This document shows positions 1-64,000 of a stretch of DNA of 64,000 bases, piece by piece. The notes beneath the pieces were generated by a model, which was not told where the DNA came from, did not search any database, and saw only the letters and a program-made list of their open reading frames with translations. The stretch covers positions 744,001 to 808,000 of the forward strand of contig NZ_JANHAU010000001.1 in assembly GCF_024464185.1 (NCBI RefSeq), given 5' to 3'. Origin of the DNA: Haloarchaeobius salinus. GTDB lineage: Archaea > Halobacteriota > Halobacteria > Halobacteriales > Natrialbaceae. Position 1 is the stretch's first letter, and every line of letters starts with the position of its first letter. Made by a program: the position numbers and the translations under genes.

Positions 1-110
1 GCCACGTCGCAGAGTTCGACGGCGTCGCCTTCGCCGCCGAGTCCAGAGACAACCCGAACAGGCAGGAGGACAACGCGACGCTGAACCTGCAGGGCAACGT
101 CGTGGAGTGA
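1..110 (+). CDS. C-terminal end of an unidentified protein
   Basis: The last 35 codons of a gene that starts before the window; the frame runs from base 3 to a TGA at 108-110. The peptide is acidic, with AEFDGVAF near its start and ends LNLQGNVVE. Nothing in it identifies a family, so no function is given. The frame keeps the G/C-rich third positions typical of the window, which supports coding. The next remnant (141 onward) is in the same frame, separated from it only by this stop and ten codons. Confidence 0.5.
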   Translation, partial: HVAEFDGVAFAAESRDNPNRQEDNATLNLQGNVVE

Positions 111-140
111 CCGCGCTCGCTACGGCTCTCCCCCGGCCAG

Positions 141-318
141 ATGGCCGGAACAGTGGCGACCAGGACGCTCTCCGCAGACCTTCGGGAGTTGCACTGTCTC
201 GGCTTCATCGACCGTGCTGTCCACGCCACGACGCCGCCGACCACGACGTACCGGCTCACCGACCACGGCGCGCGGCTGGCGACCATCCTCGACGACGTAG
301 CCAACCTCGTCCTGCTGA
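141..318 (+). pseudogene. Truncated HxlR-type winged-helix regulator remnant
   Basis: From the ATG at 141 the translation reads ATRTLSADLRELHCLGFIDR, then TTTYRLTDHGARLATIL. This matches the recognition-helix, wing and last-helix part of HxlR-family regulators (pattern TLS-x-LRELE-x-GLI ... YxLTxxG). The first third of the domain, including the usual N-terminal Cys and first helices, is missing. After about base 318 the frame continues open but stops resembling the family and becomes antisense to the gene at 342-686. I infer a decayed or truncated regulator. It could instead be a short functional protein starting at 141, which seems less likely because half the fold is absent. Confidence 0.5.
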
Positions 319-341
319 GGATTCGGGCTCGTCCCGCCCAT

Positions 342-686
342 CTACGACACTTCCTCCAGTACCGATGCGCCACGGCCCGGCTTCGACTCCCACTCCCACT
401 CGTCCTCCACGCGGACGCGCCCGTCGTCGAGCAGGGCCACGTCGCCGACGGAGTGACCCGTCGCCGTCTCGCCGTCCTCGTTGAGCTGGACGTAGCGGAT
501 GTCCCACCGGCCGTCCGTGAGGGTGCCGACGAGGTGCCCCTCGACGATGCTGCCGCCCGCGTAGTGGGCGTGGATGCGGTCGCCGTCCTGTTCGAACTCG
601 AACCGGGTGTCGCCGCTGACCTCGCCCGATTCGTCGTTCGCGACGCCGACGAGCGTCCGCCCGTCGAGCGAGAGCTGTTCGCTCAT
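342..686 (-). CDS. Small conserved beta-rich protein, function unknown
   Basis: A 114-residue acidic protein starting MSEQLSLDG. It is an almost continuous beta-strand pattern with many Gly turns: LVGVANDESG, FEQDGDRIHAHYAGG, VEGHLVGTL, RWDIRYVQLNEDG, VRVEDEWEWES. Short proteins of this pattern occur in bacteria and archaea, sometimes labelled N-acetylglutamate synthase by transfer; no acetyltransferase motif is visible here, so I do not adopt that name. The ATG at 686 is preferred over an upstream in-frame ATG at 710 because family-like sequence begins there. No signal peptide or membrane segment is seen. Confidence 0.7.
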   Translation of the reverse strand: MSEQLSLDGRTLVGVANDESGEVSGDTRFEFEQDGDRIHAHYAGGSIVEGHLVGTLTDGRWDIRYVQLNEDGETATGHSVGDVALLDDGRVRVEDEWEWESKPGRGASVLEEVS

Positions 687-751
687 ACGTCCAGCGCGTC
701 GCACGAGCACCTAACTGTTCGCTCCCGGCGAAACCGGAGACGGTCGCGTCG

Positions 752-1222
752 CTACGCGGGGTCCGTGGCTTCGGCGTCCGTCGACTCGTCCTCCGACGCC
801 GGGTCGAGTCGGAGCGGTTCCGCGTCCCACGTGGTGTCGAGGCGGCCCCGTGTGACGTACGGTGCGAGCGTGCCGCGGGTGACGACGCCGTGGTACTCCC
901 CGTCACCGTCGACGACGGGAAGGACACCGATGCCGGCCTTCCGCATCCGGTCGGCCGCCAGTCCGACCGGCATCGTCGGCCGGACCGTCACGACGGGAGT
1001 GGACATGACCTCGCCCACCGGGAGGGTGAAGCCCTCCTCGGCGACGGCGGCGACGAGGTCCGATTCGGTGACGATACCCGCCACGCCGTCGGGTCCGTCC
1101 CGGACGACCAGCGCCGGGACGTCGGGGTCGCGGAGGTACCCCGCGGCCTCGGGGAGCGAACAGTCCGGCCGGGCCACCACCGCGCCGTCGGTCAGCGCCC
1201 CGTGAACTGGGATCTCTATCAT
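752..1222 (-). CDS. CBS-domain pair protein
   Basis: 156 residues beginning MIEIPVHGALTDG. Two CBS motifs follow: first SLPEAAGYLRDPDVPALVV with GIVTESDL, second VGEVMSTPVVTVRPTMPV with VLPVVDGDGEYHGVVTRG. CBS pairs bind adenine nucleotides and usually regulate a partner protein; this one has no fused catalytic or DNA-binding part, so it is probably a stand-alone sensor module. The C-terminal tail is acidic (ASEDESTDAEATD). The start at 1222 is chosen because a stretch upstream in the same frame has no family resemblance. The target is unknown and neighbours give no clue. Confidence 0.85.
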   Translation of the reverse strand: MIEIPVHGALTDGAVVARPDCSLPEAAGYLRDPDVPALVVRDGPDGVAGIVTESDLVAAVAEEGFTLPVGEVMSTPVVTVRPTMPVGLAADRMRKAGIGVLPVVDGDGEYHGVVTRGTLAPYVTRGRLDTTWDAEPLRLDPASEDESTDAEATDPA

Positions 1223-1362
1223 CGTCCGTGACAACAGCTCGCACGACTTAGCAGTACCGTACAAAGGGATGGATATTCCTAGAATGCTTCCCACACCGAA
1301 ACGAGGTTCGAGAGGCGTTCCGGGCACGTCCCCGGCGGTTCTTGAGACGTTCGTCCAGAGCC

Positions 1363-2286
1363 TCACTCCCCGGAGTTGCCGACCAGCCGCTCGGCCTCCT
1401 CGTCCGCCTTCCACTCGCCGAGTTCCTTCGGGTCGACGTGGACGAACACGTCGTCGACCTCCGGTAGCTCGCGGATGGCCTGGACGACGTCGCTCTCGAT
1501 GTCGTGGGCCTCGAACAGCGTGTGGTCGCCCTCGACCTCGATGTGGAGGCTCACGTCGATCTCCGGGCCGACGTAGTGGGCGACGACGTCGTGGACGCCC
1601 TCGACCTCGGGGTGGGCGGTGGCGCGCTCGACGATCTCCGCCCGGAGGTCGTCCGGCGGTGCCCCGCCGACGAGGTAGTTGACGTTGTCGCGGACGATCT
1701 CGACACCGGTCCAGAGGATGCCGAGCGAGACGACCGCGGCGGCCAGCGGGTCGAGCACCGGGTAGCCCGCGGTCGCACCGAGGACGCCGACGAGCGCCGC
1801 CAGCGCGGTGAGCACGTCGTTGCGGTTGTCGAGCGCCGTCGCGACCAGTGCGGGGGAGTTCGCGTCCGAGCCCCGTGTCAGACAGTAGCGGTAGAGCCCG
1901 AGCTTGATTACGGCCGAGCCCGCGAGCACGCCGATACCGGCCGGTGTCGCGTTGACGGCGATGTCGCCGGCCAGCAACGTCGTGCTCGACTGCCAGAAGA
2001 CGAGCACACCCGCGGCGAAGATGCCGGCGGCCACGAACAGCGAGACGAACGGCTCGATGCGCTCGTGGCCGTGGGGGTGCTCGAAGTCCGGCGGCTGGGT
2101 CGTCAGGTAGAGCCCGACGAGCACGACGAGGCTGTAGACGGAGTCGGAGAGGCTGTTGACCGCCTCGGAGCCGACGGCGAGGCTCCCGCTCTCGACGTAC
2201 ACCGCGCCCTTCGCCAGCGCCAGCGCGACGTTGGCGAGCAGGACGACGGCTCCGACCCGACGGACGGTTCGACGGCGGTCGTCCAT
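1363..2286 (-). CDS. Cation diffusion facilitator (CDF) family metal/proton antiporter
   Basis: A 307-residue membrane protein with six predicted transmembrane helices and a soluble C-terminal domain (about residues 210-307), the classic CDF layout for exporting divalent metals. In helix 2 the metal site reads NSLSD (N44...D48), in helix 5 DNRND (D153...D157); HPHGHERIE (70-78) is the conserved loop. An Asn in place of the first His/Asp of helix 2 differs from Zn transporters (HxxxD) and suggests Fe/Mn-type selectivity, which is an inference. The acidic C-terminal domain has HIEVEGDHTL and DVFVHVDPKE. Start at 2286 (MDDRRR); upstream in-frame sequence is low-complexity antisense to the HIT gene. 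Confidence 0.9.
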   Translation of the reverse strand: MDDRRRTVRRVGAVVLLANVALALAKGAVYVESGSLAVGSEAVNSLSDSVYSLVVLVGLYLTTQPPDFEHPHGHERIEPFVSLFVAAGIFAAGVLVFWQSSTTLLAGDIAVNATPAGIGVLAGSAVIKLGLYRYCLTRGSDANSPALVATALDNRNDVLTALAALVGVLGATAGYPVLDPLAAAVVSLGILWTGVEIVRDNVNYLVGGAPPDDLRAEIVERATAHPEVEGVHDVVAHYVGPEIDVSLHIEVEGDHTLFEAHDIESDVVQAIRELPEVDDVFVHVDPKELGEWKADEEAERLVGNSGE

Positions 2287-2365
2287 TCCTGTCGGGTAGT
2301 CGGTCGGCCGGTACTTAGAAGGACGGTTTCGCGTGAGGGCAGGCGGGCGAGAGCCGAACCGGGGG

Positions 2366-2920
2366 TCACTCGGGCCCGTCGTCTGGGAACCGCACCGCCG
2401 TGTCGTCGCCCTCGACGACCGCGCCGTCCTGTGCGGCGAACGCCTCGTACAGTCGCCCGTACGTCTCCGAGACCGCCTCGACGATGACCTTCGTGTCGCC
2501 GACGACCGGCATGAAGTTGGTGTCGCCGTTCCAGCGCGGGACGACGTGGGTGTGGAGGTGGTCGTCGATGGAGCCGCCGGCCGCGCCGCCACCGAGGTTC
2601 AGCCCGGCGTTGTAGCCGTCCGGCCCCATCGCCTCGTCGAGCGCGTCGAACGTCCGTTGTTTGAGGTGGGCGTGTGCGAGCAGCGTCCCGTCGTCGAGCT
2701 CCCGGAAGTCGCCGGTGTGGCTGTGGGGGATCACCATCGCGTGGCCCGGGTTGTACGGGTAGTTGTTCAGGATGACGAACGCGCCCGCGTTCCGGGCGAC
2801 GATGCGGTACTCGCGGTCGGCGTCCCGGGCGGGCAGCTCGCAGAAGGGGCAGCCGTCGATGTCGTCGTTCCCGTCGCGTTCCACCCAGTCGATGCGCCAC
2901 GGTGCGAACACCTGTTCCAT
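2366..2920 (-). CDS. HIT-family nucleotide hydrolase/phosphorylase
   Basis: 184 residues. The active-site triad HLHTH (H121, H123, H125) followed by VVPR is diagnostic of the histidine-triad superfamily, which hydrolyses or phosphorolyses dinucleotides such as Ap4A or nucleoside phosphoramidates. An N-terminal CPFC (C24-C27) together with H66/H68 (IPHSH) is the zinc-site pattern of the Ap4A-phosphorylase-like branch. The Gly-rich loop NLGGGAAGG before the triad is typical. Start at 2920 (MEQVFAPWR) matches family N-termini; upstream in-frame codons do not. Substrate is inferred, not shown. Confidence 0.9.
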   Translation of the reverse strand: MEQVFAPWRIDWVERDGNDDIDGCPFCELPARDADREYRIVARNAGAFVILNNYPYNPGHAMVIPHSHTGDFRELDDGTLLAHAHLKQRTFDALDEAMGPDGYNAGLNLGGGAAGGSIDDHLHTHVVPRWNGDTNFMPVVGDTKVIVEAVSETYGRLYEAFAAQDGAVVEGDDTAVRFPDDGPE

Positions 2921-3143
2921 GGTCCGAGTGTGGCCGGGGAGGCATTGAATCCCACGAAGCCCGGCACCGCTCTGCCCACCTGACATGAAAGGGACGCAAT
3001 ACCGGGTTCAAGACCCGGTTTCGAGGCTACAAGCAGCGACAGTTCACGGGGGAAACGACTCGTTACGGCAGAATTAGGAACCGACTACTCAGACACCAAT
3101 AATAATCAGTTTCGGTAAATTTTCGGCGCTGAACGGTCGGCTC

Positions 3144-3153
3144 TTTTTATACC
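3144..3153 (+). promoter_or_regulatory. TATA box for the 3178 zinc-ribbon gene
   Basis: tttttatacc lies in an AT-rich stretch about 25 nt before the ATG at 3178, so the mRNA is probably leaderless or nearly so. A short inverted repeat, ccatcc (3163-3168) and ggatgg (3176-3181), sits between it and the gene and includes the start codon. Confidence 0.6.
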
Positions 3154-3177
3154 TCTTGGTAACCATCCGGTAATTGG

Positions 3178-3378
3178 ATGGCGACGACTGACAACTCAAT
3201 CGACGGGCGGACCGAACACTGTGAGAGCTGCGACACCGACACCATCCACCAGGTGTCCGTCCAGCTCGTCACGGAGAGCACGAAGAAAGAGAACTCCCAG
3301 TTCTCCCGGGAACCCTACCGCGTCACGGAGTGCCAGCAGTGCGGGACCCGCGAGAGCCAGCGGATGAACAACGCCTGA
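3178..3378 (+). CDS. Small zinc-ribbon protein (66 aa)
   Basis: 66 residues with two CxxC knuckles, CESC (residues 15-18) and CQQC (52-55), separated by a beta-rich segment (IHQVSVQLVTES). This four-Cys arrangement is a zinc ribbon. Haloarchaea encode many such micro-proteins; some are tied to nucleic-acid binding or stress and biofilm traits, but I cannot assign a role to this one. It has its own TATA element and no operon partner; the neighbouring map gene is convergent, 39 nt away. Confidence 0.85.
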   Translation: MATTDNSIDGRTEHCESCDTDTIHQVSVQLVTESTKKENSQFSREPYRVTECQQCGTRESQRMNNA

Positions 3379-3417
3379 CGGTGACACGACCGCGGCCAGC
3401 GGTATCCGGCGACGGCG

Positions 3418-4320
3418 TCACTCCGACGCCGTCGTCACTTCGCATCCATCCTCGGTGACGATTATCGTGTGCTCCCGCTGACTGACCAGCGTGCCGTCGT
3501 CCTCCTTGAGCACCGGGTAGCCGTGGACGACGTTCTGCGATTTGAGCCGCCGCAGCGCCATGTTCGGCCGGGGGACGTCGAGCCAGCGCGTCGCGAAGGG
3601 CAGCGTCTGGAACTCCTCGGTGATCTGTTCGAGCGCCTTGCGTGCGTTGCGGTCGCGGACCGACGCCTCGCGCTCCAGCGAGTAGATCTCCTCCTGCTGC
3701 CCCTCGGAGACCTTGCCCGAGCCGTCGGTCGCGAACGGCTCGATGGCGACGACGTCGCCGACCTCCAGCGTCGTCCCCTGCTTCACCGCCCGGTTCGGGA
3801 TGTTCGGACTGACGTGTTGCTCCCAGTGGCCGAGCCCGTGGCCGGTGAGGTTCACGACGGGGTTGTAGCCGTAGCCGTCGATGACCTCCTCGATGGCCGC
3901 CCCGATGGTGCCGGTCTCGACGCCCGGTTCGACCGTCTCGAGCGCGGCGTCGAGCGCCTCCTCGGCGGCCTCGACGAGCTCCGGGTTGCCGCTGAAGTCG
4001 ACGGTGACCGCCGTGTCCGCCAGCCAGCCGTCGATGTGGACGCCGATGTCGAGTTTCACCATCTCCTCGCCGACGGTTCGTTCGTCGCCCGGGCCCGCCG
4101 CACCGTGGGCCGCCTCCTCGTCGACGCTGACGTTGACCGGGAACGCGGGTGTGCCACCGAGCTCGCGGATGCGGTCCTCCGCCCACTCGGAGATCTCGAG
4201 GTAGCCCGTCCCAACCTCGAGGCGGTCGGCTGCCTCGTCGCGTACCTGCGCGAGAATCTGCCCTGCCTCGCGGTGCTTCTCGTACTTCTCGGCGTCAAGA
4301 TCGACCTCGGGCTCGCTCAT
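3418..4320 (-). CDS. map: Type II methionine aminopeptidase
   Basis: A 300-residue cytosolic metallo-aminopeptidase that removes the initiator Met from nascent proteins. The pita-bread signature is complete: KLDIGVHIDGWLADTAVTVDF with two Asp metal ligands, NLTGHGLGHWEQH with the active-site His, and VVAIEPFAT with a Glu ligand, and the last Glu ligand near the end at REHTIIV. The insertion of about 50-60 residues before the last ligand places it in type II, as expected for Archaea. Start at 4320 (MSEPEVDLD); an upstream ATG at 4359 would add a basic stretch unlike the family. Single gene, followed by the convergent zinc-ribbon gene. Confidence 0.95.
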   Translation of the reverse strand: MSEPEVDLDAEKYEKHREAGQILAQVRDEAADRLEVGTGYLEISEWAEDRIRELGGTPAFPVNVSVDEEAAHGAAGPGDERTVGEEMVKLDIGVHIDGWLADTAVTVDFSGNPELVEAAEEALDAALETVEPGVETGTIGAAIEEVIDGYGYNPVVNLTGHGLGHWEQHVSPNIPNRAVKQGTTLEVGDVVAIEPFATDGSGKVSEGQQEEIYSLEREASVRDRNARKALEQITEEFQTLPFATRWLDVPRPNMALRRLKSQNVVHGYPVLKEDDGTLVSQREHTIIVTEDGCEVTTASE

Positions 4321-4392
4321 ACGCGTCCTTCGCGTACGCCGGAAAAAGAGGTTGCGCATCCGCGGCCCGTGTCGTGAATCAGCCCGCCGTGG

Positions 4393-4506
4393 CTACCGGT
4401 CGACCCAGGCACACCGCGGGCAGGCGTCGACGCCCTGGACGTTCACCGTGGCTGTCTCGCACTCCGGACACTGCCGTGTGCGGCCGTGTTGTACCTGTTC
4501 GAGCAT
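4393..4506 (-). CDS. 37-residue zinc-finger microprotein
   Basis: An ATG at 4506 opens a 37-codon frame ending TAG at 4393. The peptide starts [10 protein letters not shown] and has two knuckles, CPEC and CPRC, spaced 17 residues apart with VNVQGVDA between, then ends AWVDR. This is a minimal four-Cys zinc ribbon. Support for a real gene: a TATA element (4531-4538) sits 25-30 nt upstream on the same strand, giving a leaderless transcript, and codon third positions are G/C-rich. It is too short for most gene callers. Function unknown; nucleic-acid or protein binding would be usual for such folds. Confidence 0.75.
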
Positions 4507-4520
4507 GGGAGTTGAGTCTA

Positions 4521-4560
4521 CTTCGACGAACATAAATCTACGCTACGACAGTCGTCGAAG
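4521..4560 (-). promoter_or_regulatory. TATA box enclosed by a 9-bp perfect inverted repeat
   Basis: cttcgacga (4521-4529) and tcgtcgaag (4552-4560) are exact inverse complements, 31 bp apart start to start (about three helical turns). Between them lies cataaatc (4531-4538), which on the minus strand reads gatttatg, a TATA element at the right distance from the ATG at 4506. The geometry suits a dimeric regulator controlling the 37-residue zinc protein. Regulator unknown. Confidence 0.5.
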
Positions 4561-4643
4561 AACCGGCAGCTACTGGCGGTAACGTGCGTATGCGTCACCG
4601 GGAGACCGCCAGCGGGCGTCGGTGTCGGCAGGCGTCGAACCCG

Positions 4644-5549
4644 CTACTCCCGGACGACCGCGGTTTGCATCCCCTTACTGTTGTACGCCGCGCCCGCCCC
4701 CTCGTGGTCGGCGACGATAACCCCGGCGGATGCGCCCGTCAGCTCGCCGAACTCGTCGATGGCGCGATCCGCCGCCGCCTGTGCGTCCATCCCCTCCTCG
4801 AGGTAGCGGACCGCGCGCCGCGAGAGGGTGACACGGGCGATGTCCTCGCCCGCACCGGTCGCGCTCGCGCCGCCCGCCGGTGAGCAGTAGAAGCCGCTGC
4901 CGACCTGTGGCACGTCGCCGACGCGGCCCGCGAGCGCGAGCCAGCGCCCGCCCGTCGACGTCGCCGCGGCGAACTGCTCACCGTCGCGCGCCACGGCACC
5001 GACCGTGTCGTGGTCCTTGCCCGCGGGCGCACCCGAATCCTCCTGCTCGGCGTCGGGGTCGGCCGTCGACCCGCCGAACGTCTCCTGTACCCAGCGGGCC
5101 TGCGCCGCCATGTCGCCCTCCGGTACGTCCGCGTCGGCGAACCGCTCGCGCGTGCTGTCGGTCCAGAGGTCGACCTCGCAGTCGATCCCCTGCGCCGCGG
5201 CGAAGTCGACCGCGTGGACGCCAGAGAGCAGGATGTGCGGCGTCTCCTCGAGGACGGCACGGGCGACGCTGACCGCGGCCTCCACGCCCGGCATCGAGGC
5301 CGCCGCACCCACCGACCGGTCGTCGGTCATGACGCCCGCGTCGGTTCGGAGGATGCCGTCGGACTGCGCACAGGAGCCGACGCCCGCGTTGAACCGGGGC
5401 GACGATTCGAGGACGCGCACCGCGCTCTCGACCGCGTCGAGCGGTGATGCCGCCGTCGAACCGCTCTCGGCCGCCTCGTCGAGCACTGCCTGTCGCGGGT
5501 CCGGGTCGTCGGGCACCCCGCCCGCACCGCCGTGTACGATGACCTGCAT
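4644..5549 (-). CDS. Isoaspartyl peptidase / L-asparaginase (Ntn hydrolase)
   Basis: 301 residues of the plant-type asparaginase family, which self-cleaves before a Thr that then acts as nucleophile. The cleavage site is HDTVGAVA with T182, followed by the family motif AAATSTGG. HGGAGG near the N-terminus and a second Gly-rich substrate loop (GRVGDVPQVGSGFYC) are also present. Such enzymes release Asp from isoaspartyl dipeptides and hydrolyse asparagine in the cytosol, helping to remove damaged proteins. A short acidic insertion (DPDAEQEDSG) precedes the cleavage site. Start at 5549 is the only good Met. It is divergent from icd. Confidence 0.92.
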   Translation of the reverse strand: MQVIVHGGAGGVPDDPDPRQAVLDEAAESGSTAASPLDAVESAVRVLESSPRFNAGVGSCAQSDGILRTDAGVMTDDRSVGAAASMPGVEAAVSVARAVLEETPHILLSGVHAVDFAAAQGIDCEVDLWTDSTRERFADADVPEGDMAAQARWVQETFGGSTADPDAEQEDSGAPAGKDHDTVGAVARDGEQFAAATSTGGRWLALAGRVGDVPQVGSGFYCSPAGGASATGAGEDIARVTLSRRAVRYLEEGMDAQAAADRAIDEFGELTGASAGVIVADHEGAGAAYNSKGMQTAVVRE

Positions 5550-5717
5550 GGACTGGCGTTCCGCGGGGTACCTCAAAAGTGCGGGTGGTCGAGCGCGGTC
5601 GACGTCGGTCACTGGGGGACACACGGACCCACCCGACCGCCGGTCGGGCCGCGATACTTGCCGCCCAGCGGCAAATGATAGCCCTTTTACCCGCACTGTT
5701 CGTCGCTTCAGGTGACA

Positions 5718-6992
5718 ATGAGCTCCGACTACGAGCATATCGAGAAACCCGACAGCGGCGAGAAGATCACGGCCGACGGCGACACGCTCTCCGTTCCGGA
5801 CGAGCCCATCATCCCGATCATCCACGGCGACGGCATCGGGAAGGACGTCGGTCCCGCCGCACAGAAGGTCCTCGACGCCGCCGCGGAGGCGACCGGACGC
5901 AAGGTCCACTGGATGGAGGTGTACGCCGGCGAGTCCGCACGCGAGATCTACGGCGAGGACGTCAACCTCCCCGACGAGACCGTCGACGCCATCCGCGAGC
6001 ACCGTGTCGCCATCAAGGGCCCACTCACGACGCCCGTCGGCGCTGGCTTCCGCAGCCTGAACGTCGCGCTCCGCCAGACGCTCGACCTCTACGCGAACGT
6101 CCGCCCGACGTACTACCTCGACGGCGTCCCGTCCCCCATGAAGGCACCCGAGGAGATGGACATGGTGACCTTCCGTGAGAACACCGAGGACGTCTACGCC
6201 GGTATCGAGTGGGAGCAGGGCACCGACGAGGTCCAGCAGGTCAAGGAGTTCGTCGAGGACGAGATGGGCATGGACGGCATCATGCACGACGGGCCCATCG
6301 GCATCGGCATCAAGCCCATCTCCGAGAAGGGCAGCAAGCGCCTCGTCCGCGAGGCCATCGACTACGCCATCGAGAACGACCGCGACACGGTCACCCTCGT
6401 CCACAAGGGCAACATCATGAAGTTCACCGAGGGCCAGTTCGGCACCTGGGGGATGGAGGTCGCCGAGGAGGAGTACCCCGACGACGAGGTCTTCGCCGCA
6501 CCCGACTCGCTCTGGGAGGAGCAGGACGAGGTCGACATCCCGGAGGACGCCGTCATGGTCGAGGAGCGCCTCGCCGACGCGATGCTCCAGTGGATGCAGC
6601 TCCGCACCGACGAGTTCGACGTGCTCGCCATGCCGAACCTCAACGGCGACTACCTCTCCGACGCCGCGGGCGCACAGATCGGCGGTCTCGGCATCGCGCC
6701 CGGCGCGAACTTCGGCGAGGGTCGCTGTCTCGCAGAGCCCGTCCACGGTAGCGCACCGAAGCGCGCCGGCCAGGACAAGGCCAACCCGACCGCACTCATC
6801 CTCTCCGGCCGCCTGATGTTCGAGTACCTGGGCTGGGAGGACACCGGGAAGCTCATCCGCGACGCCGTCGAGCAGACCATCTCCAACGGCAAGGTCACCT
6901 ACGACCTCGAGCGCCAGATCGAGGGCGGCGAGAAGCTCTCGACCACGGAGTACGCCGAGGAGATCATCGCGAACATCGAGCAGCTTTCGTAG
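5718..6992 (+). CDS. icd: Isocitrate dehydrogenase (NADP-type)
   Basis: 424 residues. This TCA-cycle enzyme oxidatively decarboxylates isocitrate to 2-oxoglutarate. Visible family motifs are IIHGDGIGKDV near the N-terminus, the isocitrate-binding GFRSLNVALRQ with the phosphorylatable-Ser position, RENTEDVYAGIE, NLNGDYLSDAAGAQIGGLG (metal-binding Asp and the C-terminal signature), and EPVHGSAPKRAGQDKANPTA in the cofactor region. The NADP assignment follows the usual haloarchaeal enzyme. The ATG at 5718 is chosen over a GTG at 5712 two codons upstream. Single-gene unit with a weak AT-rich element around 5690-5697. Confidence 0.95.
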   Translation: MSSDYEHIEKPDSGEKITADGDTLSVPDEPIIPIIHGDGIGKDVGPAAQKVLDAAAEATGRKVHWMEVYAGESAREIYGEDVNLPDETVDAIREHRVAIKGPLTTPVGAGFRSLNVALRQTLDLYANVRPTYYLDGVPSPMKAPEEMDMVTFRENTEDVYAGIEWEQGTDEVQQVKEFVEDEMGMDGIMHDGPIGIGIKPISEKGSKRLVREAIDYAIENDRDTVTLVHKGNIMKFTEGQFGTWGMEVAEEEYPDDEVFAAPDSLWEEQDEVDIPEDAVMVEERLADAMLQWMQLRTDEFDVLAMPNLNGDYLSDAAGAQIGGLGIAPGANFGEGRCLAEPVHGSAPKRAGQDKANPTALILSGRLMFEYLGWEDTGKLIRDAVEQTISNGKVTYDLERQIEGGEKLSTTEYAEEIIANIEQLS

Positions 6993-7304
6993 AGCGCTCC
7001 TCGAACCCCGACTGCCGGGAGCATCGAGTGGCTCTCGTCGACGGCGCGGCACGACCGCTCCACGGGACCGTTCTTCTGTCGCCCGCACGGCCCGCATCGA
7101 GACCGTCAGACGTTGGTCCGGAGCCCGACAGTTGTTGCTGTTCCAACAACAAACCGACCGCACCGCCCTCGTTCTCGCACCGTCTGCGGCCCGTCTCAGG
7201 ACCATCCGGCTGCAGTCATCCGGATTCGCGGAACGCCACAGAAACTGTCGGAAACCCGTGTAATAACTAGAACTTATTTCTATTAGTGACCACATACGTG
7301 TGAC
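6993..7304. other. 312-bp intergenic spacer with promoter at its end
   Basis: No gene was recognised here. The left part keeps GC-rich composition. gttgttg (7131-7137) and caacaac (7144-7150) form a 7-bp hairpin of unclear meaning, possibly the 3-prime end of the icd transcript. The right end (7261-7285) becomes AT-rich, with a TATA-like cttatttct about 25-30 nt before the ATG at 7305. Confidence 0.6.
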
Positions 7305-7682
7305 ATGGCATCTCCCCCCATGCCACCCGAGCAGGTGCCCGACTTCGTCGTCGAGCACTTCGAGGAGCACGACCCAGAGACGTTGCGCGACATCGTGGCG
7401 TACGAGGCACAGCGCGCGCGCTCGACGGAGGTCCCGAAGTACATCACGGAGGTGTTCGTGATGCAGAGCGACGAGACGAAACGCGCCATCGCGACGTACG
7501 CCCGGGACCTCGCCGCACACAAGGAAGAACGCGCCGCGGAACTCGCCGAGCAGCAGCGAGCCGAGGCGGAGGCGGCCGCCGACGGCGGCGAACCACGGAC
7601 GACCGAACCGGAGCAGTCGACGACCGACTCGGACGACGACGACGACGGCCCATCGTTCGCGACCGGGCCGATGTTCGGGTGA
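7305..7682 (+). CDS. Haloarchaeal hypothetical protein (125 aa)
   Basis: 125 residues. The first 80 form a helical region (PDFVVEHFEEHDPETLRDIV, then EVPKYITEVFVMQSDETK and an Ala/Glu-rich helix rich in DLAAHKEERAAELAEQQ). The last 40 are disordered and acidic, with TTDSDDDDDG and a terminal GPSFATGPMFG. No catalytic motif or membrane segment is visible. The pattern and codon use support a real soluble protein. It has its own promoter and is convergent with the LOV kinase gene, 9 nt away. Function unknown. Confidence 0.75.
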   Translation: MASPPMPPEQVPDFVVEHFEEHDPETLRDIVAYEAQRARSTEVPKYITEVFVMQSDETKRAIATYARDLAAHKEERAAELAEQQRAEAEAAADGGEPRTTEPEQSTTDSDDDDDGPSFATGPMFG

Positions 7683-7691
7683 CCGTCGGCG

Positions 7692-9107
7692 TCAGGCACC
7701 GCCGTCGCAGTCGATCTCGAACCGCGCTCCACTCCCGTCCTGCGGGACAGCAGCGACCGACCAGCCGTGGGCCTCCGCGACCGTCGCGACGATGGCCAGC
7801 CCGAAGCCCGTCCCGTCGTCGTCGGTGGTGATACCCTGCTCGAACAGCGAGTCCGCGACCGCCGGATCGATACCCCGTCCGTCGTCGACCACCGCGAACC
7901 CGTCGTCGGTCGCCTCGACGCGGACCGTCGTCGCGTCCGGCGCGTGGTCGACAACGTTCCGGAACAGGTTCTCGAACAGCGTCTGGAGCCGCTCCGGGTC
8001 CGCCTGGACCGTCCCGGGCCCGTCACCGAGTACAACGTCGAGGTCCCCCGTCTCCCCCGTCGTCCAGGCGCGCGAAGCGACCGTCTCCAGGGCCACCGGC
8101 TCCTTCTCCGCCCGCGAACGTCCCTCGCGTGCGAGCGTCAGCACGTCCTCGATGAGCCGCTCCATCCGGTCGAGTGCGTCTGCGGCCGCGCCGACCTGCT
8201 CGTCCTCGATGCCGTCGAGGTAGCCCTGGGCGACCGAGAGCGGGCCACGGAGGTCGTGACTGACGAGCTCGGCGAACTCGTCGAGTCGCCCGTTACGGTC
8301 GCGCAGGCGCTCCTCGAGCTCGACCCGCTCGGTCACGTCCTTCTGGAACCCGAAGTAGTGCGTGACCGTCCCCGAACCGTCCTCGACCGGCGTGATCTCC
8401 AGCTGGTTCCAGAACGGCGTCCCGTCCTTCCGGTAGTTCCTGATGACCGTGGAGATGGAGTTTTCGGCATCGAGGGCCGCCCGTATCTCCGCGACCGTCT
8501 CCTCGTCGGTGTCCTCGCCCTGCAGGAAGCGACAGTTGTCGCCGAGCACCTCGTCGGCGTCGTAGCCGGTCAGTCGCTCGAACCCGTCGTTGACGAACAC
8601 GAGCGACTCGTCGGCGTTCGCCACGGTGATGCCGACCGTCGCCTGGTCGAGCGCCCGCTCGCGCAGCTCGAGCGCCTGTCGCAGGGACTGCTCCGACGTC
8701 AGCCGCCGGATCTGCGAGAGCAGCCGCGCCACGGCATCCGTCCCACGCCGTGGGACGTACGCTGTCCCGGACTGCATCAGCACATCGTCCACGGTCGTCA
8801 CGTCGGGGTCTCGCGCGTAGAGGACGAACGGGGTCGCGCTCACGTCCCGGACGGCTCGGAGGGTCTCGGGCACCGCCGGCACTCCCGACCCGGGAGCGTG
8901 GACCACGCAGTCGACGACCCGGTCGGCCAGCGCCGTCGACACCGCATCGAGGCTATCGACCCCCACGACGTCGAGTCCGTCGGTCCGCGTGAGCGTGGAG
9001 ACGTCCTCGTCGTCGTCCACGGCGACGACGAGCACCGACGACTCGTCGACCACGTCCGGCTTCGGTGTCCAGGACGGGTCACGCGCGGAGAACGACGGGC
9101 TGTTCAT
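7692..9107 (-). CDS. LOV-domain sensor histidine kinase (putative blue-light sensor)
   Basis: 471 residues without membrane segments. Residues about 20-135 form a receiver-like fold. Residues 145-262 are a PAS domain with the flavin-binding LOV signature: GDNCRFLQG with C192 as the adduct-forming Cys, NYRKDG (N224), FWNQL (N234) and FGFQKD (Q255), all positions that hold FMN. The kinase core follows: VSHDLRGPL with phospho-acceptor H284, LFRNVVDHA (N box), VVDDGRGID (G1) and GTGFGLAI (G2). It should autophosphorylate in response to blue light or redox state and signal to an unlinked regulator. Start at 9107; longer in-frame starts lack family sequence. LOV assignment rests on motif identity. 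Confidence 0.9.
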   Translation of the reverse strand: MNSPSFSARDPSWTPKPDVVDESSVLVVAVDDDEDVSTLTRTDGLDVVGVDSLDAVSTALADRVVDCVVHAPGSGVPAVPETLRAVRDVSATPFVLYARDPDVTTVDDVLMQSGTAYVPRRGTDAVARLLSQIRRLTSEQSLRQALELRERALDQATVGITVANADESLVFVNDGFERLTGYDADEVLGDNCRFLQGEDTDEETVAEIRAALDAENSISTVIRNYRKDGTPFWNQLEITPVEDGSGTVTHYFGFQKDVTERVELEERLRDRNGRLDEFAELVSHDLRGPLSVAQGYLDGIEDEQVGAAADALDRMERLIEDVLTLAREGRSRAEKEPVALETVASRAWTTGETGDLDVVLGDGPGTVQADPERLQTLFENLFRNVVDHAPDATTVRVEATDDGFAVVDDGRGIDPAVADSLFEQGITTDDDGTGFGLAIVATVAEAHGWSVAAVPQDGSGARFEIDCDGGA

Positions 9108-9189
9108 ACGGCGTCCACGAACGCGGACCCCTTGAGCCCTGTGCCCGACGAGACGAAGGTTCAAACCGGACGAGGCCCCAGTGCCTGCT

Positions 9190-9711
9190 ATGTACCACGT
9201 GGTCGGGTGTAGCGACTGCGGCGCGTTGCGGATCGTCGAGGGACGGCCCGAGACCACCCGCTGTGGCACCTGCGGCACCCGCAAGCAGTTCTCAAAGGTC
9301 CGGTCGTTCGTCGAGACGGACGACCTCGACCACGCCCGCGAGGTGCGTGCGTCGATGCTGGCGAACCGGCAGGGCGAGGGCGACGCGTTCGCCGCGGTCG
9401 ACTCCTTCGCCGAACTCGAAGACGACGTGGCCGACGGCGTCCTCGACGACGAGGAGTTCCTCGCGGCGTCGGGCCTCGACGTCGAGCAGGTCACCGAGGC
9501 GGGCGAGAGCGCGACCGAGACCCGCGGCTCGACCAGCCGCAAGGAGACGGTGAAGAACGCCCTCCGCGAGCTCGACGCGCCGACCGAGGAGGAGGTCGTC
9601 GCCTACGCCGGCGAGCGCGGCGTCCCCGCCGACTACGTCGAGCGCGCGCTGACGAAGCTCGTCCGCCGTGGCGAGGTCACCGAGAGCCGGGGGCAGTACC
9701 GCCTGCTCTGA
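9190..9711 (+). CDS. Zinc-ribbon plus winged-helix protein (DUF5817-like)
   Basis: 173 residues. The N-terminus carries a four-Cys zinc ribbon, CSDC (9-12 region) and CGTC, with ETTRCGTCGTRKQF. A helical acidic linker (residues about 45-110) contains a TRGSTSRKE stretch, and the C-terminal 60 residues look like a winged helix: TVKNALRELDAPTEEEVV, then YVERALTKLVRRGEVTESRG and a terminal QYRLL. The architecture suggests a DNA- or RNA-binding protein; I recall this as the haloarchaeal DUF5817 group but cannot confirm it. ATG at 9190 is preferred over a GTG at 9181. Divergent from the LOV kinase gene with an 82-nt shared promoter gap. Confidence 0.8.
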   Translation: MYHVVGCSDCGALRIVEGRPETTRCGTCGTRKQFSKVRSFVETDDLDHAREVRASMLANRQGEGDAFAAVDSFAELEDDVADGVLDDEEFLAASGLDVEQVTEAGESATETRGSTSRKETVKNALRELDAPTEEEVVAYAGERGVPADYVERALTKLVRRGEVTESRGQYRLL

Positions 9712-9753
9712 GGGGCCCACCAGTTTCTTGCTCGTCGACGGCGTGGTCCGTCC

Positions 9754-10107
9754 ATGAACGACCGGACGGTCGGCCTCGCCGTCGTCGGCGCGCAGTTCGT
9801 CGCGACGCTGTTCGCCCTCGTCATCGTCGGTCGCGGCAGCGAGGAGTCCGTGCTCGTCGCCGGCACCGGCGTCGAGGTCCCCCTCCTCGCCGGCGTGTGC
9901 TGCCTCGCCGCCTTCGGCCTCGGCGCAGTTCGAACCGTCAGGAAACGTGACGGCCGCCGCGGGCTCGCGGAGTTCGCAGTCGGCGTCGGCGTGACGGCCC
10001 CCCTCTTTCTCGGCATCTCGCCCGCCGTCCTCGCCGGCGCGGCGGTCGTCGTCGTCGCCGCACTCGTCGGCCGGGTCGACCCGCGGAGGACCCTGGAGCG
10101 GGGCTGA
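9754..10107 (+). CDS. Small integral membrane protein, unknown function
   Basis: 117 residues with about four hydrophobic helices: LAVVGAQFVATLFALVIVG, PLLAGVCCLAAFGLGAV, FAVGVGVTAPLFLGI and AVLAGAAVVVVAALVG. Positively charged loops (RTVRKRDGRRG) fall between helices 2 and 3. No substrate motif is recognisable. It lies 42 nt after the zinc-ribbon/wHTH gene on the same strand, so the two may be co-transcribed. It is convergent with hmgA. Function unknown. Confidence 0.7.
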   Translation: MNDRTVGLAVVGAQFVATLFALVIVGRGSEESVLVAGTGVEVPLLAGVCCLAAFGLGAVRTVRKRDGRRGLAEFAVGVGVTAPLFLGISPAVLAGAAVVVVAALVGRVDPRRTLERG

Positions 10108-10131
10108 CCCCGGCGCGCCGGCTGCCGCAGC

Positions 10132-11343
10132 TTACCGGCCCAGCTCCTCGTGGGCGGACGCGAGGTGGTCCGACGCGAGCGCCGCCAGCAGCGACAGCTC
10201 GCCGGCGAGCGCGCCGGCCGCGACGACCTCCGCCAGCGCGTCCGCGTTCGCCCCCGCCGGCTCGCCGCCACCGGCGAGCCCCAGCACGTCGAGCGCCTCG
10301 GACTGCGTCGGCAGCTTCGTCCCCCCACCGACGGTGCCGACCTCCAGCGAGGCGAGCGACACCGAGAGGTAGAGCCCGTCCTCGCGCTCCTCGGCCGTCG
10401 TGATAGCGTTCGACCCCTCGACGACCTGGGCGGGGTCCTGCCCGGTGGCGATGAACGCCGCCGCGACGATGTTCGCCGCCTGCGCGTTGAAGCCGAGCGA
10501 CCCCGCCTTCGCGCTCCCGACGAGGTTCTTCCGGGTGTTCGCCTCGGCGATGGCCGCCGCCGTCGTGTGCAGGCGCTCCTCGACGACCTCGTCGGGGATC
10601 ACGACGTCCGCGGTGACCGACCGACCGCGACCCTCGACGGCGTTGACCGCCGCGGGCTTCTTGTCCGTACAGAGGTTGCCCGAGAGCGCGACGAGTTCGG
10701 CCGGTGTCTCCGCCGCGACGACCTCACAGGCCGCCTCCGTCGCGATGGTCGCCATGTTCATCCCCATCGCGTCCTTCGTGTCGTAGCGGAACCGCAGGTA
10801 CACCGCGTCGCCGACGACGTACGGCGTCACGTCGAGCAACTCGCCGTGGCTCGTCGTCGACTCCGCCGCCTCGGCGAGTTCGGCCTCGTGCTCGCGGACC
10901 CACTCGACGACCTCGGCCGACTCGACGACACCCGCAGTGCGGAACACCGGCGCACGCGTCATACCCGACTTCGTCACCCGGGCGTTCGCTCCGCCCGCCG
11001 ACTCGATGACCGACAGCCCGCGGTTCACCGACGCGACGAGCGCCCCCTCGGCCGTCGCCAGCGGCAGGTAGTACTCGCCGTCAGCCGACCCGCCGTCGAC
11101 GGTCACCGGCCCGGCGACGCCGAACGGCACCTGGGTCGCCCCCGCCATGTTCTCGATGGCCGAGTCCGCGACCTCGGCGTCGAACGCGTAGCTGCCGGTC
11201 GTCGAGAGGTCGGCGTCGGTCTCGGCCTCGAGAACGAGTCTGCGCGCCTCCGCGGCGGTGTCGTGGTCGGCGTGCGCTTCGAGTTCGTGGAGCCGCAGTT
11301 CGCCCGCCCGAACGCGGTCGGCGAGCGTCGCCGGGTCTGTCAT
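10132..11343 (-). CDS. hmgA: Hydroxymethylglutaryl-CoA reductase (class I)
   Basis: 403 residues, NADPH-dependent reduction of HMG-CoA to mevalonate, the committed step for archaeal isoprenoid lipids. Motifs are ENMAGATQVPFGVAGP (substrate loop), TAEGAL with catalytic E99, TDKKPAAVNAVEGRGRS with catalytic Lys, GQDPAQ with catalytic Asp, GTVGGGTKL, and a C-terminal AHE with H398. The protein lacks the membrane anchor of eukaryotic enzymes and is cytosolic. This is the known target of mevinolin/statins in haloarchaea and the basis of a classical resistance marker. Start at 11343 (MTDPATLAD); no overlapping partner gene. Confidence 0.96.
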   Translation of the reverse strand: MTDPATLADRVRAGELRLHELEAHADHDTAAEARRLVLEAETDADLSTTGSYAFDAEVADSAIENMAGATQVPFGVAGPVTVDGGSADGEYYLPLATAEGALVASVNRGLSVIESAGGANARVTKSGMTRAPVFRTAGVVESAEVVEWVREHEAELAEAAESTTSHGELLDVTPYVVGDAVYLRFRYDTKDAMGMNMATIATEAACEVVAAETPAELVALSGNLCTDKKPAAVNAVEGRGRSVTADVVIPDEVVEERLHTTAAAIAEANTRKNLVGSAKAGSLGFNAQAANIVAAAFIATGQDPAQVVEGSNAITTAEEREDGLYLSVSLASLEVGTVGGGTKLPTQSEALDVLGLAGGGEPAGANADALAEVVAAGALAGELSLLAALASDHLASAHEELGR

Positions 11344-11382
11344 ACCGGCACTCGCACCCGATACCGCTTAACGGTTGTCGGT

Positions 11383-14244
11383 TCAGGTCGCGCGCTCGCG
11401 CGCCGGTGCGTGGACCGCCAGTGTCGACTGCGTGGGTGCATCGACCGACAGCAGTGCGTCGGCGTCGACGCTGGCCACCGGCGGCCCGGCGACGACACGG
11501 GTGCTGTTCTCGCTCGTGGAGACCACGCTCACGTCCACGCCGACGAGGTAGCTCATCTCGACGTCCTCCGAACAGCGCCCGACGTCGGCGAGGAACACCA
11601 TGTTGTTCGCGTCGCTCTGGGTCCCGTTGTCCGTCGCCTCCACGAGGACGATCGCCTGGTTGTCACAGGGGAGGTCGGTGTAGAGCTCGCCGCTCGGCGT
11701 CTCCCGGTAGTACTGACCGTCGGGCGTGTCGAGCATCTCCCTGACCGACTCCTGCCACGCGAGGCTGGAGTCGGCGAGGATCTGCGTGTCGTTGCCGTAG
11801 ACGTGGACCTCCGTCTCCCCGTCGCTCAGCATCGTGCCCCCGGCGGCCGTACAGTAGGTCTGCTGGTACTCCGTCCCGCCGATCGTGGCCGTGCCGCCGG
11901 TCGTCTCGTTCGCGACACACTCACGGAACGTCGGCTGGAAGCTCGTCTCCGCACCGTCGGCGAGCACGAACTCCTCGCTCGCGAACGAGTCGAGGGTGAC
12001 GCCGTCGGCGGTCCAGTTGTTCAGGTTCCGCCCGTCCCAGAGCGTCGTCGCACTCCCGCCCGTCTCGACGGCGAGCGTCGCCTGCGGATGGAGCAGGTAG
12101 CGTTCGTACGTCGTATCGGTGTCCAGGTGACGGCTCTCGAGGGTCACCGTGTCGTTCACCGCACCGGTGACGGTCTCATCGTAGGAGAACTCCACGGTAC
12201 GGGAGACCGTCGTCGTGTACGTCGAGTTCGACGCCTCGTCGAACCGCTGGACGGTGAACTCCATGGAGACGGTCTCCTCCTCGTCGATGCTGGACGAGCC
12301 GGTGCCGTTCACCCGGACGGTGTCGCCGACCGAGAGGTTCTCGGCTTCTGTCTCGGTGAGCGCGCGGGTCGTCGAGAGGTTCACGTCGAACTGGCTGGTG
12401 TTGGACACCGAGACCGTCTCGGTGGTCTCCTCGACGCCGACCAGGACCGTCTCGTTGTAGCTCTCGTTGTGGTGGATGGTCCGGGTACTGACGTTCTCGG
12501 CGATCTCCGCGAACGTCTCGCTGAGGTCTTCGGAGTCCGAGACCGGGTAGTACTCGCCGTCGGTGGTCGCATCGGCGGTCGCCTCGAGTATCACGTCGTC
12601 CGGGTCACCGAAACCGACGCTGTGCAGGGTCACGCCCGTCGGGACCTCCTGTGCGGCTGCCTCGTCGGGCCAGCGGACGTAGCCGTTCGGGTCGTCGTCG
12701 ACGTTGTGCCGACCGTCGGTCAGCAGCACGATGAACTGTTCGTTCGAGCTGTTGCCCTCGGTCTGGAGGACGTCGGCTGCCTCCTCGATGGACTGACTGA
12801 TTGGCGTGTTGCCCTGCGGTTCGAGCCCGTCGATAGCGTCGTGGGCTCCCTGCTCGTCGGTGTTCAGGGGGTGGTGCTGGGTGATGTCCGCCGGCGTGTC
12901 GGCCTCACAGACCCACCTGTATCGACCCCGATGGTAGTCCCGGTACCGGTCCGACCAGGAGCAGTGTTCGTTCGACGTGTAGCCGACGACACTGTAGCGC
13001 GGCTCGGTCCCGTTGACGGTGGACTCGACGGTCTGGATGAACTCGTGGGCCGCGTCCTGCGCCTCGTCCATCTTCGAGCCGTCGGCCATCGAGCCGGACT
13101 CGTCCATCACGAAGACGATCTCGAGGGTCTCGTTCGTGGGGACCTCCTCGGTCCAGTTGTTCCACTGCTGTTGCTGCTCGTAGATCGGTTCCTCGTGGGT
13201 CAGCTCGACGGTCGAACTGTCGTCGAGAGACACCGTGGAGTTGTTCCAGCCGACGAGGGGGTCACCGGGGGTGTTCTCCTCGACCGGCTGGGCGGTCGCG
13301 TTCGCGTTGGCGGAGCCGAGCAGGGTGAGCGAGCTCCGGTAGGTGTTCCCCTCGCCCTTGTCTATGGCGAGCACGTCGTCGTCGCCGCTCGCGACGCCGG
13401 CCGCCGCCAGGCTGCCCTCGGAGACTATCTGTCCGGTCACGAGCCGCCCGTCGTCGAAGTCGACGACGGTGTTGCGGCGGTTGTCGTACTCCGGCGGGAG
13501 CATCGATCGCGGGATTTCGACTTCGACCGTCTCGGGACCGGTCCGGCTGACCTGGCTCGCGCCGAACTCGCCCTCGAGGTGGCGCTGCCACGCCTCGTGG
13601 TACGCGCTCGTCACCGAGAGGGAGAGGTTGCGGAAGCTGTCGGGGTCGCCACAGGCACCGGAGAAGAGCTGGGACCGGACCGCCTCGGACATCGCCGCGG
13701 AGCGCGAGCTGTTCTTCTGGACGTCGATGGTCGAGTCGTCGACGGTGCCGGAGAGGTTGACGAGGTCGAGCTGGAGGGTCTGCTCCTGGTAGCGCACGCC
13801 CGGGGCGCTGAGCTGGGAGACACCGCCGGTCTCGTCGGCACGCCAGACCGCACCGGACTCGTAGACGATGGTCGTCCCGCTCTCGTGGTGGTACTCGAGC
13901 GCCGTCAGGGGGACCGTCGCCGCGCAGGCGCTCCTGTCGTTCACGCTGACCCGTATCCGGCCGGTCCGGTTGATGACGGCGTCGTTGGCCGACATGCTCC
14001 CGAGGTCCAGCTCACGCCCGGTGCCCGAGCCGGACATCGAGAGCGAGCCGAGCTCGCTGTCGACGTTCGACATCGCGATCTCGGCCGACCTGACCTCGTT
14101 GTTGTCCTGGATGCTCTCCGTCACCGCCGTCCCGGAGACGAACAGGATCGCTGCCCCGGCGATGACGATACCGAACAACAGGACCACACCTGTAACTTCG
14201 GATACACCACGTGCCCGCTCCGTCGATATGCCTTGTCCCCTCAT
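11383..14244 (-). CDS. Type IV pilin-like protein fused to a von Willebrand A domain
   Basis: 953 residues. The N-terminus has a class III-type prepilin signal: a charged leader ending RARG, then VSEVTG and a hydrophobic helix GVVLLFGIVIAGAAILFV, as in archaeal pilins cut by PibD-type peptidases. A beta-rich region follows to about residue 370, then a vWA domain with an intact MIDAS site: DESGSMADGS (D381), the Thr in GNTPIS, and VLLTDGRHN. The rest is beta-rich with Cys pairs and ends at the cell exterior. Inference: a cell-surface or pilus-tip adhesin, or a metal-dependent ligand-binding protein. Many Asn-x-Ser/Thr sites suggest N-glycosylation. Single gene with its own promoter. Confidence 0.85.
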   Translation of the reverse strand: MRGQGISTERARGVSEVTGVVLLFGIVIAGAAILFVSGTAVTESIQDNNEVRSAEIAMSNVDSELGSLSMSGSGTGRELDLGSMSANDAVINRTGRIRVSVNDRSACAATVPLTALEYHHESGTTIVYESGAVWRADETGGVSQLSAPGVRYQEQTLQLDLVNLSGTVDDSTIDVQKNSSRSAAMSEAVRSQLFSGACGDPDSFRNLSLSVTSAYHEAWQRHLEGEFGASQVSRTGPETVEVEIPRSMLPPEYDNRRNTVVDFDDGRLVTGQIVSEGSLAAAGVASGDDDVLAIDKGEGNTYRSSLTLLGSANANATAQPVEENTPGDPLVGWNNSTVSLDDSSTVELTHEEPIYEQQQQWNNWTEEVPTNETLEIVFVMDESGSMADGSKMDEAQDAAHEFIQTVESTVNGTEPRYSVVGYTSNEHCSWSDRYRDYHRGRYRWVCEADTPADITQHHPLNTDEQGAHDAIDGLEPQGNTPISQSIEEAADVLQTEGNSSNEQFIVLLTDGRHNVDDDPNGYVRWPDEAAAQEVPTGVTLHSVGFGDPDDVILEATADATTDGEYYPVSDSEDLSETFAEIAENVSTRTIHHNESYNETVLVGVEETTETVSVSNTSQFDVNLSTTRALTETEAENLSVGDTVRVNGTGSSSIDEEETVSMEFTVQRFDEASNSTYTTTVSRTVEFSYDETVTGAVNDTVTLESRHLDTDTTYERYLLHPQATLAVETGGSATTLWDGRNLNNWTADGVTLDSFASEEFVLADGAETSFQPTFRECVANETTGGTATIGGTEYQQTYCTAAGGTMLSDGETEVHVYGNDTQILADSSLAWQESVREMLDTPDGQYYRETPSGELYTDLPCDNQAIVLVEATDNGTQSDANNMVFLADVGRCSEDVEMSYLVGVDVSVVSTSENSTRVVAGPPVASVDADALLSVDAPTQSTLAVHAPARERAT

Positions 14245-14278
14245 GTGCGGCCTCGTTCCGAGACATTATCCTCGAAGA

Positions 14279-14288
14279 CATATTAAAT
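14279..14288 (-). promoter_or_regulatory. TATA region of the pilin-vWA gene
   Basis: catattaaat, read as atttaatatg on the minus strand, lies about 35 nt upstream of the ATG at 14244, within an unusually AT-rich 60-bp block (14270-14330). The remaining spacer to 14498 holds no recognised gene. Confidence 0.5.
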
Positions 14289-14498
14289 CTATTGTCTAGT
14301 GTGTAAAAAATACGCTATACGGCTAGAAACCAGCTCGTCGGGAGCCCTGGTCTATCACAGAAAGCTCGGGAAATTAACGGGCGACACCCGGACGAGAACC
14401 GGTCGATTGCGTCGGTCGGTGGGTACCCGACCCCCACCGGGACGGGCCCGTTCGATTCCTCGTCGGGCGGCAGCAGTGCGAGACAGGAGCGGGAGCGT

Positions 14499-15431
14499 TC
14501 AGTTCCTCCCGTCGACCTCGCCCCGCAGCGTCCCCATCTCGACGACCCGCTCGGCGTGGGCGTTGTGCTGGTGGATGGACTCGTCGTTCGACTGCTTCAT
14601 CGTCACGACGGCGCTGTCGGGGAGGTCGGGGAACTCCGTCACCACGTCCTCGGCCATCGAGCGCACGCAGTCCTCGACGAACTTCGCGTTGGCGTGGGAG
14701 TGGTAGGTCATGTAGTCCTCGTCGGGGCGCTTCGCGAGGTTGTAGATGCGGGCGGACATCGCGTCCCGGGCCACGTCGACGAGGTTCATCAGGTCGACCT
14801 CGGGGGCGTCCTCGCTCTCGACGGTCAGCGTGGCGTGGCCGCGCTGGGAGTGCCCCGGCTGGGGCACCTCGTCGAGGAACGCCTCGGCGGTCTCGTCGTC
14901 GACGCCGAGGTCGTCGAGCACGCGGCGGGCGCGGGCGGCTGACATCCCCTGCGAGCAGGGACAGACGGTCATGCCGACGACCCGGGCACCGATCTCCTCG
15001 CGGGTGCCCTCCCCGGTCGCGGTCGCGGAGGCGATGACGTCGATGGTGGACTGGGTCTCCTTGTCGGATTCGGGAGTCCGCTCCCGGGTCATCAGTTCGG
15101 CCTCCATGCGGACCTCGGCCTTGCTCGTGTAGTCGTGCTTCTCGAGCAGGCGCTCGGCGGCGTCGCCACAGACGTCCTCGACGCGGTAGGCCTCCTCGCG
15201 GGTCGCAGCCTCCAGCGTCTCGTCGATGACCTCCATGTTCCGGGACATGTCCGCGCCCTTGCGCCACGACGGGAGGTCGACGAACACCTCGAACTCCGCT
15301 GTCAGCACGATGGGACGCTTCTCGGGACGGGCCAGCTTGACGAGCTTCTCGACGCCCGTCACGCCGACCTGGCTCAGCCCGACGGTCACGTCGGGGCTCG
15401 ACGCCTGCACGTCGGGGAGTTGCTCACTCAT
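14499..15431 (-). CDS. mptA: GTP cyclohydrolase MptA (FolE2 family)
   Basis: 310 residues of the COG1469 family, which opens GTP to a dihydroneopterin-type product. In haloarchaea this enzyme feeds both the pterin cofactor pathway and preQ0 synthesis for archaeosine. Family motifs seen are [25 protein letters not shown] with the conserved Cys, [13 protein letters not shown] with His residues for the metal, and [20 protein letters not shown]. Start at 15431 (MSEQLPDVQ); a further upstream start would overlap the NAD kinase end. Context: the partner archaeosine genes arcS, tgtA and RaSEA lie 13-21 kb away in this window. Confidence 0.95.
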
Positions 15432-15501
15432 TGCCCCCGGGTAGGGTCGTGAGTTGATTAGTGCTTTCGAAAGTCGGGGGGCTTGCCCGTACCGTACACC
15501 C

Positions 15502-16326
15502 TCAGTCGAGCTTGTCGAGTGCCTTGAAGAACTCGCTGGGGGGCCCGGCCAGCCGGACCGGTTCGCTGGCGCGCTCGACGGTGATGGTGGTCGGCGGTTC
15601 GAGCTCCTGCTGGGCGCGCCCGTCGCTGATGACGTAGCCCATCTCCGCGTCGTCGATGCGTACGGTGACGGTGCTGTCGGCGGCGGAGACCAGCGACGGC
15701 ATCGGCTCGCCGGCACACATCTCGGTGACGACAACGGCGTCGACCTCCGGGCGGACGAGCGGCCCGCCCTCGCTCATGTTGTAGGCGGTGCTGCCCGCCG
15801 GGGTAGCGACGAGCACGCCGTCGGCCGCGGAGCAGCTGTACAGCTCGCCGTCGACACGCAGCTCGAACTCGCCGCCGTTGCCGTGGCCGCGCTGGGCCCC
15901 CTGGACGACGATCTCGTTGACCGCCGGGTCGAGGTCCCAGCCGTCGCCCCTGGCGCGGAGGCGGCTCATCTCCCGGGTGCGGACGGTGCCCGTGGACCTG
16001 AAGCGCTCGACCTCCTCGTGCACCACGTCGACGGCGTCGCCGGGCGAGACGGCGTTCAGGAACCCGACCTCGCCGAGGTTGACGCCGACGATGGGGACCG
16101 TCCCGACGCCGCGGGCGGTGAAGAGGAACGTCCCGTCGCCGCCGATGCTCACCGCGAGGTCGGCGTCGTCCATCGCCGACGGCTCGACACCGGGCACGTC
16201 GAGCGCCGCTGCGGTGGCGGTGTCGACGACGACCGTCACGTCCTGCTCGCGGAGCATCCCGCGGAGCTGTCCCGCGAGGCGGGCCGCACGAGCGTTCTCC
16301 TTCTGGGCGACCAGGCCGACCTTCAT
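15502..16326 (-). CDS. nadK: NAD kinase
   Basis: 274 residues, phosphorylates NAD to NADP. The nucleotide-binding GGDGT motif is at residues 62-66 (SIGGDGTFL), followed by [12 protein letters not shown] and the second conserved Gly/Thr motif [29 protein letters not shown] corresponds to the NE-x motif region. The start at 16326 (MKVGLVAQK) is supported by a TATA element 24 nt upstream; longer forms are antisense to the divergent gene. Placed 71 nt upstream of mptA on the same strand, so the two may be co-transcribed. Confidence 0.95.
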
Positions 16327-16349
16327 ACCCGACGGTAGCGGGGACGGGG

Positions 16350-16386
16350 GATAAAAGCCTCCGGATGGCAACAAGGTTAATTTATA
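16350..16386. promoter_or_regulatory. Divergent promoters for nadK and the KaiC-like gene
   Basis: gataaaag (16350-16357) reads cttttatc on the minus strand, 24 nt from the nadK start at 16326. ttaatttata (16377-16386) is a strong plus-strand TATA region; a transcript from it would begin near 16410, before both the small frame at 16444 and the KaiC-like ATG at 16545, giving that mRNA an unusually long leader. Confidence 0.55.
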
Positions 16387-16443
16387 CGTAGGGCTTTGCT
16401 TGCGCTGTACGAACCGTCCGGCGGCAGCGTGCCGACCGGCCGG

Positions 16444-16548
16444 ATGCACACCCAGATGTTCCCCCTCGACGACCACGTCGACGGCGATGACTCACCGCGC
16501 ACGACACCGGCCGAGACGGGCCGTGGAACCGGAGCTGATGCGCGATGA
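16444..16548 (+). CDS. Possible 34-residue leader peptide upstream of the KaiC-like gene
   Basis: A frame from ATG 16444 (MHTQMFPLDDHVDGDDS...) to TGA at 16546-16548 overlaps the KaiC-like start codon by four bases (ATGA), a coupling pattern common in real operons. The peptide is acidic and Thr/Arg-rich and matches nothing I know. It may be translated as a leader, or simply be the 5-prime untranslated region. GTG and TTG starts further upstream in frame are also possible. Confidence 0.3.
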   Translation: MHTQMFPLDDHVDGDDSPRTTPAETGRGTGADAR

Positions 16549-17750
16549 GTGACGACGACGAGCTCGACTGGTTCGAGAGAGCGGTTCGAGAGCGCCGTGA
16601 CGACCGGGAGGAGGACGAGCGAACGGGCGACGACAGGACGTCGTCGGACGCGGGCGACACCGAGGCCGCGGGCGACGACGCACCGGCGTCCGACCCGTGG
16701 GAACAGCTCGAATCCGCTGACGTCGACGCCGGCGAAGGCGGGGACCCGGACGGGAAACCCGACAGCACCCTCGAGGACCACGCAGAGCCCGACGACGATG
16801 ACGACGACGGCGGGCTGTTCGACGACGACTTCGGCGCGGCGATGGGCGACATCCAGCTCCCCGACACCGGCGGCGGCTCCGACGGGGGTGGGATGGGCGG
16901 CGGAACGGGCCCCGACATCGGCGAGATGGACGGCACCGTCGGCGAGTTCGACCCCGGCGAGTTCGACATGGGCGACGGCGGCGGCCAGTTCGGCATGGGC
17001 GGCGGTGGCAGCCTCGGCGGCTCCAGCTTCGACGACGACGAGTTCGACTCCGACCTGCCCCGCATCGACCTCGGCATCAAGGGCCTCGACGAGATGATAC
17101 AGGGCGGCGTGCCCGAGCGCTCGCTGATGGTCACCATCGGCTCCGCCGGGACCGGGAAGACGACCTTCGGGCTGCAGTTCCTGAACGAGGCGCTGGCGAA
17201 CGGCGAGCGCGCCATCTTCATCACGCTGGAGGAGAGCAGCGAGCGCGTCGTCAACTCCGCCGTCGAGAAGGGGATGCCGTTCGACGAGTACGTCGAGGAC
17301 GACCGGCTCGCCGTCGTCGATATCGACCCCATCGAGATGGCCAACGGCCTCGCCTCCATCCGCTCGGACCTGCCCCGGCTCATCGAGCAGTTCGGCGCGA
17401 CCAGACTCGTCCTCGACTCCGTCTCGCTGCTGGAGATGATGTACGACTCGCGGGCCAAGCGCCGGACCGAGGTGTACGACTTCACGCAGAGCCTGAAGAA
17501 CTCCGGCATCACGACGATGCTGACCAGCGAGGCCAGCGAGGACTCCCCGTTCGTCTCCCGCCACGGCATCGTCGAGTACCTCACCGACGCCGTGTTCATC
17601 CTCCAGTACGTCCGCCCCTCCGACTTCAGGGAGACGCGCCTCGCCGTGGAGATACAGAAGATACGCGACGCGAACCACTCCCGCGAGACGAAGCCCTACG
17701 AGATCACCGACAAGGGCATCTCGGTCCACCGGCAGGCGAACATCTTCTGA
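16545..17750 (+). CDS. KaiC-like RecA-superfamily ATPase with long acidic N-terminal tail
   Basis: 401 residues. The last 230 form one KaiC/RAD55-type domain: IDLGIKGLDEMIQGGVP, Walker A GSAGTGKTT (199-207), catalytic EES region FITLEESSERVV, Walker B RLVLDSVS, and DAVFILQYV. The first 168 residues are disordered, rich in Asp, Gly and Glu (EPDDDDDDGG, GGGMGGGTG, DMGDGGGQFGMGGGG). Single-domain KaiC-like proteins in haloarchaea are signalling ATPases that respond to environment or partner proteins; circadian timing is not implied. A UspA-family gene is convergent 7 nt downstream. The tail is much longer than needed and may be a phase-separating or protein-binding segment (inference). Confidence 0.85.
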   Translation: MSDDDELDWFERAVRERRDDREEDERTGDDRTSSDAGDTEAAGDDAPASDPWEQLESADVDAGEGGDPDGKPDSTLEDHAEPDDDDDDGGLFDDDFGAAMGDIQLPDTGGGSDGGGMGGGTGPDIGEMDGTVGEFDPGEFDMGDGGGQFGMGGGGSLGGSSFDDDEFDSDLPRIDLGIKGLDEMIQGGVPERSLMVTIGSAGTGKTTFGLQFLNEALANGERAIFITLEESSERVVNSAVEKGMPFDEYVEDDRLAVVDIDPIEMANGLASIRSDLPRLIEQFGATRLVLDSVSLLEMMYDSRAKRRTEVYDFTQSLKNSGITTMLTSEASEDSPFVSRHGIVEYLTDAVFILQYVRPSDFRETRLAVEIQKIRDANHSRETKPYEITDKGISVHRQANIF

Positions 17751-17757
17751 GCGACCG

Positions 17758-18186
17758 TCAGCGGACGACCGTCACCGGCACCGGCGACCGCCTGACGACC
17801 GTCTCGGCGACGCTCCCGAGCAGGATGCGGGAGACGCCCGAGCGACCGTGGCTCCCGGTGACGATGTGGTCGCAGTCGTGCTCCCTGGCGTACTCGACGA
17901 TGGTCTTCGACGGCCGCCCGACGACCAGTTCGGTCTCGACCTCGACGCCCGCCGCGGTGGCCAGTTCGGTCGCCTCGCCCAGCCGGGCCTCGGCGTCCTC
18001 GCGGGCCTCCTCGTACCACTCGCTGGCGAACGTCGGCATCGAGAACGCGCGCCGCGAGTTCGCCTCCCCCGGGTCGACGATGGTGAGCACGACCAGCGTC
18101 GCGTCCCCGAACTCCCGGAGTGCGAACTCCAGCGCCTCCGTGGACTGCTCGGAATCGTCGTAGGCGACGAGCACCCGGCGTTCCAT
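17758..18186 (-). CDS. Universal stress protein UspA family
   Basis: 142 residues with one Usp domain. The N-terminal strand RRVLVAYDDSEQS and the ATP-binding motif G-x2-G-x9-G-S/T, here GSHGRSGVSRILLGSVAE, then PVPVTVV at the end, are all present. This places it among ATP-binding Usp proteins, which form dimers and help survival under stress by unknown means. Start at 18186 (MERRVLVAY). Single gene between the KaiC-like gene and herA. No regulatory site is clear beyond a weak AT-rich element around 18209. Confidence 0.93.
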   Translation of the reverse strand: MERRVLVAYDDSEQSTEALEFALREFGDATLVVLTIVDPGEANSRRAFSMPTFASEWYEEAREDAEARLGEATELATAAGVEVETELVVGRPSKTIVEYAREHDCDHIVTGSHGRSGVSRILLGSVAETVVRRSPVPVTVVR

Positions 18187-18242
18187 GCCAGGTAGTAGCA
18201 CGAGAAGGGTAGTAAAGCTTCCACCCGTCCGCGGGCCGTCGG

Positions 18243-20084
18243 CTATCGCCCGTGCTCGGTCACACACGTCGACAGCCCGATGCACTCGACCGGTTCGGAG
18301 TTGTCGGGCGAGTAGACGACCATCTGTCCCTTCTCCATGTAGGGCACCTTGCTCTCCAGGTTCGGTGGGATGTTGACGGACTTGATGGCGTCCTCGTCGC
18401 CGAGGTTGAGCACGACCTTCGTGTTGACCTGCTTGAACACCGGGTCGGCGATGTCCTGGGGGTCCTGCGTGATGAGGAACAGCCCCAGCCGCTCCTTCCG
18501 GCCCTGCTTGGCGGCGTCGGTGAACTTCGAGATGACCTTCCGGGCCTGCACGTTGTCGGCGTCGGTGAGGAAGTTGTGCGCCTCGTCCATGCCGAGGACG
18601 AGCGGCGTCTCCTTGATGCGGTCGTGGGTCGGGTCGTTCGAGAGCTTCTCGTCGACGAGCAGGCTGGCGAGCGCGAGCACGACCGTCGTCGTCGCCCGGG
18701 TGTCGTTGACGTGGTAGGTCGGGACGACCGAGATACCGCCGGGGCGGACGAACTCGTGGACGAGCTCGGTGATGGGCCGGGCGGCCTGGTCGAACACGTC
18801 GCCGAAGCCGTACGTTCGGCGCTTGACGGCGTCGAACGTGGCCTCGTGAACCCTTCCAGATTCATCCAGTTCCTCCTTCAGCGCGGGGTCGTCGAGGAAC
18901 CGGCGGAACTCCTCGTAGGTCCCCCCGTTCCCGTGCTGGTCGAAGAACCGTTTGAGGAGGTACTTCAGCGCCGGGTACTGGTTGTCGTTCAGGCCCGCGC
19001 TGGCGACGAGCCAGGGACGCGAGCGCACCATCGAGAACGGCACCGTGAACTCGACCTGCTCGGCGCGGTGGTGGTCGGCGGCGTAGGTCGCCTGCCCGAC
19101 CTTCGGGACGAACGCCGTCGTGTCCGAGACGCCGCCGTGGGCGATGCCCTCGCGTTCGAGCCGGCGGGCGAACGCGTCGGTCATCCCCGGGTTGTCGTCG
19201 TGCATCTGGGCGTACTCGTCCTGCGGGTCGAACATGACCAGCGCCGGGGTGACGGAGCGGCCGTCCTCCATGGGGTAGGTACGCTCGTCGGCGACGTACT
19301 GCCGGAGGATGTTCTTCGCGCCGTGGGTCTTCCCCGAGCCGGTGCCGCCGGCGACGAGGGTGTGCCGGAAGACGAGCGGGTCACCGGAGTCGTAGTCGTC
19401 CTTCAGCCGGTAGTCGATGGTCGGCGGCTCGGCATTGGTCGTGACCTTCTCGCCGCCGACGGAGAGGTGTCCGATGAAGACGCCCTCCTCGGGCATCTTC
19501 AGCCCCGTCTTGATCTCGGTGGTGTCGTCGGCCTCGCGGACGACGGTCTCGGGCTTGGGGACGCGGTCGACCATCCGGCGGGTGAGCTCGCCGTCCTGCT
19601 CGAACAGCACCGCCATCGGCTCCAGCGTCGCCATGAACTTGTAGTCGGCCTCGTCGATGCCGTCGCGGCGCATCGCCCGCCGGGCGTGGATCTCGGTGGC
19701 GTCGTCGGCGTGGAACGCCTGTGCGTACTCCAGCCCGGTGATGCGACAGAACAGCCGCTCGCCGTCGGGGTAGGGGACGAGCAGGTAGGAGCCAATGCGG
19801 ACGTTCGGCCGGTTGCCCGTCGTGACGTACGCCCGGAGCTGGGTGTCCTCCTCGCGCTCGCAGATCTGCAGGCCCTCGGAGACCGCGATGGTGCCGATGC
19901 CGCGGTCGCTCCCCCGGGGAGAGACGTCGAGCGGCTCGAACTCGTCTTCTCGGGCGGATCCACCGCCGTCCCCGGCGGAGTCGTCTGCCGCCGGTGGCGC
20001 GTCGTCGCCACCGTCCGTCCCGCCCGACGACACGGGCCCGTCGTCGCCGCCGTCGAAGTCGCCGAAATCGCCGAGGTCGGTCAT
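18243..20084 (-). CDS. herA: HerA-type DNA translocase/helicase
   Basis: 613 residues. After a disordered acidic N-terminus (about 1-55) comes a HAS-barrel-like beta domain, then a hexameric FtsK/HerA motor: Walker A VAGGTGSGKTHG (246-253), Walker B GMDEAHNFL, a sensor region GLFLITQDPQD, and PYMEKGQMVVYSP at the end. HerA pumps DNA and with NurA resects broken ends for homologous recombination. The nuclease nurA lies 0.7 kb upstream on the same strand, which supports the assignment. Start at 20084; an upstream in-frame ATG at 20111 would add nine residues. Confidence 0.88.
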   Translation of the reverse strand: MTDLGDFGDFDGGDDGPVSSGGTDGGDDAPPAADDSAGDGGGSAREDEFEPLDVSPRGSDRGIGTIAVSEGLQICEREEDTQLRAYVTTGNRPNVRIGSYLLVPYPDGERLFCRITGLEYAQAFHADDATEIHARRAMRRDGIDEADYKFMATLEPMAVLFEQDGELTRRMVDRVPKPETVVREADDTTEIKTGLKMPEEGVFIGHLSVGGEKVTTNAEPPTIDYRLKDDYDSGDPLVFRHTLVAGGTGSGKTHGAKNILRQYVADERTYPMEDGRSVTPALVMFDPQDEYAQMHDDNPGMTDAFARRLEREGIAHGGVSDTTAFVPKVGQATYAADHHRAEQVEFTVPFSMVRSRPWLVASAGLNDNQYPALKYLLKRFFDQHGNGGTYEEFRRFLDDPALKEELDESGRVHEATFDAVKRRTYGFGDVFDQAARPITELVHEFVRPGGISVVPTYHVNDTRATTTVVLALASLLVDEKLSNDPTHDRIKETPLVLGMDEAHNFLTDADNVQARKVISKFTDAAKQGRKERLGLFLITQDPQDIADPVFKQVNTKVVLNLGDEDAIKSVNIPPNLESKVPYMEKGQMVVYSPDNSEPVECIGLSTCVTEHGR

Positions 20085-20199
20085 GTCAGGCCCAATGACG
20101 TCCGGGGTCAAACCCGTTTCCCATCCAGTGACCCGGTGTACCGACTCCGGAACCCGCGGCCCGCCTTTTTGATCCCGTGGACACGAGCGTGGAACGACG

Positions 20200-20403
20200 A
20201 TGCGAAAAGCCCTGCTACAGCTCCTCCTGTTCGCCGGCTACGTGGTCGTCACCTTCGGTTGGTTCCTCACGTCGGCCGGGAGCGCGGTGACCCTCGTCGT
20301 CGGTGTCAATCTCGGTGTCGGACTCACCGGCGCAGCTCTGTCGGCCCTCAAGCTGTATCGTCCCGACAGGTACCAGTTCGTATACGAGGCCGAGAAGACG
20401 TGA
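20200..20403 (+). CDS. Small two-helix membrane protein (67 aa)
   Basis: 67 residues with two hydrophobic segments, LLQLLLFAGYVVVTFGWFLT and AVTLVVGVNLGVGLTGAALSAL, and a short cytosolic-looking tail (KLYRPDRYQFVYEAEKT). No functional motif. It sits on the plus strand between herA and nurA, which are both minus. Third codon positions are G/C-rich, supporting a real gene. A T-rich element lies about 30 nt upstream (20163-20169). Function unknown. Confidence 0.65.
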   Translation: MRKALLQLLLFAGYVVVTFGWFLTSAGSAVTLVVGVNLGVGLTGAALSALKLYRPDRYQFVYEAEKT

Positions 20404-20461
20404 CCGGCCCCCAGACCTGTAGCCCGCGTCCTTATCCGGCCCCGGCACATAGGAGCGGGCC

Positions 20462-20797
20462 ATGTTGCTCGTACGCGGAAGTGCGGCCGGCACCGACCTG
20501 ACGGGGACCATCTACGAACGCGGCGAGGAGGCCCCGCAGTTCCGGGGTGCCCCCGACGAGGACGCGCCGTACGTCTGGGTCTGCGACGAGTTCTACGCGG
20601 TCGAGAGTGGCGGGACCGCACAGCAGGTCGACGGCGAGACGGTCAACGTGGCCTTCGAGTCGCCGATGCCGCGCGGCTTCGAGACGAAGGAGCAGGCCGT
20701 CGCGGCGGCCGAGGAGCACGTCCGCACGCAGTTCGCCCGCATCGGCGTCGACCCCGCCGACGTCGAGGTGACGACGACGAAGGCCGAACCGGCCTGA
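20462..20797 (+). CDS. Hypothetical haloarchaeal protein (111 aa)
   Basis: 111 residues, acidic, with a beta-rich N-terminal half (LVRGSAAGTDLTGTIYERG, YVWVCDEFYAVESG) and a helical C-terminal half (EQAVAAAEEHVRTQFARIG, DPADVEVTTTKAEPA). No membrane segment, Cys pair or catalytic motif. It lies 58 nt after the small membrane protein on the same strand, possibly one unit, and is convergent with nurA, 21 nt away. Function unknown; its position between herA and nurA makes a link to DNA-end processing worth a test but nothing in the sequence shows it. Confidence 0.7.
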   Translation: MLLVRGSAAGTDLTGTIYERGEEAPQFRGAPDEDAPYVWVCDEFYAVESGGTAQQVDGETVNVAFESPMPRGFETKEQAVAAAEEHVRTQFARIGVDPADVEVTTTKAEPA

Positions 20798-20818
20798 GCG
20801 CAGTCGAGACGGTTATTC

Positions 20819-22072
20819 TCAGCCGCCCCAGCGCACGTCGTCGTAGTTCCGGGCGCGCCGGGCGTCGAAGCTCTCCTCCAGCGTCTCCCGGAGCGCGCGC
20901 TTCTCGTCGCGGCTGATGCGCGCGAGCTCGTCGGCCTTCGAGACCGCGCGGGGTGGGCCCGACTCGGCGGCGACCTCCTGCATCGCAAAGAGTCGTAGGT
21001 CCTCACGCAGGTCCGCGTCCTTCGTGAACGCGTGGGGCGCTTCGAGCCGGTAGACGACGTCCTCGCGGGGGTCGTACACCATGCAGAACGTGACCTCGTA
21101 GTCGGCGTCGTCGAGCCGCCGCTCCACGCCGAGGGCATCGCCGTCGGTCGAGAGCGGACGGTCGACGCCGCCCCGCGACCGGAACCAGTTCGTGCAGGTG
21201 AGCCGGCCCGTGTCGCGCTCGTACTCGCCGGTGTCGTCGGGCTCGCGGCGTTCGAGCACCCGCGAGAAGAACGCGGCGTCGTCGACCCAGGGGGCCTGCC
21301 CGCCCTGCTGCCGGACGACCTGCGTGACGACCTTCGAGGCGGGGTTCTTCACGAAGCCGACGAGCGGCACGTCGCGGTCGACGAACGTCTCCACGAGTTC
21401 GACGTAGTTCGCGACGACCTCGCGGGGCTGGTCCTCCTCGGCCAGCAGGGTCGCCAGCTCCGGGTGGCGGTCTGCCCACTTCAGCAGCCCCTTCGGGTAG
21501 AGCGGCCCGTCGAGCACGAGCAGGTCGTCCACCTCGGCCGCGTGTTCGAGCGCGTGGCTCGACTCCGCGAGGTAGAGCGCCAGCGCGTGGACGACGCCCT
21601 CCTCGAACCGGTTGACGTGTGGCGCGTGGCGGATCTGCGACCGGATGAACCCCTCGTCTCCCTCCTCCCAGTCGGCCTCGTCCACGTCGACCGTCGCGTC
21701 GTTCGTGTGGACGGTCATCACGAGCGTGCGCGCCCGGTGCAGGTCGAGCTCCGACGGCGTCGACGACATCGCGGCCTGCGCGATGTCGAGCACCAGCCCG
21801 TTCGTGAACGTCGTCGGGTTGATGGTGCCGGAGTCGAGCCCGTGGACCGTCTCGAACGCCGTCCCGGTCAGCGCCACGTCCTCCACCGGTGCGGTGTGTC
21901 GCGCCAGCCCGTCGAGCGGTTCGAGCACCGTCCGGCCGTCGTGGACCAGCGGGTCCAGGAACCCGTTCCAGACCGTCTCGGCGAACTCCCGGTGGTCCGA
22001 CTCGTCGACGTCGTACCGGATGCGGCGGGCAAGCTCCGCGATGCCGTCGAAGTGCACCGGGTCGAGCGTCAT
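20819..22072 (-). CDS. nurA: NurA-domain DNA-end nuclease
   Basis: 417 residues. The fold is the RNase H-like NurA type: a conserved Asp in VDDLLVLDGPLYPKGLLKW with the following helix WADRHPELATLL, a second motif VPLVGFVKNPASKVVTQVV, and a late acidic motif before RLEAPHAF. The usual N-terminal Asp ligand region is GLDSGTINPTTF. NurA digests DNA from the 5-prime end with Mn and pairs with HerA, encoded 0.7 kb downstream. Start at 22072 (MTLDPVHFD); a TATA element (22096-22103) fits. Identification is based on motif pattern and herA proximity; the family is divergent, so certainty is moderate. Confidence 0.75.
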   Translation of the reverse strand: MTLDPVHFDGIAELARRIRYDVDESDHREFAETVWNGFLDPLVHDGRTVLEPLDGLARHTAPVEDVALTGTAFETVHGLDSGTINPTTFTNGLVLDIAQAAMSSTPSELDLHRARTLVMTVHTNDATVDVDEADWEEGDEGFIRSQIRHAPHVNRFEEGVVHALALYLAESSHALEHAAEVDDLLVLDGPLYPKGLLKWADRHPELATLLAEEDQPREVVANYVELVETFVDRDVPLVGFVKNPASKVVTQVVRQQGGQAPWVDDAAFFSRVLERREPDDTGEYERDTGRLTCTNWFRSRGGVDRPLSTDGDALGVERRLDDADYEVTFCMVYDPREDVVYRLEAPHAFTKDADLREDLRLFAMQEVAAESGPPRAVSKADELARISRDEKRALRETLEESFDARRARNYDDVRWGG

Positions 22073-22095
22073 ACCACGGCGGTTCGCCCGCAGCG

Positions 22096-22138
22096 GGTAA
22101 AAACCGACGGTTAACTCGGTTCCGTGTTCAAATTTATC
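22096..22138. promoter_or_regulatory. Divergent promoters for nurA and the DUF zinc-ribbon gene
   Basis: gggtaaaaac around 22096-22103 reads gtttttaccc on the minus strand, 24 nt from the nurA start. aatttatc (22131-22138) is a plus-strand TATA element for the gene at 22176. The region is AT-rich between two GC-rich genes. Confidence 0.5.
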
Positions 22139-22175
22139 AACGGTCTTATGTTTCGTGCTGTCGGAGCTAGTCGTA

Positions 22176-22433
22176 ATGGCAGACCTGGGTGCAGACCCCG
22201 TCCAGACCGAAGCCGACGCGGAGTACGACTGGCGGCGGACCGACGACGGCGTCCGCATCTTCGACCCCGACAACCCCGACGCGTGGGTCGAGATGTCGTT
22301 CGAGGCCGGCGTCGACCCCGAACACCGCCTGTTCATGGTCTGTGACGACTGCGGGGCCGTCTTCGCACAACGGACGCGCCCGGGGAACGGCTCCCGGTGT
22401 GGCGACTGCGGTGCCGAGTTCGTGTCCGAGTAA
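22176..22433 (+). CDS. Small zinc-ribbon protein (85 aa)
   Basis: 85 residues. The acidic N-terminal half (YDWRRTDDGVRIFDPDNPDA, AWVEMSFEAGVD) precedes a C-terminal zinc ribbon with CDDC and CGDC and the linker GAVFAQRTRPGNGSR. This is a conserved haloarchaeal small-protein type of unknown role. ATG at 22176 is chosen because an upstream in-frame start (22155) would overlap the promoter region. A T-rich tract follows the stop codon. Confidence 0.8.
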   Translation: MADLGADPVQTEADAEYDWRRTDDGVRIFDPDNPDAWVEMSFEAGVDPEHRLFMVCDDCGAVFAQRTRPGNGSRCGDCGAEFVSE

Positions 22434-22436
22434 CTC

Positions 22437-22451
22437 ATTTTCGTTCTGTTT
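22437..22451 (+). terminator. T-rich tract after the zinc-ribbon gene
   Basis: attttcgttctgttt begins 4 nt after the stop at 22433. Archaeal RNA polymerase commonly ends at such U-rich tracts. No stem precedes it. Assignment is by position and composition only. Confidence 0.35.
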
Positions 22452-22512
22452 CCCCGTCCTTCGTGACGTGAGTGCGATTGTTACGTGAGTTGGGGCCCGA
22501 CTGGCGACACGA

Positions 22513-22574
22513 ACAGCCAGAAAGCCCCGCCAGCCGTGGGAACAGACTCGGCCGCAAACAGCCAGAAAGCCCCG
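22513..22574 (+). repeat. Pair of 17-bp direct repeats opening a gene-free block
   Basis: acagccagaaagccccg occurs at 22513-22529 and again exactly at 22558-22574, 45 bp apart start to start. I do not see other copies in the window. The pair stands at the left end of a 747-bp gene-free block (22434-23180) rich in palindromes. Confidence 0.8.
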
Positions 22575-22580
22575 AGTTCT

Positions 22581-22999
22581 CGGCTCCCGGGAGCCGCGCT
22601 GTCGTTCGAGAGAGCGAAGCTCTCTCGTGATGACGAAAGACGCCGGAGGCGTCTTTCGAACCACGCTCATCGTCCCTGCGGTGCTTGCGGGCTCCGGGTT
22701 CGCCGAGAACCTCGCCCCTTTCAGTCCCACCGTCGGAGCAAGCTCCGACGAGCCCCCGTTCGCTCGCAGGCTCGCTCACGGGGACACCCCGCACAGCACC
22801 GCGACCGCACCGCGCCAGCCCTCCCCCTCGACACCCACGCGCCTGCCGGCGCGGGGTGTCTTGGCCGTGTGGCCGGTGGCGGCGTCGCCGGACTTCCCGG
22901 CAGGGCGCGCGCTGGCGAGGGATGAGAAGTGCAACGGAGCGAGCATCGGTCACGAAACGCGTGCGTTTCGTGAGCCCGCCGGAGATCTCTGACCTCCGG
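22581..22999. repeat. Cluster of short perfect palindromes (gene-free block 22434-23180)
   Basis: Hairpins seen by eye: a 16-bp palindrome cggctcccgggagccg (22581-22596); cgagagagc/gctctctcg (22607-22615, 22619-22627); cgaaagacgcc/ggcgtctttcg (22634-22644, 22648-22658); cgtcggagc/gctccgacg (22731-22739, 22742-22750); gacaccccgc/gcggggtgtc (22783-22792, 22851-22860); tcacgaaacgc/gcgtttcgtga (22950-22960, 22963-22973); ccggag/ctccgg (22979-22984, 22994-22999). Loops are two or three bases in four of them. Several frames across the block are open but have no recognisable protein; I treat it as non-coding. It may be a degenerate repetitive element or structured RNA. Spacer 23000-23180 holds nothing else recognisable. 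Confidence 0.7.
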
Positions 23000-23180
23000 A
23001 GATGCGAGAGGCCGGGGAGACCCGAGGTGCGGTGCTGTGCGGTCAGGTGGGAGTGAACGGGGTCGAGCGGGCGGGGACGTTCTGGCCGTTCGAGTTCACT
23101 GCTGGTCCTCCCGTGACCACTCTCGACCATGTGTTCGGACCGCGTTCCTTTTGCCGACCGCCACGAAACACACGGCCGAC

Positions 23181-24071
23181 ATGAACGAACGGGCGGCGCT
23201 CTCGCTCGTCGGCGGCCTCGTCGACCACGCGGGGGACGACGCGGCGGTCGTCGACGGGACGGTCGTGACGACGGACATGCTCCACGACCGGACGGACTTC
23301 CCGGCGGGGACGACGCGGTACACGGCGGGCTGGCGGGCGGTCGGCGCGTCGCTGTCGGACGTGGCGGCGACGGGGGCGGCGGCGACGGCGGCGGTGGCGG
23401 TGTACGCGGCACCGGCGTTCACGGAGCCCGAACTCCGCGACTTCCTGCGGGGTGCGACGGACGTCTGCGAGGCGGTCGACGCGGAGTACGTCGGCGGCGA
23501 CCTCGACACGCACCAGGAGTTCACGGTGGCGACGACGGCGCTCGGGCGGACGGACGACCCGGTGGGTCGGGACGGCGCGGAACCGGGCGACCGGCTCTGC
23601 GTGACCGGGACGCTGGGGCGGAGCGGTGCGGCGCTGCGGCTGTTCGAGGCGGGCGAGACGGAGCGCGCGAACGAGCTGTTCCGGTTCGAGCCGCGCGTGG
23701 CGGCGGGGCTGGCGCTGGCCGAGCACGCGACGGCGATGATGGACTCGAGCGACGGGCTGGCACGCTCCTGTCACCAGCTCGCGGAGGCGAGCGGCTGCGG
23801 GTTGGCGCTCGACGGCGAGGCGGTGCCGGTCGACGACGTGGTGCGCGAGGTCGCCGGGAGCGAGGAGACGGTCCGCGAACTGGGCTGGTTCTTCGGCGAG
23901 GACTTCGAGCTGGTCTGTACCGTCCCAGAGGAGCGGGTCGGGGACGCCCGTGACGACTGCCCGATTCCACTGTCGGTCGTCGGCGAGGTCACCGCGGGCG
24001 ACGACGGCGACGTGTTCGTCACCGTCGACGGGGAGCGGCTGCCGGACCGCGGGTTCACCCACGGCGAGTGA
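23181..24071 (+). CDS. thiL: Thiamine-monophosphate kinase
   Basis: 296 residues of the PurM-like ATPase fold, converts thiamine phosphate to thiamine diphosphate, the active cofactor. Motifs: DDAAVVDGTVVTTDML (ATP/Mg site Asp residues), GWRAVGASLSDVAATGA, AEYVGGDLDTHQEF and MMDSSDGLARSCHQLAE, then FFGEDFELVCTVP. Slightly short but complete. Start at 23181 follows the family. It is preceded by the palindrome-rich block and followed by purS. thiC, which makes the pyrimidine half of thiamine, is 31 kb away. Confidence 0.93.
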   Translation: MNERAALSLVGGLVDHAGDDAAVVDGTVVTTDMLHDRTDFPAGTTRYTAGWRAVGASLSDVAATGAAATAAVAVYAAPAFTEPELRDFLRGATDVCEAVDAEYVGGDLDTHQEFTVATTALGRTDDPVGRDGAEPGDRLCVTGTLGRSGAALRLFEAGETERANELFRFEPRVAAGLALAEHATAMMDSSDGLARSCHQLAEASGCGLALDGEAVPVDDVVREVAGSEETVRELGWFFGEDFELVCTVPEERVGDARDDCPIPLSVVGEVTAGDDGDVFVTVDGERLPDRGFTHGE

Positions 24072-24163
24072 GTCCGGCGGCCCCGCACGGAATACTATCC
24101 ACGAACGTGCATCACCGACGCGAGTCACAAGAGTTTTTGAACACGAACGCGCCTGTCCAGGTG

Positions 24164-24418
24164 ATGAGCGCCTACACCGCCACGGTGACCGTCCGACTCA
24201 AGCAGGGAGTCCTCGACCCCGAGGCCGAGACGACCAAGCGCGCGCTGGAGCGTCTCGGCTTCGAGCTCTCGGGGCTGCGCTCGGCCGACCGCTTCGAGGT
24301 CGACCTCGACGCCACAGACGAGGATGCGGCCCGCGAGCGCGCCGCCGAGATGGCAGAGCGCCTGCTCGCGAACCCGACCATCCACGACTACGACGTGGAG
24401 GTCGCCCCGCGCGAATGA
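24164..24418 (+). CDS. purS: FGAM synthase subunit PurS
   Basis: 84 residues. The small subunit of the three-part formylglycinamidine ribonucleotide synthase, step 4 of purine synthesis, which couples PurQ and PurL. Pattern: YTATVTVRLKQGVLDPEAET, LERLGFELSGLRSADRFEVD, and a helix RAAEMAERLLANPTIHDYDV; these are the usual PurS elements. ATG at 24164 matches family length. It overlaps purQ by four bases (ATGA), so they form an operon. gtttttga at 24133-24140 is a TATA-like element. purL is not in the window. Confidence 0.94.
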   Translation: MSAYTATVTVRLKQGVLDPEAETTKRALERLGFELSGLRSADRFEVDLDATDEDAARERAAEMAERLLANPTIHDYDVEVAPRE

Positions 24419-25095
24419 CGGTCTCGGTCGTCCGCTTCGGCGGCTCGAACTGCGACCGCGACGCCCTGCGTGCCCTCACCGACCTCGGTATCGACGCCGA
24501 GATCGTCTGGCACGAGGACGGCCTCCCCGCGGACACGACGGGCGTGATGCTCCCCGGCGGCTTCTCCTACGGGGACTACCTCCGCGCCGGCGCGATGGCC
24601 GCCCGCTCGCCCGTCATGGACGAGGTGCGCGAGCTGGCGAGCGAGGGCGTCCCCGTCCTCGGCGTCTGCAACGGCGCACAGGTCGGCTGCGAGTCCGGCC
24701 TCACGGAGGGGGCGTTCACCACGAACGCGAGCGCCCGCTTCCAGTGCGAGCACGTCCACGTCCGCGTCGAGCGCGCCGACACGCCCTGGACCGCCGGCTA
24801 CGAGCAGGGCGAGGTCATCGAGCTCCCTATCGCTCACGGCGAAGGCCGCTACGAGATCAGCGAGGACCGCCTCACGCAGCTCGAGACCCAGGACCGGGTG
24901 CTGTTCCGCTACTGCGACGCCGACGGGAGCCTCACCGACGAGGCGAACCCGAACGGCTCGAAGCACAACGTCGCCGGCGTCGTCGGCGAGCGCGACTCCG
25001 TGGCCGTGCTGATGCCCCACCCGGAGCGCGCCGCGCTCGCCGACGTCGGCGACACGGACGGTCGGCCGCTCCTGCGTGGATTCGCCGCCGAGTAG
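24415..25095 (+). CDS. purQ: FGAM synthase glutaminase subunit PurQ
   Basis: 226 residues, class I glutamine amidotransferase that releases ammonia for FGAM synthesis. The nucleophile is C85 in GVCNGAQVG; the His-Glu of the triad is in LMPHPERAA. VVRFGGSNCDRD and LPGGFSYGDYLRAGAM are PurQ-specific. Translationally coupled to purS. The next gene is a separately promoted histidine kinase, 115 nt away. Confidence 0.95.
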   Translation: MTVSVVRFGGSNCDRDALRALTDLGIDAEIVWHEDGLPADTTGVMLPGGFSYGDYLRAGAMAARSPVMDEVRELASEGVPVLGVCNGAQVGCESGLTEGAFTTNASARFQCEHVHVRVERADTPWTAGYEQGEVIELPIAHGEGRYEISEDRLTQLETQDRVLFRYCDADGSLTDEANPNGSKHNVAGVVGERDSVAVLMPHPERAALADVGDTDGRPLLRGFAAE

Positions 25096-25210
25096 GGTGG
25101 TTCGACGCGGGAGTTCGGTCCCGAGTCGAGGCTCGTAACGGCTAAAGCATTCAAGGGGGTGGCTGTCATCGGACGACATAACTGGTGGCGCGCGTGCCGC
25201 CGAGAGTCGC

Positions 25211-28200
25211 ATGACCGGACGTACGATACGCGTCCTGCTCGTCGCTCCCCCCGGCGACGTGCGGACGGAGACGGTGGAGTCGCTTCCATGGACGGTGAGC
25301 ACAGCGCCCGACCCCGGGTCGGCCCTCGACGCGCTCGACGATGACGTCGACTGCGTCGTGGTGACGGACGCCATCGAGGGCGACGCGCTCGACCTGCTCG
25401 AGTCGGTCCGCGAGCGGTGGCCGGCGCTGCCCGTCTTCCTCCTCCCCGAGGACGGCGACGAGACGCTGGCGAGCGAGGCGGTCGCGGCCGGCGTCGACGG
25501 CTACGTTCCCGCCTCGGCTGGGCCCGACGTCCTCCGCGAGCGCATCGCCGACGTCGTCGGGTGCGAGGACAGCCTGCCCGTCGAAAGCGAGCTCGACCGG
25601 CTCCGGCTCGTCTACGAGCAGGCACCACTCGCCGTCGTCGAGGTCGACGCCGACGGGCGCATCACCGCCTGGAACGCCGGCGCGGTCGACCTGTTCGGCT
25701 ACGAGGCGACCGAGGCCATCGGCGAGCAGGTCGTCGAGCTGCTCGTCCCGCCCGACGAACGGGGGGCCGTCCGCTCGGTCTCCGACGCCGCGCTCTCGGC
25801 CGACGGCGAGGTGCCGTCGGTCAACGTGAACCGGAACGTCACCGCCGACGGCGAGGCGCTGACCTGCGAGTGGTACAACACGACGCTGACCGACGACGAC
25901 GGGGCGGTCCTCGGCGCGCTCTCGTTCGTGCAGGACGTGAGCGACCGCGTGAACCGCCGCGAGACCGTCGAGTCGCTCCAGGCGATGACGAGCGAGCTCG
26001 TCGGTGTCGAGGAGCCGACCCGCGTCGCCGACTTCGCGGTCGAGGCCGCACGGAGCGTCCTCGATCAACCCTACGCCGGCGTGTTCTTCTACGACGACAC
26101 AAGCGAGATGCTCGTGCCGGTCTCGGTCACCGAAGCGGTCGCCAGCCACTTCGACGAGCCGACCATGGTCGGCCGGGACGACGGCCTCACGTGGGACGCG
26201 TTCGAAGACCGTGAGACGGTCGTCGTCAACGAGTCGGCGACCTCCCAGACCGGGATGCCGGGCTCGCTGGCGCTCGAGAGCGCCATCATCGTTCCGCTCG
26301 GCGACCACGGCGTCCTCGCCTTCGGTTCCCGGACGCGCAACGCCTTCGACCGGACCGACGTGCACATGGCGACGATCCTCGCATCGACGACGCAGGCCGC
26401 CCTCGACCGGAGCACCCGCGAGCGCGACCTCAAACGGCACGAAGCCATCGTCGAGGCGGCCGGCGATGGCGTGTTCGCACTCGACGAGTCCGGGCAGTTC
26501 CGCGCTGTCAACGACGTGATGGTCGAGATCACCGGCTACGAGCGCGGCGACCTCCTCGGCCGCCACGTCGACGAGGTCCTGCCCCGCGAGCACGTCGAGC
26601 GCGGCCGCGAGGAGATCGCGGCGCTGACGGACGGCGAGCCCGACGAGGAGACGCGCACGTTCGAGATCGAGTTCGGCGACGAGGAGATCGTCGAGTACGA
26701 GGCGACAATCGCCGCGCTCCCACGGGACACGAGCTTCGAGGGCACTGCCGTCGTGGTGCGCGACATCTCCGAACGCAAGCGCATGGAGGCCGAGCTCGTC
26801 GAGCAGAAGCGCAAGATAGAGGCGCTGCACGCCATCGCCTCCGACCTGGACGACTGCGAGACCCGCGAGGAGGTCTGGACGCTGACCGTCGAGGCGGCAG
26901 AGCGCGTCCTCGACTTCGACATCTGCTGTGTCGACGAGGTCGTCGGCGAGTTCCTCCGCTCTCGGGCGCTCTCCTCGGAGATCGAGCCGGAGGGCTACAG
27001 CGACCGCGCCCCGATAACCCAGGGGCTCGCGGGGAAGACCTACCGCACCGGCGAGTCGTTCCTCATCGACGACGTGACCGCCGACAACGCGGCCGAGCCG
27101 GAGGACCGGACGTACCGCTCGCTGCTCTCCGTGCCCGTCGGCGACGAGGGGGTCTTCCAGGCCGTCTCCGACGAGGTCGACGCCTTCGACGCGGCCGACC
27201 TCGAGCTCACGGAGCTGCTGCTGACCCACGTCGCGGACGCGCTCGAACGGCTCTCGTTCGAGGAGGAGCTCAAGGACGAGCGCGACCGCTTCGCCGCGCT
27301 GTTCCAGAACGTCCCCGACCCCGTCGTCTACGCGGTCCACGAGGACGGTCACCCGAAGGTCGTCGAGGTCAACGACGCGTTCGAGCAGGTGTTCGGCTAC
27401 GACGCCGGGGAGATCGTCGGCGGCAACCTCGACGAGTTCATCGTGCCACCGGACCGGCACGACGAGAGCGACCACTTCAACGACCAGGCGTACCGGGGCG
27501 AGCTCGTCGAGCGCGAGGTGAAACGACGGACGACGGACGGCCTGCGCGACTTCCTGATGACCGTCGTCCCGGTCGACCTCGACGAGTCGTCCCCGCGCAC
27601 CTTCGGCGTCTACACCGACATCACGGAGCGCAAGGAGCGCCAGAAGCGCGTCGAGATCCTCAACCGCGTGCTCCGACACGACCTGCGCAACGGGATGAAC
27701 ATCATCAAGGGCTCGGCGGAGATGCTCGGCGACGTCGTCGACGGCACCGCCGCGGTCGGCTACTCGGAGACCATCATCGACCGCGCGGACGACCTCATCA
27801 GCCTCGCGGAGAAGACCCGGGCCGTCGAGCGCACGCTCGACCGCGACCGCGCGGCGACCGGCCCGGTGAACGTCCACGAGAGCGTCAGCACCTCCATCGT
27901 ACGGGTCGCCGAGGAGTATCCGGAGGCGGAGTTCACGACCGACCTGCCGGAGACGGCGCAGGTCCGCGCCGACGACCTGCTCCGGACCGCCATCTTCCAC
28001 GTCATCGAGAACGCCGTCGAGCATAACGACACCGACACGCCGAACGTCCACGTGAGCGCCCGCCGTGGCGAGACGGACCCCGACGTGCTGCGGGTGTCGG
28101 TCGCCGACGACGGCCCCGGCATCCCGTCCTCGGAGCGCGCGCTCATCTCGGAGGAGCAGGAGATCACCCAGCTCAGGCACGCCAGCGGGCTCGGCCTCTG

Positions 28201-28360
28201 GCTGGTCAACTGGGTCGTCACGCAGTCGGGTGGCTGGCTCAGCTTCGAGGACAACGAGCCCCGTGGCACCGTCGTCACGCTGCACGTGCCGCTGGCGATG
28301 TCGTCTGCGTCGGAGGGGACGGACGGGGTGACCGAGAACGAGACGACGCCCGCGGAGTGA
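25211..28360 (+). CDS. Multi-sensor histidine kinase (receiver-PAS-GAF-PAS-GAF-PAS-kinase)
   Basis: 1049 residues, no membrane helices. A receiver-like domain (about 7-115) lacks the usual acidic pair at its start but keeps D in VVVTDAIEG. Then PAS (about 128-245), GAF (about 260-398), PAS (about 405-520), GAF (about 535-685) and PAS (about 695-815), linked by VQDVSDR, VRDISERK and YTDITERK. The kinase core has the haloarchaeal H-box VLRHDLRNGMN (H823), N box HVIENAVEHND and G box VADDGPGIP. Probably integrates several cytosolic signals; ligands are not predictable. The gene abuts the convergent RaSEA gene with no gap. Start at 25211. Confidence 0.9.
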   Translation: MTGRTIRVLLVAPPGDVRTETVESLPWTVSTAPDPGSALDALDDDVDCVVVTDAIEGDALDLLESVRERWPALPVFLLPEDGDETLASEAVAAGVDGYVPASAGPDVLRERIADVVGCEDSLPVESELDRLRLVYEQAPLAVVEVDADGRITAWNAGAVDLFGYEATEAIGEQVVELLVPPDERGAVRSVSDAALSADGEVPSVNVNRNVTADGEALTCEWYNTTLTDDDGAVLGALSFVQDVSDRVNRRETVESLQAMTSELVGVEEPTRVADFAVEAARSVLDQPYAGVFFYDDTSEMLVPVSVTEAVASHFDEPTMVGRDDGLTWDAFEDRETVVVNESATSQTGMPGSLALESAIIVPLGDHGVLAFGSRTRNAFDRTDVHMATILASTTQAALDRSTRERDLKRHEAIVEAAGDGVFALDESGQFRAVNDVMVEITGYERGDLLGRHVDEVLPREHVERGREEIAALTDGEPDEETRTFEIEFGDEEIVEYEATIAALPRDTSFEGTAVVVRDISERKRMEAELVEQKRKIEALHAIASDLDDCETREEVWTLTVEAAERVLDFDICCVDEVVGEFLRSRALSSEIEPEGYSDRAPITQGLAGKTYRTGESFLIDDVTADNAAEPEDRTYRSLLSVPVGDEGVFQAVSDEVDAFDAADLELTELLLTHVADALERLSFEEELKDERDRFAALFQNVPDPVVYAVHEDGHPKVVEVNDAFEQVFGYDAGEIVGGNLDEFIVPPDRHDESDHFNDQAYRGELVEREVKRRTTDGLRDFLMTVVPVDLDESSPRTFGVYTDITERKERQKRVEILNRVLRHDLRNGMNIIKGSAEMLGDVVDGTAAVGYSETIIDRADDLISLAEKTRAVERTLDRDRAATGPVNVHESVSTSIVRVAEEYPEAEFTTDLPETAQVRADDLLRTAIFHVIENAVEHNDTDTPNVHVSARRGETDPDVLRVSVADDGPGIPSSERALISEEQEITQLRHASGLGLWLVNWVVTQSGGWLSFEDNEPRGTVVTLHVPLAMSSASEGTDGVTENETTPAE

Positions 28361-29464
28361 CTACCGCGCGAGCGGCATGTTGTAGCTGGTCTCGCGCTCC
28401 ACGACGGCCTCCCACGTCAGCTCGCAGTCGCAGGACACCTGCTCGAACACCGACGGGTCCTGTCGCACGTCGAAGTCCTTGATGGCGGTCTGGACGCGGT
28501 CGTCGCAGTCGCCGCAGTTGTGTGCGCCCCTGTCGGAGCCGTGGCCGACGGGGTCCGAGACGACGATGGCGTCGCAGTCGGCGGTCGACTCCAGCACGTC
28601 GGCGACCGACCAGAGCCACGGCGGGCGGTAGCCGCCGCGGAAGAACAGCTCGTCGACCATCGTGTAGCGCTGGACGTTGCAGGGGTTCATCGAGACGGTG
28701 TGGCAGCCGTCGACCTCGCTGCAGCGACGCACGGAGGACTTCATATCCTCGAGCGCCTCCGGCTCCGAGAGGAACGGCGGCTTCATCAGCAGGTACGCCT
28801 TCACGCCGGCGTCGCCCTCGTCGTCGGCGCTCCCCTCGTCGGCCGCGACGGCCTCCGCGCAGGCGTCCTCGAAGTCGGCGAAGTCGAAGTACTTGTTCAC
28901 GCAGTCGTGGCGCACGCGGTCGGTCACCGTCTCCAGCCCGATGGCGACGTCGGTGTCCAGCCCGTGGCCGGTGAACTCCTCGATCTTCTCCCTGTCGACG
29001 AAGTCGGGCAGCGACTCGACGACCATGCGCTCGCGGTCCGCGAAGGTGTCGGCGATAGCGCGACGAGTCTCGCCCGGGACCTCGCGCTCGTCGAGGAAGC
29101 TCCCGGAGGTGTATATCTTCACGAGGCCGCTCTTCTCGTCGGCGTTCTCTTTCTCGTGGTCGAGACAGACCTGTATCTGGTCCAGCAGCGCCTCGTGGCT
29201 CACCGAGCCGCCCTCGACCGACTCGGCGACGTAGCCACACATCGTACAGCCGCCGGCGCGGGCCCACCGGCAGCCGCCGGTGTTCAGGATGATTGTCAGG
29301 CTCTGGAAGACGCCGCCGGGCGTGTTGTCCTCGTCTATCCACACCCGCGTCGGCTCGTGGGGGTCGTACGTCTCCTCCTTCTCCGCTCGGATGCGACGCA
29401 TCACCTGGTTGTGCGCGTCCATCCCCTTCCCCTGCTCGTAGACCTCGGGGCTGGGCTTGCTCAT
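28361..29464 (-). CDS. Archaeosine biosynthesis radical SAM protein (RaSEA)
   Basis: 367 residues. A radical SAM domain with the iron-sulfur motif C-x7-C-x2-C: GGCRWARAGGCTMCGY (C65, C73, C76). The family is the partner of ArcS: together they turn lysine-adducted preQ0 in tRNA into archaeosine. Other marks: LTIILNTGGC, YTSGSFLDEREVP, GLETVTDRVRHDCVNK, MKPPFLSEPEALEDM and MNPCNVQRYT. Near the end are Cys residues in HNCGDCDD and VSCDCEL that may bind a second metal. Length and motifs fit. arcS lies 3.5 kb and tgtA 5.3 kb away on the same strand. Confidence 0.9.
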   Translation of the reverse strand: MSKPSPEVYEQGKGMDAHNQVMRRIRAEKEETYDPHEPTRVWIDEDNTPGGVFQSLTIILNTGGCRWARAGGCTMCGYVAESVEGGSVSHEALLDQIQVCLDHEKENADEKSGLVKIYTSGSFLDEREVPGETRRAIADTFADRERMVVESLPDFVDREKIEEFTGHGLDTDVAIGLETVTDRVRHDCVNKYFDFADFEDACAEAVAADEGSADDEGDAGVKAYLLMKPPFLSEPEALEDMKSSVRRCSEVDGCHTVSMNPCNVQRYTMVDELFFRGGYRPPWLWSVADVLESTADCDAIVVSDPVGHGSDRGAHNCGDCDDRVQTAIKDFDVRQDPSVFEQVSCDCELTWEAVVERETSYNMPLAR

Positions 29465-29528
29465 TGGCGGAGAGAAACGGTCGTGGGCGTAAATCCGCTT
29501 CGGGTCGGTCGCCGGGCCGAGGAACCGA

Positions 29529-29810
29529 TCAGTCCGCGTACAGCGAGTAGAGGATGACGCCGAAGCCGGCGGTGGTCAGCAGGCTCTCGATGGCCAGTGC
29601 GACGGAGCGGTCGTCGGGGCCCATGATGAACTGGTCGGCCGCGCCGGCCAGCATGGCACCGACGGTGACGAAGCCGAAGCCGACCGCCAGCGCGCGCAGC
29701 GCGGACGAGCCGGTCCGGCGGTACGCCTTCGCCGCGAAGTAGGTGATGAGGCCGCCGAAGACGAGCGCGAGCGTCTTGAACGCGATGACGAGTGCGGAGA
29801 GGTGACTCAT
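29529..29810 (-). CDS. Small membrane protein paired with a wHTH regulator (DUF7521-like)
   Basis: 93 residues with three hydrophobic helices: ALVIAFKTLALVFGGLITYF, AVGFGFVTVGAMLAGAADQF, and LLTTAGFGVILYSLYAD. No functional motif. It overlaps the upstream wHTH gene by four bases (ATGA), so they are translated together. Such pairs are common in haloarchaea and the membrane protein may sense or be regulated with the partner; this is inference. Start at 29810 (MSHLSALVI). Confidence 0.8.
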   Translation of the reverse strand: MSHLSALVIAFKTLALVFGGLITYFAAKAYRRTGSSALRALAVGFGFVTVGAMLAGAADQFIMGPDDRSVALAIESLLTTAGFGVILYSLYAD

Positions 29811-30178
29811 GTCTCCTTGCGCACCTCCTCCCACATCGAAGCGAGGCGTTCGTCCGGCGTCTCGGGGGGGCGAGCGATACGTAGTTCGAGCGAGTTGTCC
29901 TCGGCGAGCATGATTGTGACGTCCTCGAAGTTGACCCGGTACTGCGACGTGTGACGGCCGTCCGGACGGAGCTGGGTCTCCTCGACGAGCAGCGACGACT
30001 CGGTGAGCCGTTCGAGCTTCCGGTAGGTCGTCGAGAGCGGGATCTCGCACTCGTCGGAGAGTTCACTGGCGGTCATCGGCTCGTCGAGCGCCTCGATGAT
30101 CGCGTGACAGTCCTCGTCGTCGAGGGCGTCGACGACCGCCTGGAACTCCGGTTCGTCCGTCGCGGACGGGTCGTACAT
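29807..30178 (-). CDS. Winged-helix transcriptional regulator (ArsR-like)
   Basis: 123 residues. The wHTH reads CHAIIEALDEPMTASELSDE, ECEIPLSTTYRKLERLTESSL, followed by the wing region RPDGRHTSQY; a small beta-helical C-terminal part (VNFEDVTIMLAEDNSLELRI) may bind partner or ligand. This is an archaeal ArsR-type fold without visible metal Cys. It overlaps the membrane-protein gene downstream. A 6-bp inverted repeat around a TATA-like element (30194-30220) upstream fits autoregulation. Start at 30178. Confidence 0.85.
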   Translation of the reverse strand: MYDPSATDEPEFQAVVDALDDEDCHAIIEALDEPMTASELSDECEIPLSTTYRKLERLTESSLLVEETQLRPDGRHTSQYRVNFEDVTIMLAEDNSLELRIARPPETPDERLASMWEEVRKET

Positions 30179-30193
30179 CCGTACCGGGCAACT

Positions 30194-30220
30194 CCGAACG
30201 GGGGCACTATTACAGTTCGG
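30194..30220 (-). promoter_or_regulatory. Inverted repeat around the wHTH gene promoter
   Basis: ccgaac (30194-30199) and gttcgg (30215-30220) are inverse complements 21 bp apart, two helical turns. Between them lies actatta (30206-30212), TATA-like on the minus strand and 28-34 nt from the ATG at 30178. A plausible operator for the encoded wHTH protein. Confidence 0.4.
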
Positions 30221-30242
30221 TTTTTGATGCGACCGCCGTCGG

Positions 30243-31295
30243 TCAGTTCCGCTCGCCCGGCTCGTCGTCCGGCCTGCCGTCCGAGCCGAGCGCCATCGCG
30301 ATCCCGACGAGCGCCGGGAACAGCAGCAGCGAGCCGAACCCACCGACGAAGGCGAGCTCGAGGGGCTCGATACTGGATTCGCCGACGGGACGGGGCTGAG
30401 CGGTGGGCTCGCTCCAGCCCTCGTCCGCGCTCTCGTCGGTGCCGCCGTCGCCGGTCACGACGACGGCACCCTTCATCCCCATCCCACGGTGGGGTTCGCA
30501 GTAGTACTTGTGGATGCCGGGCTCCTCGAAGGTCCGGGAGTAGGTGTGGCCCGCTTCGTCGACGAGCTCGGAGCCCCAGCTACCGTCGTCGGGAAGGACG
30601 TTGTGGACGCCGCCGTCGCCGGTCCACTCCCAGACGACCTCGGTGCCGGGGTCGACCCGGATGGCGGGCGGCGAGAAGCCGAACGCGCCGCCGTTGGCCT
30701 GGCTCCCGACCTGCACCGTCACGCCCTCGCTGCCGGTCTCGTTCGCGGTCGACTCGTAGTTGTCGACGTCGTCGAACCAGCCGCCGTAGTCCGGCTCCTC
30801 GAAGCTCTGCTGGCCGCCGCCACCGCCGTCTCCGCCGGACGGGCCGGCATCGCCGACCACGACGACGCCCTTCATGCCCATGCCCTCGTGGGGTTCGCAG
30901 TAGTACTTCACGACCTGGGCCTCCTCGAAGGTCCGGGAGTAGGTGTGGCCGGCCTGGTCGACGAGCTCGGAGCCCCAGCTACCGTCGTCGGGAAGGACGT
31001 TGTGGACGCCGCCGTCGCCGGTCCACTCCCAGACGACCTCGGTGCCGGGGTCGACCCGGATGGCGGGCGGCGAGAAGCCGAACGCGCCGCCGTTGGCCTG
31101 GCTCCCGACCTGCACCGTCACGCTGTCCGCGCCGGTCTCGTCCACGACGCCGTCGTAGTTACCGACGTTCTCCAGCCACCCGTCGAACGTCGGCTGCTCC
31201 TGTGCGGTCGCGGTCGCGCCGGTCGCCGCGAGCCCGGCCCCGACGCCGAGTGCCCGGAGTGCGGTCCGCCGCGTACAGGTACCCTGTCGGCTCAT
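30243..31295 (-). CDS. Double-domain halocyanin (blue copper protein)
   Basis: 350 residues. A Tat signal (RRTALRALG) leads, then two plastocyanin-like domains (about 55-147 and 188-280), a linker and a C-terminal membrane helix (311-336). Copper ligands repeat: domain 1 H98, C133, H136, M141 (GGVHNVLPDD and YYCEPHEGMGM); domain 2 H231, C266, H269, M274. Halocyanins carry electrons at the outer membrane face of haloarchaea. The two domains contain an exact 167-bp DNA repeat, so one arose from the other recently or they are kept equal by gene conversion. Start at 31295. Anchoring is by the C-terminal helix; no lipobox is seen. Confidence 0.93.
   Translation of the reverse strand: MSRQGTCTRRTALRALGVGAGLAATGATATAQEQPTFDGWLENVGNYDGVVDETGADSVTVQVGSQANGGAFGFSPPAIRVDPGTEVVWEWTGDGGVHNVLPDDGSWGSELVDQAGHTYSRTFEEAQVVKYYCEPHEGMGMKGVVVVGDAGPSGGDGGGGGQQSFEEPDYGGWFDDVDNYESTANETGSEGVTVQVGSQANGGAFGFSPPAIRVDPGTEVVWEWTGDGGVHNVLPDDGSWGSELVDEAGHTYSRTFEEPGIHKYYCEPHRGMGMKGAVVVTGDGGTDESADEGWSEPTAQPRPVGESSIEPLELAFVGGFGSLLLFPALVGIAMALGSDGRPDDEPGERN
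30558..30724 (-). repeat. 167-bp exact direct repeat, copy in halocyanin domain 2
   Basis: This segment is identical base for base to 30957-31123, offset by 399 bp (133 codons). It covers most of the copper-domain core from the Asn-Gly-Gly region to the strand before Cys. The sequences diverge on both sides. Confidence 0.95.
30957..31123 (-). repeat. 167-bp exact direct repeat, copy in halocyanin domain 1
   Basis: Second copy of the perfect repeat described at 30558-30724. Even third codon positions are unchanged, which indicates recent duplication or conversion, not protein-level selection alone. Confidence 0.95.
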
Positions 31296-31327
31296 ACGGG
31301 ATACTCGTCGGGCCGGAGGAAAGCCGG

Positions 31328-31729
31328 TTACGAGCGTTCCCAGGGCCTGGGAGACCTTTTCGCCGCGATTCGCCAGCCGGCGACGCCGACGACCGCGCCG
31401 ACGGCGTTCGCCGCCCCGTCGCCGAGCGAGGCCGTCCGCCACGGGACGAACGACTGGCACAGCTCCACGCCGAAGCCGACGGCGACGGCGAGTGCGACCG
31501 CGAGCAGTGCCGCCTGCAGCGTCGTCCGCTCCAGCGCCCTCGCGACCAGTCCACCCAGCACCGCGTAGGCGAGCCCGTGTTGCCACTTGTCGGCCGGTAG
31601 GACGCCGAACGGCCGGGTCGACGCCGTCGCCGCACCCGGCGGGTCGACGAGCGAGGCGACGAGCACGACGGCCGCCCAGGCGACCGCCGGCCCCCAGCGC
31701 CACGCGCGTCGGCGGTCGAGTCGAGTCAC
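31328..31729 (-). CDS. VanZ-like membrane protein
   Basis: 133 residues, about four hydrophobic helices. The VanZ-family marks are DKWQHGLAYAVLGGL (with the conserved K-x-x-H) and the motif LCQSFVPWRTASLGDGAANAVGA, which carries the usual E/Q-x-x-Q-x5-R-x6-D pattern as VELCQ...R...D. VanZ proteins confer low-level teicoplanin resistance in bacteria; haloarchaea lack that target, so the role here is unknown. Start at 31729. It is 32 nt upstream of the halocyanin start on the same strand, so the two could be co-transcribed. Confidence 0.85.
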   Translation of the reverse strand: MTRLDRRRAWRWGPAVAWAAVVLVASLVDPPGAATASTRPFGVLPADKWQHGLAYAVLGGLVARALERTTLQAALLAVALAVAVGFGVELCQSFVPWRTASLGDGAANAVGAVVGVAGWRIAAKRSPRPWERS

Positions 31730-31816
31730 GTCCCCGACTCAGAGTCGGCGACACAAAAGCCGGTCGCGTCGCCGTGGACCGGCGGCTTCTTGCGGTCGGC
31801 TCGACCACGTCCAGCC

Positions 31817-32230
31817 ATGGCCGGCGGAACCTACACACTGCTCGTCGAACTCGACCACCCCGTCACGGTCGACGTCGGTGCCCTCGGCGAAGTGGCGCTG
31901 GAGTCGGGCTGGTACGGCTACACCGGGAGCGCGCTCGGCAGCGGCGGGTTCTCGCGACTCGACCGGCACCGCGAGGTCGCGGCGGGCGAGCGCGACGTGC
32001 GCCACTGGCACGTCGACTACCTGCTCGGTCACGATGCGGCGACGGTCCGGGGCGACGTCCGTACCCCCGAGGACGTGGAGTGCGCCGTCGCCCGTCGGCT
32101 CTCCGACGCCGTCGCTGGCTTCGGTTGCACGGACTGCGACTGCACCAGCCACCTGACCCGCGCCGACGACGGGGCGACGCTCCGTGCCGCCGTCGCGGAC
32201 GCACATCGTGCCGCCAGCGATGGGGTTTGA
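31817..32230 (+). CDS. DUF123 / GIY-YIG-like protein
   Basis: 137 residues. The N-terminus GGTYTLLVELDHPVTVDVG, then GWYGYTGSALGSGG, is the DUF123 pattern related to GIY-YIG nucleases, followed by RHWHVDYLLGHDA and a Cys pair CTDCDC. Related proteins are fused to or associated with endonuclease III, so a DNA-repair role is possible but not shown. ATG at 31817 is chosen for family fit. The stop at 32230 is directly followed by the stop of the convergent gene. Confidence 0.85.
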   Translation: MAGGTYTLLVELDHPVTVDVGALGEVALESGWYGYTGSALGSGGFSRLDRHREVAAGERDVRHWHVDYLLGHDAATVRGDVRTPEDVECAVARRLSDAVAGFGCTDCDCTSHLTRADDGATLRAAVADAHRAASDGV

Positions 32231-32641
32231 CTACCGCATCTCGCGGCCGGTCACGTCCCCGCCGTCGGTCGCGGCCTGTGGTGTGTCCTTCCCGATGACG
32301 ACGCAGTCGCGCACCTCCAGCGCCGTCGCCAACTCCTGTACCCGGTCGGACTCCCGCGCGAGTCGCCGCAGGTGCTCGACGTGGGCACATTCGACCGCCC
32401 GGGAGTCGGTCGAATCGAAGCCGAGGCGCTCGGCGATGGTCGTCCAGTGGCCCCCCTCGACGAGGAAGACGAACGCGTCGCTCGTCTCGTGGACGCATTC
32501 GTAGCGGTGCCGGTAGTCGTCGACCCGGAGCCCGAGATCGGCCTGCACGACCGCCACGAGCTCGGGGACCCGCCTGTGCGGGAGGCCGGCTGCCGCTGCC
32601 GCGAGCAGCACCGCCTCGTCCCGTATCGGGTAGTTCTCCAT
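32231..32641 (-). CDS. Hypothetical haloarchaeal protein (136 aa)
   Basis: 136 residues starting MENYPIRDEA. A helical N-terminal part (LLAAAAAGLPHRRVPELVAV) is followed by a pattern with His and Cys residues: YRHRYECVHETSDAFVFLVE, GGHWTTIAERLGF, AVECAHVEHLRRLA, and a basic-acidic C-terminus ending TGREMR. No family is recognised. A winged-helix or helical-bundle protein is possible. Start at 32641 because upstream in-frame sequence is Arg-rich and unlike coding sequence here. It ends with no gap from the convergent DUF123 gene. Confidence 0.6.
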   Translation of the reverse strand: MENYPIRDEAVLLAAAAAGLPHRRVPELVAVVQADLGLRVDDYRHRYECVHETSDAFVFLVEGGHWTTIAERLGFDSTDSRAVECAHVEHLRRLARESDRVQELATALEVRDCVVIGKDTPQAATDGGDVTGREMR

Positions 32642-32815
32642 CCTCGTCACCCCGGAGTATCGCCGGTTCCTGAATCGGCGGAGTCGCATCGCTCCGGTCC
32701 GTCGCACCCGCGCCCACCCTGTCCCGTCGCGCGCGACTCCAGGCTCATCGAATACACACAGCAACTCGGCGCGTATAAACTCGGCAGGCAACCAGTTGGT
32801 AGTCGACCGGGTCAC

Positions 32816-32956
32816 GTCTCCGCTATCGATGACGGACTTCAGATCCGGACGACGCTCTCCGGACGCGAGTCAGGTGACGCGGTCCACATCGAGGCCGACC
32901 TGATCGCGAAGTACGTCGCGAGACGGAGGACAGTCGCCAGCGGCCCGTCGACCTGA
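32816..32956 (+). pseudogene. C-terminal remnant of riboflavin synthase
   Basis: In one frame to the TGA at 32954-32956 the peptide includes TTLSGRESGDAVHIEADLIA, then KYVARR. This matches the C-terminal end of bacterial-type riboflavin synthase (TTLG-x4-GDxVNIEVDLIAKYVER). No start codon or upstream two-thirds of the enzyme is present: the region 32642-32815 has only a weak GHVSAIDDG echo of the lumazine-binding repeat, and the DNA upstream belongs to another gene. I infer a truncated gene end, left by deletion or transfer. Confidence 0.6.
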
Positions 32957-34708
32957 CTACTTCTCCGCGACGTGACGGACCGAGGCCGCCTCGCCGCGCG
33001 TGCTCTCGATCATCGCCGCGCCGTGCATCTGCGCCCGGCCGACGGCGTACGCTGCCGGGCCCTCGATGACGACCTCGTCGCCGACGCGGATCTCCTCGTC
33101 TGCGTCGACGACGCCCGGCGCGAGGACGCTCCCATGCGGGACGAAGCCGTCGATCTCGACGCGCTTCGTCGGCGCGTCGCTCGCGTCCCAGCGGCGGGCC
33201 CCCTCGAGGGTGAAGGACAGCGTGCCGTAGCGGGGGACCTGCGCCGCGAGCTGGGTGCCGTCGTCGTCCCGGACCTGCAGCTTCGGGTATCGGCTCGTCG
33301 TTCGGAACTCCTCGAACAGGTCGTCACCCGCGCCGTCGCCGAGCTGGACGTCCGCGAGCGCCCGTACCGTGTTGTGCTCCCGTTCACGTTTGCTGTAGGC
33401 GAGTTCGCCGTCGAGCGCGTCGCGCAGGTTCCCCAGGCTCTCGCTCGTGGTCGGGTGATCCGCGACGGTGTACTCGACGGGGACGTCGACGTCGTCCTCG
33501 ACGCGCTCGACGATGGGGCGATACTCCTCGGGAACGTGGGCGATGACGCGGGGATAGTCGCTCCGGGCGAGATACCGGCGGAGTACCTCGCTCACGAACT
33601 CGACCTCGTCGGCACTCCAGCGACCCGTCACCACGGCGTCGTAGTGCTGGGCCGGGTACGTCGTCTCCAGCTCCTGGGGCACGACGCCGATGGGCGAGGT
33701 CATCGAGACGATGTGGCCCCGGAACCCGATGGCGTCCATGTACTGCCGGTGGCTCTGTGACTCGCTGTACGGCTTCGCCGCCGAGCACGGCACGAGCACG
33801 AGCGGGTGGTCGTCGAACCGGCTCCGGTACCGGGTCGTCACGCGCTCGGCGAAGCGCTGGATCTCGACCCGGCGGAGGGTGTCCTCCGTCGCCGCGTCGA
33901 GGTCCGCGCCGCGGTAGACGGGCGTCCGCGCCTCCAGGTAGCCGTACTGCTGGTCCAGCTCCCGGAAGAGCGCGGTGAGCCACTGGTCCTGCCGGGCCTG
34001 TCCCTCGATGTAGTCGCGCAGGCGGCCGTCGCGGATGCGCCGCCGGACCCGCCGCAACTCGGTTTCGAGTGCGTTGACGTTGTGCTCGGCGCAGTCCTCG
34101 TGGTCGAACTCCTCGCGCGGTTTCGCGCAGGCCGAGCAGGGACAGGGGAGTTCGTCGAGGTCCTCGAGGAAGTACGCGTCGTCGGTCGTCAGGTAGCGTC
34201 CCTCGGTGCCGCGGACGTACGCCCGGTGGGCGTCGAACAGGTCGACGCCGGCGTACGCGAGGACGGCGACGTTCCGCGGCGTGGCGACGCCGGAGAGGTA
34301 GAGTCCGGTGTCGTCCGGGATGGCATCGCGGACAGCCAGCACGAGCTCTTTCATCCCCGCGCCGTGGCCGAGCGAGCCGCCGGCATCGGAGACGATGTAC
34401 GCGTCAGCGCCGTGGTCGGCGGCCGTCTCGGCGGAGACGACCGCGGCGTTCGGGTAGTCGACGTCCGGATAGTCGACGGCGAAAGAGTCGGCGACCTCGT
34501 CGGCGGTGCCCGCCGGGAGCCCCCGGTGCGGGAGGACGGTCAGCCGGGACTCGTCGCCATCGGGGAGCTCGCGCTCGCCCGTCCAGAGGCTCCCGGCGTC
34601 GTCGACGTAGTCGTCCACGAGCGCCGGCGTGGTCACGGGGTCGGCCAGCCGGAGCTCGGCCAGCCGGGCCGCGCCGTCGCGCTCGAGGACCTCGAAGTAG
34701 TCGGTCAT
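32957..34708 (-). CDS. arcS: Archaeosine synthase subunit alpha (ArcS)
   Basis: 583 residues, second tRNA-guanine transglycosylase-like protein (TgtA2). It attaches lysine to preQ0 at position 15 of tRNA so that RaSEA can release archaeosine. Zinc-type Cys residues are at CPCSACAKP and CAEH; the family-specific motif PCS-x2-KPY-x2-S-x2-H is present (PCSAAKPYSESQSHRQY). A C-terminal PUA domain (about 505-580) binds RNA. The start is at 34708 and it follows tgtA by 75 nt on the same strand, so they form an operon. It abuts the riboflavin-synthase remnant downstream. Confidence 0.94.
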   Translation of the reverse strand: MTDYFEVLERDGAARLAELRLADPVTTPALVDDYVDDAGSLWTGERELPDGDESRLTVLPHRGLPAGTADEVADSFAVDYPDVDYPNAAVVSAETAADHGADAYIVSDAGGSLGHGAGMKELVLAVRDAIPDDTGLYLSGVATPRNVAVLAYAGVDLFDAHRAYVRGTEGRYLTTDDAYFLEDLDELPCPCSACAKPREEFDHEDCAEHNVNALETELRRVRRRIRDGRLRDYIEGQARQDQWLTALFRELDQQYGYLEARTPVYRGADLDAATEDTLRRVEIQRFAERVTTRYRSRFDDHPLVLVPCSAAKPYSESQSHRQYMDAIGFRGHIVSMTSPIGVVPQELETTYPAQHYDAVVTGRWSADEVEFVSEVLRRYLARSDYPRVIAHVPEEYRPIVERVEDDVDVPVEYTVADHPTTSESLGNLRDALDGELAYSKREREHNTVRALADVQLGDGAGDDLFEEFRTTSRYPKLQVRDDDGTQLAAQVPRYGTLSFTLEGARRWDASDAPTKRVEIDGFVPHGSVLAPGVVDADEEIRVGDEVVIEGPAAYAVGRAQMHGAAMIESTRGEAASVRHVAEK

Positions 34709-34783
34709 GGCACGGTGTCGGGGGCCGATGGACTACTATCTTGCTTTGTGCGATGACGGTGGTCGTGGCCCCATGTACCGCCC

Positions 34784-36259
34784 TCAGCGGTCGCCGTGCC
34801 AGAGGCTCTCGACTGTGACCGACTCCGGAACCAGCGCGAGTGCGCTCTCCGGCCAGTCCTCGTGAGCGAGTGTGAACGAGACCTCGGGGTTCCCCTCGGC
34901 GAGCCGGGCCACGCCGCGGGCGGCGGCCTCGTAGGCGTCGCGGTCCAGTCGACTCGGGGTCTCCGCCGTCAGCGGGTACGTGTTCCGCAGCGCCTTCGGG
35001 AACGGGCCGAAGGGCGGGACGACCGGCCACGACTCGTCGAACTCCGACGAGTGGTCGCCCTCGGTCAGGAACACGTCGCCCGACGGCGAGAGCCGGTCCA
35101 GCCGCTCGTGGTGCCGGACGACCTCCGGACGTTTCGCGCTCTCGTTGGAGAGGTAGAAGAACGAGCCCTTCGAGGCGGGGTCGGTCTCCTCCAGCTGGGC
35201 GGCGTGGTCGGTGAGCGCGCGGTAGCCGTCGAGCATCGCCGGGTGGGCGCGGGCGCGCCGCTCGACGAGCTCCACGAGGTCGCCGTCGCGGATGGCCTGC
35301 TTGATGGTGCGCATCTCCGCGAAGGTGACGTGGAGGTTGTGTGCGGCGAGTGCCTCCTCGCGGTCGCTGTCGTCCATCCCGCGGAGCGATTCCGGCGTCT
35401 CCGCGACACAGACCGGACACGAGCAGGGCATGTAGTCGAGCTCCTCGACGTGTTCCGTGCCGTCGACCGTGAGGTAGCGACCGTCCCGGGCGTACAGCGC
35501 GTACGCCGCCGAGTCGAACAGGTCACAGCCCATGGCGACGGCGAGCGCGAACATCATCGGGTGGCCCGCACCGAACAGGTGGACCGGGCAGTCGCGCGAG
35601 AGCCCGCGCTTCGACGCGGCGACCACGTCGACCATGTCGTCGTAGCGGTAGTCGTTCAGCAGCGGGACGACCGCACCGACGGGGAACACGTCGAGGTCCG
35701 TCTCGGCGGCGTGTGCGCCGGCCTCCTCGCGGAGGTCGAGGTGGGTCGAGCCCTGCACCGGTGCGTTGACGAGCATGTCGCCGACGTCGATGGTCTCGGC
35801 GAGCTCGAGCCGTTCCTGGGTCGTGCGGAGCTCGGACTCGGCGCGCTCGTGGGAGACGTCCGGTGGGGTGGGGATGTCGACCGGGGTGCCGATGTCGCTG
35901 CCGATCTCGTGCTGGAACTGGAGGATCTCCTCGGTGTTCGTGTCGATCTCTCCGTACTCGGCGAGCTGGAAGCTGCCGGAGTCGGTGACGATTGCGCCGT
36001 CGAAGTCGAGCAGGTCGTGCAGGCCCTGCTCGCGGGCGTCGGCCTCCAGCCCGTCGGTCGTCTTGATGATGTAGGAGTTCGTGATGACGATCTCCGCGCC
36101 GAACTCGTCGGCCATCCGCGCGGGCTCGATGGTGACGATGTTCGGGTTGACGACCGGCATCAGCGCGGGGGTCTCGACGGTGACGCCGGCACGGGGGACG
36201 GTCAGCTCCCCGATGCGACCACCGGCGTCGCTGTCGCGGACCTCGAACTGCTCTCTCAT
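34784..36259 (-). CDS. tgtA: Archaeosine tRNA-guanine transglycosylase (TgtA)
   Basis: 491 residues, exchanges guanine-15 of tRNA for preQ0. The catalytic loop VTDSGSFQ holds D93; [20 protein letters not shown] and [20 protein letters not shown] are the base-binding parts; zinc is held by CSCPVC with a further His. In contrast to full-length PUA-containing homologues, the C-terminal region after about residue 330 is a divergent helical segment. Start at 36259 (MREQFEVRD). First gene of the tgtA-arcS unit. Confidence 0.95.
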
Positions 36260-36327
36260 TGGCGTCGGCTACCCGGGCACCGGCGGTAAGGGTGTCGTTT
36301 GGTGGTGAGGAAGAGCGCTCGGGGGAG

Positions 36328-36504
36328 TCAGCGGTGGCTCGCTGGAACCGCGTCGGGGCGACGTGCCTCCAGATACACCGACGCGGCGGCGAGCAGCGCG
36401 AACGGGAGGCCGGCCCCGATGGCGAAGCCGTAGCTGAGGAGGACGACCAGCCCGACGAACCGCACCGCGAGCGTCGTGCGGTGCGAGAGGAACCGGCGCT
36501 GCAC
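36328..36504 (-). CDS. Small membrane protein (58 aa, GTG start)
   Basis: 58 residues from a GTG at 36504 (VQRRFLSHRTT). Hydrophobic stretch VRFVGLVVLLSYGFAIGAGL and PFALLAAASVYLEARRP give one or two membrane helices. No motif. I chose the GTG because upstream frame sequence is Arg/Pro-rich and unlike the local coding pattern. A longer form from an ATG near 36603 cannot be excluded. Function unknown; 68 nt from the start of tgtA, which is upstream on the same strand. Confidence 0.55.
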   Translation of the reverse strand: MQRRFLSHRTTLAVRFVGLVVLLSYGFAIGAGLPFALLAAASVYLEARRPDAVPASHR

Positions 36505-36698
36505 ACGCTCACTACGCGTCCCGCAGACAAAACGGCTGTGGTGGGGGTTGACATGGCTCCTCGGATGGCGGTGGGGGCGGACAGGCGACACGCGGGGCTG
36601 CACGCGACGGTGCGTCGCACACCGGCCTCGGCCGTCGCGTGGCTGGGCTCAGGTCACGCCACGTCTGGCCGCGGTTTCGTACTTGAACCCCCGGCCGC

Positions 36699-37247
36699 TC
36701 AGCCGAACAGTTCGTGGTAGCAGAGCGCGGTGACGGCCCGGCCGTCGCGGAGGTCGCCGTCGCGGGCGGCGGCGAGCAGGTCACCGTAGGGGCGGGTGTC
36801 GACGCGGATGCTCTCGTCGTGGTCGAGCTCCTGGTCGGCCGAGGGCTCGCAGTCGCGGGCCACGAAGTGGTGGTGGACGGAGTTGCCGATGCCGTTGGAG
36901 GGCTCGACCGTGGTGAGACGCTCGACGCCCCCTGCCTCGTAGCCGGTCTCCTCGCGGAGTTCGCGCCGGGCGGCGACCGCGAGGTCGTCGTCGCCAGGTT
37001 CGACGCTGCCGGCGGGGAGGCCGTGGTTGACGCGGCCGACCGCCTGCCGCCATTCGTCGATGACGACCACGTCGCCGTCGGGGGTGAACGGGAGGACGAC
37101 CACCGCCGGCGGCTCGGCCACGTAGTCGTAGTCGGTGCGGGTGCCGTCGGGCAGCGTGACCTCGTCGTGGACGACGTCGAAGCCGGGGCACTCGTAGGCG
37201 ACGTGGGAGGAGTCGACGGTCCACGCCAGTTCTGCGTCGTCTGTCAT
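36699..37247 (-). CDS. Nudix hydrolase (ADP-ribose pyrophosphatase-like)
   Basis: 182 residues. The Nudix box reads GSVEPGDDDLAVAARRELRE then ETGYE, with Asp replacing Glu in the GE position, but the REL-x-EE-x-G core is complete. PFTPDGDVVVIDEWRQAV and the N-terminal DYVAEPPAVVVL resemble ADP-ribose/NDP-sugar hydrolases. It probably hydrolyses a nucleoside-diphosphate sugar and limits free ADP-ribose; substrate not proven. Start at 37247 (MTDDAELAW). It lies 45 nt after the hydrolase gene upstream on the same strand, maybe one operon. Confidence 0.88.
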   Translation of the reverse strand: MTDDAELAWTVDSSHVAYECPGFDVVHDEVTLPDGTRTDYDYVAEPPAVVVLPFTPDGDVVVIDEWRQAVGRVNHGLPAGSVEPGDDDLAVAARRELREETGYEAGGVERLTTVEPSNGIGNSVHHHFVARDCEPSADQELDHDESIRVDTRPYGDLLAAARDGDLRDGRAVTALCYHELFG

Positions 37248-37292
37248 GCCCGGGGCTCGGTGGTGGAGGGGCAAAAGGGTGCGTCTCCCAGC

Positions 37293-38180
37293 TCAGTGCT
37301 CGTCGAAGAACTCGAGCATGGCGTCGGTCACCGCGTCTGGTTCGTCGAGGTGGAGCCAGTGGCTCGCGTCGGGGTACCGGACGACCCGGAGATCGGACAC
37401 CCACTCGCCGAGGCCCTCGGTGAGCGCGGGCGAGAGTGCGTCGTCGTCCATCCCCCAGAGGAGCTGCGTCGGCACGTCGACGGCGAGCGGCGGGCCGTCG
37501 CCGCCGACGAACGGGAGCATCGAGAGGCCGAGCGTGCGGAACAGCGCCCGGTAGTAGTTGATGGCGGAGATGGGGGTGCCGGGGAGCGTGAACGCGTACT
37601 CGAACCGGTGGACGTCCTCGGGGGAGCAGGCGTCCTCGCTGTTGGTGCCCTCGGCGAACAGCTCGGGGAATATACGGCCGCTCGCGGCAGAGAACAGCCG
37701 TTCGGGGAGCCACGGCACCTGGAACCAGAGGGCGTACCACGAGCGACGGAGCTGCCCCGGGTTCCGGAGGAGCTCGCGCTGGAAGGCACCGAGGTGGGGT
37801 GCGTTCAGCACGGTGAGCGACTCGACGACCTCGGGGTGGCGCGCGCCGACGTCCCAGGCGACGACACCGCCCCAGTCGTGCCCGACGACGTGGGCGGTCT
37901 CGCCGAACTTCCGGACGAGTCCGTCGACGTCTCGCGAGAGCCGACCGAGCGTGTAGGCGTCCTTCCCGTACGGTTTCTCGGAGGTGTTGTAGCCGCGCAT
38001 GTCCGGTGCGACGACGTGGTAGCCGGCGTCGGCGATGGCGGGGAGCTGCCGGTGCCAGGTGTACCAGTACTCGGGGAAGCCGTGGAGGAGGACCACCGTC
38101 TCGTCGGCAGGGTCGCCGGCTTCGACGTAGTGGAGGCGCACGTCGTTGACGATGGTCTGGTCGTGCTCGACGTCCGACAT
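37293..38180 (-). CDS. Epoxide-hydrolase-like alpha/beta hydrolase
   Basis: 295 residues. HGFPEYWYTW (33-42) supplies the oxyanion hole and GHDWGG (100-105) the nucleophile D102. The catalytic acid is in WGMDDDAL and the His in DASHWLHLDEP. An Asp nucleophile with HGFPE and a cap domain (about 140-210) is typical of epoxide hydrolases and haloalkane-type enzymes; substrate unknown. Start at 38180 (MSDVEHD). Possibly co-transcribed with the Nudix gene downstream. Confidence 0.9.
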   Translation of the reverse strand: MSDVEHDQTIVNDVRLHYVEAGDPADETVVLLHGFPEYWYTWHRQLPAIADAGYHVVAPDMRGYNTSEKPYGKDAYTLGRLSRDVDGLVRKFGETAHVVGHDWGGVVAWDVGARHPEVVESLTVLNAPHLGAFQRELLRNPGQLRRSWYALWFQVPWLPERLFSAASGRIFPELFAEGTNSEDACSPEDVHRFEYAFTLPGTPISAINYYRALFRTLGLSMLPFVGGDGPPLAVDVPTQLLWGMDDDALSPALTEGLGEWVSDLRVVRYPDASHWLHLDEPDAVTDAMLEFFDEH

Positions 38181-38242
38181 ACGACACGCTTCACGGTCCG
38201 GGGTGAAAGGCGCTCGCCTGCCACGGAGTCGACCGTGCCCGG

Positions 38243-38710
38243 CTACTCCTCGAACCCCGGCGGCAGGCCGGTCTGCTTGATGCCGGACCAGTCCGCGACG
38301 ACGAACCGGTAGAGCGCGACCTCGACCTCGGCCATCGCCCGCTCGAACAGGTCGGGCCGCCAGGCGTTCTCCAGCGCGTCGCGGGCGGTATTGCGCTCGC
38401 CGTCGGGCACCGGCTCGATGCGCCCGGTGAGCCGGACGCTCTGCCAGGTGAACGGGGTGTCAGCGCGGTAGACGAGGAACGAGGCCGCCTCGGCGCGCTC
38501 GCTCAGCTCCCGTTTCTCGCTGCCGGAACCGACGACGAAGGTGAAGTACAGCGTCTCGTCGCCGTCGTAGCCGAACGACAGCGGCAGGAGCGCGGGCGCG
38601 CCGTCGGTCGGCAGTCCGAGCACCCCCGTCCCCTGGGTGGTCAGGAACGAACGGACCGCGTCGTCGTCCATGTGCTCGACGCCGTACGCCGCGAGGTCTT
38701 CGAGGGTCAT
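38243..38710 (-). CDS. Pyridoxamine 5-phosphate oxidase-family flavoprotein
   Basis: 155 residues with the split-barrel FMN-binding fold: AVRSFLTTQGTGVLGL, then LPLSFGYDGDETLYFTFV, LVYRADTPFTWQSVRLTGRIEP. This haloarchaeal group binds FMN or F420-type cofactors; the reaction is unknown. The trailing VADWSGIKQTGLPPGFEE is typical of the group. Start at 38710. No partner gene on the same strand within 80 nt; the ABC-2 permease gene lies upstream (start at 39591) but 89 nt separate them. Confidence 0.85.
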   Translation of the reverse strand: MTLEDLAAYGVEHMDDDAVRSFLTTQGTGVLGLPTDGAPALLPLSFGYDGDETLYFTFVVGSGSEKRELSERAEAASFLVYRADTPFTWQSVRLTGRIEPVPDGERNTARDALENAWRPDLFERAMAEVEVALYRFVVADWSGIKQTGLPPGFEE

Positions 38711-38799
38711 ACGTGAACGTACGGCATGGATGGGTTCAAAGCTGTTCGTGACTCCAGCGCGGTGAGAATCGGCGACGGTGGGAACGGAACGTCCGCGGA

Positions 38800-39591
38800 C
38801 TACTCGGTCAGCCCGTAGCCCCGTGCGACGAGCGTCACGTCGACGGCGAAGACGACCGCGGTCGCCACGAGCAGGATGCCGAGCGAGAGCGCGGGGTCGC
38901 GTTCGGCGTAGCCGAGGAAGCCGTAGCGCACCGCGTCGACCATGTGGACCATCGGATTCGCGAGCGAGACGGTGTACCAGAGACCGTCGAGCGCCGACAG
39001 CGGGTAGAAGACGCCGCCGAAGAACACCAGCGGACGGATGAGGAACTGGTTGAGGACGGTGAGGTAGTCGAAGTCGCGCGCCCAGAGCCCGCCGACGATG
39101 CCGAAGCAGGCGAACAGCGCGGAGACCGAGACCAGCGAGACGCCGAGGTAGACCGGGTGGGCGACGCCGACGACGTCGTAGCCCGGATGGGCGAACGTGA
39201 ACACCACGCCGATGACCGAGATGATGACGCCGACGAGCACGCCCCGGAGCGCGCTGGCGGCGACGTAGGCGAAGGAGAGCTGGCGGTACGACAGCGGCGA
39301 CGTGAGCACCTCGTGGATGTACTCGTTCCAGCGCCCGTGGAAGATGGAGAAGGAGGCGTTCTCGAAGCCGTTCGACACCGCGCCGAGGACGACGAGGCCG
39401 GGCAGGACGAACGCGATGTAGGGGATGCCGTCGCCGTAGCTGCCGATGCGGCTGCCGAGGATGACCCCGAACACCGCGAAGTAGAGCACGTTGTTGATGA
39501 ACGGCGGGAGGAACGTGTTGCTGGGACGGCGCACGTACCGCAGTATCTCGCGCTTCAGCAGCGCGCGGGTACCGGTCGCGAGCAGTCTCAT
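38800..39591 (-). CDS. ABC-2 type transporter permease
   Basis: 263 residues with six hydrophobic segments, a soluble N-terminus (REILRYVRRPSNTFLPPFIN), and the ABC-2 signature LYFAVFGVILGSRIGSYGDG and FENASFSIFHGRWNEYIHEVL. The signature loop SYRQLSFAYVAASALRGVLVG and FGGVFYPLSALDGLWY are family marks. Drug/lipid/polysaccharide exporters of this class have a permease of this length; the export substrate is unknown. It overlaps the ATPase gene by four bases (ATGA), so the two are made together. Confidence 0.92.
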   Translation of the reverse strand: MRLLATGTRALLKREILRYVRRPSNTFLPPFINNVLYFAVFGVILGSRIGSYGDGIPYIAFVLPGLVVLGAVSNGFENASFSIFHGRWNEYIHEVLTSPLSYRQLSFAYVAASALRGVLVGVIISVIGVVFTFAHPGYDVVGVAHPVYLGVSLVSVSALFACFGIVGGLWARDFDYLTVLNQFLIRPLVFFGGVFYPLSALDGLWYTVSLANPMVHMVDAVRYGFLGYAERDPALSLGILLVATAVVFAVDVTLVARGYGLTE

Positions 39592-40514
39592 CTGCCCTCA
39601 CCCGTCATGTCGACGAAGATCTCCTCCAGGCTGGTGCGCGAGATGTCCAGGTCGACGACGACGTGGCCCATCGCCTCCAGTTCGTTCAGCAGGTCCGGCG
39701 TCACCGCGCCGCCGTTGCGGGCGCGGACGACCAGCCGGTCGCCGTCCAGTTCGACCGACTCGACGCGGTCGAGCGTGTCCCCCAGGGGCGGTGTCCCCCC
39801 GGGCGCGTCCCGCAGTGTCACGGTGACGGTGTCGGTCCCGCGGTCCATCAGCTCGTCCGGCGTCGCCACCTCGACCTTCCGGCCGTCGTCGACGACGGCG
39901 ACGCGGTCGCAGAGGCGTTCGGCCTCCTCGATGTAGTGCGTGGTCAACAGCACCGTCGTCCCGTTCTCGTTCAGTTCCCGGACGACCTCCCAGAGGTCGT
40001 GGCGGAGCTGGACGTCGACGCCCGCCGTCGGCTCGTCGAGGATGAGCAGCTCCGGGTCGGTGACGAGCGCGCGAGCGAGCAGCAGGCGGCGCTTCATCCC
40101 GCCGGAGAGCCAGTCGAAGCGCTCCTCGCGCTTGTCGTAGATGCCGACGCGCTTCAGCGCCTCGTGCGCCCGGTCCAGCGCCTCGTCCTCGGGGACGCCG
40201 TGGTAGCCGGCCTTGTGGACGAGCACCTCCTCGATGGGGAAGAAGCGGTCGACGTTGAACTCCTGTGGTGCGAGCCCGATGGCGTTTCTGGCCTCGCGGT
40301 ACTCGTCGACGACGTCGTGGCCGAACACCTCGGCGTGACCGTCGGACTTGCGGACCAGCCCGACGAGCACGTTGATGAACGTCGTCTTGCCCGCGCCGTT
40401 GGGGCCGAGCAGCCCGAAGAACTCGCCCTCCTCAACCCGGAGCGAGAGCCCGTCGAGCGCCTGGACCTCGCCGTAGGACTTTCTGAGGTCCCTGACTTCG
40501 ATGGCAGCAGTCAT
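39588..40514 (-). CDS. ABC-2 type transporter ATP-binding protein
   Basis: 308 residues. Walker A GPNGAGKTT (37-45), signature LSGGMKRRLLLARAL, Walker B LLILDEPTAGVD and H-loop LLTTHYIEEAERL. The C-terminal part (about 225-308) is the domain typical of drug- and lipid-export ATPases. First gene of the pair; it drives the permease. Start at 40514 (MTAAIEVRD), as an upstream in-frame stretch has no family sequence. Possible operator: two ccacctgg copies (40589-40596, 40600-40607). Confidence 0.94.
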   Translation of the reverse strand: MTAAIEVRDLRKSYGEVQALDGLSLRVEEGEFFGLLGPNGAGKTTFINVLVGLVRKSDGHAEVFGHDVVDEYREARNAIGLAPQEFNVDRFFPIEEVLVHKAGYHGVPEDEALDRAHEALKRVGIYDKREERFDWLSGGMKRRLLLARALVTDPELLILDEPTAGVDVQLRHDLWEVVRELNENGTTVLLTTHYIEEAERLCDRVAVVDDGRKVEVATPDELMDRGTDTVTVTLRDAPGGTPPLGDTLDRVESVELDGDRLVVRARNGGAVTPDLLNELEAMGHVVVDLDISRTSLEEIFVDMTGEGR

Positions 40515-40588
40515 CGGCGCAGGGTCGGCGGCGTTCGGGTGTAAGGCTGTTGAAAGCGGGCCGTGGGACTGCAGCATCTCCGGACGCA

Positions 40589-40607
40589 CCACCTGGAACC
40601 CACCTGG
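40589..40607. promoter_or_regulatory. Tandem ccacctgg repeats upstream of the ABC-2 operon
   Basis: ccacctgg occurs at 40589-40596 and 40600-40607, one helical turn apart, 75-93 nt upstream of the ATPase start and 81-99 nt upstream of the divergent gene at 40688. The spacing fits a regulator binding side by side. Assignment by repeat and position only. Confidence 0.3.
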
Positions 40608-40687
40608 TAACTAGCCCACAGGTATCCTGAAAATAGCTTCATGGCGTGCCTTCGAGTAACACTCGCCTACCGAACGATGACCGAGCC

Positions 40688-40978
40688 ATGATTCAGGACG
40701 AAACGAGGTCGGAGGACACGGGGAGACTGTATCGGATTGCCGGCGTCACCGGGCTCGGCTGGACCGTCTCGCTGCTGGCGTATCTGACGACGTTACTCGG
40801 GTACGGGAACGCCGTCGTCGCGCGGCTCGTCGGCAGTCCCCGGGCGCTGCTCTACCTCGGCGGGGGCCTGTTCGTGGCGACGCTGGGGCTCGACAGACTC
40901 CGCGGCGACGGGGCGGACGACGAGTCCGGCGACGGGTCGAAACTGCAGGAGGCCGTCGTCGACGAGCAGCCGGAGTGA
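40688..40978 (+). CDS. Small membrane protein with acidic tail (96 aa)
   Basis: 96 residues. Two hydrophobic helices (LGWTVSLLAYLTTLLGYG and RALLYLGGGLFVATLGLDRL) then an acidic disordered tail (GDGADDESGDGSK). No functional motif. ATG at 40688 preferred; an earlier ATG at 40676 runs into a stop. It is followed 36 nt later by another small membrane protein on the same strand. Function unknown. Confidence 0.65.
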   Translation: MIQDETRSEDTGRLYRIAGVTGLGWTVSLLAYLTTLLGYGNAVVARLVGSPRALLYLGGGLFVATLGLDRLRGDGADDESGDGSKLQEAVVDEQPE

Positions 40979-41014
40979 CAACACATTTGACCGACGCCCG
41001 AGAACCGTCGCCCG

Positions 41015-41287
41015 ATGAGTACGTCGACCGCGCGTCGCTGGCTGCCGGAACTCGGGATGTCGCTCGCCCTCGTCGGTGGCGTCGTCGCCTTCTACGCCCT
41101 CTTCGCGCCGGGGATGGGCTGTCGCGACCACGCGCTCTCGACGTGGGGCGTCTCGGTCGCGCTCGACGGCACGATGCTGCAGGTCGCCGACTGCGGTAGC
41201 TACGCGGTCACCGTCGACCTCCGGCTCGCGGCCGGCGGCCTCGGCTGCCTGCTCGTGGGCTGGGCGATCGCCAGATACAGCACCTGA
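41015..41287 (+). CDS. Small two-helix membrane protein (90 aa)
   Basis: 90 residues. The first helix is LGMSLALVGGVVAFYALFAP, followed by a soluble loop with a Cys pair (GCRDHALSTWGVSVALDG, QVADCGSYAV), and a second helix LAAGGLGCLLVGWAIARY. The loop may face the outside and the two Cys could form a disulfide. Function unknown. Confidence 0.65.
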   Translation: MSTSTARRWLPELGMSLALVGGVVAFYALFAPGMGCRDHALSTWGVSVALDGTMLQVADCGSYAVTVDLRLAAGGLGCLLVGWAIARYST

Positions 41288-41351
41288 ACGTGTCGACCAG
41301 TCGACGTGCCGTAACGCAACGATTAGGAGCCGCGGCCACGGAATTTTCCCC

Positions 41352-41684
41352 ATGACAGGTGACATCGACGACGCGGTGGACGAGCTCGCGGACGTGCAGG
41401 CTGGGTCGGATCTCGACTCCGTCCCCATCGTCGACGTGACGGAGACGGACGCGACGGTGGCGGTGACGCTCGGGCTGCCGTCCGGCAACGAGTTCGTCGA
41501 CGAGTTCACGAAGCCACCGGTGTGGGGCGCGAACTGTGAACTGCAGTCGTTCCTCGACGCGATGGGCGTGGGGCCGAACGAGCTGGACGAGCTGGTCGGG
41601 ATGACCGTCGCGGCCGAGCGCGAGGTCGGGACCAGCGGCCTGGAGTTCAGCATCGACCGCGAGGCGGTCTTCGGCGGGACGTAG
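41352..41684 (+). CDS. Hypothetical acidic protein (110 aa)
   Basis: 110 residues, acidic, alternating helices and strands: DDAVDELADVQAG, ATVAVTLGLPSGNEFVDEF, CELQSFLDAMGVGPNELDE, GTSGLEFSIDREAVFGGT. No membrane segment or catalytic motif. Only one Cys. ATG at 41352 is the only start fitting the coding pattern. It is convergent with the aspartoacylase-like gene, 32 nt away. Function unknown. Confidence 0.7.
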   Translation: MTGDIDDAVDELADVQAGSDLDSVPIVDVTETDATVAVTLGLPSGNEFVDEFTKPPVWGANCELQSFLDAMGVGPNELDELVGMTVAAEREVGTSGLEFSIDREAVFGGT

Positions 41685-41716
41685 CCGCCTGAGCGTCTGG
41701 TACGGACCGAACGGAG

Positions 41717-42505
41717 CTACTCGTCGTCGGGGACCGTCGAGAGCGGGCCCAGAAGCTGGGCGGCGAAGCCGACGCTCTCGTCGTAGCCGTCGGTCGACAT
41801 CAGCACCGGGTAGAACGGCTCGTCGCGGGTCCGTGTCTCCTCACCCCGGCGGGCGAACGGCTCGCCCGCGGGAACCACGACGAAGTTCTCGCCGAGGAAC
41901 TCGTAGCCCGCGCCGTCGACCCGCTCGGTCACCTCGAAGACGGTCGGGTCGCTGATAGCGGCCTCGCCCACGACGACGTCGTAGGCCGCGAGCACGTTCC
42001 TGACGACCCGTTCGGCGTTGTCGACTGCGGCCTCGCTGCCCTTGAAGCCGCACTCGATGGCCACGCCGTCGACGTACTGGGTCAGGCCGCCCGGCTCGGT
42101 GCGGATGTCGACGGCGCGGTCGAGGCCGGTGGATTCGAGGAGTTCGCGCGACCGCGGCGTGAGTCGCTGGTAGAGCGCGAACGGCTCGTCCGTCGAGACC
42201 GTCGAGTGGAGGTCGAGCACTACCAGGTCGTCGACGGTCTCGAGGAGCTCGCTGGCGAGTCGGGCCTCGTGCGACGCCGCCTCGGGATCGCCGGGATAGG
42301 CGCGGTTGAGGTCCTCGTCGACGAACCGCTGCTCGAGCTCGGCGGCGCGCTCGTTCCCCACGACGAACGTGACCGCGCCGGTGAGTTCGAGGTCCTCGTC
42401 GGCCAGGAGGCGCTCCATGGCACGCTCGCCGCAGGGTTCGTCGCCGTGCTGTCCGACGACGACGACGAGTGCCGGCTCGCCGTCCCCGAGTGTGTGTACC
42501 CGCAT
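41717..42505 (-). CDS. Succinylglutamate desuccinylase/aspartoacylase-like peptidase
   Basis: 262 residues, M14-like zinc enzyme. GQHGDEPCGE has H20 and E23 as zinc ligands; LDLHST is the third ligand region, and NRAYPGDP the substrate Arg/Pro-type motif. Such enzymes cleave N-acyl amino acids or act as cytosolic deacylases; the true substrate is not clear. Start at 42505 (MRVHTLGDG), near a promoter shared with the peptide ABC operon. Divergent from the transporter by 161 nt; a link to peptide use is possible but only inferred. Confidence 0.85.
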   Translation of the reverse strand: MRVHTLGDGEPALVVVVGQHGDEPCGERAMERLLADEDLELTGAVTFVVGNERAAELEQRFVDEDLNRAYPGDPEAASHEARLASELLETVDDLVVLDLHSTVSTDEPFALYQRLTPRSRELLESTGLDRAVDIRTEPGGLTQYVDGVAIECGFKGSEAAVDNAERVVRNVLAAYDVVVGEAAISDPTVFEVTERVDGAGYEFLGENFVVVPAGEPFARRGEETRTRDEPFYPVLMSTDGYDESVGFAAQLLGPLSTVPDDE

Positions 42506-42635
42506 CGATGAGAAACTCGGCGTACGTCGGTACTTAACTGCTTCTGTCGGGGAAGCCATCGCCGGCGGTGACTGGGCACCGGTCGGATAGCGTACGGGTG
42601 CTTTCACGTTTCGAGATAACCGTTCGCAAGGGTGG

Positions 42636-42645
42636 ATTTATAAGG
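42636..42645 (+). promoter_or_regulatory. TATA box of the peptide ABC operon
   Basis: atttataagg lies about 24 nt before the ATG at 42667, so the first gene has a leaderless mRNA. The surrounding spacer 42506-42666 contains the only AT-rich element between the divergent genes. Confidence 0.65.
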
Positions 42646-42666
42646 TGGTATTTGGTAGTAGGATGC

Positions 42667-44310
42667 ATGCCAGAGAATGGTACTGACCGACGTGGCTTTC
42701 TGAAGTACGCAGGCGGAGCAGCGGTCACAGCATCCCTCGCAGGCTGTCTCGGCGGCGGAGACGGCGGTGACGGGACCGACACTCCGGCAGACACCGAGGC
42801 GGAGGAGACGGAAGATGGTGGGGGTGGCGAAGAGACCGACACCGGTGACGGTGGGGAGGAGCTACCGGACTTCCCGGTCACCATCACGCAGGGCAACATG
42901 CCCTCCGGGCTCGACCCCCACGACCACCGCGAGACGCCGACCGACGTGGTGATGCTCCACGCCTACGAGGGGCTCATCACCCGCGACGCGGCCGGTGCGG
43001 CACAGCCCGCGCTCGCGACCGACTGGTCGCGCGTCGACGGCGAGGACGCGGCGGAGTTCCAGACGCGGAGCGACGTGACGTTCCACAACGGCGATACGTT
43101 CGTCGCGGGCGACGCCGCCTACAGCATCAACCGCATCGTCGACCCCGACACCGGGTTCGCGAGCCCACAGAGCGACCAGCTCGCCGGCGTCTCCGGCGCG
43201 AGCGCGCCCGACGATTCGACGGTGCGGGTGACGCTCGACGGGCTCAACCCCATCGTGTTCTCCGAGTTCGCGACCTACTGCGACATCATGCAGCAGTCGT
43301 GGGTCGAGGAGCGCTCGAAGTCCGAGATCGGCCAGCAGATGAACGGCACCGGCGCGTTCCAGCTCGACAGCTACACGCAGGACGAGCAGGTCGTCATGAC
43401 CCGGTACGAGGAGTACTGGGACGACCCGGCCGAGGTGTCCGAGCTCACGTTCACCGCGGCGAGCGAGTCGAGCACCCGCGTCAACCAGCTGCTCCAGGGC
43501 GAGACCGACATCATCGTCAACGTCCCGCCGCAGGAGGTCAACCGCGTCAACAACAGCGACGCCGGAAGCGTGTCCGCCGCGCCGAGTACGCGCATCCTCT
43601 ACAACGGGATGCGCTACGACGTCGAGCCGTTCTCCTCGCAGGAGTTCCGGCAGGCACTGAACTACGCCATCGACCTGGAGAGCATCGTCTCGAACGTGCT
43701 CGGCGGGTTCGGTGCCCAGACCGGCCAGCCCACGCTGCCCGAGTTCGTCGGCCACAACCCGGACGTGGACCCGTACCCGTACGACCCCGACGAGGCCGAG
43801 CGGCTCATCGACGAGTCCGGCCACGCGGGCGTCGAGATCGAGCTCAACACGCCCGTCGGGCGCTACCTGAAGGACCTCGAGATCGCCCAGGCGGTCGCGG
43901 GCTACATCGACGAGCTGCCGAACGTCTCCGCGTCGGTCAACCAGCGGGACTTCGGCTCGCTCACCGACGAGCTGCTGACCGGCAACATCGAGGACAAGCC
44001 CCCGTGGTTCCTCATCGGCTGGGGTGAGGCCACCTTCGAGGGCGCGCTGGTCATGACCGCGCTGCTCTCGACCGACGGCGCGCTGTCGACCTGGAGCAAC
44101 GAGGAGTTCGACTCGCTGCTCGAGACCGCCGGCAACAGCACCGGCGACGAGCGTGTCTCGGCGCTCCAGGAGGCGAACGCACTCGCCAACGAGCAGGCAC
44201 CGTGGATCTTCCTCAACCAGCAGTTCAGCGTCTACGGCGTCAGCAACCGCGTCTCGTGGGAGCCCCGCTCGGACGAGCGCATCGACGCGTACGCGATGAG
44301 CCAGGCGTAA
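42667..44310 (+). CDS. ABC transporter substrate-binding lipoprotein (peptide/nickel type)
   Basis: 547 residues. A Tat signal (RRGFLK, residues 8-13) and a lipobox SLAGC give a lipidated C27 on the outside of the membrane, followed by an acidic Gly/Asp linker (GGDGGDGTD). The solute-binding domain is the DppA/OppA type: NMPSGLDPHDHRETPT, VTFHNGDTFVAGDAAYS, NGTGAFQLDSYTQDE, EFRQALNYAIDLESIV and YDPDEAERLIDESG. It captures oligopeptides, nickel or similar; substrate unknown. ATG at 42667, leaderless. First gene of a five-gene operon. Confidence 0.94.
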   Translation: MPENGTDRRGFLKYAGGAAVTASLAGCLGGGDGGDGTDTPADTEAEETEDGGGGEETDTGDGGEELPDFPVTITQGNMPSGLDPHDHRETPTDVVMLHAYEGLITRDAAGAAQPALATDWSRVDGEDAAEFQTRSDVTFHNGDTFVAGDAAYSINRIVDPDTGFASPQSDQLAGVSGASAPDDSTVRVTLDGLNPIVFSEFATYCDIMQQSWVEERSKSEIGQQMNGTGAFQLDSYTQDEQVVMTRYEEYWDDPAEVSELTFTAASESSTRVNQLLQGETDIIVNVPPQEVNRVNNSDAGSVSAAPSTRILYNGMRYDVEPFSSQEFRQALNYAIDLESIVSNVLGGFGAQTGQPTLPEFVGHNPDVDPYPYDPDEAERLIDESGHAGVEIELNTPVGRYLKDLEIAQAVAGYIDELPNVSASVNQRDFGSLTDELLTGNIEDKPPWFLIGWGEATFEGALVMTALLSTDGALSTWSNEEFDSLLETAGNSTGDERVSALQEANALANEQAPWIFLNQQFSVYGVSNRVSWEPRSDERIDAYAMSQA

Positions 44311-44316
44311 GCTCTC

Positions 44317-45366
44317 ATGTCCCTCGCTCGGTTTTTGATAAAGCGACTACTGCAGGGCGTGTTCGTCGTCTGGGGAGTCGTGACCATCGTGTTCGGGCTG
44401 CGCGTCATCGCGCCCGGCGACCCGGCGAACGTCCTGTTGCCACCCGACGTCGCCCCGGAGGTGAGAGAGCAGGTCATCGCGGACCTCGGGCTGGACGAGC
44501 CGCTGTACGTCCAGTACTGGGATTTCATCACCGGTATCGCCGCCGGTGTGCCCGAGGGGCTGTTCAACATCCTGACCGGGGAGCCGGCCGGTCCCATGGG
44601 GCTCGGCACGTCGCTGACGACGGGTACGTCCGTCGCGTCCCGAGTGGGCCGCAGCCTCCCGGCGACGCTCGAACTGGCCATCGCGGCGACCATCGTCGCC
44701 GTCGTCATCGCCATCCCGCTCGGCGTCATCAGCGCGACGCGACGCCATCAGCCGGCGGACTACGGCGCGACGCTGTTCTCGCTGGCGGGCATCAGCACGC
44801 CGAACTTCTGGCTCGGCGTGATGCTCATCATCGTCCTGTCGGTGCAGCTGAACCTGTTCCCGACGAGCCAGCGCGCCATCGGCATCCCCGGCGTCTTCGA
44901 CCTGCTCGTCTCCGGGCAGATCGTGGCTGCCGCCGAGGGCCTCCGCACGTGGCTGTGGTACATCACGCTCCCGGCGATCACGCTCGGGACGTACTTCACG
45001 GCGCTCATCACGCGACTGACCCGGAGCGGGATGCTCGACGAGCTCGGCAAGACGTACGTCCGAGCCTCGCGGGCGAAGGGGCTGCCGGAAACGCTCGTGC
45101 GCTACAAGCACGTGCTCCGGAACACGCTCATCCCCATCATCACGGTCGTCGGCCTGCAGCTCGGGACGCTCATCGGTGGCGCGGTCATCACCGAGTTCGT
45201 CTTCGACTGGCCGGGACTGGGACAGGTGCTCATCAACAGCATCAACTCCCGTGACTGGCCGATGGTGCAGGGCTCGCTCATCGTCATCGCCGTCGGCTTC
45301 GTCGTCGTGAACATCGTCGTCGACACGCTGTACACGCTCGTGAACCCGCGGGTGGGATTCGACTGA
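44317..45366 (+). CDS. ABC transporter permease, DppB-type
   Basis: 349 residues with six helices. N-terminal LIKRLLQGVFVVWGVVTIVF and IAPGDPAN are DppB marks. The EAA-type loop for ATPase docking is VRASRAKGLPETLVRYKHVL. The external segment (about residues 75-105) carries an insert between helices 1 and 2. It forms the channel with the DppC-type partner. It begins 6 nt after the substrate-binding gene and its stop overlaps the next start by one base. Confidence 0.94.
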   Translation: MSLARFLIKRLLQGVFVVWGVVTIVFGLRVIAPGDPANVLLPPDVAPEVREQVIADLGLDEPLYVQYWDFITGIAAGVPEGLFNILTGEPAGPMGLGTSLTTGTSVASRVGRSLPATLELAIAATIVAVVIAIPLGVISATRRHQPADYGATLFSLAGISTPNFWLGVMLIIVLSVQLNLFPTSQRAIGIPGVFDLLVSGQIVAAAEGLRTWLWYITLPAITLGTYFTALITRLTRSGMLDELGKTYVRASRAKGLPETLVRYKHVLRNTLIPIITVVGLQLGTLIGGAVITEFVFDWPGLGQVLINSINSRDWPMVQGSLIVIAVGFVVVNIVVDTLYTLVNPRVGFD

Positions 45367-46433
45367 TGATCGCTCCACGTACCATTCGAAGTCTGAAGCG
45401 CGGACTGAATAAGGACGCCCTCGCCAAGGTCGGCATCGCAATCGTGGTCGTCGTGCTGCTGGTGGCGATATTCGCACCGTTCATCGCACCCGACCGGCCG
45501 GGGACCCAGAACCTGAACGAGTCCCGAACCCCGCCGGTGGGCTTCACCAAGGCGACGACCGAGGAGGTGCCCGTCCAGGAGAACGGCAGCGTCGTCTTCG
45601 AGGACGGCCAGATCGTCACCGAGAACCGTACCGTCTACGAGAACGCGACGTGGGACCACCCGCTCGGGACCGACGGGAACGGTCGCGACATCCTCTCCCG
45701 GCTGATATACGGGGCGCGGGTGTCGCTGCTCGTCGGCTTCCTCGGTACCGGGTTGGCGATGCTCGTCGGCGTCAGCGTCGGGCTCGTCGCCGGCTACTAC
45801 CGGGGGAAGGTCGACGACGTGCTAATGCGAAGCGCCGACGTGATGCTCGCGTTCCCGTCCATCGTGCTCGCCATCGCGCTCATCGGCGTGCTGGACGACG
45901 CGCTCGAACAGCAAATCCCCGACCCGTTCGTCCAGAGCGGGCTCTCGGAGCTGTTCCGGTCAGCCGTCGGCTTGCCGACGGGGATGCCGGAGAGCACGGT
46001 ACTCCCCGGGACGATCATCGTGGTCGTCGCACTCGTCAACTGGGTGTGGTTCGCCCGTGTCGCCCGCGGCGAGGCGCTGAGCCTCCGCGAACAGTCCTAC
46101 GTGAAGGCGGCGCGCGCCCTCGGGGCGAGCGACGCCTCCATCATGCTCCGGCACGTGCTCCCGAACGCTATCACGCCGATACTCGTGCTCGGGACGATCC
46201 AGATCGCGGCCATCATCCTGCTGGAGAGCGCACTGTCGTTCCTCGGGTTCTCCTCGGCGAACATCTCCTGGGGCTTCGACATCGCGCTCGGCAGGCAGTA
46301 CCAGTCGACGGCGTGGTGGGTCTCCACCATGCCGGGGCTGGCCATCGTCATCACCGTCATCGGGTTGAACCTCGTCGGTGACTGGCTCAGGGACGCCCTC
46401 GACCCCGGTATCGAGGGGGAGGGTGGCGTATGA
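45366..46433 (+). CDS. ABC transporter permease, DppC-type
   Basis: 355 residues. After the first helix (about 25-43) comes an enlarged external loop (about 50-95: acidic, with NESRTPPVGF and NGSVVFEDGQ), then PLGTDGNGRDILSRLIYGAR and five further helices. The EAA loop is VKAARALGASDASIMLRHVL. Closing motif GLNLVGDWLRDALDP. The loop is longer than common bacterial DppC and may fit the halophilic binding protein (inference). Its start overlaps the upstream stop; its stop overlaps the next gene by four bases. Confidence 0.94.
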   Translation: MIAPRTIRSLKRGLNKDALAKVGIAIVVVVLLVAIFAPFIAPDRPGTQNLNESRTPPVGFTKATTEEVPVQENGSVVFEDGQIVTENRTVYENATWDHPLGTDGNGRDILSRLIYGARVSLLVGFLGTGLAMLVGVSVGLVAGYYRGKVDDVLMRSADVMLAFPSIVLAIALIGVLDDALEQQIPDPFVQSGLSELFRSAVGLPTGMPESTVLPGTIIVVVALVNWVWFARVARGEALSLREQSYVKAARALGASDASIMLRHVLPNAITPILVLGTIQIAAIILLESALSFLGFSSANISWGFDIALGRQYQSTAWWVSTMPGLAIVITVIGLNLVGDWLRDALDPGIEGEGGV

Positions 46434-47629
46434 GCGGCTCCACCCACAGCCGCGACGACCTGCTCCGCGTGGAGGACCTCACGACGCGGTTCTACACGGA
46501 GGAGGGGCAGGTCAACGCCGTCGAGTCGGTCTCGTTCGACGTGCGTGACAACGAGATACTCGGCATCGTCGGCGAGTCCGGCTCCGGCAAGTCCGTCACG
46601 GCGCTGTCGGCCATCGACCTCGTCGAGTCGCCCGGGCAGATCACCGGCGGCGAGGTGTGGCTCCGCGACGGAGAGCTCGCCGAGGAGTTCCGCGAGGACA
46701 GCCCGGACGCGGTCGACGGCGACTTCGTCGACCTCAGACAGCTCCCGAAGGGTGTCCGCCGGTCGCTCCGCGGGCCGAAGTTCAGCATGATCTTCCAGGA
46801 CCCGATGAGCAGCTTCAACCCGTCGCTGACCGTCGGCGAGCAGATCGCCGAGGCGGTCGAGGTGCAGCGCCGCGCCTCGGCCAACCCGCGGCGCACCCGC
46901 TCGCGGACGCAGGGCTACGGGCTCGGTCGGCTGCTCGTCGACAGCGTCGTCCCCGGCCGGGAGTACACCAGCGACGAGAGCCACGACCGCGCCATCGAAC
47001 TGCTGGACCAGGTCGGCATCCCCGACCCGGTCGAGCGCGCCGACGAGTACCCCCACCAGTTCTCCGGTGGGATGCTCCAGCGCGCGATGGTCGCACAGGC
47101 GCTCGCCGGCGAGCCGGACGTGCTGTTCGCCGACGAGCCGACGACCGCACTCGACGTGACCATCCAGGCGCAGATCCTCGACCTGCTGCGGGACATCCAG
47201 ACCGAACGCGGGATGAGCATCGTGCTCATCACGCACGACCTCGGCGTCATCGCCCGGATGTGCGACCGCGTCGGCGTCATGTACGCCGGCGAGGTGGTCG
47301 AACGCGGCACGCTCGAGGCGGTGTTCGACGACCCGGCCCACCCCTACACGGAGGGGCTGCTCGGGTCCATCCCGGACGTCGACGACCCGGCACCGCGGCT
47401 CGAACCCATCGAGGGGAACGTGCCGAACCTCGTCGACAGCGAGATGCCGGACCGGTGTTACTTCGCCGACCGGTGTCCGAAGGCGATGGAGGCGTGTCTG
47501 GAGCATCCGGACGAACGACCGGTCGAGGGGGACCCGGGACACACGGCCCGCTGTGTGCTCGCCGACGGCGAGTACGACCCCGAGACCGCACTCGACGAGT
47601 CGTACTTCGAGGGAGGTGAGGACGCATGA
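46430..47629 (+). CDS. ABC transporter ATP-binding protein, DppD-type
   Basis: 399 residues. Walker [10 protein letters not shown]-loop [16 protein letters not shown], signature [17 protein letters not shown], Walker [16 protein letters not shown]-loop [12 protein letters not shown]. The C-terminal oligopeptide extension has a Cys motif: [14 protein letters not shown], typical of the DppD/OppD iron-sulfur or zinc-type end, plus a distal Cys. Longer than average because of the insertion (about 150-180: [13 protein letters not shown]). Overlaps dppF-type gene by four bases. Confidence 0.95.
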
Positions 47630-48732
47630 GCAGTGAGCACTTCGACGAGACGACCGACGAACCCATCGTCAAGGTCGACGACCTGGAGAAGTACTACTTC
47701 GAGAACGACACGCTGTTCGACCGCGCGCTCGGCCGGGAGCCGACCGCGGTCCGTGCGGTGGACGGCGTCTCCTTCGAGGTCGAACAGGGTGAGACGCTCG
47801 GGCTCGTCGGCGAGTCCGGTTGCGGGAAGTCGACGACCAGCGAGACGCTCCTGGGCCTGCGCGAGGCGACCGGCGGCTCGGTCCGCTTCGACGGAAAGGA
47901 CGTGTTCGAGATGACCGCGTCCGAACGCAAGGTGTTCCGGCAGGACGCCCAGATCGTCTTCCAGGACCCGTTCTCCAGCCTCGACCCGCGCATGACCGTC
48001 GGCGAGATCGTCACCGAGGGGCTCCGCATCCACGGGCTGGCCGGGAGCGAGGAGCGTACCGAGCGCGCGAAGGAGCTGCTCGAACGCGTGGGGCTGTCGG
48101 CGCGACACGTCGACCGCTACCCACACGAGTTCTCCGGCGGCCAGCGCCAGCGCATCGGCATCGCCCGGGCGCTCGCGCTCGACCCCGAGTTCGTCGTGCT
48201 CGACGAGCCGGTGTCGGCGCTCGACGTGAGCGTGCAGGCGCAGGTGCTCAACCTGCTGGAGGACCTGCAGGAGGAGTTCGGCCTCACCTACCTGTTCGTC
48301 GCACACGACCTGAGTGTCGTCCGGCACATCTCCGACCGCGTGGCGGTGATGTACCTCGGGAAGATCGTCGAGACCGGCCCGGTCGACCAGATCTTCGAGA
48401 ACCCGCAGCACCCCTACACGCAGGCGCTGCTGGACAGCGTCCCCCGGGCGTCCGTCGAGGAGCAAGGCCGCCGCGGCGGCACGCTGGAGGGCGACGTTCC
48501 CTCGCCGCGGAACCCGCCGCCGGGCTGTCGGTTCCACACGCGCTGTCCGCACGCCAGGGACGCGTGTACGAAGGAGCTCCCGCCGGACTACGACGCCGGT
48601 GAGCGCCACGAGGCCGCCTGCTTCCGTGTCGACGAGAGCCACGAGTACTGGGAGAGCGAACCGCTCCCGCACGCGAGCGAGACCGGCGAGGGGCAGTCGG
48701 TCGGTGGCGGTATCGCCGACTCCAGCGACTGA
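47626..48732 (+). CDS. ABC transporter ATP-binding protein, DppF-type
   Basis: 368 residues. Walker [10 protein letters not shown], signature [17 protein letters not shown], Walker [15 protein letters not shown]-loop [12 protein letters not shown]. The C-terminal Cys segment [14 protein letters not shown] is the standard oligopeptide-ATPase end. Closes the operon. The binding cassette of the two ATPases is complete, so the transporter should be functional. Confidence 0.95.
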
Positions 48733-48743
48733 ACGACCCTCGG

Positions 48744-49502
48744 TCACCGCCGTCCCGCCTTCTCCACCTCGAGCGCGTCAGCGACGGTCTCGAACGCGTC
48801 CGCGACGTCCGCGTACCGGTTCGGCGAGTCGAACTCGAACCGCTCGGGCCGGTTCGGGCCCAGGAGTTCACCGGCGGTCGCGAGCAGCCCGTCACCGGTG
48901 GCCCACGTCAGCCGGACGGTGCGGGCCGCGTCGTCGAACGCGACCCGGTCGAGCGCGCCGAGGCCGAAGCAGGTCGCGCCGTCGACACAGAGCGACGGGG
49001 GTGCCAGCTCGTACCGGGTGCCGTCCGCGTACCAGTCCGCGAGCACCGCCGTCGGGAGCAGGCCCGCGGGCTCGTCGGCGACGGCGCGCGAGACGGCGTC
49101 GACGACACCTTCGGCCGCCGTGGCGTCCACCTCGAACGTCGTGTGGTCCGGGACGTAGTGGAGGAGCCGTCGGCCGTCGCGGGACGCGTCCAGCCGTTCG
49201 AGCGTGACGAACCGGTGGACGTCGGTCAGGTCGAGGAGGGCGGCGAGGGGTTCGCGGACGCGGTCGACGGAGGCACGGAGGACGCCATCGTCGACCTGTT
49301 CGGCCGCGGCCCGGAGCTGTTCGGCGAGTTCGGGGTGGTCCGACGCGAGCGCCCCGGGGTCGAGATGCAGCGTGACGGCGTCGGCGTGGTCCAGCACCGC
49401 CCCGACCGCGGCCGCCGTCGCACTCGCCTCGGCGGTTGCGTCGCCACTCGTCGTGAGGACGAGGGTGTGCGTCGGGTCGAACGGACGGTCCTGGGTGGTC
49501 AT
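48744..49502 (-). CDS. Hypothetical protein co-encoded with the Cys-rich exported protein
   Basis: 252 residues, soluble and acidic. It alternates strands and helices: HTLVLTTSGDATAEASATAA, TLHLDPGALASDHPELAEQL, LLDLTDVHRFVTLERLDASR, RLLHYVPDHTTFEVDATAAE, LADWYADGTRYELAPPSL, and RVAFDDAARTVRLTWATGDG. No Cys pair, catalytic motif or signal peptide is seen. The start at 49502 lies 6 nt after the stop of the Cys-rich gene, so the two form an operon with the exported protein first. It could be an immunity or processing factor, which is only inference. Confidence 0.7.
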   Translation of the reverse strand: MTTQDRPFDPTHTLVLTTSGDATAEASATAAAVGAVLDHADAVTLHLDPGALASDHPELAEQLRAAAEQVDDGVLRASVDRVREPLAALLDLTDVHRFVTLERLDASRDGRRLLHYVPDHTTFEVDATAAEGVVDAVSRAVADEPAGLLPTAVLADWYADGTRYELAPPSLCVDGATCFGLGALDRVAFDDAARTVRLTWATGDGLLATAGELLGPNRPERFEFDSPNRYADVADAFETVADALEVEKAGRR

Positions 49503-49508
49503 CTCGTT

Positions 49509-50453
49509 TCAGACGAGTGGGACGCCGGTCGGCGGTGCGAGGGTGCTCGCAGCCAGGTAGTATGCCAGTGCGGTGACGACGATGGCGGGCACGGCGATGC
49601 CGGCCGCGTCGGCCGCCTGGTTGATGGCCTCCTCGAACGCGTCACGGAGGTCGGCGAGGCTCGGAAGCCCGCCGTTGGGGCCACAGACCCGCGTACACCA
49701 GTTGGAGGCGTGTTCCTCGCCGACCCAGATACAGTTACCGTTCTTGCCGATCCAGATGTTGATTCCGCCACGGTAGTTCCCCTCCGGGAAGATGGCGAAG
49801 TGACCGTGGGGCATCGGCGGCGGGTTCGACCCGGCACACTCCGGCGAGTGACCGCTGTCGTTGCCGGTCACCCGTACGCACCAGTCGTTGACGAAGGGTA
49901 CGTCCGTACAGCAGACGTTGCCACCGCTCTTGCAGTCGATGGGGTACGGGATGTCGACGGCCGTGCTCGGGCCGCTGGTCGCACGGACCGGGAGCGGCTG
50001 TTCGCTGACGGTCGTCGTTGCCCGGGTCGTCGTGACGACACCGCCCCGCCGGGTCTCGAACGCGAGCGACCGCTCGATGGTCGAGCCATCACGGGAGTAC
50101 CGGAGGGTCCTGGCGTCCGTCCAGTGGATCCCGTGCACGCCGACGGTCGCTCGACTGAGCTGCTCGAGGTCCCGTCGAGTGTGCACGACGTCGGTCCGGG
50201 CGTCGACGTCGGCGACGAGGTAGACCTGATACCCGTCCCCGAGTCCGAGGGTCGTTATCGCCGCCAGGTCGCGCTCGGGGTGGAACGCGATCTCGACGGC
50301 GAGTTCCCTGAGCGACAGCCGCGGGTCGACGTTGCGACGGTCGCGCTCGTCACGTGTCTTGGCGGCGACGAGCGGGGAGCCGGCGATCGCTCCCGTCGCG
50401 GCGAGTCCTCGGAGCACGGTGCGTCTGTCGGTCGGAGTCGAATCTCCGGACAT
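49509..50453 (-). CDS. Tat-exported cysteine-rich protein with two NWC-x-RV modules
   Basis: 314 residues. A twin-arginine signal ([18 protein letters not shown]) with no lipobox precedes a soluble domain (about 40-170). The last 145 residues hold eight Cys: C174, C181, C182, C192, C206, C241, C253 and C257. Two related modules are visible: [21 protein letters not shown], wait residues shown as GNVCC..NDWCVRV, and [16 protein letters not shown] hydrophobic helix (about 282-306) ends the protein, finishing GVPLV. The layout (Tat signal, long N-domain, Cys-rich C-part) resembles halocin C8 precursors, but sequences are not alike. No enzyme motif. Single strong promoter; first gene of a two-gene unit. 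Confidence 0.85.
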
Positions 50454-50476
50454 GGCAATTGCCTATGGGAATCACC

Positions 50477-50486
50477 ATATATAATT
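50477..50486 (-). promoter_or_regulatory. Strong TATA region of the Cys-rich protein gene
   Basis: atatataatt reads aattatatat on the minus strand, 24-33 nt upstream of the ATG at 50453, in the most AT-rich stretch nearby (50475-50512). This fits a leaderless, possibly strongly expressed gene. Confidence 0.65.
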
Positions 50487-50639
50487 TCTTTCGAATTCTC
50501 TCGGACGCAACCGCCTTCGGGTACCCCTCTGCCTCCCCGGGCTGGCAGTTAGTGCATCCGGTCGTCGGAACGACCCCGCCCACCGGAGCGGACGTCGGGA
50601 TGGTCGCGGTCGCGTTCGAGCGCCGGGGAGGTCACAGTC

Positions 50640-50774
50640 GCCCCAGTGGTCGGGGTGGACGTAGATACGGTACAGGTGGGCCACGTTCTCGGCCTCGTTG
50701 TCCGGAACGCCCTCGACGTAGCCGACGACCGCGCCGTCGGCCGTGGCCCCGTGCAGGGAGAGCGAATCCGTCAT
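50640..50774 (-). pseudogene. Truncated GNAT-type acetyltransferase remnant
   Basis: From an ATG at 50774 ([10 protein letters not shown]) the frame reads [27 protein letters not shown], the motif C/D to motif A start of GNAT enzymes, which normally continues G-x-G-x-G/A. After HPDHWG the frame becomes unlike the family (DCDLPGART). The acetyl-CoA loop and the C-terminal half are missing in all three minus-strand frames as far as I can see. Region 50454-50899 otherwise holds only the promoter at 50477 and the start of pyrG. I infer a decayed acetyltransferase. Confidence 0.55.
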
Positions 50775-50899
50775 GGGTCGTCGATCAGATGCGGGATGGG
50801 AACGGTTTGGTGCGGGGTGACACACCGTCCCACCGACACCCGTTCGCAAGCGTGGCCGCCCTCCGAAATCGTTTTCATCCGGCCCCGCGCACCATCGGT

Positions 50900-52582
50900 A
50901 TGCCGACCGATTCCGAAACGGGGTACGACCCCACACTCGGGAACAAATTCATCTTCGTTACAGGCGGCGTGATGTCCGGACTGGGCAAGGGTATCACGGC
51001 CGCGAGCACAGGCAGACTACTGAAGAACGCCGGGTTCGACGTGACGGCGGTCAAGATCGACCCGTACCTGAACGTCGACGCCGGGACCATGAACCCGTAC
51101 CAGCACGGCGAGGTGTACGTCCTCAAAGACGGTGGCGAGGTCGACCTCGACCTGGGGAACTACGAGCGGTTCCTCGACGAGGACATGACGTTCGACCACA
51201 ACGTGACGACGGGCAAGACGTACAAGCACGTCATCGAGAAGGAACGCGCCGGGGACTACCTCGGCAAGACCGTCCAGATCATTCCACACATCACGGACGA
51301 CATCAAGCGCCGGGTGCGCGAGGCGGCCGAGGGCACGGACGTCTGCATCGTCGAGGTCGGGGGCACCGTCGGCGACATCGAGGGCATGCCGTACCTGGAG
51401 GCGCTGCGGCAGTTCGCGCACGAGGAGGACGAGGAGGACTTCCTGCTCACCCACGTCACGCTCGTCCCGTACTCGAAGAACGGCGAGCAGAAGACGAAGC
51501 CGACCCAGCACTCGGTGAAGGAGCTCCGGAGCATCGGTCTCCAGCCGGACGTACTGGTCGGGCGCTGCGGCGAGCGACTCGACCCCGAGACGAAGGAGAA
51601 GATCGCGCTGTTCTGCGACGTACCGACCGACGCCGTGTTCTCGAACCCGGACGTCGAGGATATCTACCAGGTCCCGCTGGTCGTCGAGGAGGAGGGCCTC
51701 GACGGCTACGTGATGGACCGGCTGAACCTCGACGCGAAGGCGCTGCCCGAGGAGAAACGCGACAACACCTGGCGCAAGCTCGTCACCCGCGAGCGCGAGG
51801 GCGAGGTCGACATCGCGCTGGTCGGGAAGTACGACCTCGAGGACGCCTACATGAGCGTGAACGAGGCGCTCAAGCACGCCGGCCTCGCGAAGGGCGTCGA
51901 CGTGAACGTCGTCTGGGTCGACTCCGACGAGATGGTCAACGCCGACGCCGACGGCACCCACCGCGAGCGGCTCGAGTCCGCCGACGGCATCGTCGTCCCC
52001 GGCGGCTTCGGCTCCCGCGGCACCGAGGGGAAGATCCACGCCATCCAGTACGCCCGCGAGAACGACGTGCCGTTCCTCGGGCTCTGTCTCGGCTTCCAGA
52101 TGGCCGTCGTCGAGGTCGCACGGAACGCCCTCGGCTACGAGGACGCCCACAGCGCCGAGATGGACCCCGACACGTCGAACCCGGTCATCGACATCCTGCC
52201 CGAGCAGTACGAGGTGTCGGACATGGGTGGGACGATGCGGCTGGGCGCACACCAGACCGACATCACCCCCGGCACGCTCGCCGAGGCGGTGTACGACGCG
52301 ACGGCCTGCACGGAGCGCCACCGCCACCGCTACGAGGTCAACCCCGAGTACTTCGAGGACTTCGCGGAGACCCCGCTCGTGTTCTCCGGCCGCGCGGGCA
52401 ACCGCATGGAGATCCTGGAGTACGAGGACCACCCGTACTTCCTCGGGACGCAGTTCCACCCGGAGTTCCGCTCCCGGCCCGGCCGGGCGTCGCCCCCGTT
52501 CGTCGGCCTGCTGGAGACCGTCATGGAACTGGCCGGCGTCGACGGAGCTGACAACGGCGTCGACAGGGAGGTGACCGCCTGA
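50900..52582 (+). CDS. pyrG: CTP synthase
   Basis: 560 residues, makes CTP from UTP, ATP and glutamine. N-terminal synthetase domain: [61 protein letters not shown]-terminal class I glutaminase with Cys in GLCLGFQ and His-Glu in FHPEF. Start at 50900 ([10 protein letters not shown]); the family starts just before the first motif. Its stop overlaps the next start by one base, so pyrG and guaA(B) form an operon. Confidence 0.97.
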
Positions 52583-53499
52583 TGGTGAACGTCGACGAGT
52601 TCATCGACGAGAAGGTCGCCGAGATATCCGAGGCGGTCGGCGACGCCAACGCCGTCATCGCGCTGTCGGGCGGCGTCGACTCCTCGACCGCGGCAGCGCT
52701 CGCCTACGAGGCCATCGGCGACCAGCTGACCCCGGTCTACGTCGACACCGGGCTGATGCGCAAGGGCGAGACCGAGGAGATCCGCGAGACGTTCGACTAC
52801 ATGGAGTCGCTGCGCATCGTCGACGCCCGCGAGCGCTTCCTCGACGCGCTGGCCGGCGTCACGGACCCCGAGGCGAAGCGCCACGTCATCGGCGAGGGGT
52901 TCATCCGCGAGTTCGAGACGGTCGCCAACGAGGTCGACGCCGACTACCTCGTCCAGGGCACCATCTACCCCGACCGCATCGAGAGCGAGGGCACCATCAA
53001 GTCCCACCACAACGTCGGCGGGCTCCCCGACGTCGTCGACTTCGAGGGCATCGTCGAACCCATGCGCGACCTCTACAAGGACGAGGTCCGCGAGGTCGCC
53101 CGCGCGCTCGACCTCGACGAACTGGTCTCCGAGCGCATGCCGTTCCCCGGTCCCGGGCTCGCCGTGCGCATCATCGGCGAGGTCACCGAGGAGAAACTCG
53201 ACGTGGCCCGGATGGCCAACCACGTCGTCGAGGAGGAGCTGGCGGAGCACGAGCCCTGGCAGGCGCTCGCGGCCGTCCTCGGCAAGGCGACCGGCGTCAA
53301 GGGCGACAACCGCGTCCACGGCTGGGTCGTCGCCGTCCGGTCCGTCGAGTCACGCGACGGCATGACCGCCCGCGCCCAGGAGGTCGACTGGGACACCCTC
53401 CAGCGCATCCAGTCCCGTATCACGGCGGGTCACGACAACGTCTCCCGGGTGGTGTACGACGTGACCCACAAGCCGCCCGCGACCATCGAGTACGAGTAA
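52582..53499 (+). CDS. guaAb: GMP synthase subunit B (ATP-PPase)
   Basis: 305 residues. Archaeal GMP synthase is split; this is the synthetase part. The pyrophosphatase loop SGGVDSS is at residues 29-35 region, with [26 protein letters not shown] and the dimer domain [13 protein letters not shown] and KPPATIEYE at the C-terminus. It uses ammonia from a separate glutaminase subunit (guaA-a), which is not in this window. Translationally coupled to pyrG. Confidence 0.95.
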
Positions 53500-53527
53500 G
53501 CTCGTCTGGTCTGCGTACTTCCGCTGT

Positions 53528-53541
53528 CTCTGGTTGTTTTA
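53528..53541 (+). terminator. T-rich tract between convergent guaA(B) and GNAT genes
   Basis: tctggttgttttac lies 29-42 nt after the guaA(B) stop and reaches the convergent gene's stop. It could end the plus-strand transcript. No hairpin is seen. Confidence 0.3.
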
Positions 53542-53967
53542 CTCCTCCCCGATGCGGACGAACATCCCGCGCGAGTCGGGCGCGGTGGGTTCGAACCCCC
53601 AGTGCTCGTAGAACCCCTCGACGTCGGCCATGAGGTTCACGTAGGCCGATTCGGGCGCGGTCTCGCGGAGGTGGGTGACGAGCGCGTCGGTGATCTCGGT
53701 GCCGAGGCCCTGTCCCTGATGGTCCGGATGGACGACGATGTCGGTGAGCTGGAAGACGGTGCCGCCGTCGCCGACGATTCGACCCATGCCGACGACGGTC
53801 GCTTCGCCGTCCTCGCGTGCGACGACCGTGACCGCGTAGTGGCTGTTCGGCACCCCGGCCCGGGCCGCCTCGACGGTCCGGTGGGACATGCCGGCCGCAT
53901 CCCGGAGCGCGACGAACCGCTCCGGTGTCGGGGATTCCTCGCGGAGCTCGTACGTCGGTGTGTCCAT
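53539..53967 (-). CDS. GNAT-family N-acetyltransferase
   Basis: 142 residues. Acetyl-CoA binding motif A: LTDIVVHPDHQGQGLGTEIT (V-x5-Q-G-x-G-x-G/T). Motif B region VNLMADVEGFYEHWGFEPT. Target unknown; it could modify a small molecule or protein N-terminus. Start at 53967 (MDTPTYELR). Divergent from thiC with a 76-nt spacer that holds the thiC operator. The broken GNAT at 50640-50774 has similar motif sequence (YVHPDHWG), so it may be a relic of a paralogue. Confidence 0.9.
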   Translation of the reverse strand: MDTPTYELREESPTPERFVALRDAAGMSHRTVEAARAGVPNSHYAVTVVAREDGEATVVGMGRIVGDGGTVFQLTDIVVHPDHQGQGLGTEITDALVTHLRETAPESAYVNLMADVEGFYEHWGFEPTAPDSRGMFVRIGEE

Positions 53968-54012
53968 GTTTCTGCTCCACAGTGCCGGGCGAAAACGCTG
54001 TCGAACAGCAGG

Positions 54013-55459
<1,447 letters not shown>

Positions 55460-55525
55460 CTGTCAGATTCCTTCTCGAAGATCCCTTCGCCACAGACTTT
55501 TGTTCGCACCGGAGAAGTCGGAAGC

Positions 55526-56956
55526 ATGAACACGCCCACCCGCCGTCGCCTGCTGGCCGCGCTCTCGGCCACGGCGGCGACCGCCCTCTCCGGCTGTTCG
55601 AGCGACGACGGTACCGCCAGCGAGACACCGACCGGAACCCCGACGGGGACGCCGACCGATACAGCGACCCCGACGGCGACCGAGGAGCCTGCCACCGACG
55701 AGGGGACGACCACGGCGGAGCCGGTCGACCCGGCCGCACTCCGGACCGAGGCCCGCGAGCTGACCGTCGCGCTCGCCGACGGCGAGTACGAGCGCGTCTC
55801 CGACGCGTTCACGGACGAGGCCGCCGAGGTGCTCACGCCCGAGCGCCTCGAGGGTGCCTGGAACCAGACGACCGGCGACCGTGGCCCGTTCCGTGCCATC
55901 GCGAACGCGACGTACAGCGAGACCACCGACGGCACCCACGTCGTCGTGGTCGAGGTCACGTTCGAGGGGGGCGTCCTGAACGTCAGGTGGACGTTCGACG
56001 CGAACGGCGAGCCGGTCGGGCTGTTCATCCGGCCGCCACAGGGCGAGTACAGCCCGCCGGAGTACGTCGACGAGTCCGCATTCGAGGAGACCGAACTGAC
56101 CCTCCCGTCGCCCGCCTGCGACCTCGGCGCGGCGCTCTCGATGCCCACCGGTGACGGCCCCGTGCCGGGCGTCGTCCTCGTCCACGGCTCCGGCCCGAAC
56201 GACCGCGACCTGACCGTCGGCCCGAACAAGATCTTCCGCGACCTCGCCCACGGCCTCGCCACCCGGGGCTACGCGGTCCTGCGGTACGACAAGCGAACCT
56301 ACGCCTGCGACGTGAGCGCCACCGACGACGTGACCATCGACGACGTGACCGTCGACGACGCCGTCACCGCCGTCGAGCGCCTCCGCGAGGAGGAGCGCGT
56401 CTCCGCCGTCTACGTCGCCGGCCACAGCCAGGGCGGACTCGCCGCCCCGCGCATCGCCCGGCGGTCCGACGCCGACGGGATGGCCCTGCTCGCCGCGCCC
56501 GCCGGCGACCTCTGGGAGCTCCTGCCGATGCAGAACCGCCACATCTTCGGGCTCGACGGCGAGATCAGCGACGCCGAGCAGCGCCGCATCGACGAGATCA
56601 CGGCCCAGGTCGAGGCCATCTCGAACGGGGAGTTCTCCGAGGACGAGGACCTCCTCGGCTTCGACGGGAGCTTCTGGGCCAGCCTCCGCGCGTACGACCA
56701 GACCGCCGTCGCCGCCGACCTCGACATCCCCGCCATCGTCCAGCAGGGCGGACGCGACTTCCAGGTCCCCCCGTCGGATATCGAGGACTGGCGGGCCGCA
56801 GTCGGCGACGACCGCGGCACCTACCACAGCTACCCCTCGCTCGACCACCTGCTGTTCGCCGGCTCCGGCACGTCCAGCCTCGCGAAGTACTACGAACCGA
56901 ACAACGTCGACGTCGACGTCGTGGCGGACCTCGACGCGTGGCTGGCCGCGCGGTGA
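55526..56956 (+). CDS. Alpha/beta-hydrolase lipoprotein with an N-terminal DUF3887-like domain
   Basis: 476 residues. A Tat-type signal (TRRRLLAAL) and lipobox LSGC (C24) anchor it outside the cell. A Thr-rich acidic linker (TPTGTPTGTPTDT) follows, then a small helical-beta domain (about 70-165; LADGEYERVSDAF) of the DUF3887 type. The hydrolase has VHGSGPNDRD (oxyanion), GHSQGG with a Ser nucleophile, and YPSLDHLLF with the His. It probably cleaves esters or peptides at the surface. Start at 55526. Single gene; weak AT-rich element around 55498. Confidence 0.9.
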   Translation: MNTPTRRRLLAALSATAATALSGCSSDDGTASETPTGTPTGTPTDTATPTATEEPATDEGTTTAEPVDPAALRTEARELTVALADGEYERVSDAFTDEAAEVLTPERLEGAWNQTTGDRGPFRAIANATYSETTDGTHVVVVEVTFEGGVLNVRWTFDANGEPVGLFIRPPQGEYSPPEYVDESAFEETELTLPSPACDLGAALSMPTGDGPVPGVVLVHGSGPNDRDLTVGPNKIFRDLAHGLATRGYAVLRYDKRTYACDVSATDDVTIDDVTVDDAVTAVERLREEERVSAVYVAGHSQGGLAAPRIARRSDADGMALLAAPAGDLWELLPMQNRHIFGLDGEISDAEQRRIDEITAQVEAISNGEFSEDEDLLGFDGSFWASLRAYDQTAVAADLDIPAIVQQGGRDFQVPPSDIEDWRAAVGDDRGTYHSYPSLDHLLFAGSGTSSLAKYYEPNNVDVDVVADLDAWLAAR

Positions 56957-57218
56957 GCACGGCACGACGTGAGCTGCCGGTTCGGGTCTGCGACAATCGT
57001 GAGATAGCCACCGTGGCGCGCGGCTGGTGAGCGTGCCGAGCGGAGTCGGTCCCGGGGGGTCGAGCGAGCAGGAGCTCTCCGGCTGTTCGGGGCGCAAGCG
57101 GCTCGCCCGACTGGTGCCGTTCACTATCTGGTATCGGTGCGTCCTCCGCCGACGATACGACGACTGAATGCGGTTCATGGACGCCAGTTTCATACCGTTC
57201 CCGTCCGTCGAAACCGCC

Positions 57219-58118
57219 ATGGATACCTATCGCGCGTTGCAGGTGGACGCGTTCACCGACGAGCCGCTCTCGGGCAACCCGGCCGGCGTCATCCCGGACG
57301 CCGACGGGCTGGAGGCGGAGCGGATGCAGGCGGTCGCGGCGGAGCTGGCGGTCTCGGAGACGGCGTTCGTCCACCCGAGCGGGAGCGCGGACTACCGGCT
57401 GCGCTACTTCACGCCGACGACGGAGGTGGACCTCTGCGGGCACGCCACGGTGGCGACGTTCGGCCACCTGTACGAGGACGGCGTGGTCGACGCGGACACC
57501 TACGCCGTCGAGACGAACGTGGGCGTGCTCGACGTCACCGTCGAGGAGGACGGGACGGTGTGGCTGGACCAGGACACGCCGACGGTCGTCGAGGTCGACC
57601 TCGACTACGACCGGGTGGCCGACGCGCTCGGCATCGACCCGGCGACGCTGCAGGACGTGGGCGCGGACCTCCCGCTCGCGGTCGCCGGCGGCGGCGTTCC
57701 CTACCTCGTCGTGCCGGTGAACTTCCTCGAACACCTCGGGAACGTCGACCCCGATATGGCCGCCATCGAGGCGCTGAACGAGGCGGTCGACGCGACCGGG
57801 CTGTACGCGTTCACGTTCGACGCCATCGACGCCGACGCACAGCTCCACGCGCGGATGTTCGCACCCGGCTACGGCATCCCGGAGGACCCGGTCTGTGGCA
57901 CCGGCGCGGGCGCTGTGACGGCGTACCTGGACCACTACGGCGCGTTCGCCGACGAGTTCCCGGACGAGGTCGTGATAGAACAGGGGCACTTCGTCGACCG
58001 CCCGGGGCGGGTGCGTACCCGCACCGCGCCGCTACGTGTGGGTGGGCGGAGCGTCACCGCGCTCGACGGCTCGCTGGTCGTCCCCGAGGCCGACGAGGAC
58101 GAGATCCTGGAGGCCTAG
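57219..58118 (+). CDS. PhzF-family isomerase/epimerase
   Basis: 299 residues, diaminopimelate-epimerase fold. The catalytic acid is E47 in VSETAFVH (the E45 of PhzF). SGNPAGV near the N-terminus, CGHATVATF and the Cys region FAPGYGIPEDPVCGTGAGAV are family signatures. PhzF-like proteins rearrange small aromatic or amino acid compounds; substrate unknown here and no phenazine cluster is present. ATG at 57219 is chosen; an upstream ATG at 57168 is possible. Its stop shares the four bases CTAG with the convergent gene's stop. The upstream spacer 56957-57218 shows no gene. Confidence 0.9.
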   Translation: MDTYRALQVDAFTDEPLSGNPAGVIPDADGLEAERMQAVAAELAVSETAFVHPSGSADYRLRYFTPTTEVDLCGHATVATFGHLYEDGVVDADTYAVETNVGVLDVTVEEDGTVWLDQDTPTVVEVDLDYDRVADALGIDPATLQDVGADLPLAVAGGGVPYLVVPVNFLEHLGNVDPDMAAIEALNEAVDATGLYAFTFDAIDADAQLHARMFAPGYGIPEDPVCGTGAGAVTAYLDHYGAFADEFPDEVVIEQGHFVDRPGRVRTRTAPLRVGGRSVTALDGSLVVPEADEDEILEA

Positions 58119-58894
58119 GGTAGCGGGTCGTCGTCGTCGTCGGACTCCGTCTTCCGTCGGGACCGCTCCTCGTCGCCGGAGACGGCGTCGGTCGCGCGCT
58201 CGCTGCGGTCGCCGTCACCCGACCCGCCGTCGTCGCTGCCGGCGTCGGACTGGGACGAACCGCCCTCGCCGGTGCTGCCGGACTGTGAGCGCCCCGACCG
58301 GCTGGATCGCTCGCTCCCGGACCGGCTGGACGACCGGCGGCTCCCCGACTGATCGCCGGCAGACCTCGAACTCCCGCCCGTTCCAGACGACCGCGCCGAG
58401 CTCCCCTTCGACCCGGTGCTCGAGCGGCCGGTGGCACCGGTCGCCCCGGTGCTCGCGGAGACGCCCGTCCCGGTCGAGGGGGAATCGTCGGCCGACACCG
58501 CGTCCCGTTCGACCTTCCGGATCTCGGAGCGGAGGTCCTTCTCGACGCTCGAGAGCTGGTCGTTGACCACGTCGAGCACCTCGCTCTTGAGCTGTTCGTC
58601 GTCGGAGCCGTCCGACTCCGCGGCGATGGCGCGAGCCATCGTCCGGGTCAGTGCGATGGACTTGCCGATCTGCCAGACGACGACGCCGACGACCGACAGC
58701 GCGACGGTGATGACGGGGCTCGCCGCGGCGACGGCGGCGTCGAACTCCGCGGGGAAGCTCTCGAGCATGATGGTGATGGTCTCGCCGAGGCCCAGGTAGA
58801 TGCCCAGGCCCACGAGCGCCATCCCGACGCCGAACGACAGCCACGAGAGTAGTCGGTAGTAGCCGACCAGTTTGAACGTCTGCTTGGTATCCAT
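58115..58894 (-). CDS. Membrane protein with Ser/Gly-rich acidic C-terminal tail
   Basis: 259 residues. Two hydrophobic segments near the N-terminus (WLSFGVGMALVGLGIYLG and VITVALSVVGVVVWQIG), a predicted coiled coil (KSEVLDVVNDQLSSVEKDL, SEIRKVERDA), then about 120 residues rich in Ser, Gly, Arg and Asp (GSSARSSGTGGSSRS). The tail is low-complexity and probably disordered. No function is recognised. Start at 58894 (MDTKQTFKL). It overlaps the PhzF stop by sharing CTAG. Confidence 0.75.
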   Translation of the reverse strand: MDTKQTFKLVGYYRLLSWLSFGVGMALVGLGIYLGLGETITIMLESFPAEFDAAVAAASPVITVALSVVGVVVWQIGKSIALTRTMARAIAAESDGSDDEQLKSEVLDVVNDQLSSVEKDLRSEIRKVERDAVSADDSPSTGTGVSASTGATGATGRSSTGSKGSSARSSGTGGSSRSAGDQSGSRRSSSRSGSERSSRSGRSQSGSTGEGGSSQSDAGSDDGGSGDGDRSERATDAVSGDEERSRRKTESDDDDDPLP

Positions 58895-59000
58895 GGGCAA
58901 TCCGTCACCACGACGGACCATAACGCCTGCGGCTGTCAGCCCCGGTGGTGGCGGCCGATTAGCCCCACGATTCAAACCACTTGACTGCGTGGGTCCGGAC

Positions 59001-59495
59001 ATGACGACACAGGTGGACCGACTCGGCGACGAACTCCGCGGCCGCGGGGAGACGCTCGCGGTTGCGGAGTCGTGTACTGGCGGCCTGCTCGGGGCGCGAA
59101 TCACGTCGGTTCCGGGCGCGTCGGACTACTTCGACCGGGGGCTCGTGACCTACGCCTACGGCGCGAAGGAACAGCTCCTCGGCGTCGACCGCGAATCGCT
59201 GGACGAACACGGCGCGGTCTCCGAATCGGTCGCCGGACAGATGGCCCGCGGCGTTCGCGACACCGCGGACGTGACCTGGGGCGTCTCCACCACGGGGATC
59301 GCCGGCCCCACCGGTGGGAGCGAGGAGACGCCCGTCGGGACGGTGTACATCGGCGTCGCCTACGCCGGACCGTGGGGGAGCGGGTCCTCCTACGCGACCG
59401 TCGAGCGCTACGAGTTCGACGGCGACCGCGACGCCGTGCGCGAGCGGACCGTCGACCGGGCGCTCGCGGACCTGCTGGCGGAGGTGGAGCGATGA
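59001..59495 (+). CDS. CinA C-terminal / nicotinamide-nucleotide amidase-like
   Basis: 164 residues, the stand-alone PncC-like part of CinA. AVAESCTGGLLGARIT and YAYGAKEQLLGV are the family motifs, with the catalytic Ser/Thr region at ESCTGG and WGVSTTGIAGPTGG. It deamidates NMN in pyridine-nucleotide recycling in bacteria; the archaeal role is assumed the same. It overlaps the next gene by four bases (ATGA). Start at 59001. Confidence 0.92.
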   Translation: MTTQVDRLGDELRGRGETLAVAESCTGGLLGARITSVPGASDYFDRGLVTYAYGAKEQLLGVDRESLDEHGAVSESVAGQMARGVRDTADVTWGVSTTGIAGPTGGSEETPVGTVYIGVAYAGPWGSGSSYATVERYEFDGDRDAVRERTVDRALADLLAEVER

Positions 59496-59992
59496 ACAAG
59501 AAAGGGCACGTGATGAACGGCGTCCTGCTCTCCATCGGTATCGGCTACATCCTCGAGCCCGCCGGCACCGAGGCGACGTTCGTCAAGATCCTGGAGGTCG
59601 GCCTGCCCATCACGCTCGGCGCGCTCTTCCCGGACGTCGACACCGAGTTCGGCAAGCACCGGAAGACGCTGCACAACCTGCCCGTCCTCGGGCTGTTCGT
59701 CGCGTTCCCCTACGTGTTCGGCAACCTCGAGTTCGTCTGGATCGGTGTCCTCACCCACTACGTGCTCGACGTGATGGGGAGCAAACGGGGTATCGCGCTG
59801 TTCTATCCCTACTCGAAGGAGTTCGGCCTGCCCGTCGGCGTCGCGGTCAAGAGCGACCACGCGGACCTGATGACGGTCGTCATCACGGGCATCGAACTTG
59901 CCGTCGTCGCCGCTATCGTGTTCTACACGCCGTGGGACACGCTCCAGTTCGGGGACAGCATCCAGCAGGGCATCCAGGCCCTCGGGGTGTAG
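59492..59992 (+). CDS. Membrane-bound metal-dependent hydrolase (YdjM/DUF457-like)
   Basis: 166 residues, three to four helices. KKGHVMNG at the start, LGALFPDVDTEFGKHRKTLHN and THYVLDVMGSKRG carry the conserved His/Asp pattern of YdjM-like membrane hydrolases. Substrate unknown; bacterial YdjM is LexA-regulated. Coupled to the CinA-like gene. It ends 3 nt before the convergent PHP gene. Confidence 0.9.
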   Translation: MNKKGHVMNGVLLSIGIGYILEPAGTEATFVKILEVGLPITLGALFPDVDTEFGKHRKTLHNLPVLGLFVAFPYVFGNLEFVWIGVLTHYVLDVMGSKRGIALFYPYSKEFGLPVGVAVKSDHADLMTVVITGIELAVVAAIVFYTPWDTLQFGDSIQQGIQALGV

Positions 59993-59995
59993 GAC

Positions 59996-60760
59996 TCAGT
60001 ACACCGCGATGTCGTCGAACCGGCCCTCGTAGGCGATGTGTCCCGGGTGGGTCGGCTCGGTGCCCTGGAGGAACAGCCGGTCGATCTTCGACCACGAGTT
60101 CTCGTAGCCGAGGTGGGCGAACTCCGCAAGACAGCGGAGCTGGTGCCGGATGCCGGTCCGTCGCCCGACGGTCCGCGGTGCGCCGTCGCGGAGTGCGTCG
60201 ACGAGGTCGTCGGGTCGGTCCAGCTCCCGTTCGAAACGGGTCCACACCTCGCCGACGCTCGATTTCAGGTGCGCATACGACGAGCCGAACGGCGGCCAGC
60301 CGCCCTCGTCGACGATGCGGCGCGCCCGCCGGCCGGCGCGGGAGAGCAGCTTCGGGTTGTACGCCTCGACGCCGTGGATGCGGTCGCCGTAGGCCGCGAG
60401 GTCGGCCCCGGTCAGACTGACGTTCAGGAAGCCGGGATGCGGCGCGAGGACGACCGCGTCCTGTCGCTGGAGCTCGCCCATCGCGCCCTCGAGCGTGATG
60501 AAGTCGGGGATGGGCTCGTCGAGACCGAGTGCGAGCAGGTGCTTGCGGGCGTGCCAGCTCCCCGTGAACAGCTCGCGCGCCGGCACGACCAGCAGCTCGT
60601 CGTCGCTGAAGGCGGCCGCCCGCTCGCGGATCTCGGGGAGCCTGACGAAGTGCGGTGCGTACACGAGTGCGTCCAGCCCGGCCGCTTTCGCCCGCTCGAC
60701 GACCGCCTCGTCGAGCACCTTCACGTGCATGTCGACGCGGAAGCCCTCGCTGTCGCTCAC
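59996..60760 (-). CDS. PHP-domain-like phosphoesterase
   Basis: 254 residues from a GTG at 60760. PHP-type pattern: VDMHVKVLDEA (normally D-x-H-x-H), LDALVYAPHFVRL, VVPARELFTG, VLAPHPGF, GVEAYNP and a late GSSYAHL (usually GSDAH). Several canonical metal ligands are altered, so the activity may differ or be lost. The GTG is favoured by a TATA element (60783-60790) about 24 nt upstream; an ATG at 60730 is the alternative. Substrate unknown. Confidence 0.75.
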   Translation of the reverse strand: MSDSEGFRVDMHVKVLDEAVVERAKAAGLDALVYAPHFVRLPEIRERAAAFSDDELLVVPARELFTGSWHARKHLLALGLDEPIPDFITLEGAMGELQRQDAVVLAPHPGFLNVSLTGADLAAYGDRIHGVEAYNPKLLSRAGRRARRIVDEGGWPPFGSSYAHLKSSVGEVWTRFERELDRPDDLVDALRDGAPRTVGRRTGIRHQLRCLAEFAHLGYENSWSKIDRLFLQGTEPTHPGHIAYEGRFDDIAVY

Positions 60761-60782
60761 GACGGCACGTTCCCCCACGCCG

Positions 60783-60895
60783 AATTTATCCGTTGCGCTT
60801 TCCCAGTGCCGGGGTCCTTCGGGGTCGTGATCCCCGCCGCCGGCTGGATTCCCTCGGTGAGCCCAACTGGTTTTGCACGGCACCTATTTTTATAC
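60783..60895. promoter_or_regulatory. Divergent promoters for the PHP and crtB genes
   Basis: On the minus strand gataaattcg (60783-60790) gives a TATA box for the PHP gene starting at 60760. On the plus strand tttttatac (60886-60895) gives one for crtB, whose ATG is at 60952, implying a leader of about 30 nt. Confidence 0.6.
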
Positions 60896-60951
60896 ACGTC
60901 TTGTACTCCGATACGAGTAGCCCTCGCAGCCCTCACACACCGGACACTACC

Positions 60952-61914
60952 ATGAAGAAGGACCAGGTCAAGGCAGGCAAGACGATTCAGCAGCAGACGG
61001 GGCGAACGTTCCACCTGGCGACGCGGCTCCTCCCGAAACGCATCAGACACGCGACGTACGTGCTGTACGGGTTCTTCCGCATCGCCGACGAGATCGTCGA
61101 CGACCCCGACGGCCCCGCCCCCGAGGAACAGGCCGAACAGCTCGCGGACCTCCGTGCCGAGGCGCTCGGCCGGCAGCCGACCGACGAGCCGGTCCTCGCC
61201 GCCTTCGTGGACCTCTGTGCCGAGCACGACATCGACGACGAGTGGGTGGTCGAGTTCCTCGACGCGATGGAGAGCGACATCGACACCGACCGCTACGAGA
61301 CCTACGGGGACCTCGAGGAGTACATGCGGGGCTCCGCCGCCGCCGTCGGCGTCATGATGACCGACATCATGGAGCTCGACGAGGAGGAGTACGAGCGGGC
61401 GCTCCCCCACGCCATCAAGCTCGGCGAGGCGTTCCAGCTGACCAACTTCGTCCGCGACGTACGCGAGGACGTCGTCGACCGCGACCGCGTCTACCTGCCC
61501 ATCGAGACGCTCGAACGCCACGGCGTCGACCGCGAGGAGGTGATCCGGCTGGAGACGAGCGAGGCGTACCGTGCCGCCGTCGAGGAGGAGCTCAAACGCA
61601 CCGAGGAGCTGTACCGGGAGGGCGTCGCCGGCATCCGGTTCCTGCCCGAGGACTGCCAGTTCGCCGTGCTACTCGCGGCCGTCCTGTACGCCGAACACCA
61701 CCGCGAGATCCGTGCGGTCGACTACGACACCATCACCCACGAGCCCGACCTCTCGACCGCCCGGAAGCTCTTCCTCGTGGCGAAGACGCGCTGGCACTGG
61801 CTCTGGAACAAAGACCCAGAGGCCGTCTTCCACCGCGTGAGCGCGGTGCCCGCCGGCGAGGCCACGCACCACGAGCACGGCCGCGGCTGGATGCGCTGGC
61901 TGCCGACGCGGTGA
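60952..61914 (+). CDS. crtB: Phytoene synthase
   Basis: 320 residues, joins two geranylgeranyl diphosphates to phytoene, first step to bacterioruberin and retinal. The first Asp-rich motif DEIVDD (D46, D50) and the second FVRDVRED with a nearby DRDRVYLP hold Mg and diphosphate. YVLYGFFRIADE and SAAAVGVMM are trans-isoprenyl synthase marks. Start at 60952. No other carotenoid gene is adjacent. hmgA, earlier in the window, supplies the mevalonate. Confidence 0.95.
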   Translation: MKKDQVKAGKTIQQQTGRTFHLATRLLPKRIRHATYVLYGFFRIADEIVDDPDGPAPEEQAEQLADLRAEALGRQPTDEPVLAAFVDLCAEHDIDDEWVVEFLDAMESDIDTDRYETYGDLEEYMRGSAAAVGVMMTDIMELDEEEYERALPHAIKLGEAFQLTNFVRDVREDVVDRDRVYLPIETLERHGVDREEVIRLETSEAYRAAVEEELKRTEELYREGVAGIRFLPEDCQFAVLLAAVLYAEHHREIRAVDYDTITHEPDLSTARKLFLVAKTRWHWLWNKDPEAVFHRVSAVPAGEATHHEHGRGWMRWLPTR

Positions 61915-61958
61915 AAGGGGAGACAGGATTTATGGCTCACCACGTCGTGTGATACCAT

Positions 61959-62165
61959 ATGGCGCACAGGCGCGGGAGCGGGTCGACCCCGCTCGACCGA
62001 CTGACATCGCACTACGACGACGTGGACCTCCGGTGTCCGAGCTGTGGCTACGAGGACGCCGAGGGCCACTGGAAGGCCGAGACGAACGGGACCACCGTGC
62101 TGTATCGGCACATCTGCCCGAGCTGCGGCTCGATCCGCAGGCGGACGCTGAAGCTGCGCTCGTAG
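61959..62165 (+). CDS. Small zinc-ribbon protein (68 aa)
   Basis: 68 residues. A basic N-terminus (AHRRGSGSTPLDRLTSHYDD) precedes a zinc ribbon: CPSC, ETNGTTVLYRH, CPSC, ending IRRRTLKLRS. The high Arg content at the end suggests nucleic-acid or ribosome contact (inference). A TATA element (atttatgg, 61929-61936) lies about 25 nt upstream of the ATG at 61959, again leaderless. Function unknown. Confidence 0.85.
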   Translation: MAHRRGSGSTPLDRLTSHYDDVDLRCPSCGYEDAEGHWKAETNGTTVLYRHICPSCGSIRRRTLKLRS

Positions 62166-62229
62166 TCACCGTCGCGGGGTGCGGTGCGGGAGTACAACCC
62201 TTTTGAGCACGTCGGGCGAAGGGCCGGAC

Positions 62230-63132
62230 ATGCAGACCCACATCGTCCCGGTCGGCTTCGACTACGACCGGCTCATCGCGCCCCTGGTCCGCGACCAGTT
62301 CGACGTGGACCGGGTCATCCTCCTGGAGGGTGCGGTGGGGAGCGAGGCCAACGTCGAGTACTCCCGGCACCTCTCCCAGAAGCTGGAGACGGACTTCCAG
62401 AACCTGCTGGGCGCGGAGACCGAGCGGCTGGTCGTCGCGGACGTCTACGACTACGACGCCGCGTTCGAGCAGGCGTACGACCTCATCGTCGAGGAGCTCG
62501 ACCGCGGGAACGAGGTCTGGGTGAACATCGCCGCGATGCCCCGCACCGTCTCCTTCGCCTTTGCGACCGCCGCCCACTCCCTGATGGTCGAGCGCGAGGA
62601 GGACCGCGAGTCAATCCACACCTATTACACCGCCCCCGAGAAGTACCTGGAGACCGAGCTCGCCGAGGAGCTGCGCAAGCAGCAGGAGCTGTTGGGTGAC
62701 CTCGCCGACGCCGGCCTCGCCGACGACCTCCGCGAGCGCGTCGTCGCCCGGCTCGACGCCGCCGACGGGCTCCTGAAGGAGTTCGACGAACGCGGCACCA
62801 CGATCGGCGCGAAGGAGATCGGTGGCAGCCACGTCATCGAGCTCCCCGTCGCCTCCTTCTCCAACGTCAAGCCGTTCGAGGAGGTCATCCTGTTCGAGCT
62901 CGGCGAGGAGGGCGAGTTCGAGTCCGTCTCCGAGCTGGCGGAGGCGCTCTCGCGCGAGCTGAACGAGGAGTACACGGACTCCTTCCGCTCGAAGGTCATC
63001 TACAACGTCGACCGGCTGGGTCCGGGCGGGAAGGGCTACATCGAGCAGGAGGAGGTCGGGAAGTCCTACCGGACCCGGCTGTCGCGCATCGGGGAGCTGT
63101 GGGTCCGCGCGCACTCCGACCGGGGAGCGTAG
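62230..63132 (+). CDS. DUF6293-type transcriptional regulator (HFX_2341-like)
   Basis: 300 residues. The N-terminal half is a Rossmann-like domain: HIVPVGFDYDRLIAPLVRDQ, ADVYDYDAAFEQAYDLIVEE, NEVWVNIAAMPRTVSFAFAT, HSLMVEREEDRES. The C-terminal half has a winged-helix pattern (EVILFELGEEGEFESVSELA, AEALSRELNEEYTDSFRSKV, YNVDRLGPGGKGYIEQEEVG). The order, nucleotide-like sensor then wHTH, resembles CARF-type regulators, and the same group may be CARF-like (inference). No CRISPR genes are nearby. Start at 62230 (MQTHIVPVG). Confidence 0.8.
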   Translation: MQTHIVPVGFDYDRLIAPLVRDQFDVDRVILLEGAVGSEANVEYSRHLSQKLETDFQNLLGAETERLVVADVYDYDAAFEQAYDLIVEELDRGNEVWVNIAAMPRTVSFAFATAAHSLMVEREEDRESIHTYYTAPEKYLETELAEELRKQQELLGDLADAGLADDLRERVVARLDAADGLLKEFDERGTTIGAKEIGGSHVIELPVASFSNVKPFEEVILFELGEEGEFESVSELAEALSRELNEEYTDSFRSKVIYNVDRLGPGGKGYIEQEEVGKSYRTRLSRIGELWVRAHSDRGA

Positions 63133-63174
63133 TCGCCCCGCCCGCACCTCGACGGCACGGAACCTCCCTCGCTC

Positions 63175-63184
63175 AAAATATATA
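63175..63184 (+). promoter_or_regulatory. TATA box of the 63212 gene
   Basis: aaaatatata in an AT-rich run, 28-37 nt upstream of the ATG at 63212. Strong match to the haloarchaeal TATA pattern. Confidence 0.6.
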
Positions 63185-63211
63185 CGGTTCGACAACCAAT
63201 GTACGGACACG

Positions 63212-63529
63212 ATGAGTAAACTCAAGAAAGGCGTCGCGGCCGCGGGTGGCCTCGCAGTCGGACTCCTGACACTGCGGGCGATCCGCAAGCGGCGCTCGGA
63301 CGACGAGACGGAACCGGACGCGGCAGCCCGGACGGAGGCAGAGGCGGCAGAACCCGACGAGACGGAGACCGAGGCGGAGGTCGAGGCGGCCGAGTCGGAG
63401 CTCGAGGCGGCAGGTGCGGACGTAGAGGAGGGCCTGGAGACGGCAGCCGAACACGCGACCGCCGCGGTCGAACACGCGGGTGCCGCGGTGAAGATGGCGC
63501 TCGAGGCCAGACGCGAGAAGGCCGAGTAG
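63212..63529 (+). CDS. Small Ala/Glu-rich membrane-anchored protein
   Basis: 105 residues. An N-terminal hydrophobic stretch (GVAAAGGLAVGLLTL) with flanking Lys/Arg anchors it; the rest is charged and Ala/Glu-rich (EAEAAEPDETETEAEVEAAE), likely a helical or coiled rod with VEHAGAAVKMALEARREKAE at the end. Low complexity makes family assignment impossible. It has its own promoter. Function unknown. Confidence 0.65.
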   Translation: MSKLKKGVAAAGGLAVGLLTLRAIRKRRSDDETEPDAAARTEAEAAEPDETETEAEVEAAESELEAAGADVEEGLETAAEHATAAVEHAGAAVKMALEARREKAE

Positions 63530-63585
63530 GGAGCGGGCGACCCGACACGAGGCCCGCGACCACCTGCCACGGCACCGCTGGCTTT

Positions 63586-63723
63586 TTATCCGAGCGCGAA
63601 CCTCCTTCGAGCATGGAGCACGCCCCTGTCGCCGTAGTACGTCCGTAGGGCCAGACAGCGGTGTGCGTCGTTCTCTCGAACTCGCACCCGGGGAGCGGCG
63701 GCACCGTCGACGCGGAACTGCAT
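63586..63723 (-). CDS. Possible small basic protein (45 aa)
   Basis: ATG at 63723 opens 45 codons to a TAA at 63586: MQFRVDGAAAPRVRV, then HRCLALRTYYGDRGVLHARR. Codon third positions are G/C-rich, but no TATA element at the right distance is seen on this strand. It lies in the 240-bp gap between the 63212 gene and valS. May be chance. On the plus strand the same region has an ATG at 63613 followed by an in-frame TAG after 11 codons and an open stretch to TAA. Confidence 0.25.
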   Translation of the reverse strand: MQFRVDGAAAPRVRVRENDAHRCLALRTYYGDRGVLHARRRFALG

Positions 63724-63769
63724 CGATTGTATTAAACGGCGATTGGACCACTGACAGCACAACGAGCAC

Positions 63770-64000
63770 ATGCCAGACGGAGACTACGACCCCCAGGCGA
63801 CGGAGGAGGAGTGGCAGGACCGCTGGGTCGACGAGGAGACGTACGCGTACGACCCCGAACACGAGGAGACGGACCCGAACACGGTGTACAGCATCGACAC
63901 GCCGCCGCCGACGGTCTCGGGCAGCCTGCACATGGGCCACCTGTACGGCCACACGCTGCAGGACTTCGCGGCGCGGTTCCACCGGATGGACGACGGCGCG
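63770..64000 (+). CDS. valS: Valyl-tRNA synthetase, N-terminal part
   Basis: The first 77 codons; the gene runs off the window. VYSIDTPPPTVSGSLHMGHL carries the class I HIGH motif as HMGH (54-57), and the preceding PPPTVSG is typical of ValRS. The acidic start (DGDYDPQATEEEWQDRW) is haloarchaeal. Charges tRNA-Val with valine. A TATA-like attaaac (63731-63737) lies about 33 nt before the ATG at 63770. Confidence 0.9.
   Translation, partial: MPDGDYDPQATEEEWQDRWVDEETYAYDPEHEETDPNTVYSIDTPPPTVSGSLHMGHLYGHTLQDFAARFHRMDDGA

Follow-up and report, generated by a model that had tools for sequence, protein, structure and literature searches.

The window analysed here, a 64,000-nucleotide stretch of DNA from the 3.85 Mb assembly of Haloarchaeobius salinus, carries two adjoining genes between an ABC-transporter operon and pyrG. 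The first encodes a cysteine-rich protein, and the second, called the partner, starts 6 nt past its stop codon (Table 1). The initial annotation had described an open reading frame (ORF) for a Tat-exported protein with eight cysteines and a hydrophobic C-terminal helix, co-encoded with a gene of no known family, and this outline is largely borne out. The ORF is intact and lies exactly at the proposed position, and comparison indicates that the reading frame is real because it is homologous to full-length proteins that are 41–53% identical. A TATA box (TTATATAT) is located roughly 27 nt 5′ of the ATG of the cysteine-rich gene in a locally AT-rich stretch and forms a promoter-like element with BRE-like CGAAAGAAA, an arrangement that suggests a leaderless transcript. 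The remnant of a GNAT acetyltransferase gene also resides between the cysteine-rich gene and pyrG, and genome G002 carries an intact GNAT gene at this position and lacks the cysteine-rich gene (about positions 50540–50936 of the window, minus strand; positions 860–1468 of locus L027).

Table 1. Features of the cysteine-rich gene and its partner in the window (aa, amino acids)
Feature	Position	Strand	Basis
Cysteine-rich Tat-type protein of 314 aa; candidate precursor of a halocin-like toxin	49509–50453	−	Intact ORF; full-length relatives 41–53% identical
Predicted Tat-type signal, about residues 1–31, TDRRTVLRG	50361–50453	−	RR invariant in relatives; Pfam TAT_signal E = 0.036, sub-threshold
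β-rich N-domain, about residues 45–150, putative carrier or pro-domain	50004–50321	−	AlphaFold strands at residues 50–150, low confidence; separate ORF in L100, L014 and L058
Cysteine-rich domain, residues 174–262, WxG..CxWxG core	49668–49934	−	20-member alignment; C241 and C257 jointly missing from five members
C-terminal helical hairpin and tail, residues 266–314, ending APPTGVPLV	49512–49658	−	Hydrophobicity and model; near-identical in relatives
Promoter-like element made up of BRE-like CGAAAGAAA and the TATA box TTATATAT	50477–50493	−	Sequence; putative function
Partner, 252 aa, soluble, candidate immunity protein	48744–49502	−	Directly 3′ of four intact and three decayed clade members

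Export through the Tat pathway is predicted from the twin-arginine motif, which is unchanged in the three closest full-length relatives, whereas the corresponding Pfam match stays below threshold. The eight cysteines occupy positions 174, 181, 182, 192, 206, 241, 253 and 257, and hydrophobicity and modelling both place a single hydrophobic helix at about residues 283–305. AlphaFold2 models of the two proteins, which were built from four sequences and are weak, yield a pLDDT of 57 for the cysteine-rich protein and 69 for the partner. The former consists of a β N-domain, a β cysteine region and helices at residues 266–284 and 290–305. Foldseek searches with both models against the PDB return nothing with an E value below 0.001. 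The best match of the cysteine-rich model, a WD40/TolB-type β-propeller (E = 0.009, TM score 0.22), was obtained with the pLDDT 57 model and is not treated as evidence.

Searches with the single cysteine-rich sequence match 14 of 391 Halobacteria genomes, and a seven-member profile raises this number to 31, counting full-length, split and decayed copies. Matches in a sample from the whole phylum are confined to genomes of the same order. Close full-length members are found in Natronolimnohabitans innermongolicus (50% identity) and in genomes G145 (53%) and G089 (41%), and the same locus is present in the same-genus relative Haloarchaeobius sp. FL176 (G004). A collection of named contigs gave nothing with the single sequence and three named loci with an alignment-based scan. 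Relatives were absent from the viral contigs searched, and the sole plasmid-borne case is a distant relative in Haladaptatus. The loci occupy differing genomic sites and their distribution is patchy. The N. innermongolicus genome (G024) holds at least three family loci, on contigs C69 (L007/L015), C86 (L008/L014) and C21 (L009/L060), which comprise a fused copy that is intact, a split copy and, at the end of a contig, a fragment of the N-domain.

Neither the cysteine-rich protein nor the partner has a match above the cut-off in Pfam, NCBIfam, PHROGs or PADLOC, and a PDB sequence search gave nothing relevant. As judged from sequence, the cysteine-rich protein belongs to a real family that has no entry in any curated library searched. 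The family was not described in the literature we searched. It may have been listed earlier in the toxin survey of Makarova et al. (2019), which reportedly predicted many uncharacterised archaeal secreted toxins through guilt by association.

An alignment of 20 members reveals a C-domain core with six cysteines (C..C..C..WxG..CxWxG.E..C..C). Behind this core, a hydrophobic helix reaches nearly to the C terminus. Nearly all members lack a lysine or arginine after this helix. The last 30 residues are near-identical among close full-length members despite the divergence of their N-domains, marking the C terminus as the constrained part of the protein. Five members (L056, L075, L076, L078 and L014) lack both C241 and C257, and this joint loss predicts a disulfide between the two. 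As a further pair of positions, C174 and a second cysteine of the CC at 181–182 are shared with the Natronolimnohabitans copy and are both absent from protein P0006.

One element of the initial annotation, a duplicated N-D/N-W-C-x-R-V module, is not a conserved feature: of the three closest relatives, two do not conserve it. Shuffle tests of the two NWC-x-RV regions gave P values of 0.003 for the cysteine-rich protein and 0.0025 for P0006, compared with 0.41 for P0003 and 0.18 for P0004, and even the low values are generous because the regions were picked after the motif had been seen. The alignment assigns the two cysteine stretches to different, non-repeated positions of one domain. On these grounds we reject a conserved internal duplication.

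Several relatives divide the protein into two genes. In L100, L014 and L058, an N-domain with the Tat signal and a signal-less cysteine domain are encoded by separate ORFs that overlap by a single base (GAATAATG in all three), and in L065 the two ORFs are 12 nt apart. These split forms suggest an N-domain that is able to work in trans and may convey the cysteine domain out of the cell. Two relatives are also extended (L065, positions 1754–4336; L058, positions 4885–6798), with several repeated domains ahead of the N-domain that produce proteins of 600–860 aa, and the cysteine domain follows as a separate ORF.

The partner gene lies directly 3′ of the cysteine-rich gene on the same strand, at a distance of +4 to +52 nt, in all four intact members of the clade. 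Even the most diverged of these partners, from G089, is recovered by profile comparison (probability 88%, E = 2.9 × 10−6). Elsewhere the pair sits between cobalamin-synthesis-like genes on the opposite strand (Natronolimnohabitans; gene identity read by eye) or beside a glycosyltransferase gene (Natrinema gari).

Losses within the clade are one-sided. At three loci the partner ORF is intact next to a broken or reduced cysteine-rich gene: two deletions leave a fragment in Haloarchaeobius sp. FL176, the gene is broken over two frames in Natrinema gari, and about 38 C-terminal residues remain in G406. At four more the cysteine-rich gene has been deleted, with around 17 nt of its ORF left beside the intact partner in G002, and with the partner of G040, G243 and G195 located at the glycosyltransferase site shared with N. 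gari. The reverse, an intact cysteine-rich gene that has lost its partner, was not seen among the clade's own loci. Partner pairs compared within two groups of these loci exhibit dN/dS values of 0.19–0.60, which indicates that orphan partners are still under purifying selection, though of only moderate strength. Single-sequence searches detect the partner family in 54 of the 391 genomes, compared with 14 for the cysteine-rich family, and many of its distant members stand alone, away from any cysteine-rich gene; the partner family may therefore have another role. The genes upstream of orphan partners include no common toxin. A PH-like reading of the C-terminal half of the partner was considered and found no support.

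Outside this clade, the position occupied by the partner is usually taken by a membrane-protein gene. Among 18 loci with other intact or split cysteine-domain genes (L058 taken from coordinates), 11 encode a short same-strand protein with at least two predicted membrane helices within about 120 nt 3′ of the cysteine-domain gene; L073 and L074 are near-identical, and the loci are thus not all independent. Three further loci have such a gene at +285 to +648, and no clear membrane gene is found downstream at L077/L096 and L099. Crude gene calling over the window and the retrieved loci, among which are some of these 18, gives a background of 4 in 119. From clade to clade the membrane proteins vary; they are unrelated to the soluble partner, and none of five compared with Pfam scores above the cut-off. 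On the minus strand of L097 (reverse-complement coordinates 2084–2827), two related two-helix membrane proteins of 64–65 aa are encoded in a row behind the cysteine-domain gene, as if a candidate immunity gene had been duplicated.

Taken together, a predicted secreted, disulfide-rich protein with a putatively membrane-seeking C terminus, its constant companion, one-sided decay, a patchy distribution and small membrane proteins that take the companion's place in other clades and are particular to each point to a bacteriocin–immunity cassette. We assign a probability of roughly 0.65 to the hypothesis that the two genes form a halocin-like cassette of this kind, composed of a Tat-exported, membrane-inserting antagonism protein and a cytoplasmic immunity partner. 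Two properties expected of such a cassette are seen here, since the candidate toxin gene is accompanied by its companion in every intact clade member, consistent with a protective partner, and at seven loci the candidate toxin gene has decayed (three) or been deleted (four) while the companion is kept. The initial annotation had proposed a new secreted toxin, adhesin or surface module, and of these the toxin reading gains support because the same second gene lies 3′ of all intact close homologues, decay is one-sided and membrane-protein genes fill the slot elsewhere; an adhesin or surface module becomes less likely. Homologues always next to the same second gene had been named as support, and this pairing holds within the clade. 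The findings named as counter-evidence were a lack of conserved cysteines, which are present across relatives, and a confident match to a known enzyme or housekeeping family, of which Pfam, NCBIfam, PHROG and PDB yield none. Other observations weigh against a cassette: the partner is soluble whereas the companions of other clades are membrane proteins, the partner family is the wider of the two, L077/L096 and L099 have no clear membrane gene, and the structure models are weak.

If this hypothesis is correct, the cysteine-rich protein would be made as a precursor that folds, forms its disulfide bonds and leaves the cell through Tat. The β N-domain would serve as carrier or pro-domain, and the active part would comprise the cysteine-rich domain and the amphipathic-hydrophobic C-terminal hairpin, probably freed by an extracellular protease acting in the low-confidence linker at about residues 151–173. 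Cleavage between the N- and C-domains is the most likely maturation step because extracellular proteolysis activates other halocin precursors (PMC12893001; PMC11509114 for ProC8). The released part might then insert into or depolarise the membrane of competing archaea, and the adjoining cytosolic partner of around 250 aa would protect the producer.

Class II-type bacteriocins are likewise encoded by short cassettes, in which the secreted protein is disulfide-bonded, ends in a hydrophobic helix and is accompanied by a small membrane immunity protein. The cassette proposed here differs in being archaeal, in its predicted export by Tat rather than by a leader-peptide/ABC route, and in having a much larger precursor and, in this clade, a soluble companion. 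A broader and more tentative proposal, which we hold at somewhat less than even odds, is that these loci represent a haloarchaea-wide family of membrane-inserting bacteriocins that pairs one disulfide-locked, Tat-exported carrier/toxin scaffold with interchangeable immunity genes, and in whose split, translationally coupled forms a signal-less toxin hitchhikes on the carrier through Tat. The immunity genes would then encode a soluble cytosolic protein in the clade studied here and unrelated small membrane proteins elsewhere. A recognisable core (WxG..CxWxG, six cysteines and a C-terminal helix) plus a companion slot would allow prediction of archaeal antagonism from genome sequence. The split forms, which may be co-exported, would offer an interesting instance of Tat hitchhiking in archaea.

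Other interpretations of the same genes have to be weighed. The single C-terminal hydrophobic helix could instead anchor a cell-surface protein by its tail, such as an adhesin or a mating or recognition factor, with the cysteine-rich domain kept at the membrane of the producing cell itself and the partner acting as an accessory or regulatory protein; the repeated domains ahead of the N-domain in L058 and L065 resemble those of surface proteins. This explanation is unlikely, given that nearly all members lack a positively charged tail after the helix (the H. salinus protein ends in APPTGVPLV), that NCBIfam and Pfam detect no sorting motif, and that one-sided loss is unexpected for an adhesin and its accessory. 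A tail anchor thus fits the tail chemistry and gene-loss pattern less well than a cassette does. Alternatively, the partner might have a function of its own, perhaps as a regulator or stress protein, and simply offer the cysteine-rich gene a site to land in or a promoter to share, while the cysteine-rich protein might have some other extracellular role. The breadth of the partner family, found mostly away from any cysteine-rich gene, agrees with such independence, which we nevertheless regard as quite improbable: the partner adjoins all four intact and all three decayed clade members at several unrelated genomic sites, and in other clades its slot holds membrane-protein genes that are unrelated to it.

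Complete sequences exist for few halocins, and the best described is halocin C8, which is made as a Tat-exported precursor with a long N-domain and a cysteine-rich, hydrophobic C-terminal part (PMC11509114). The initial annotation saw likeness to halocin C8 in layout and not in sequence, and our comparisons agree. The halocin C8 N-terminal model PF22862 does not match the cysteine-rich protein at E values up to 10, nor does the C-terminal model TIGR04449, which also fails on the relatives at E values up to 1. Two plasmid halocin C8-like proteins used as controls match both models strongly (PF22862 at 1 × 10−44 and 3 × 10−51). The control genes were retrieved with a mature halocin C8 query, and only the natural genes found serve as evidence. 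Profile–profile comparison aligns only the Tat signal, and the halocin C8-like proteins differ in cysteine spacing and lack the WxG/CxWxG motif. A true halocin C8 member too diverged for the models would account for the common layout and for the hypothetical gene directly downstream of the plasmid halocin C8-like genes, as at the cysteine-rich locus, yet with both models and the profile comparison failing we reject this assignment as highly improbable. On this evidence, the protein would work like a halocin without being halocin C8.

In ProC8, the halocin C8 precursor, one gene gives rise to both the halocin HalC8 and the immunity protein HalI, whereas the locus described here has a separate partner gene. 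HalH4 and HmHapP, likened here by description, are protease-activated halocin precursors (PMC12893001), and the cysteine-rich protein may need extracellular cleavage too. The active part of HmHapP is its N terminus (PMC12893001), whereas the conserved part of the cysteine-rich protein is its C terminus. A further family, with the signature RGYLVPGTPxLTKxYLPxxxxxWFGKQP, is encoded at L063 (positions 3329–4021) and L056 (positions 7273–8202), directly 3′ of a plasmid halocin C8-like gene and, at a distance of about 2.2 kb, 3′ of P0020, a divergent cysteine-rich gene; it may represent a halocin-linked processing or immunity factor.
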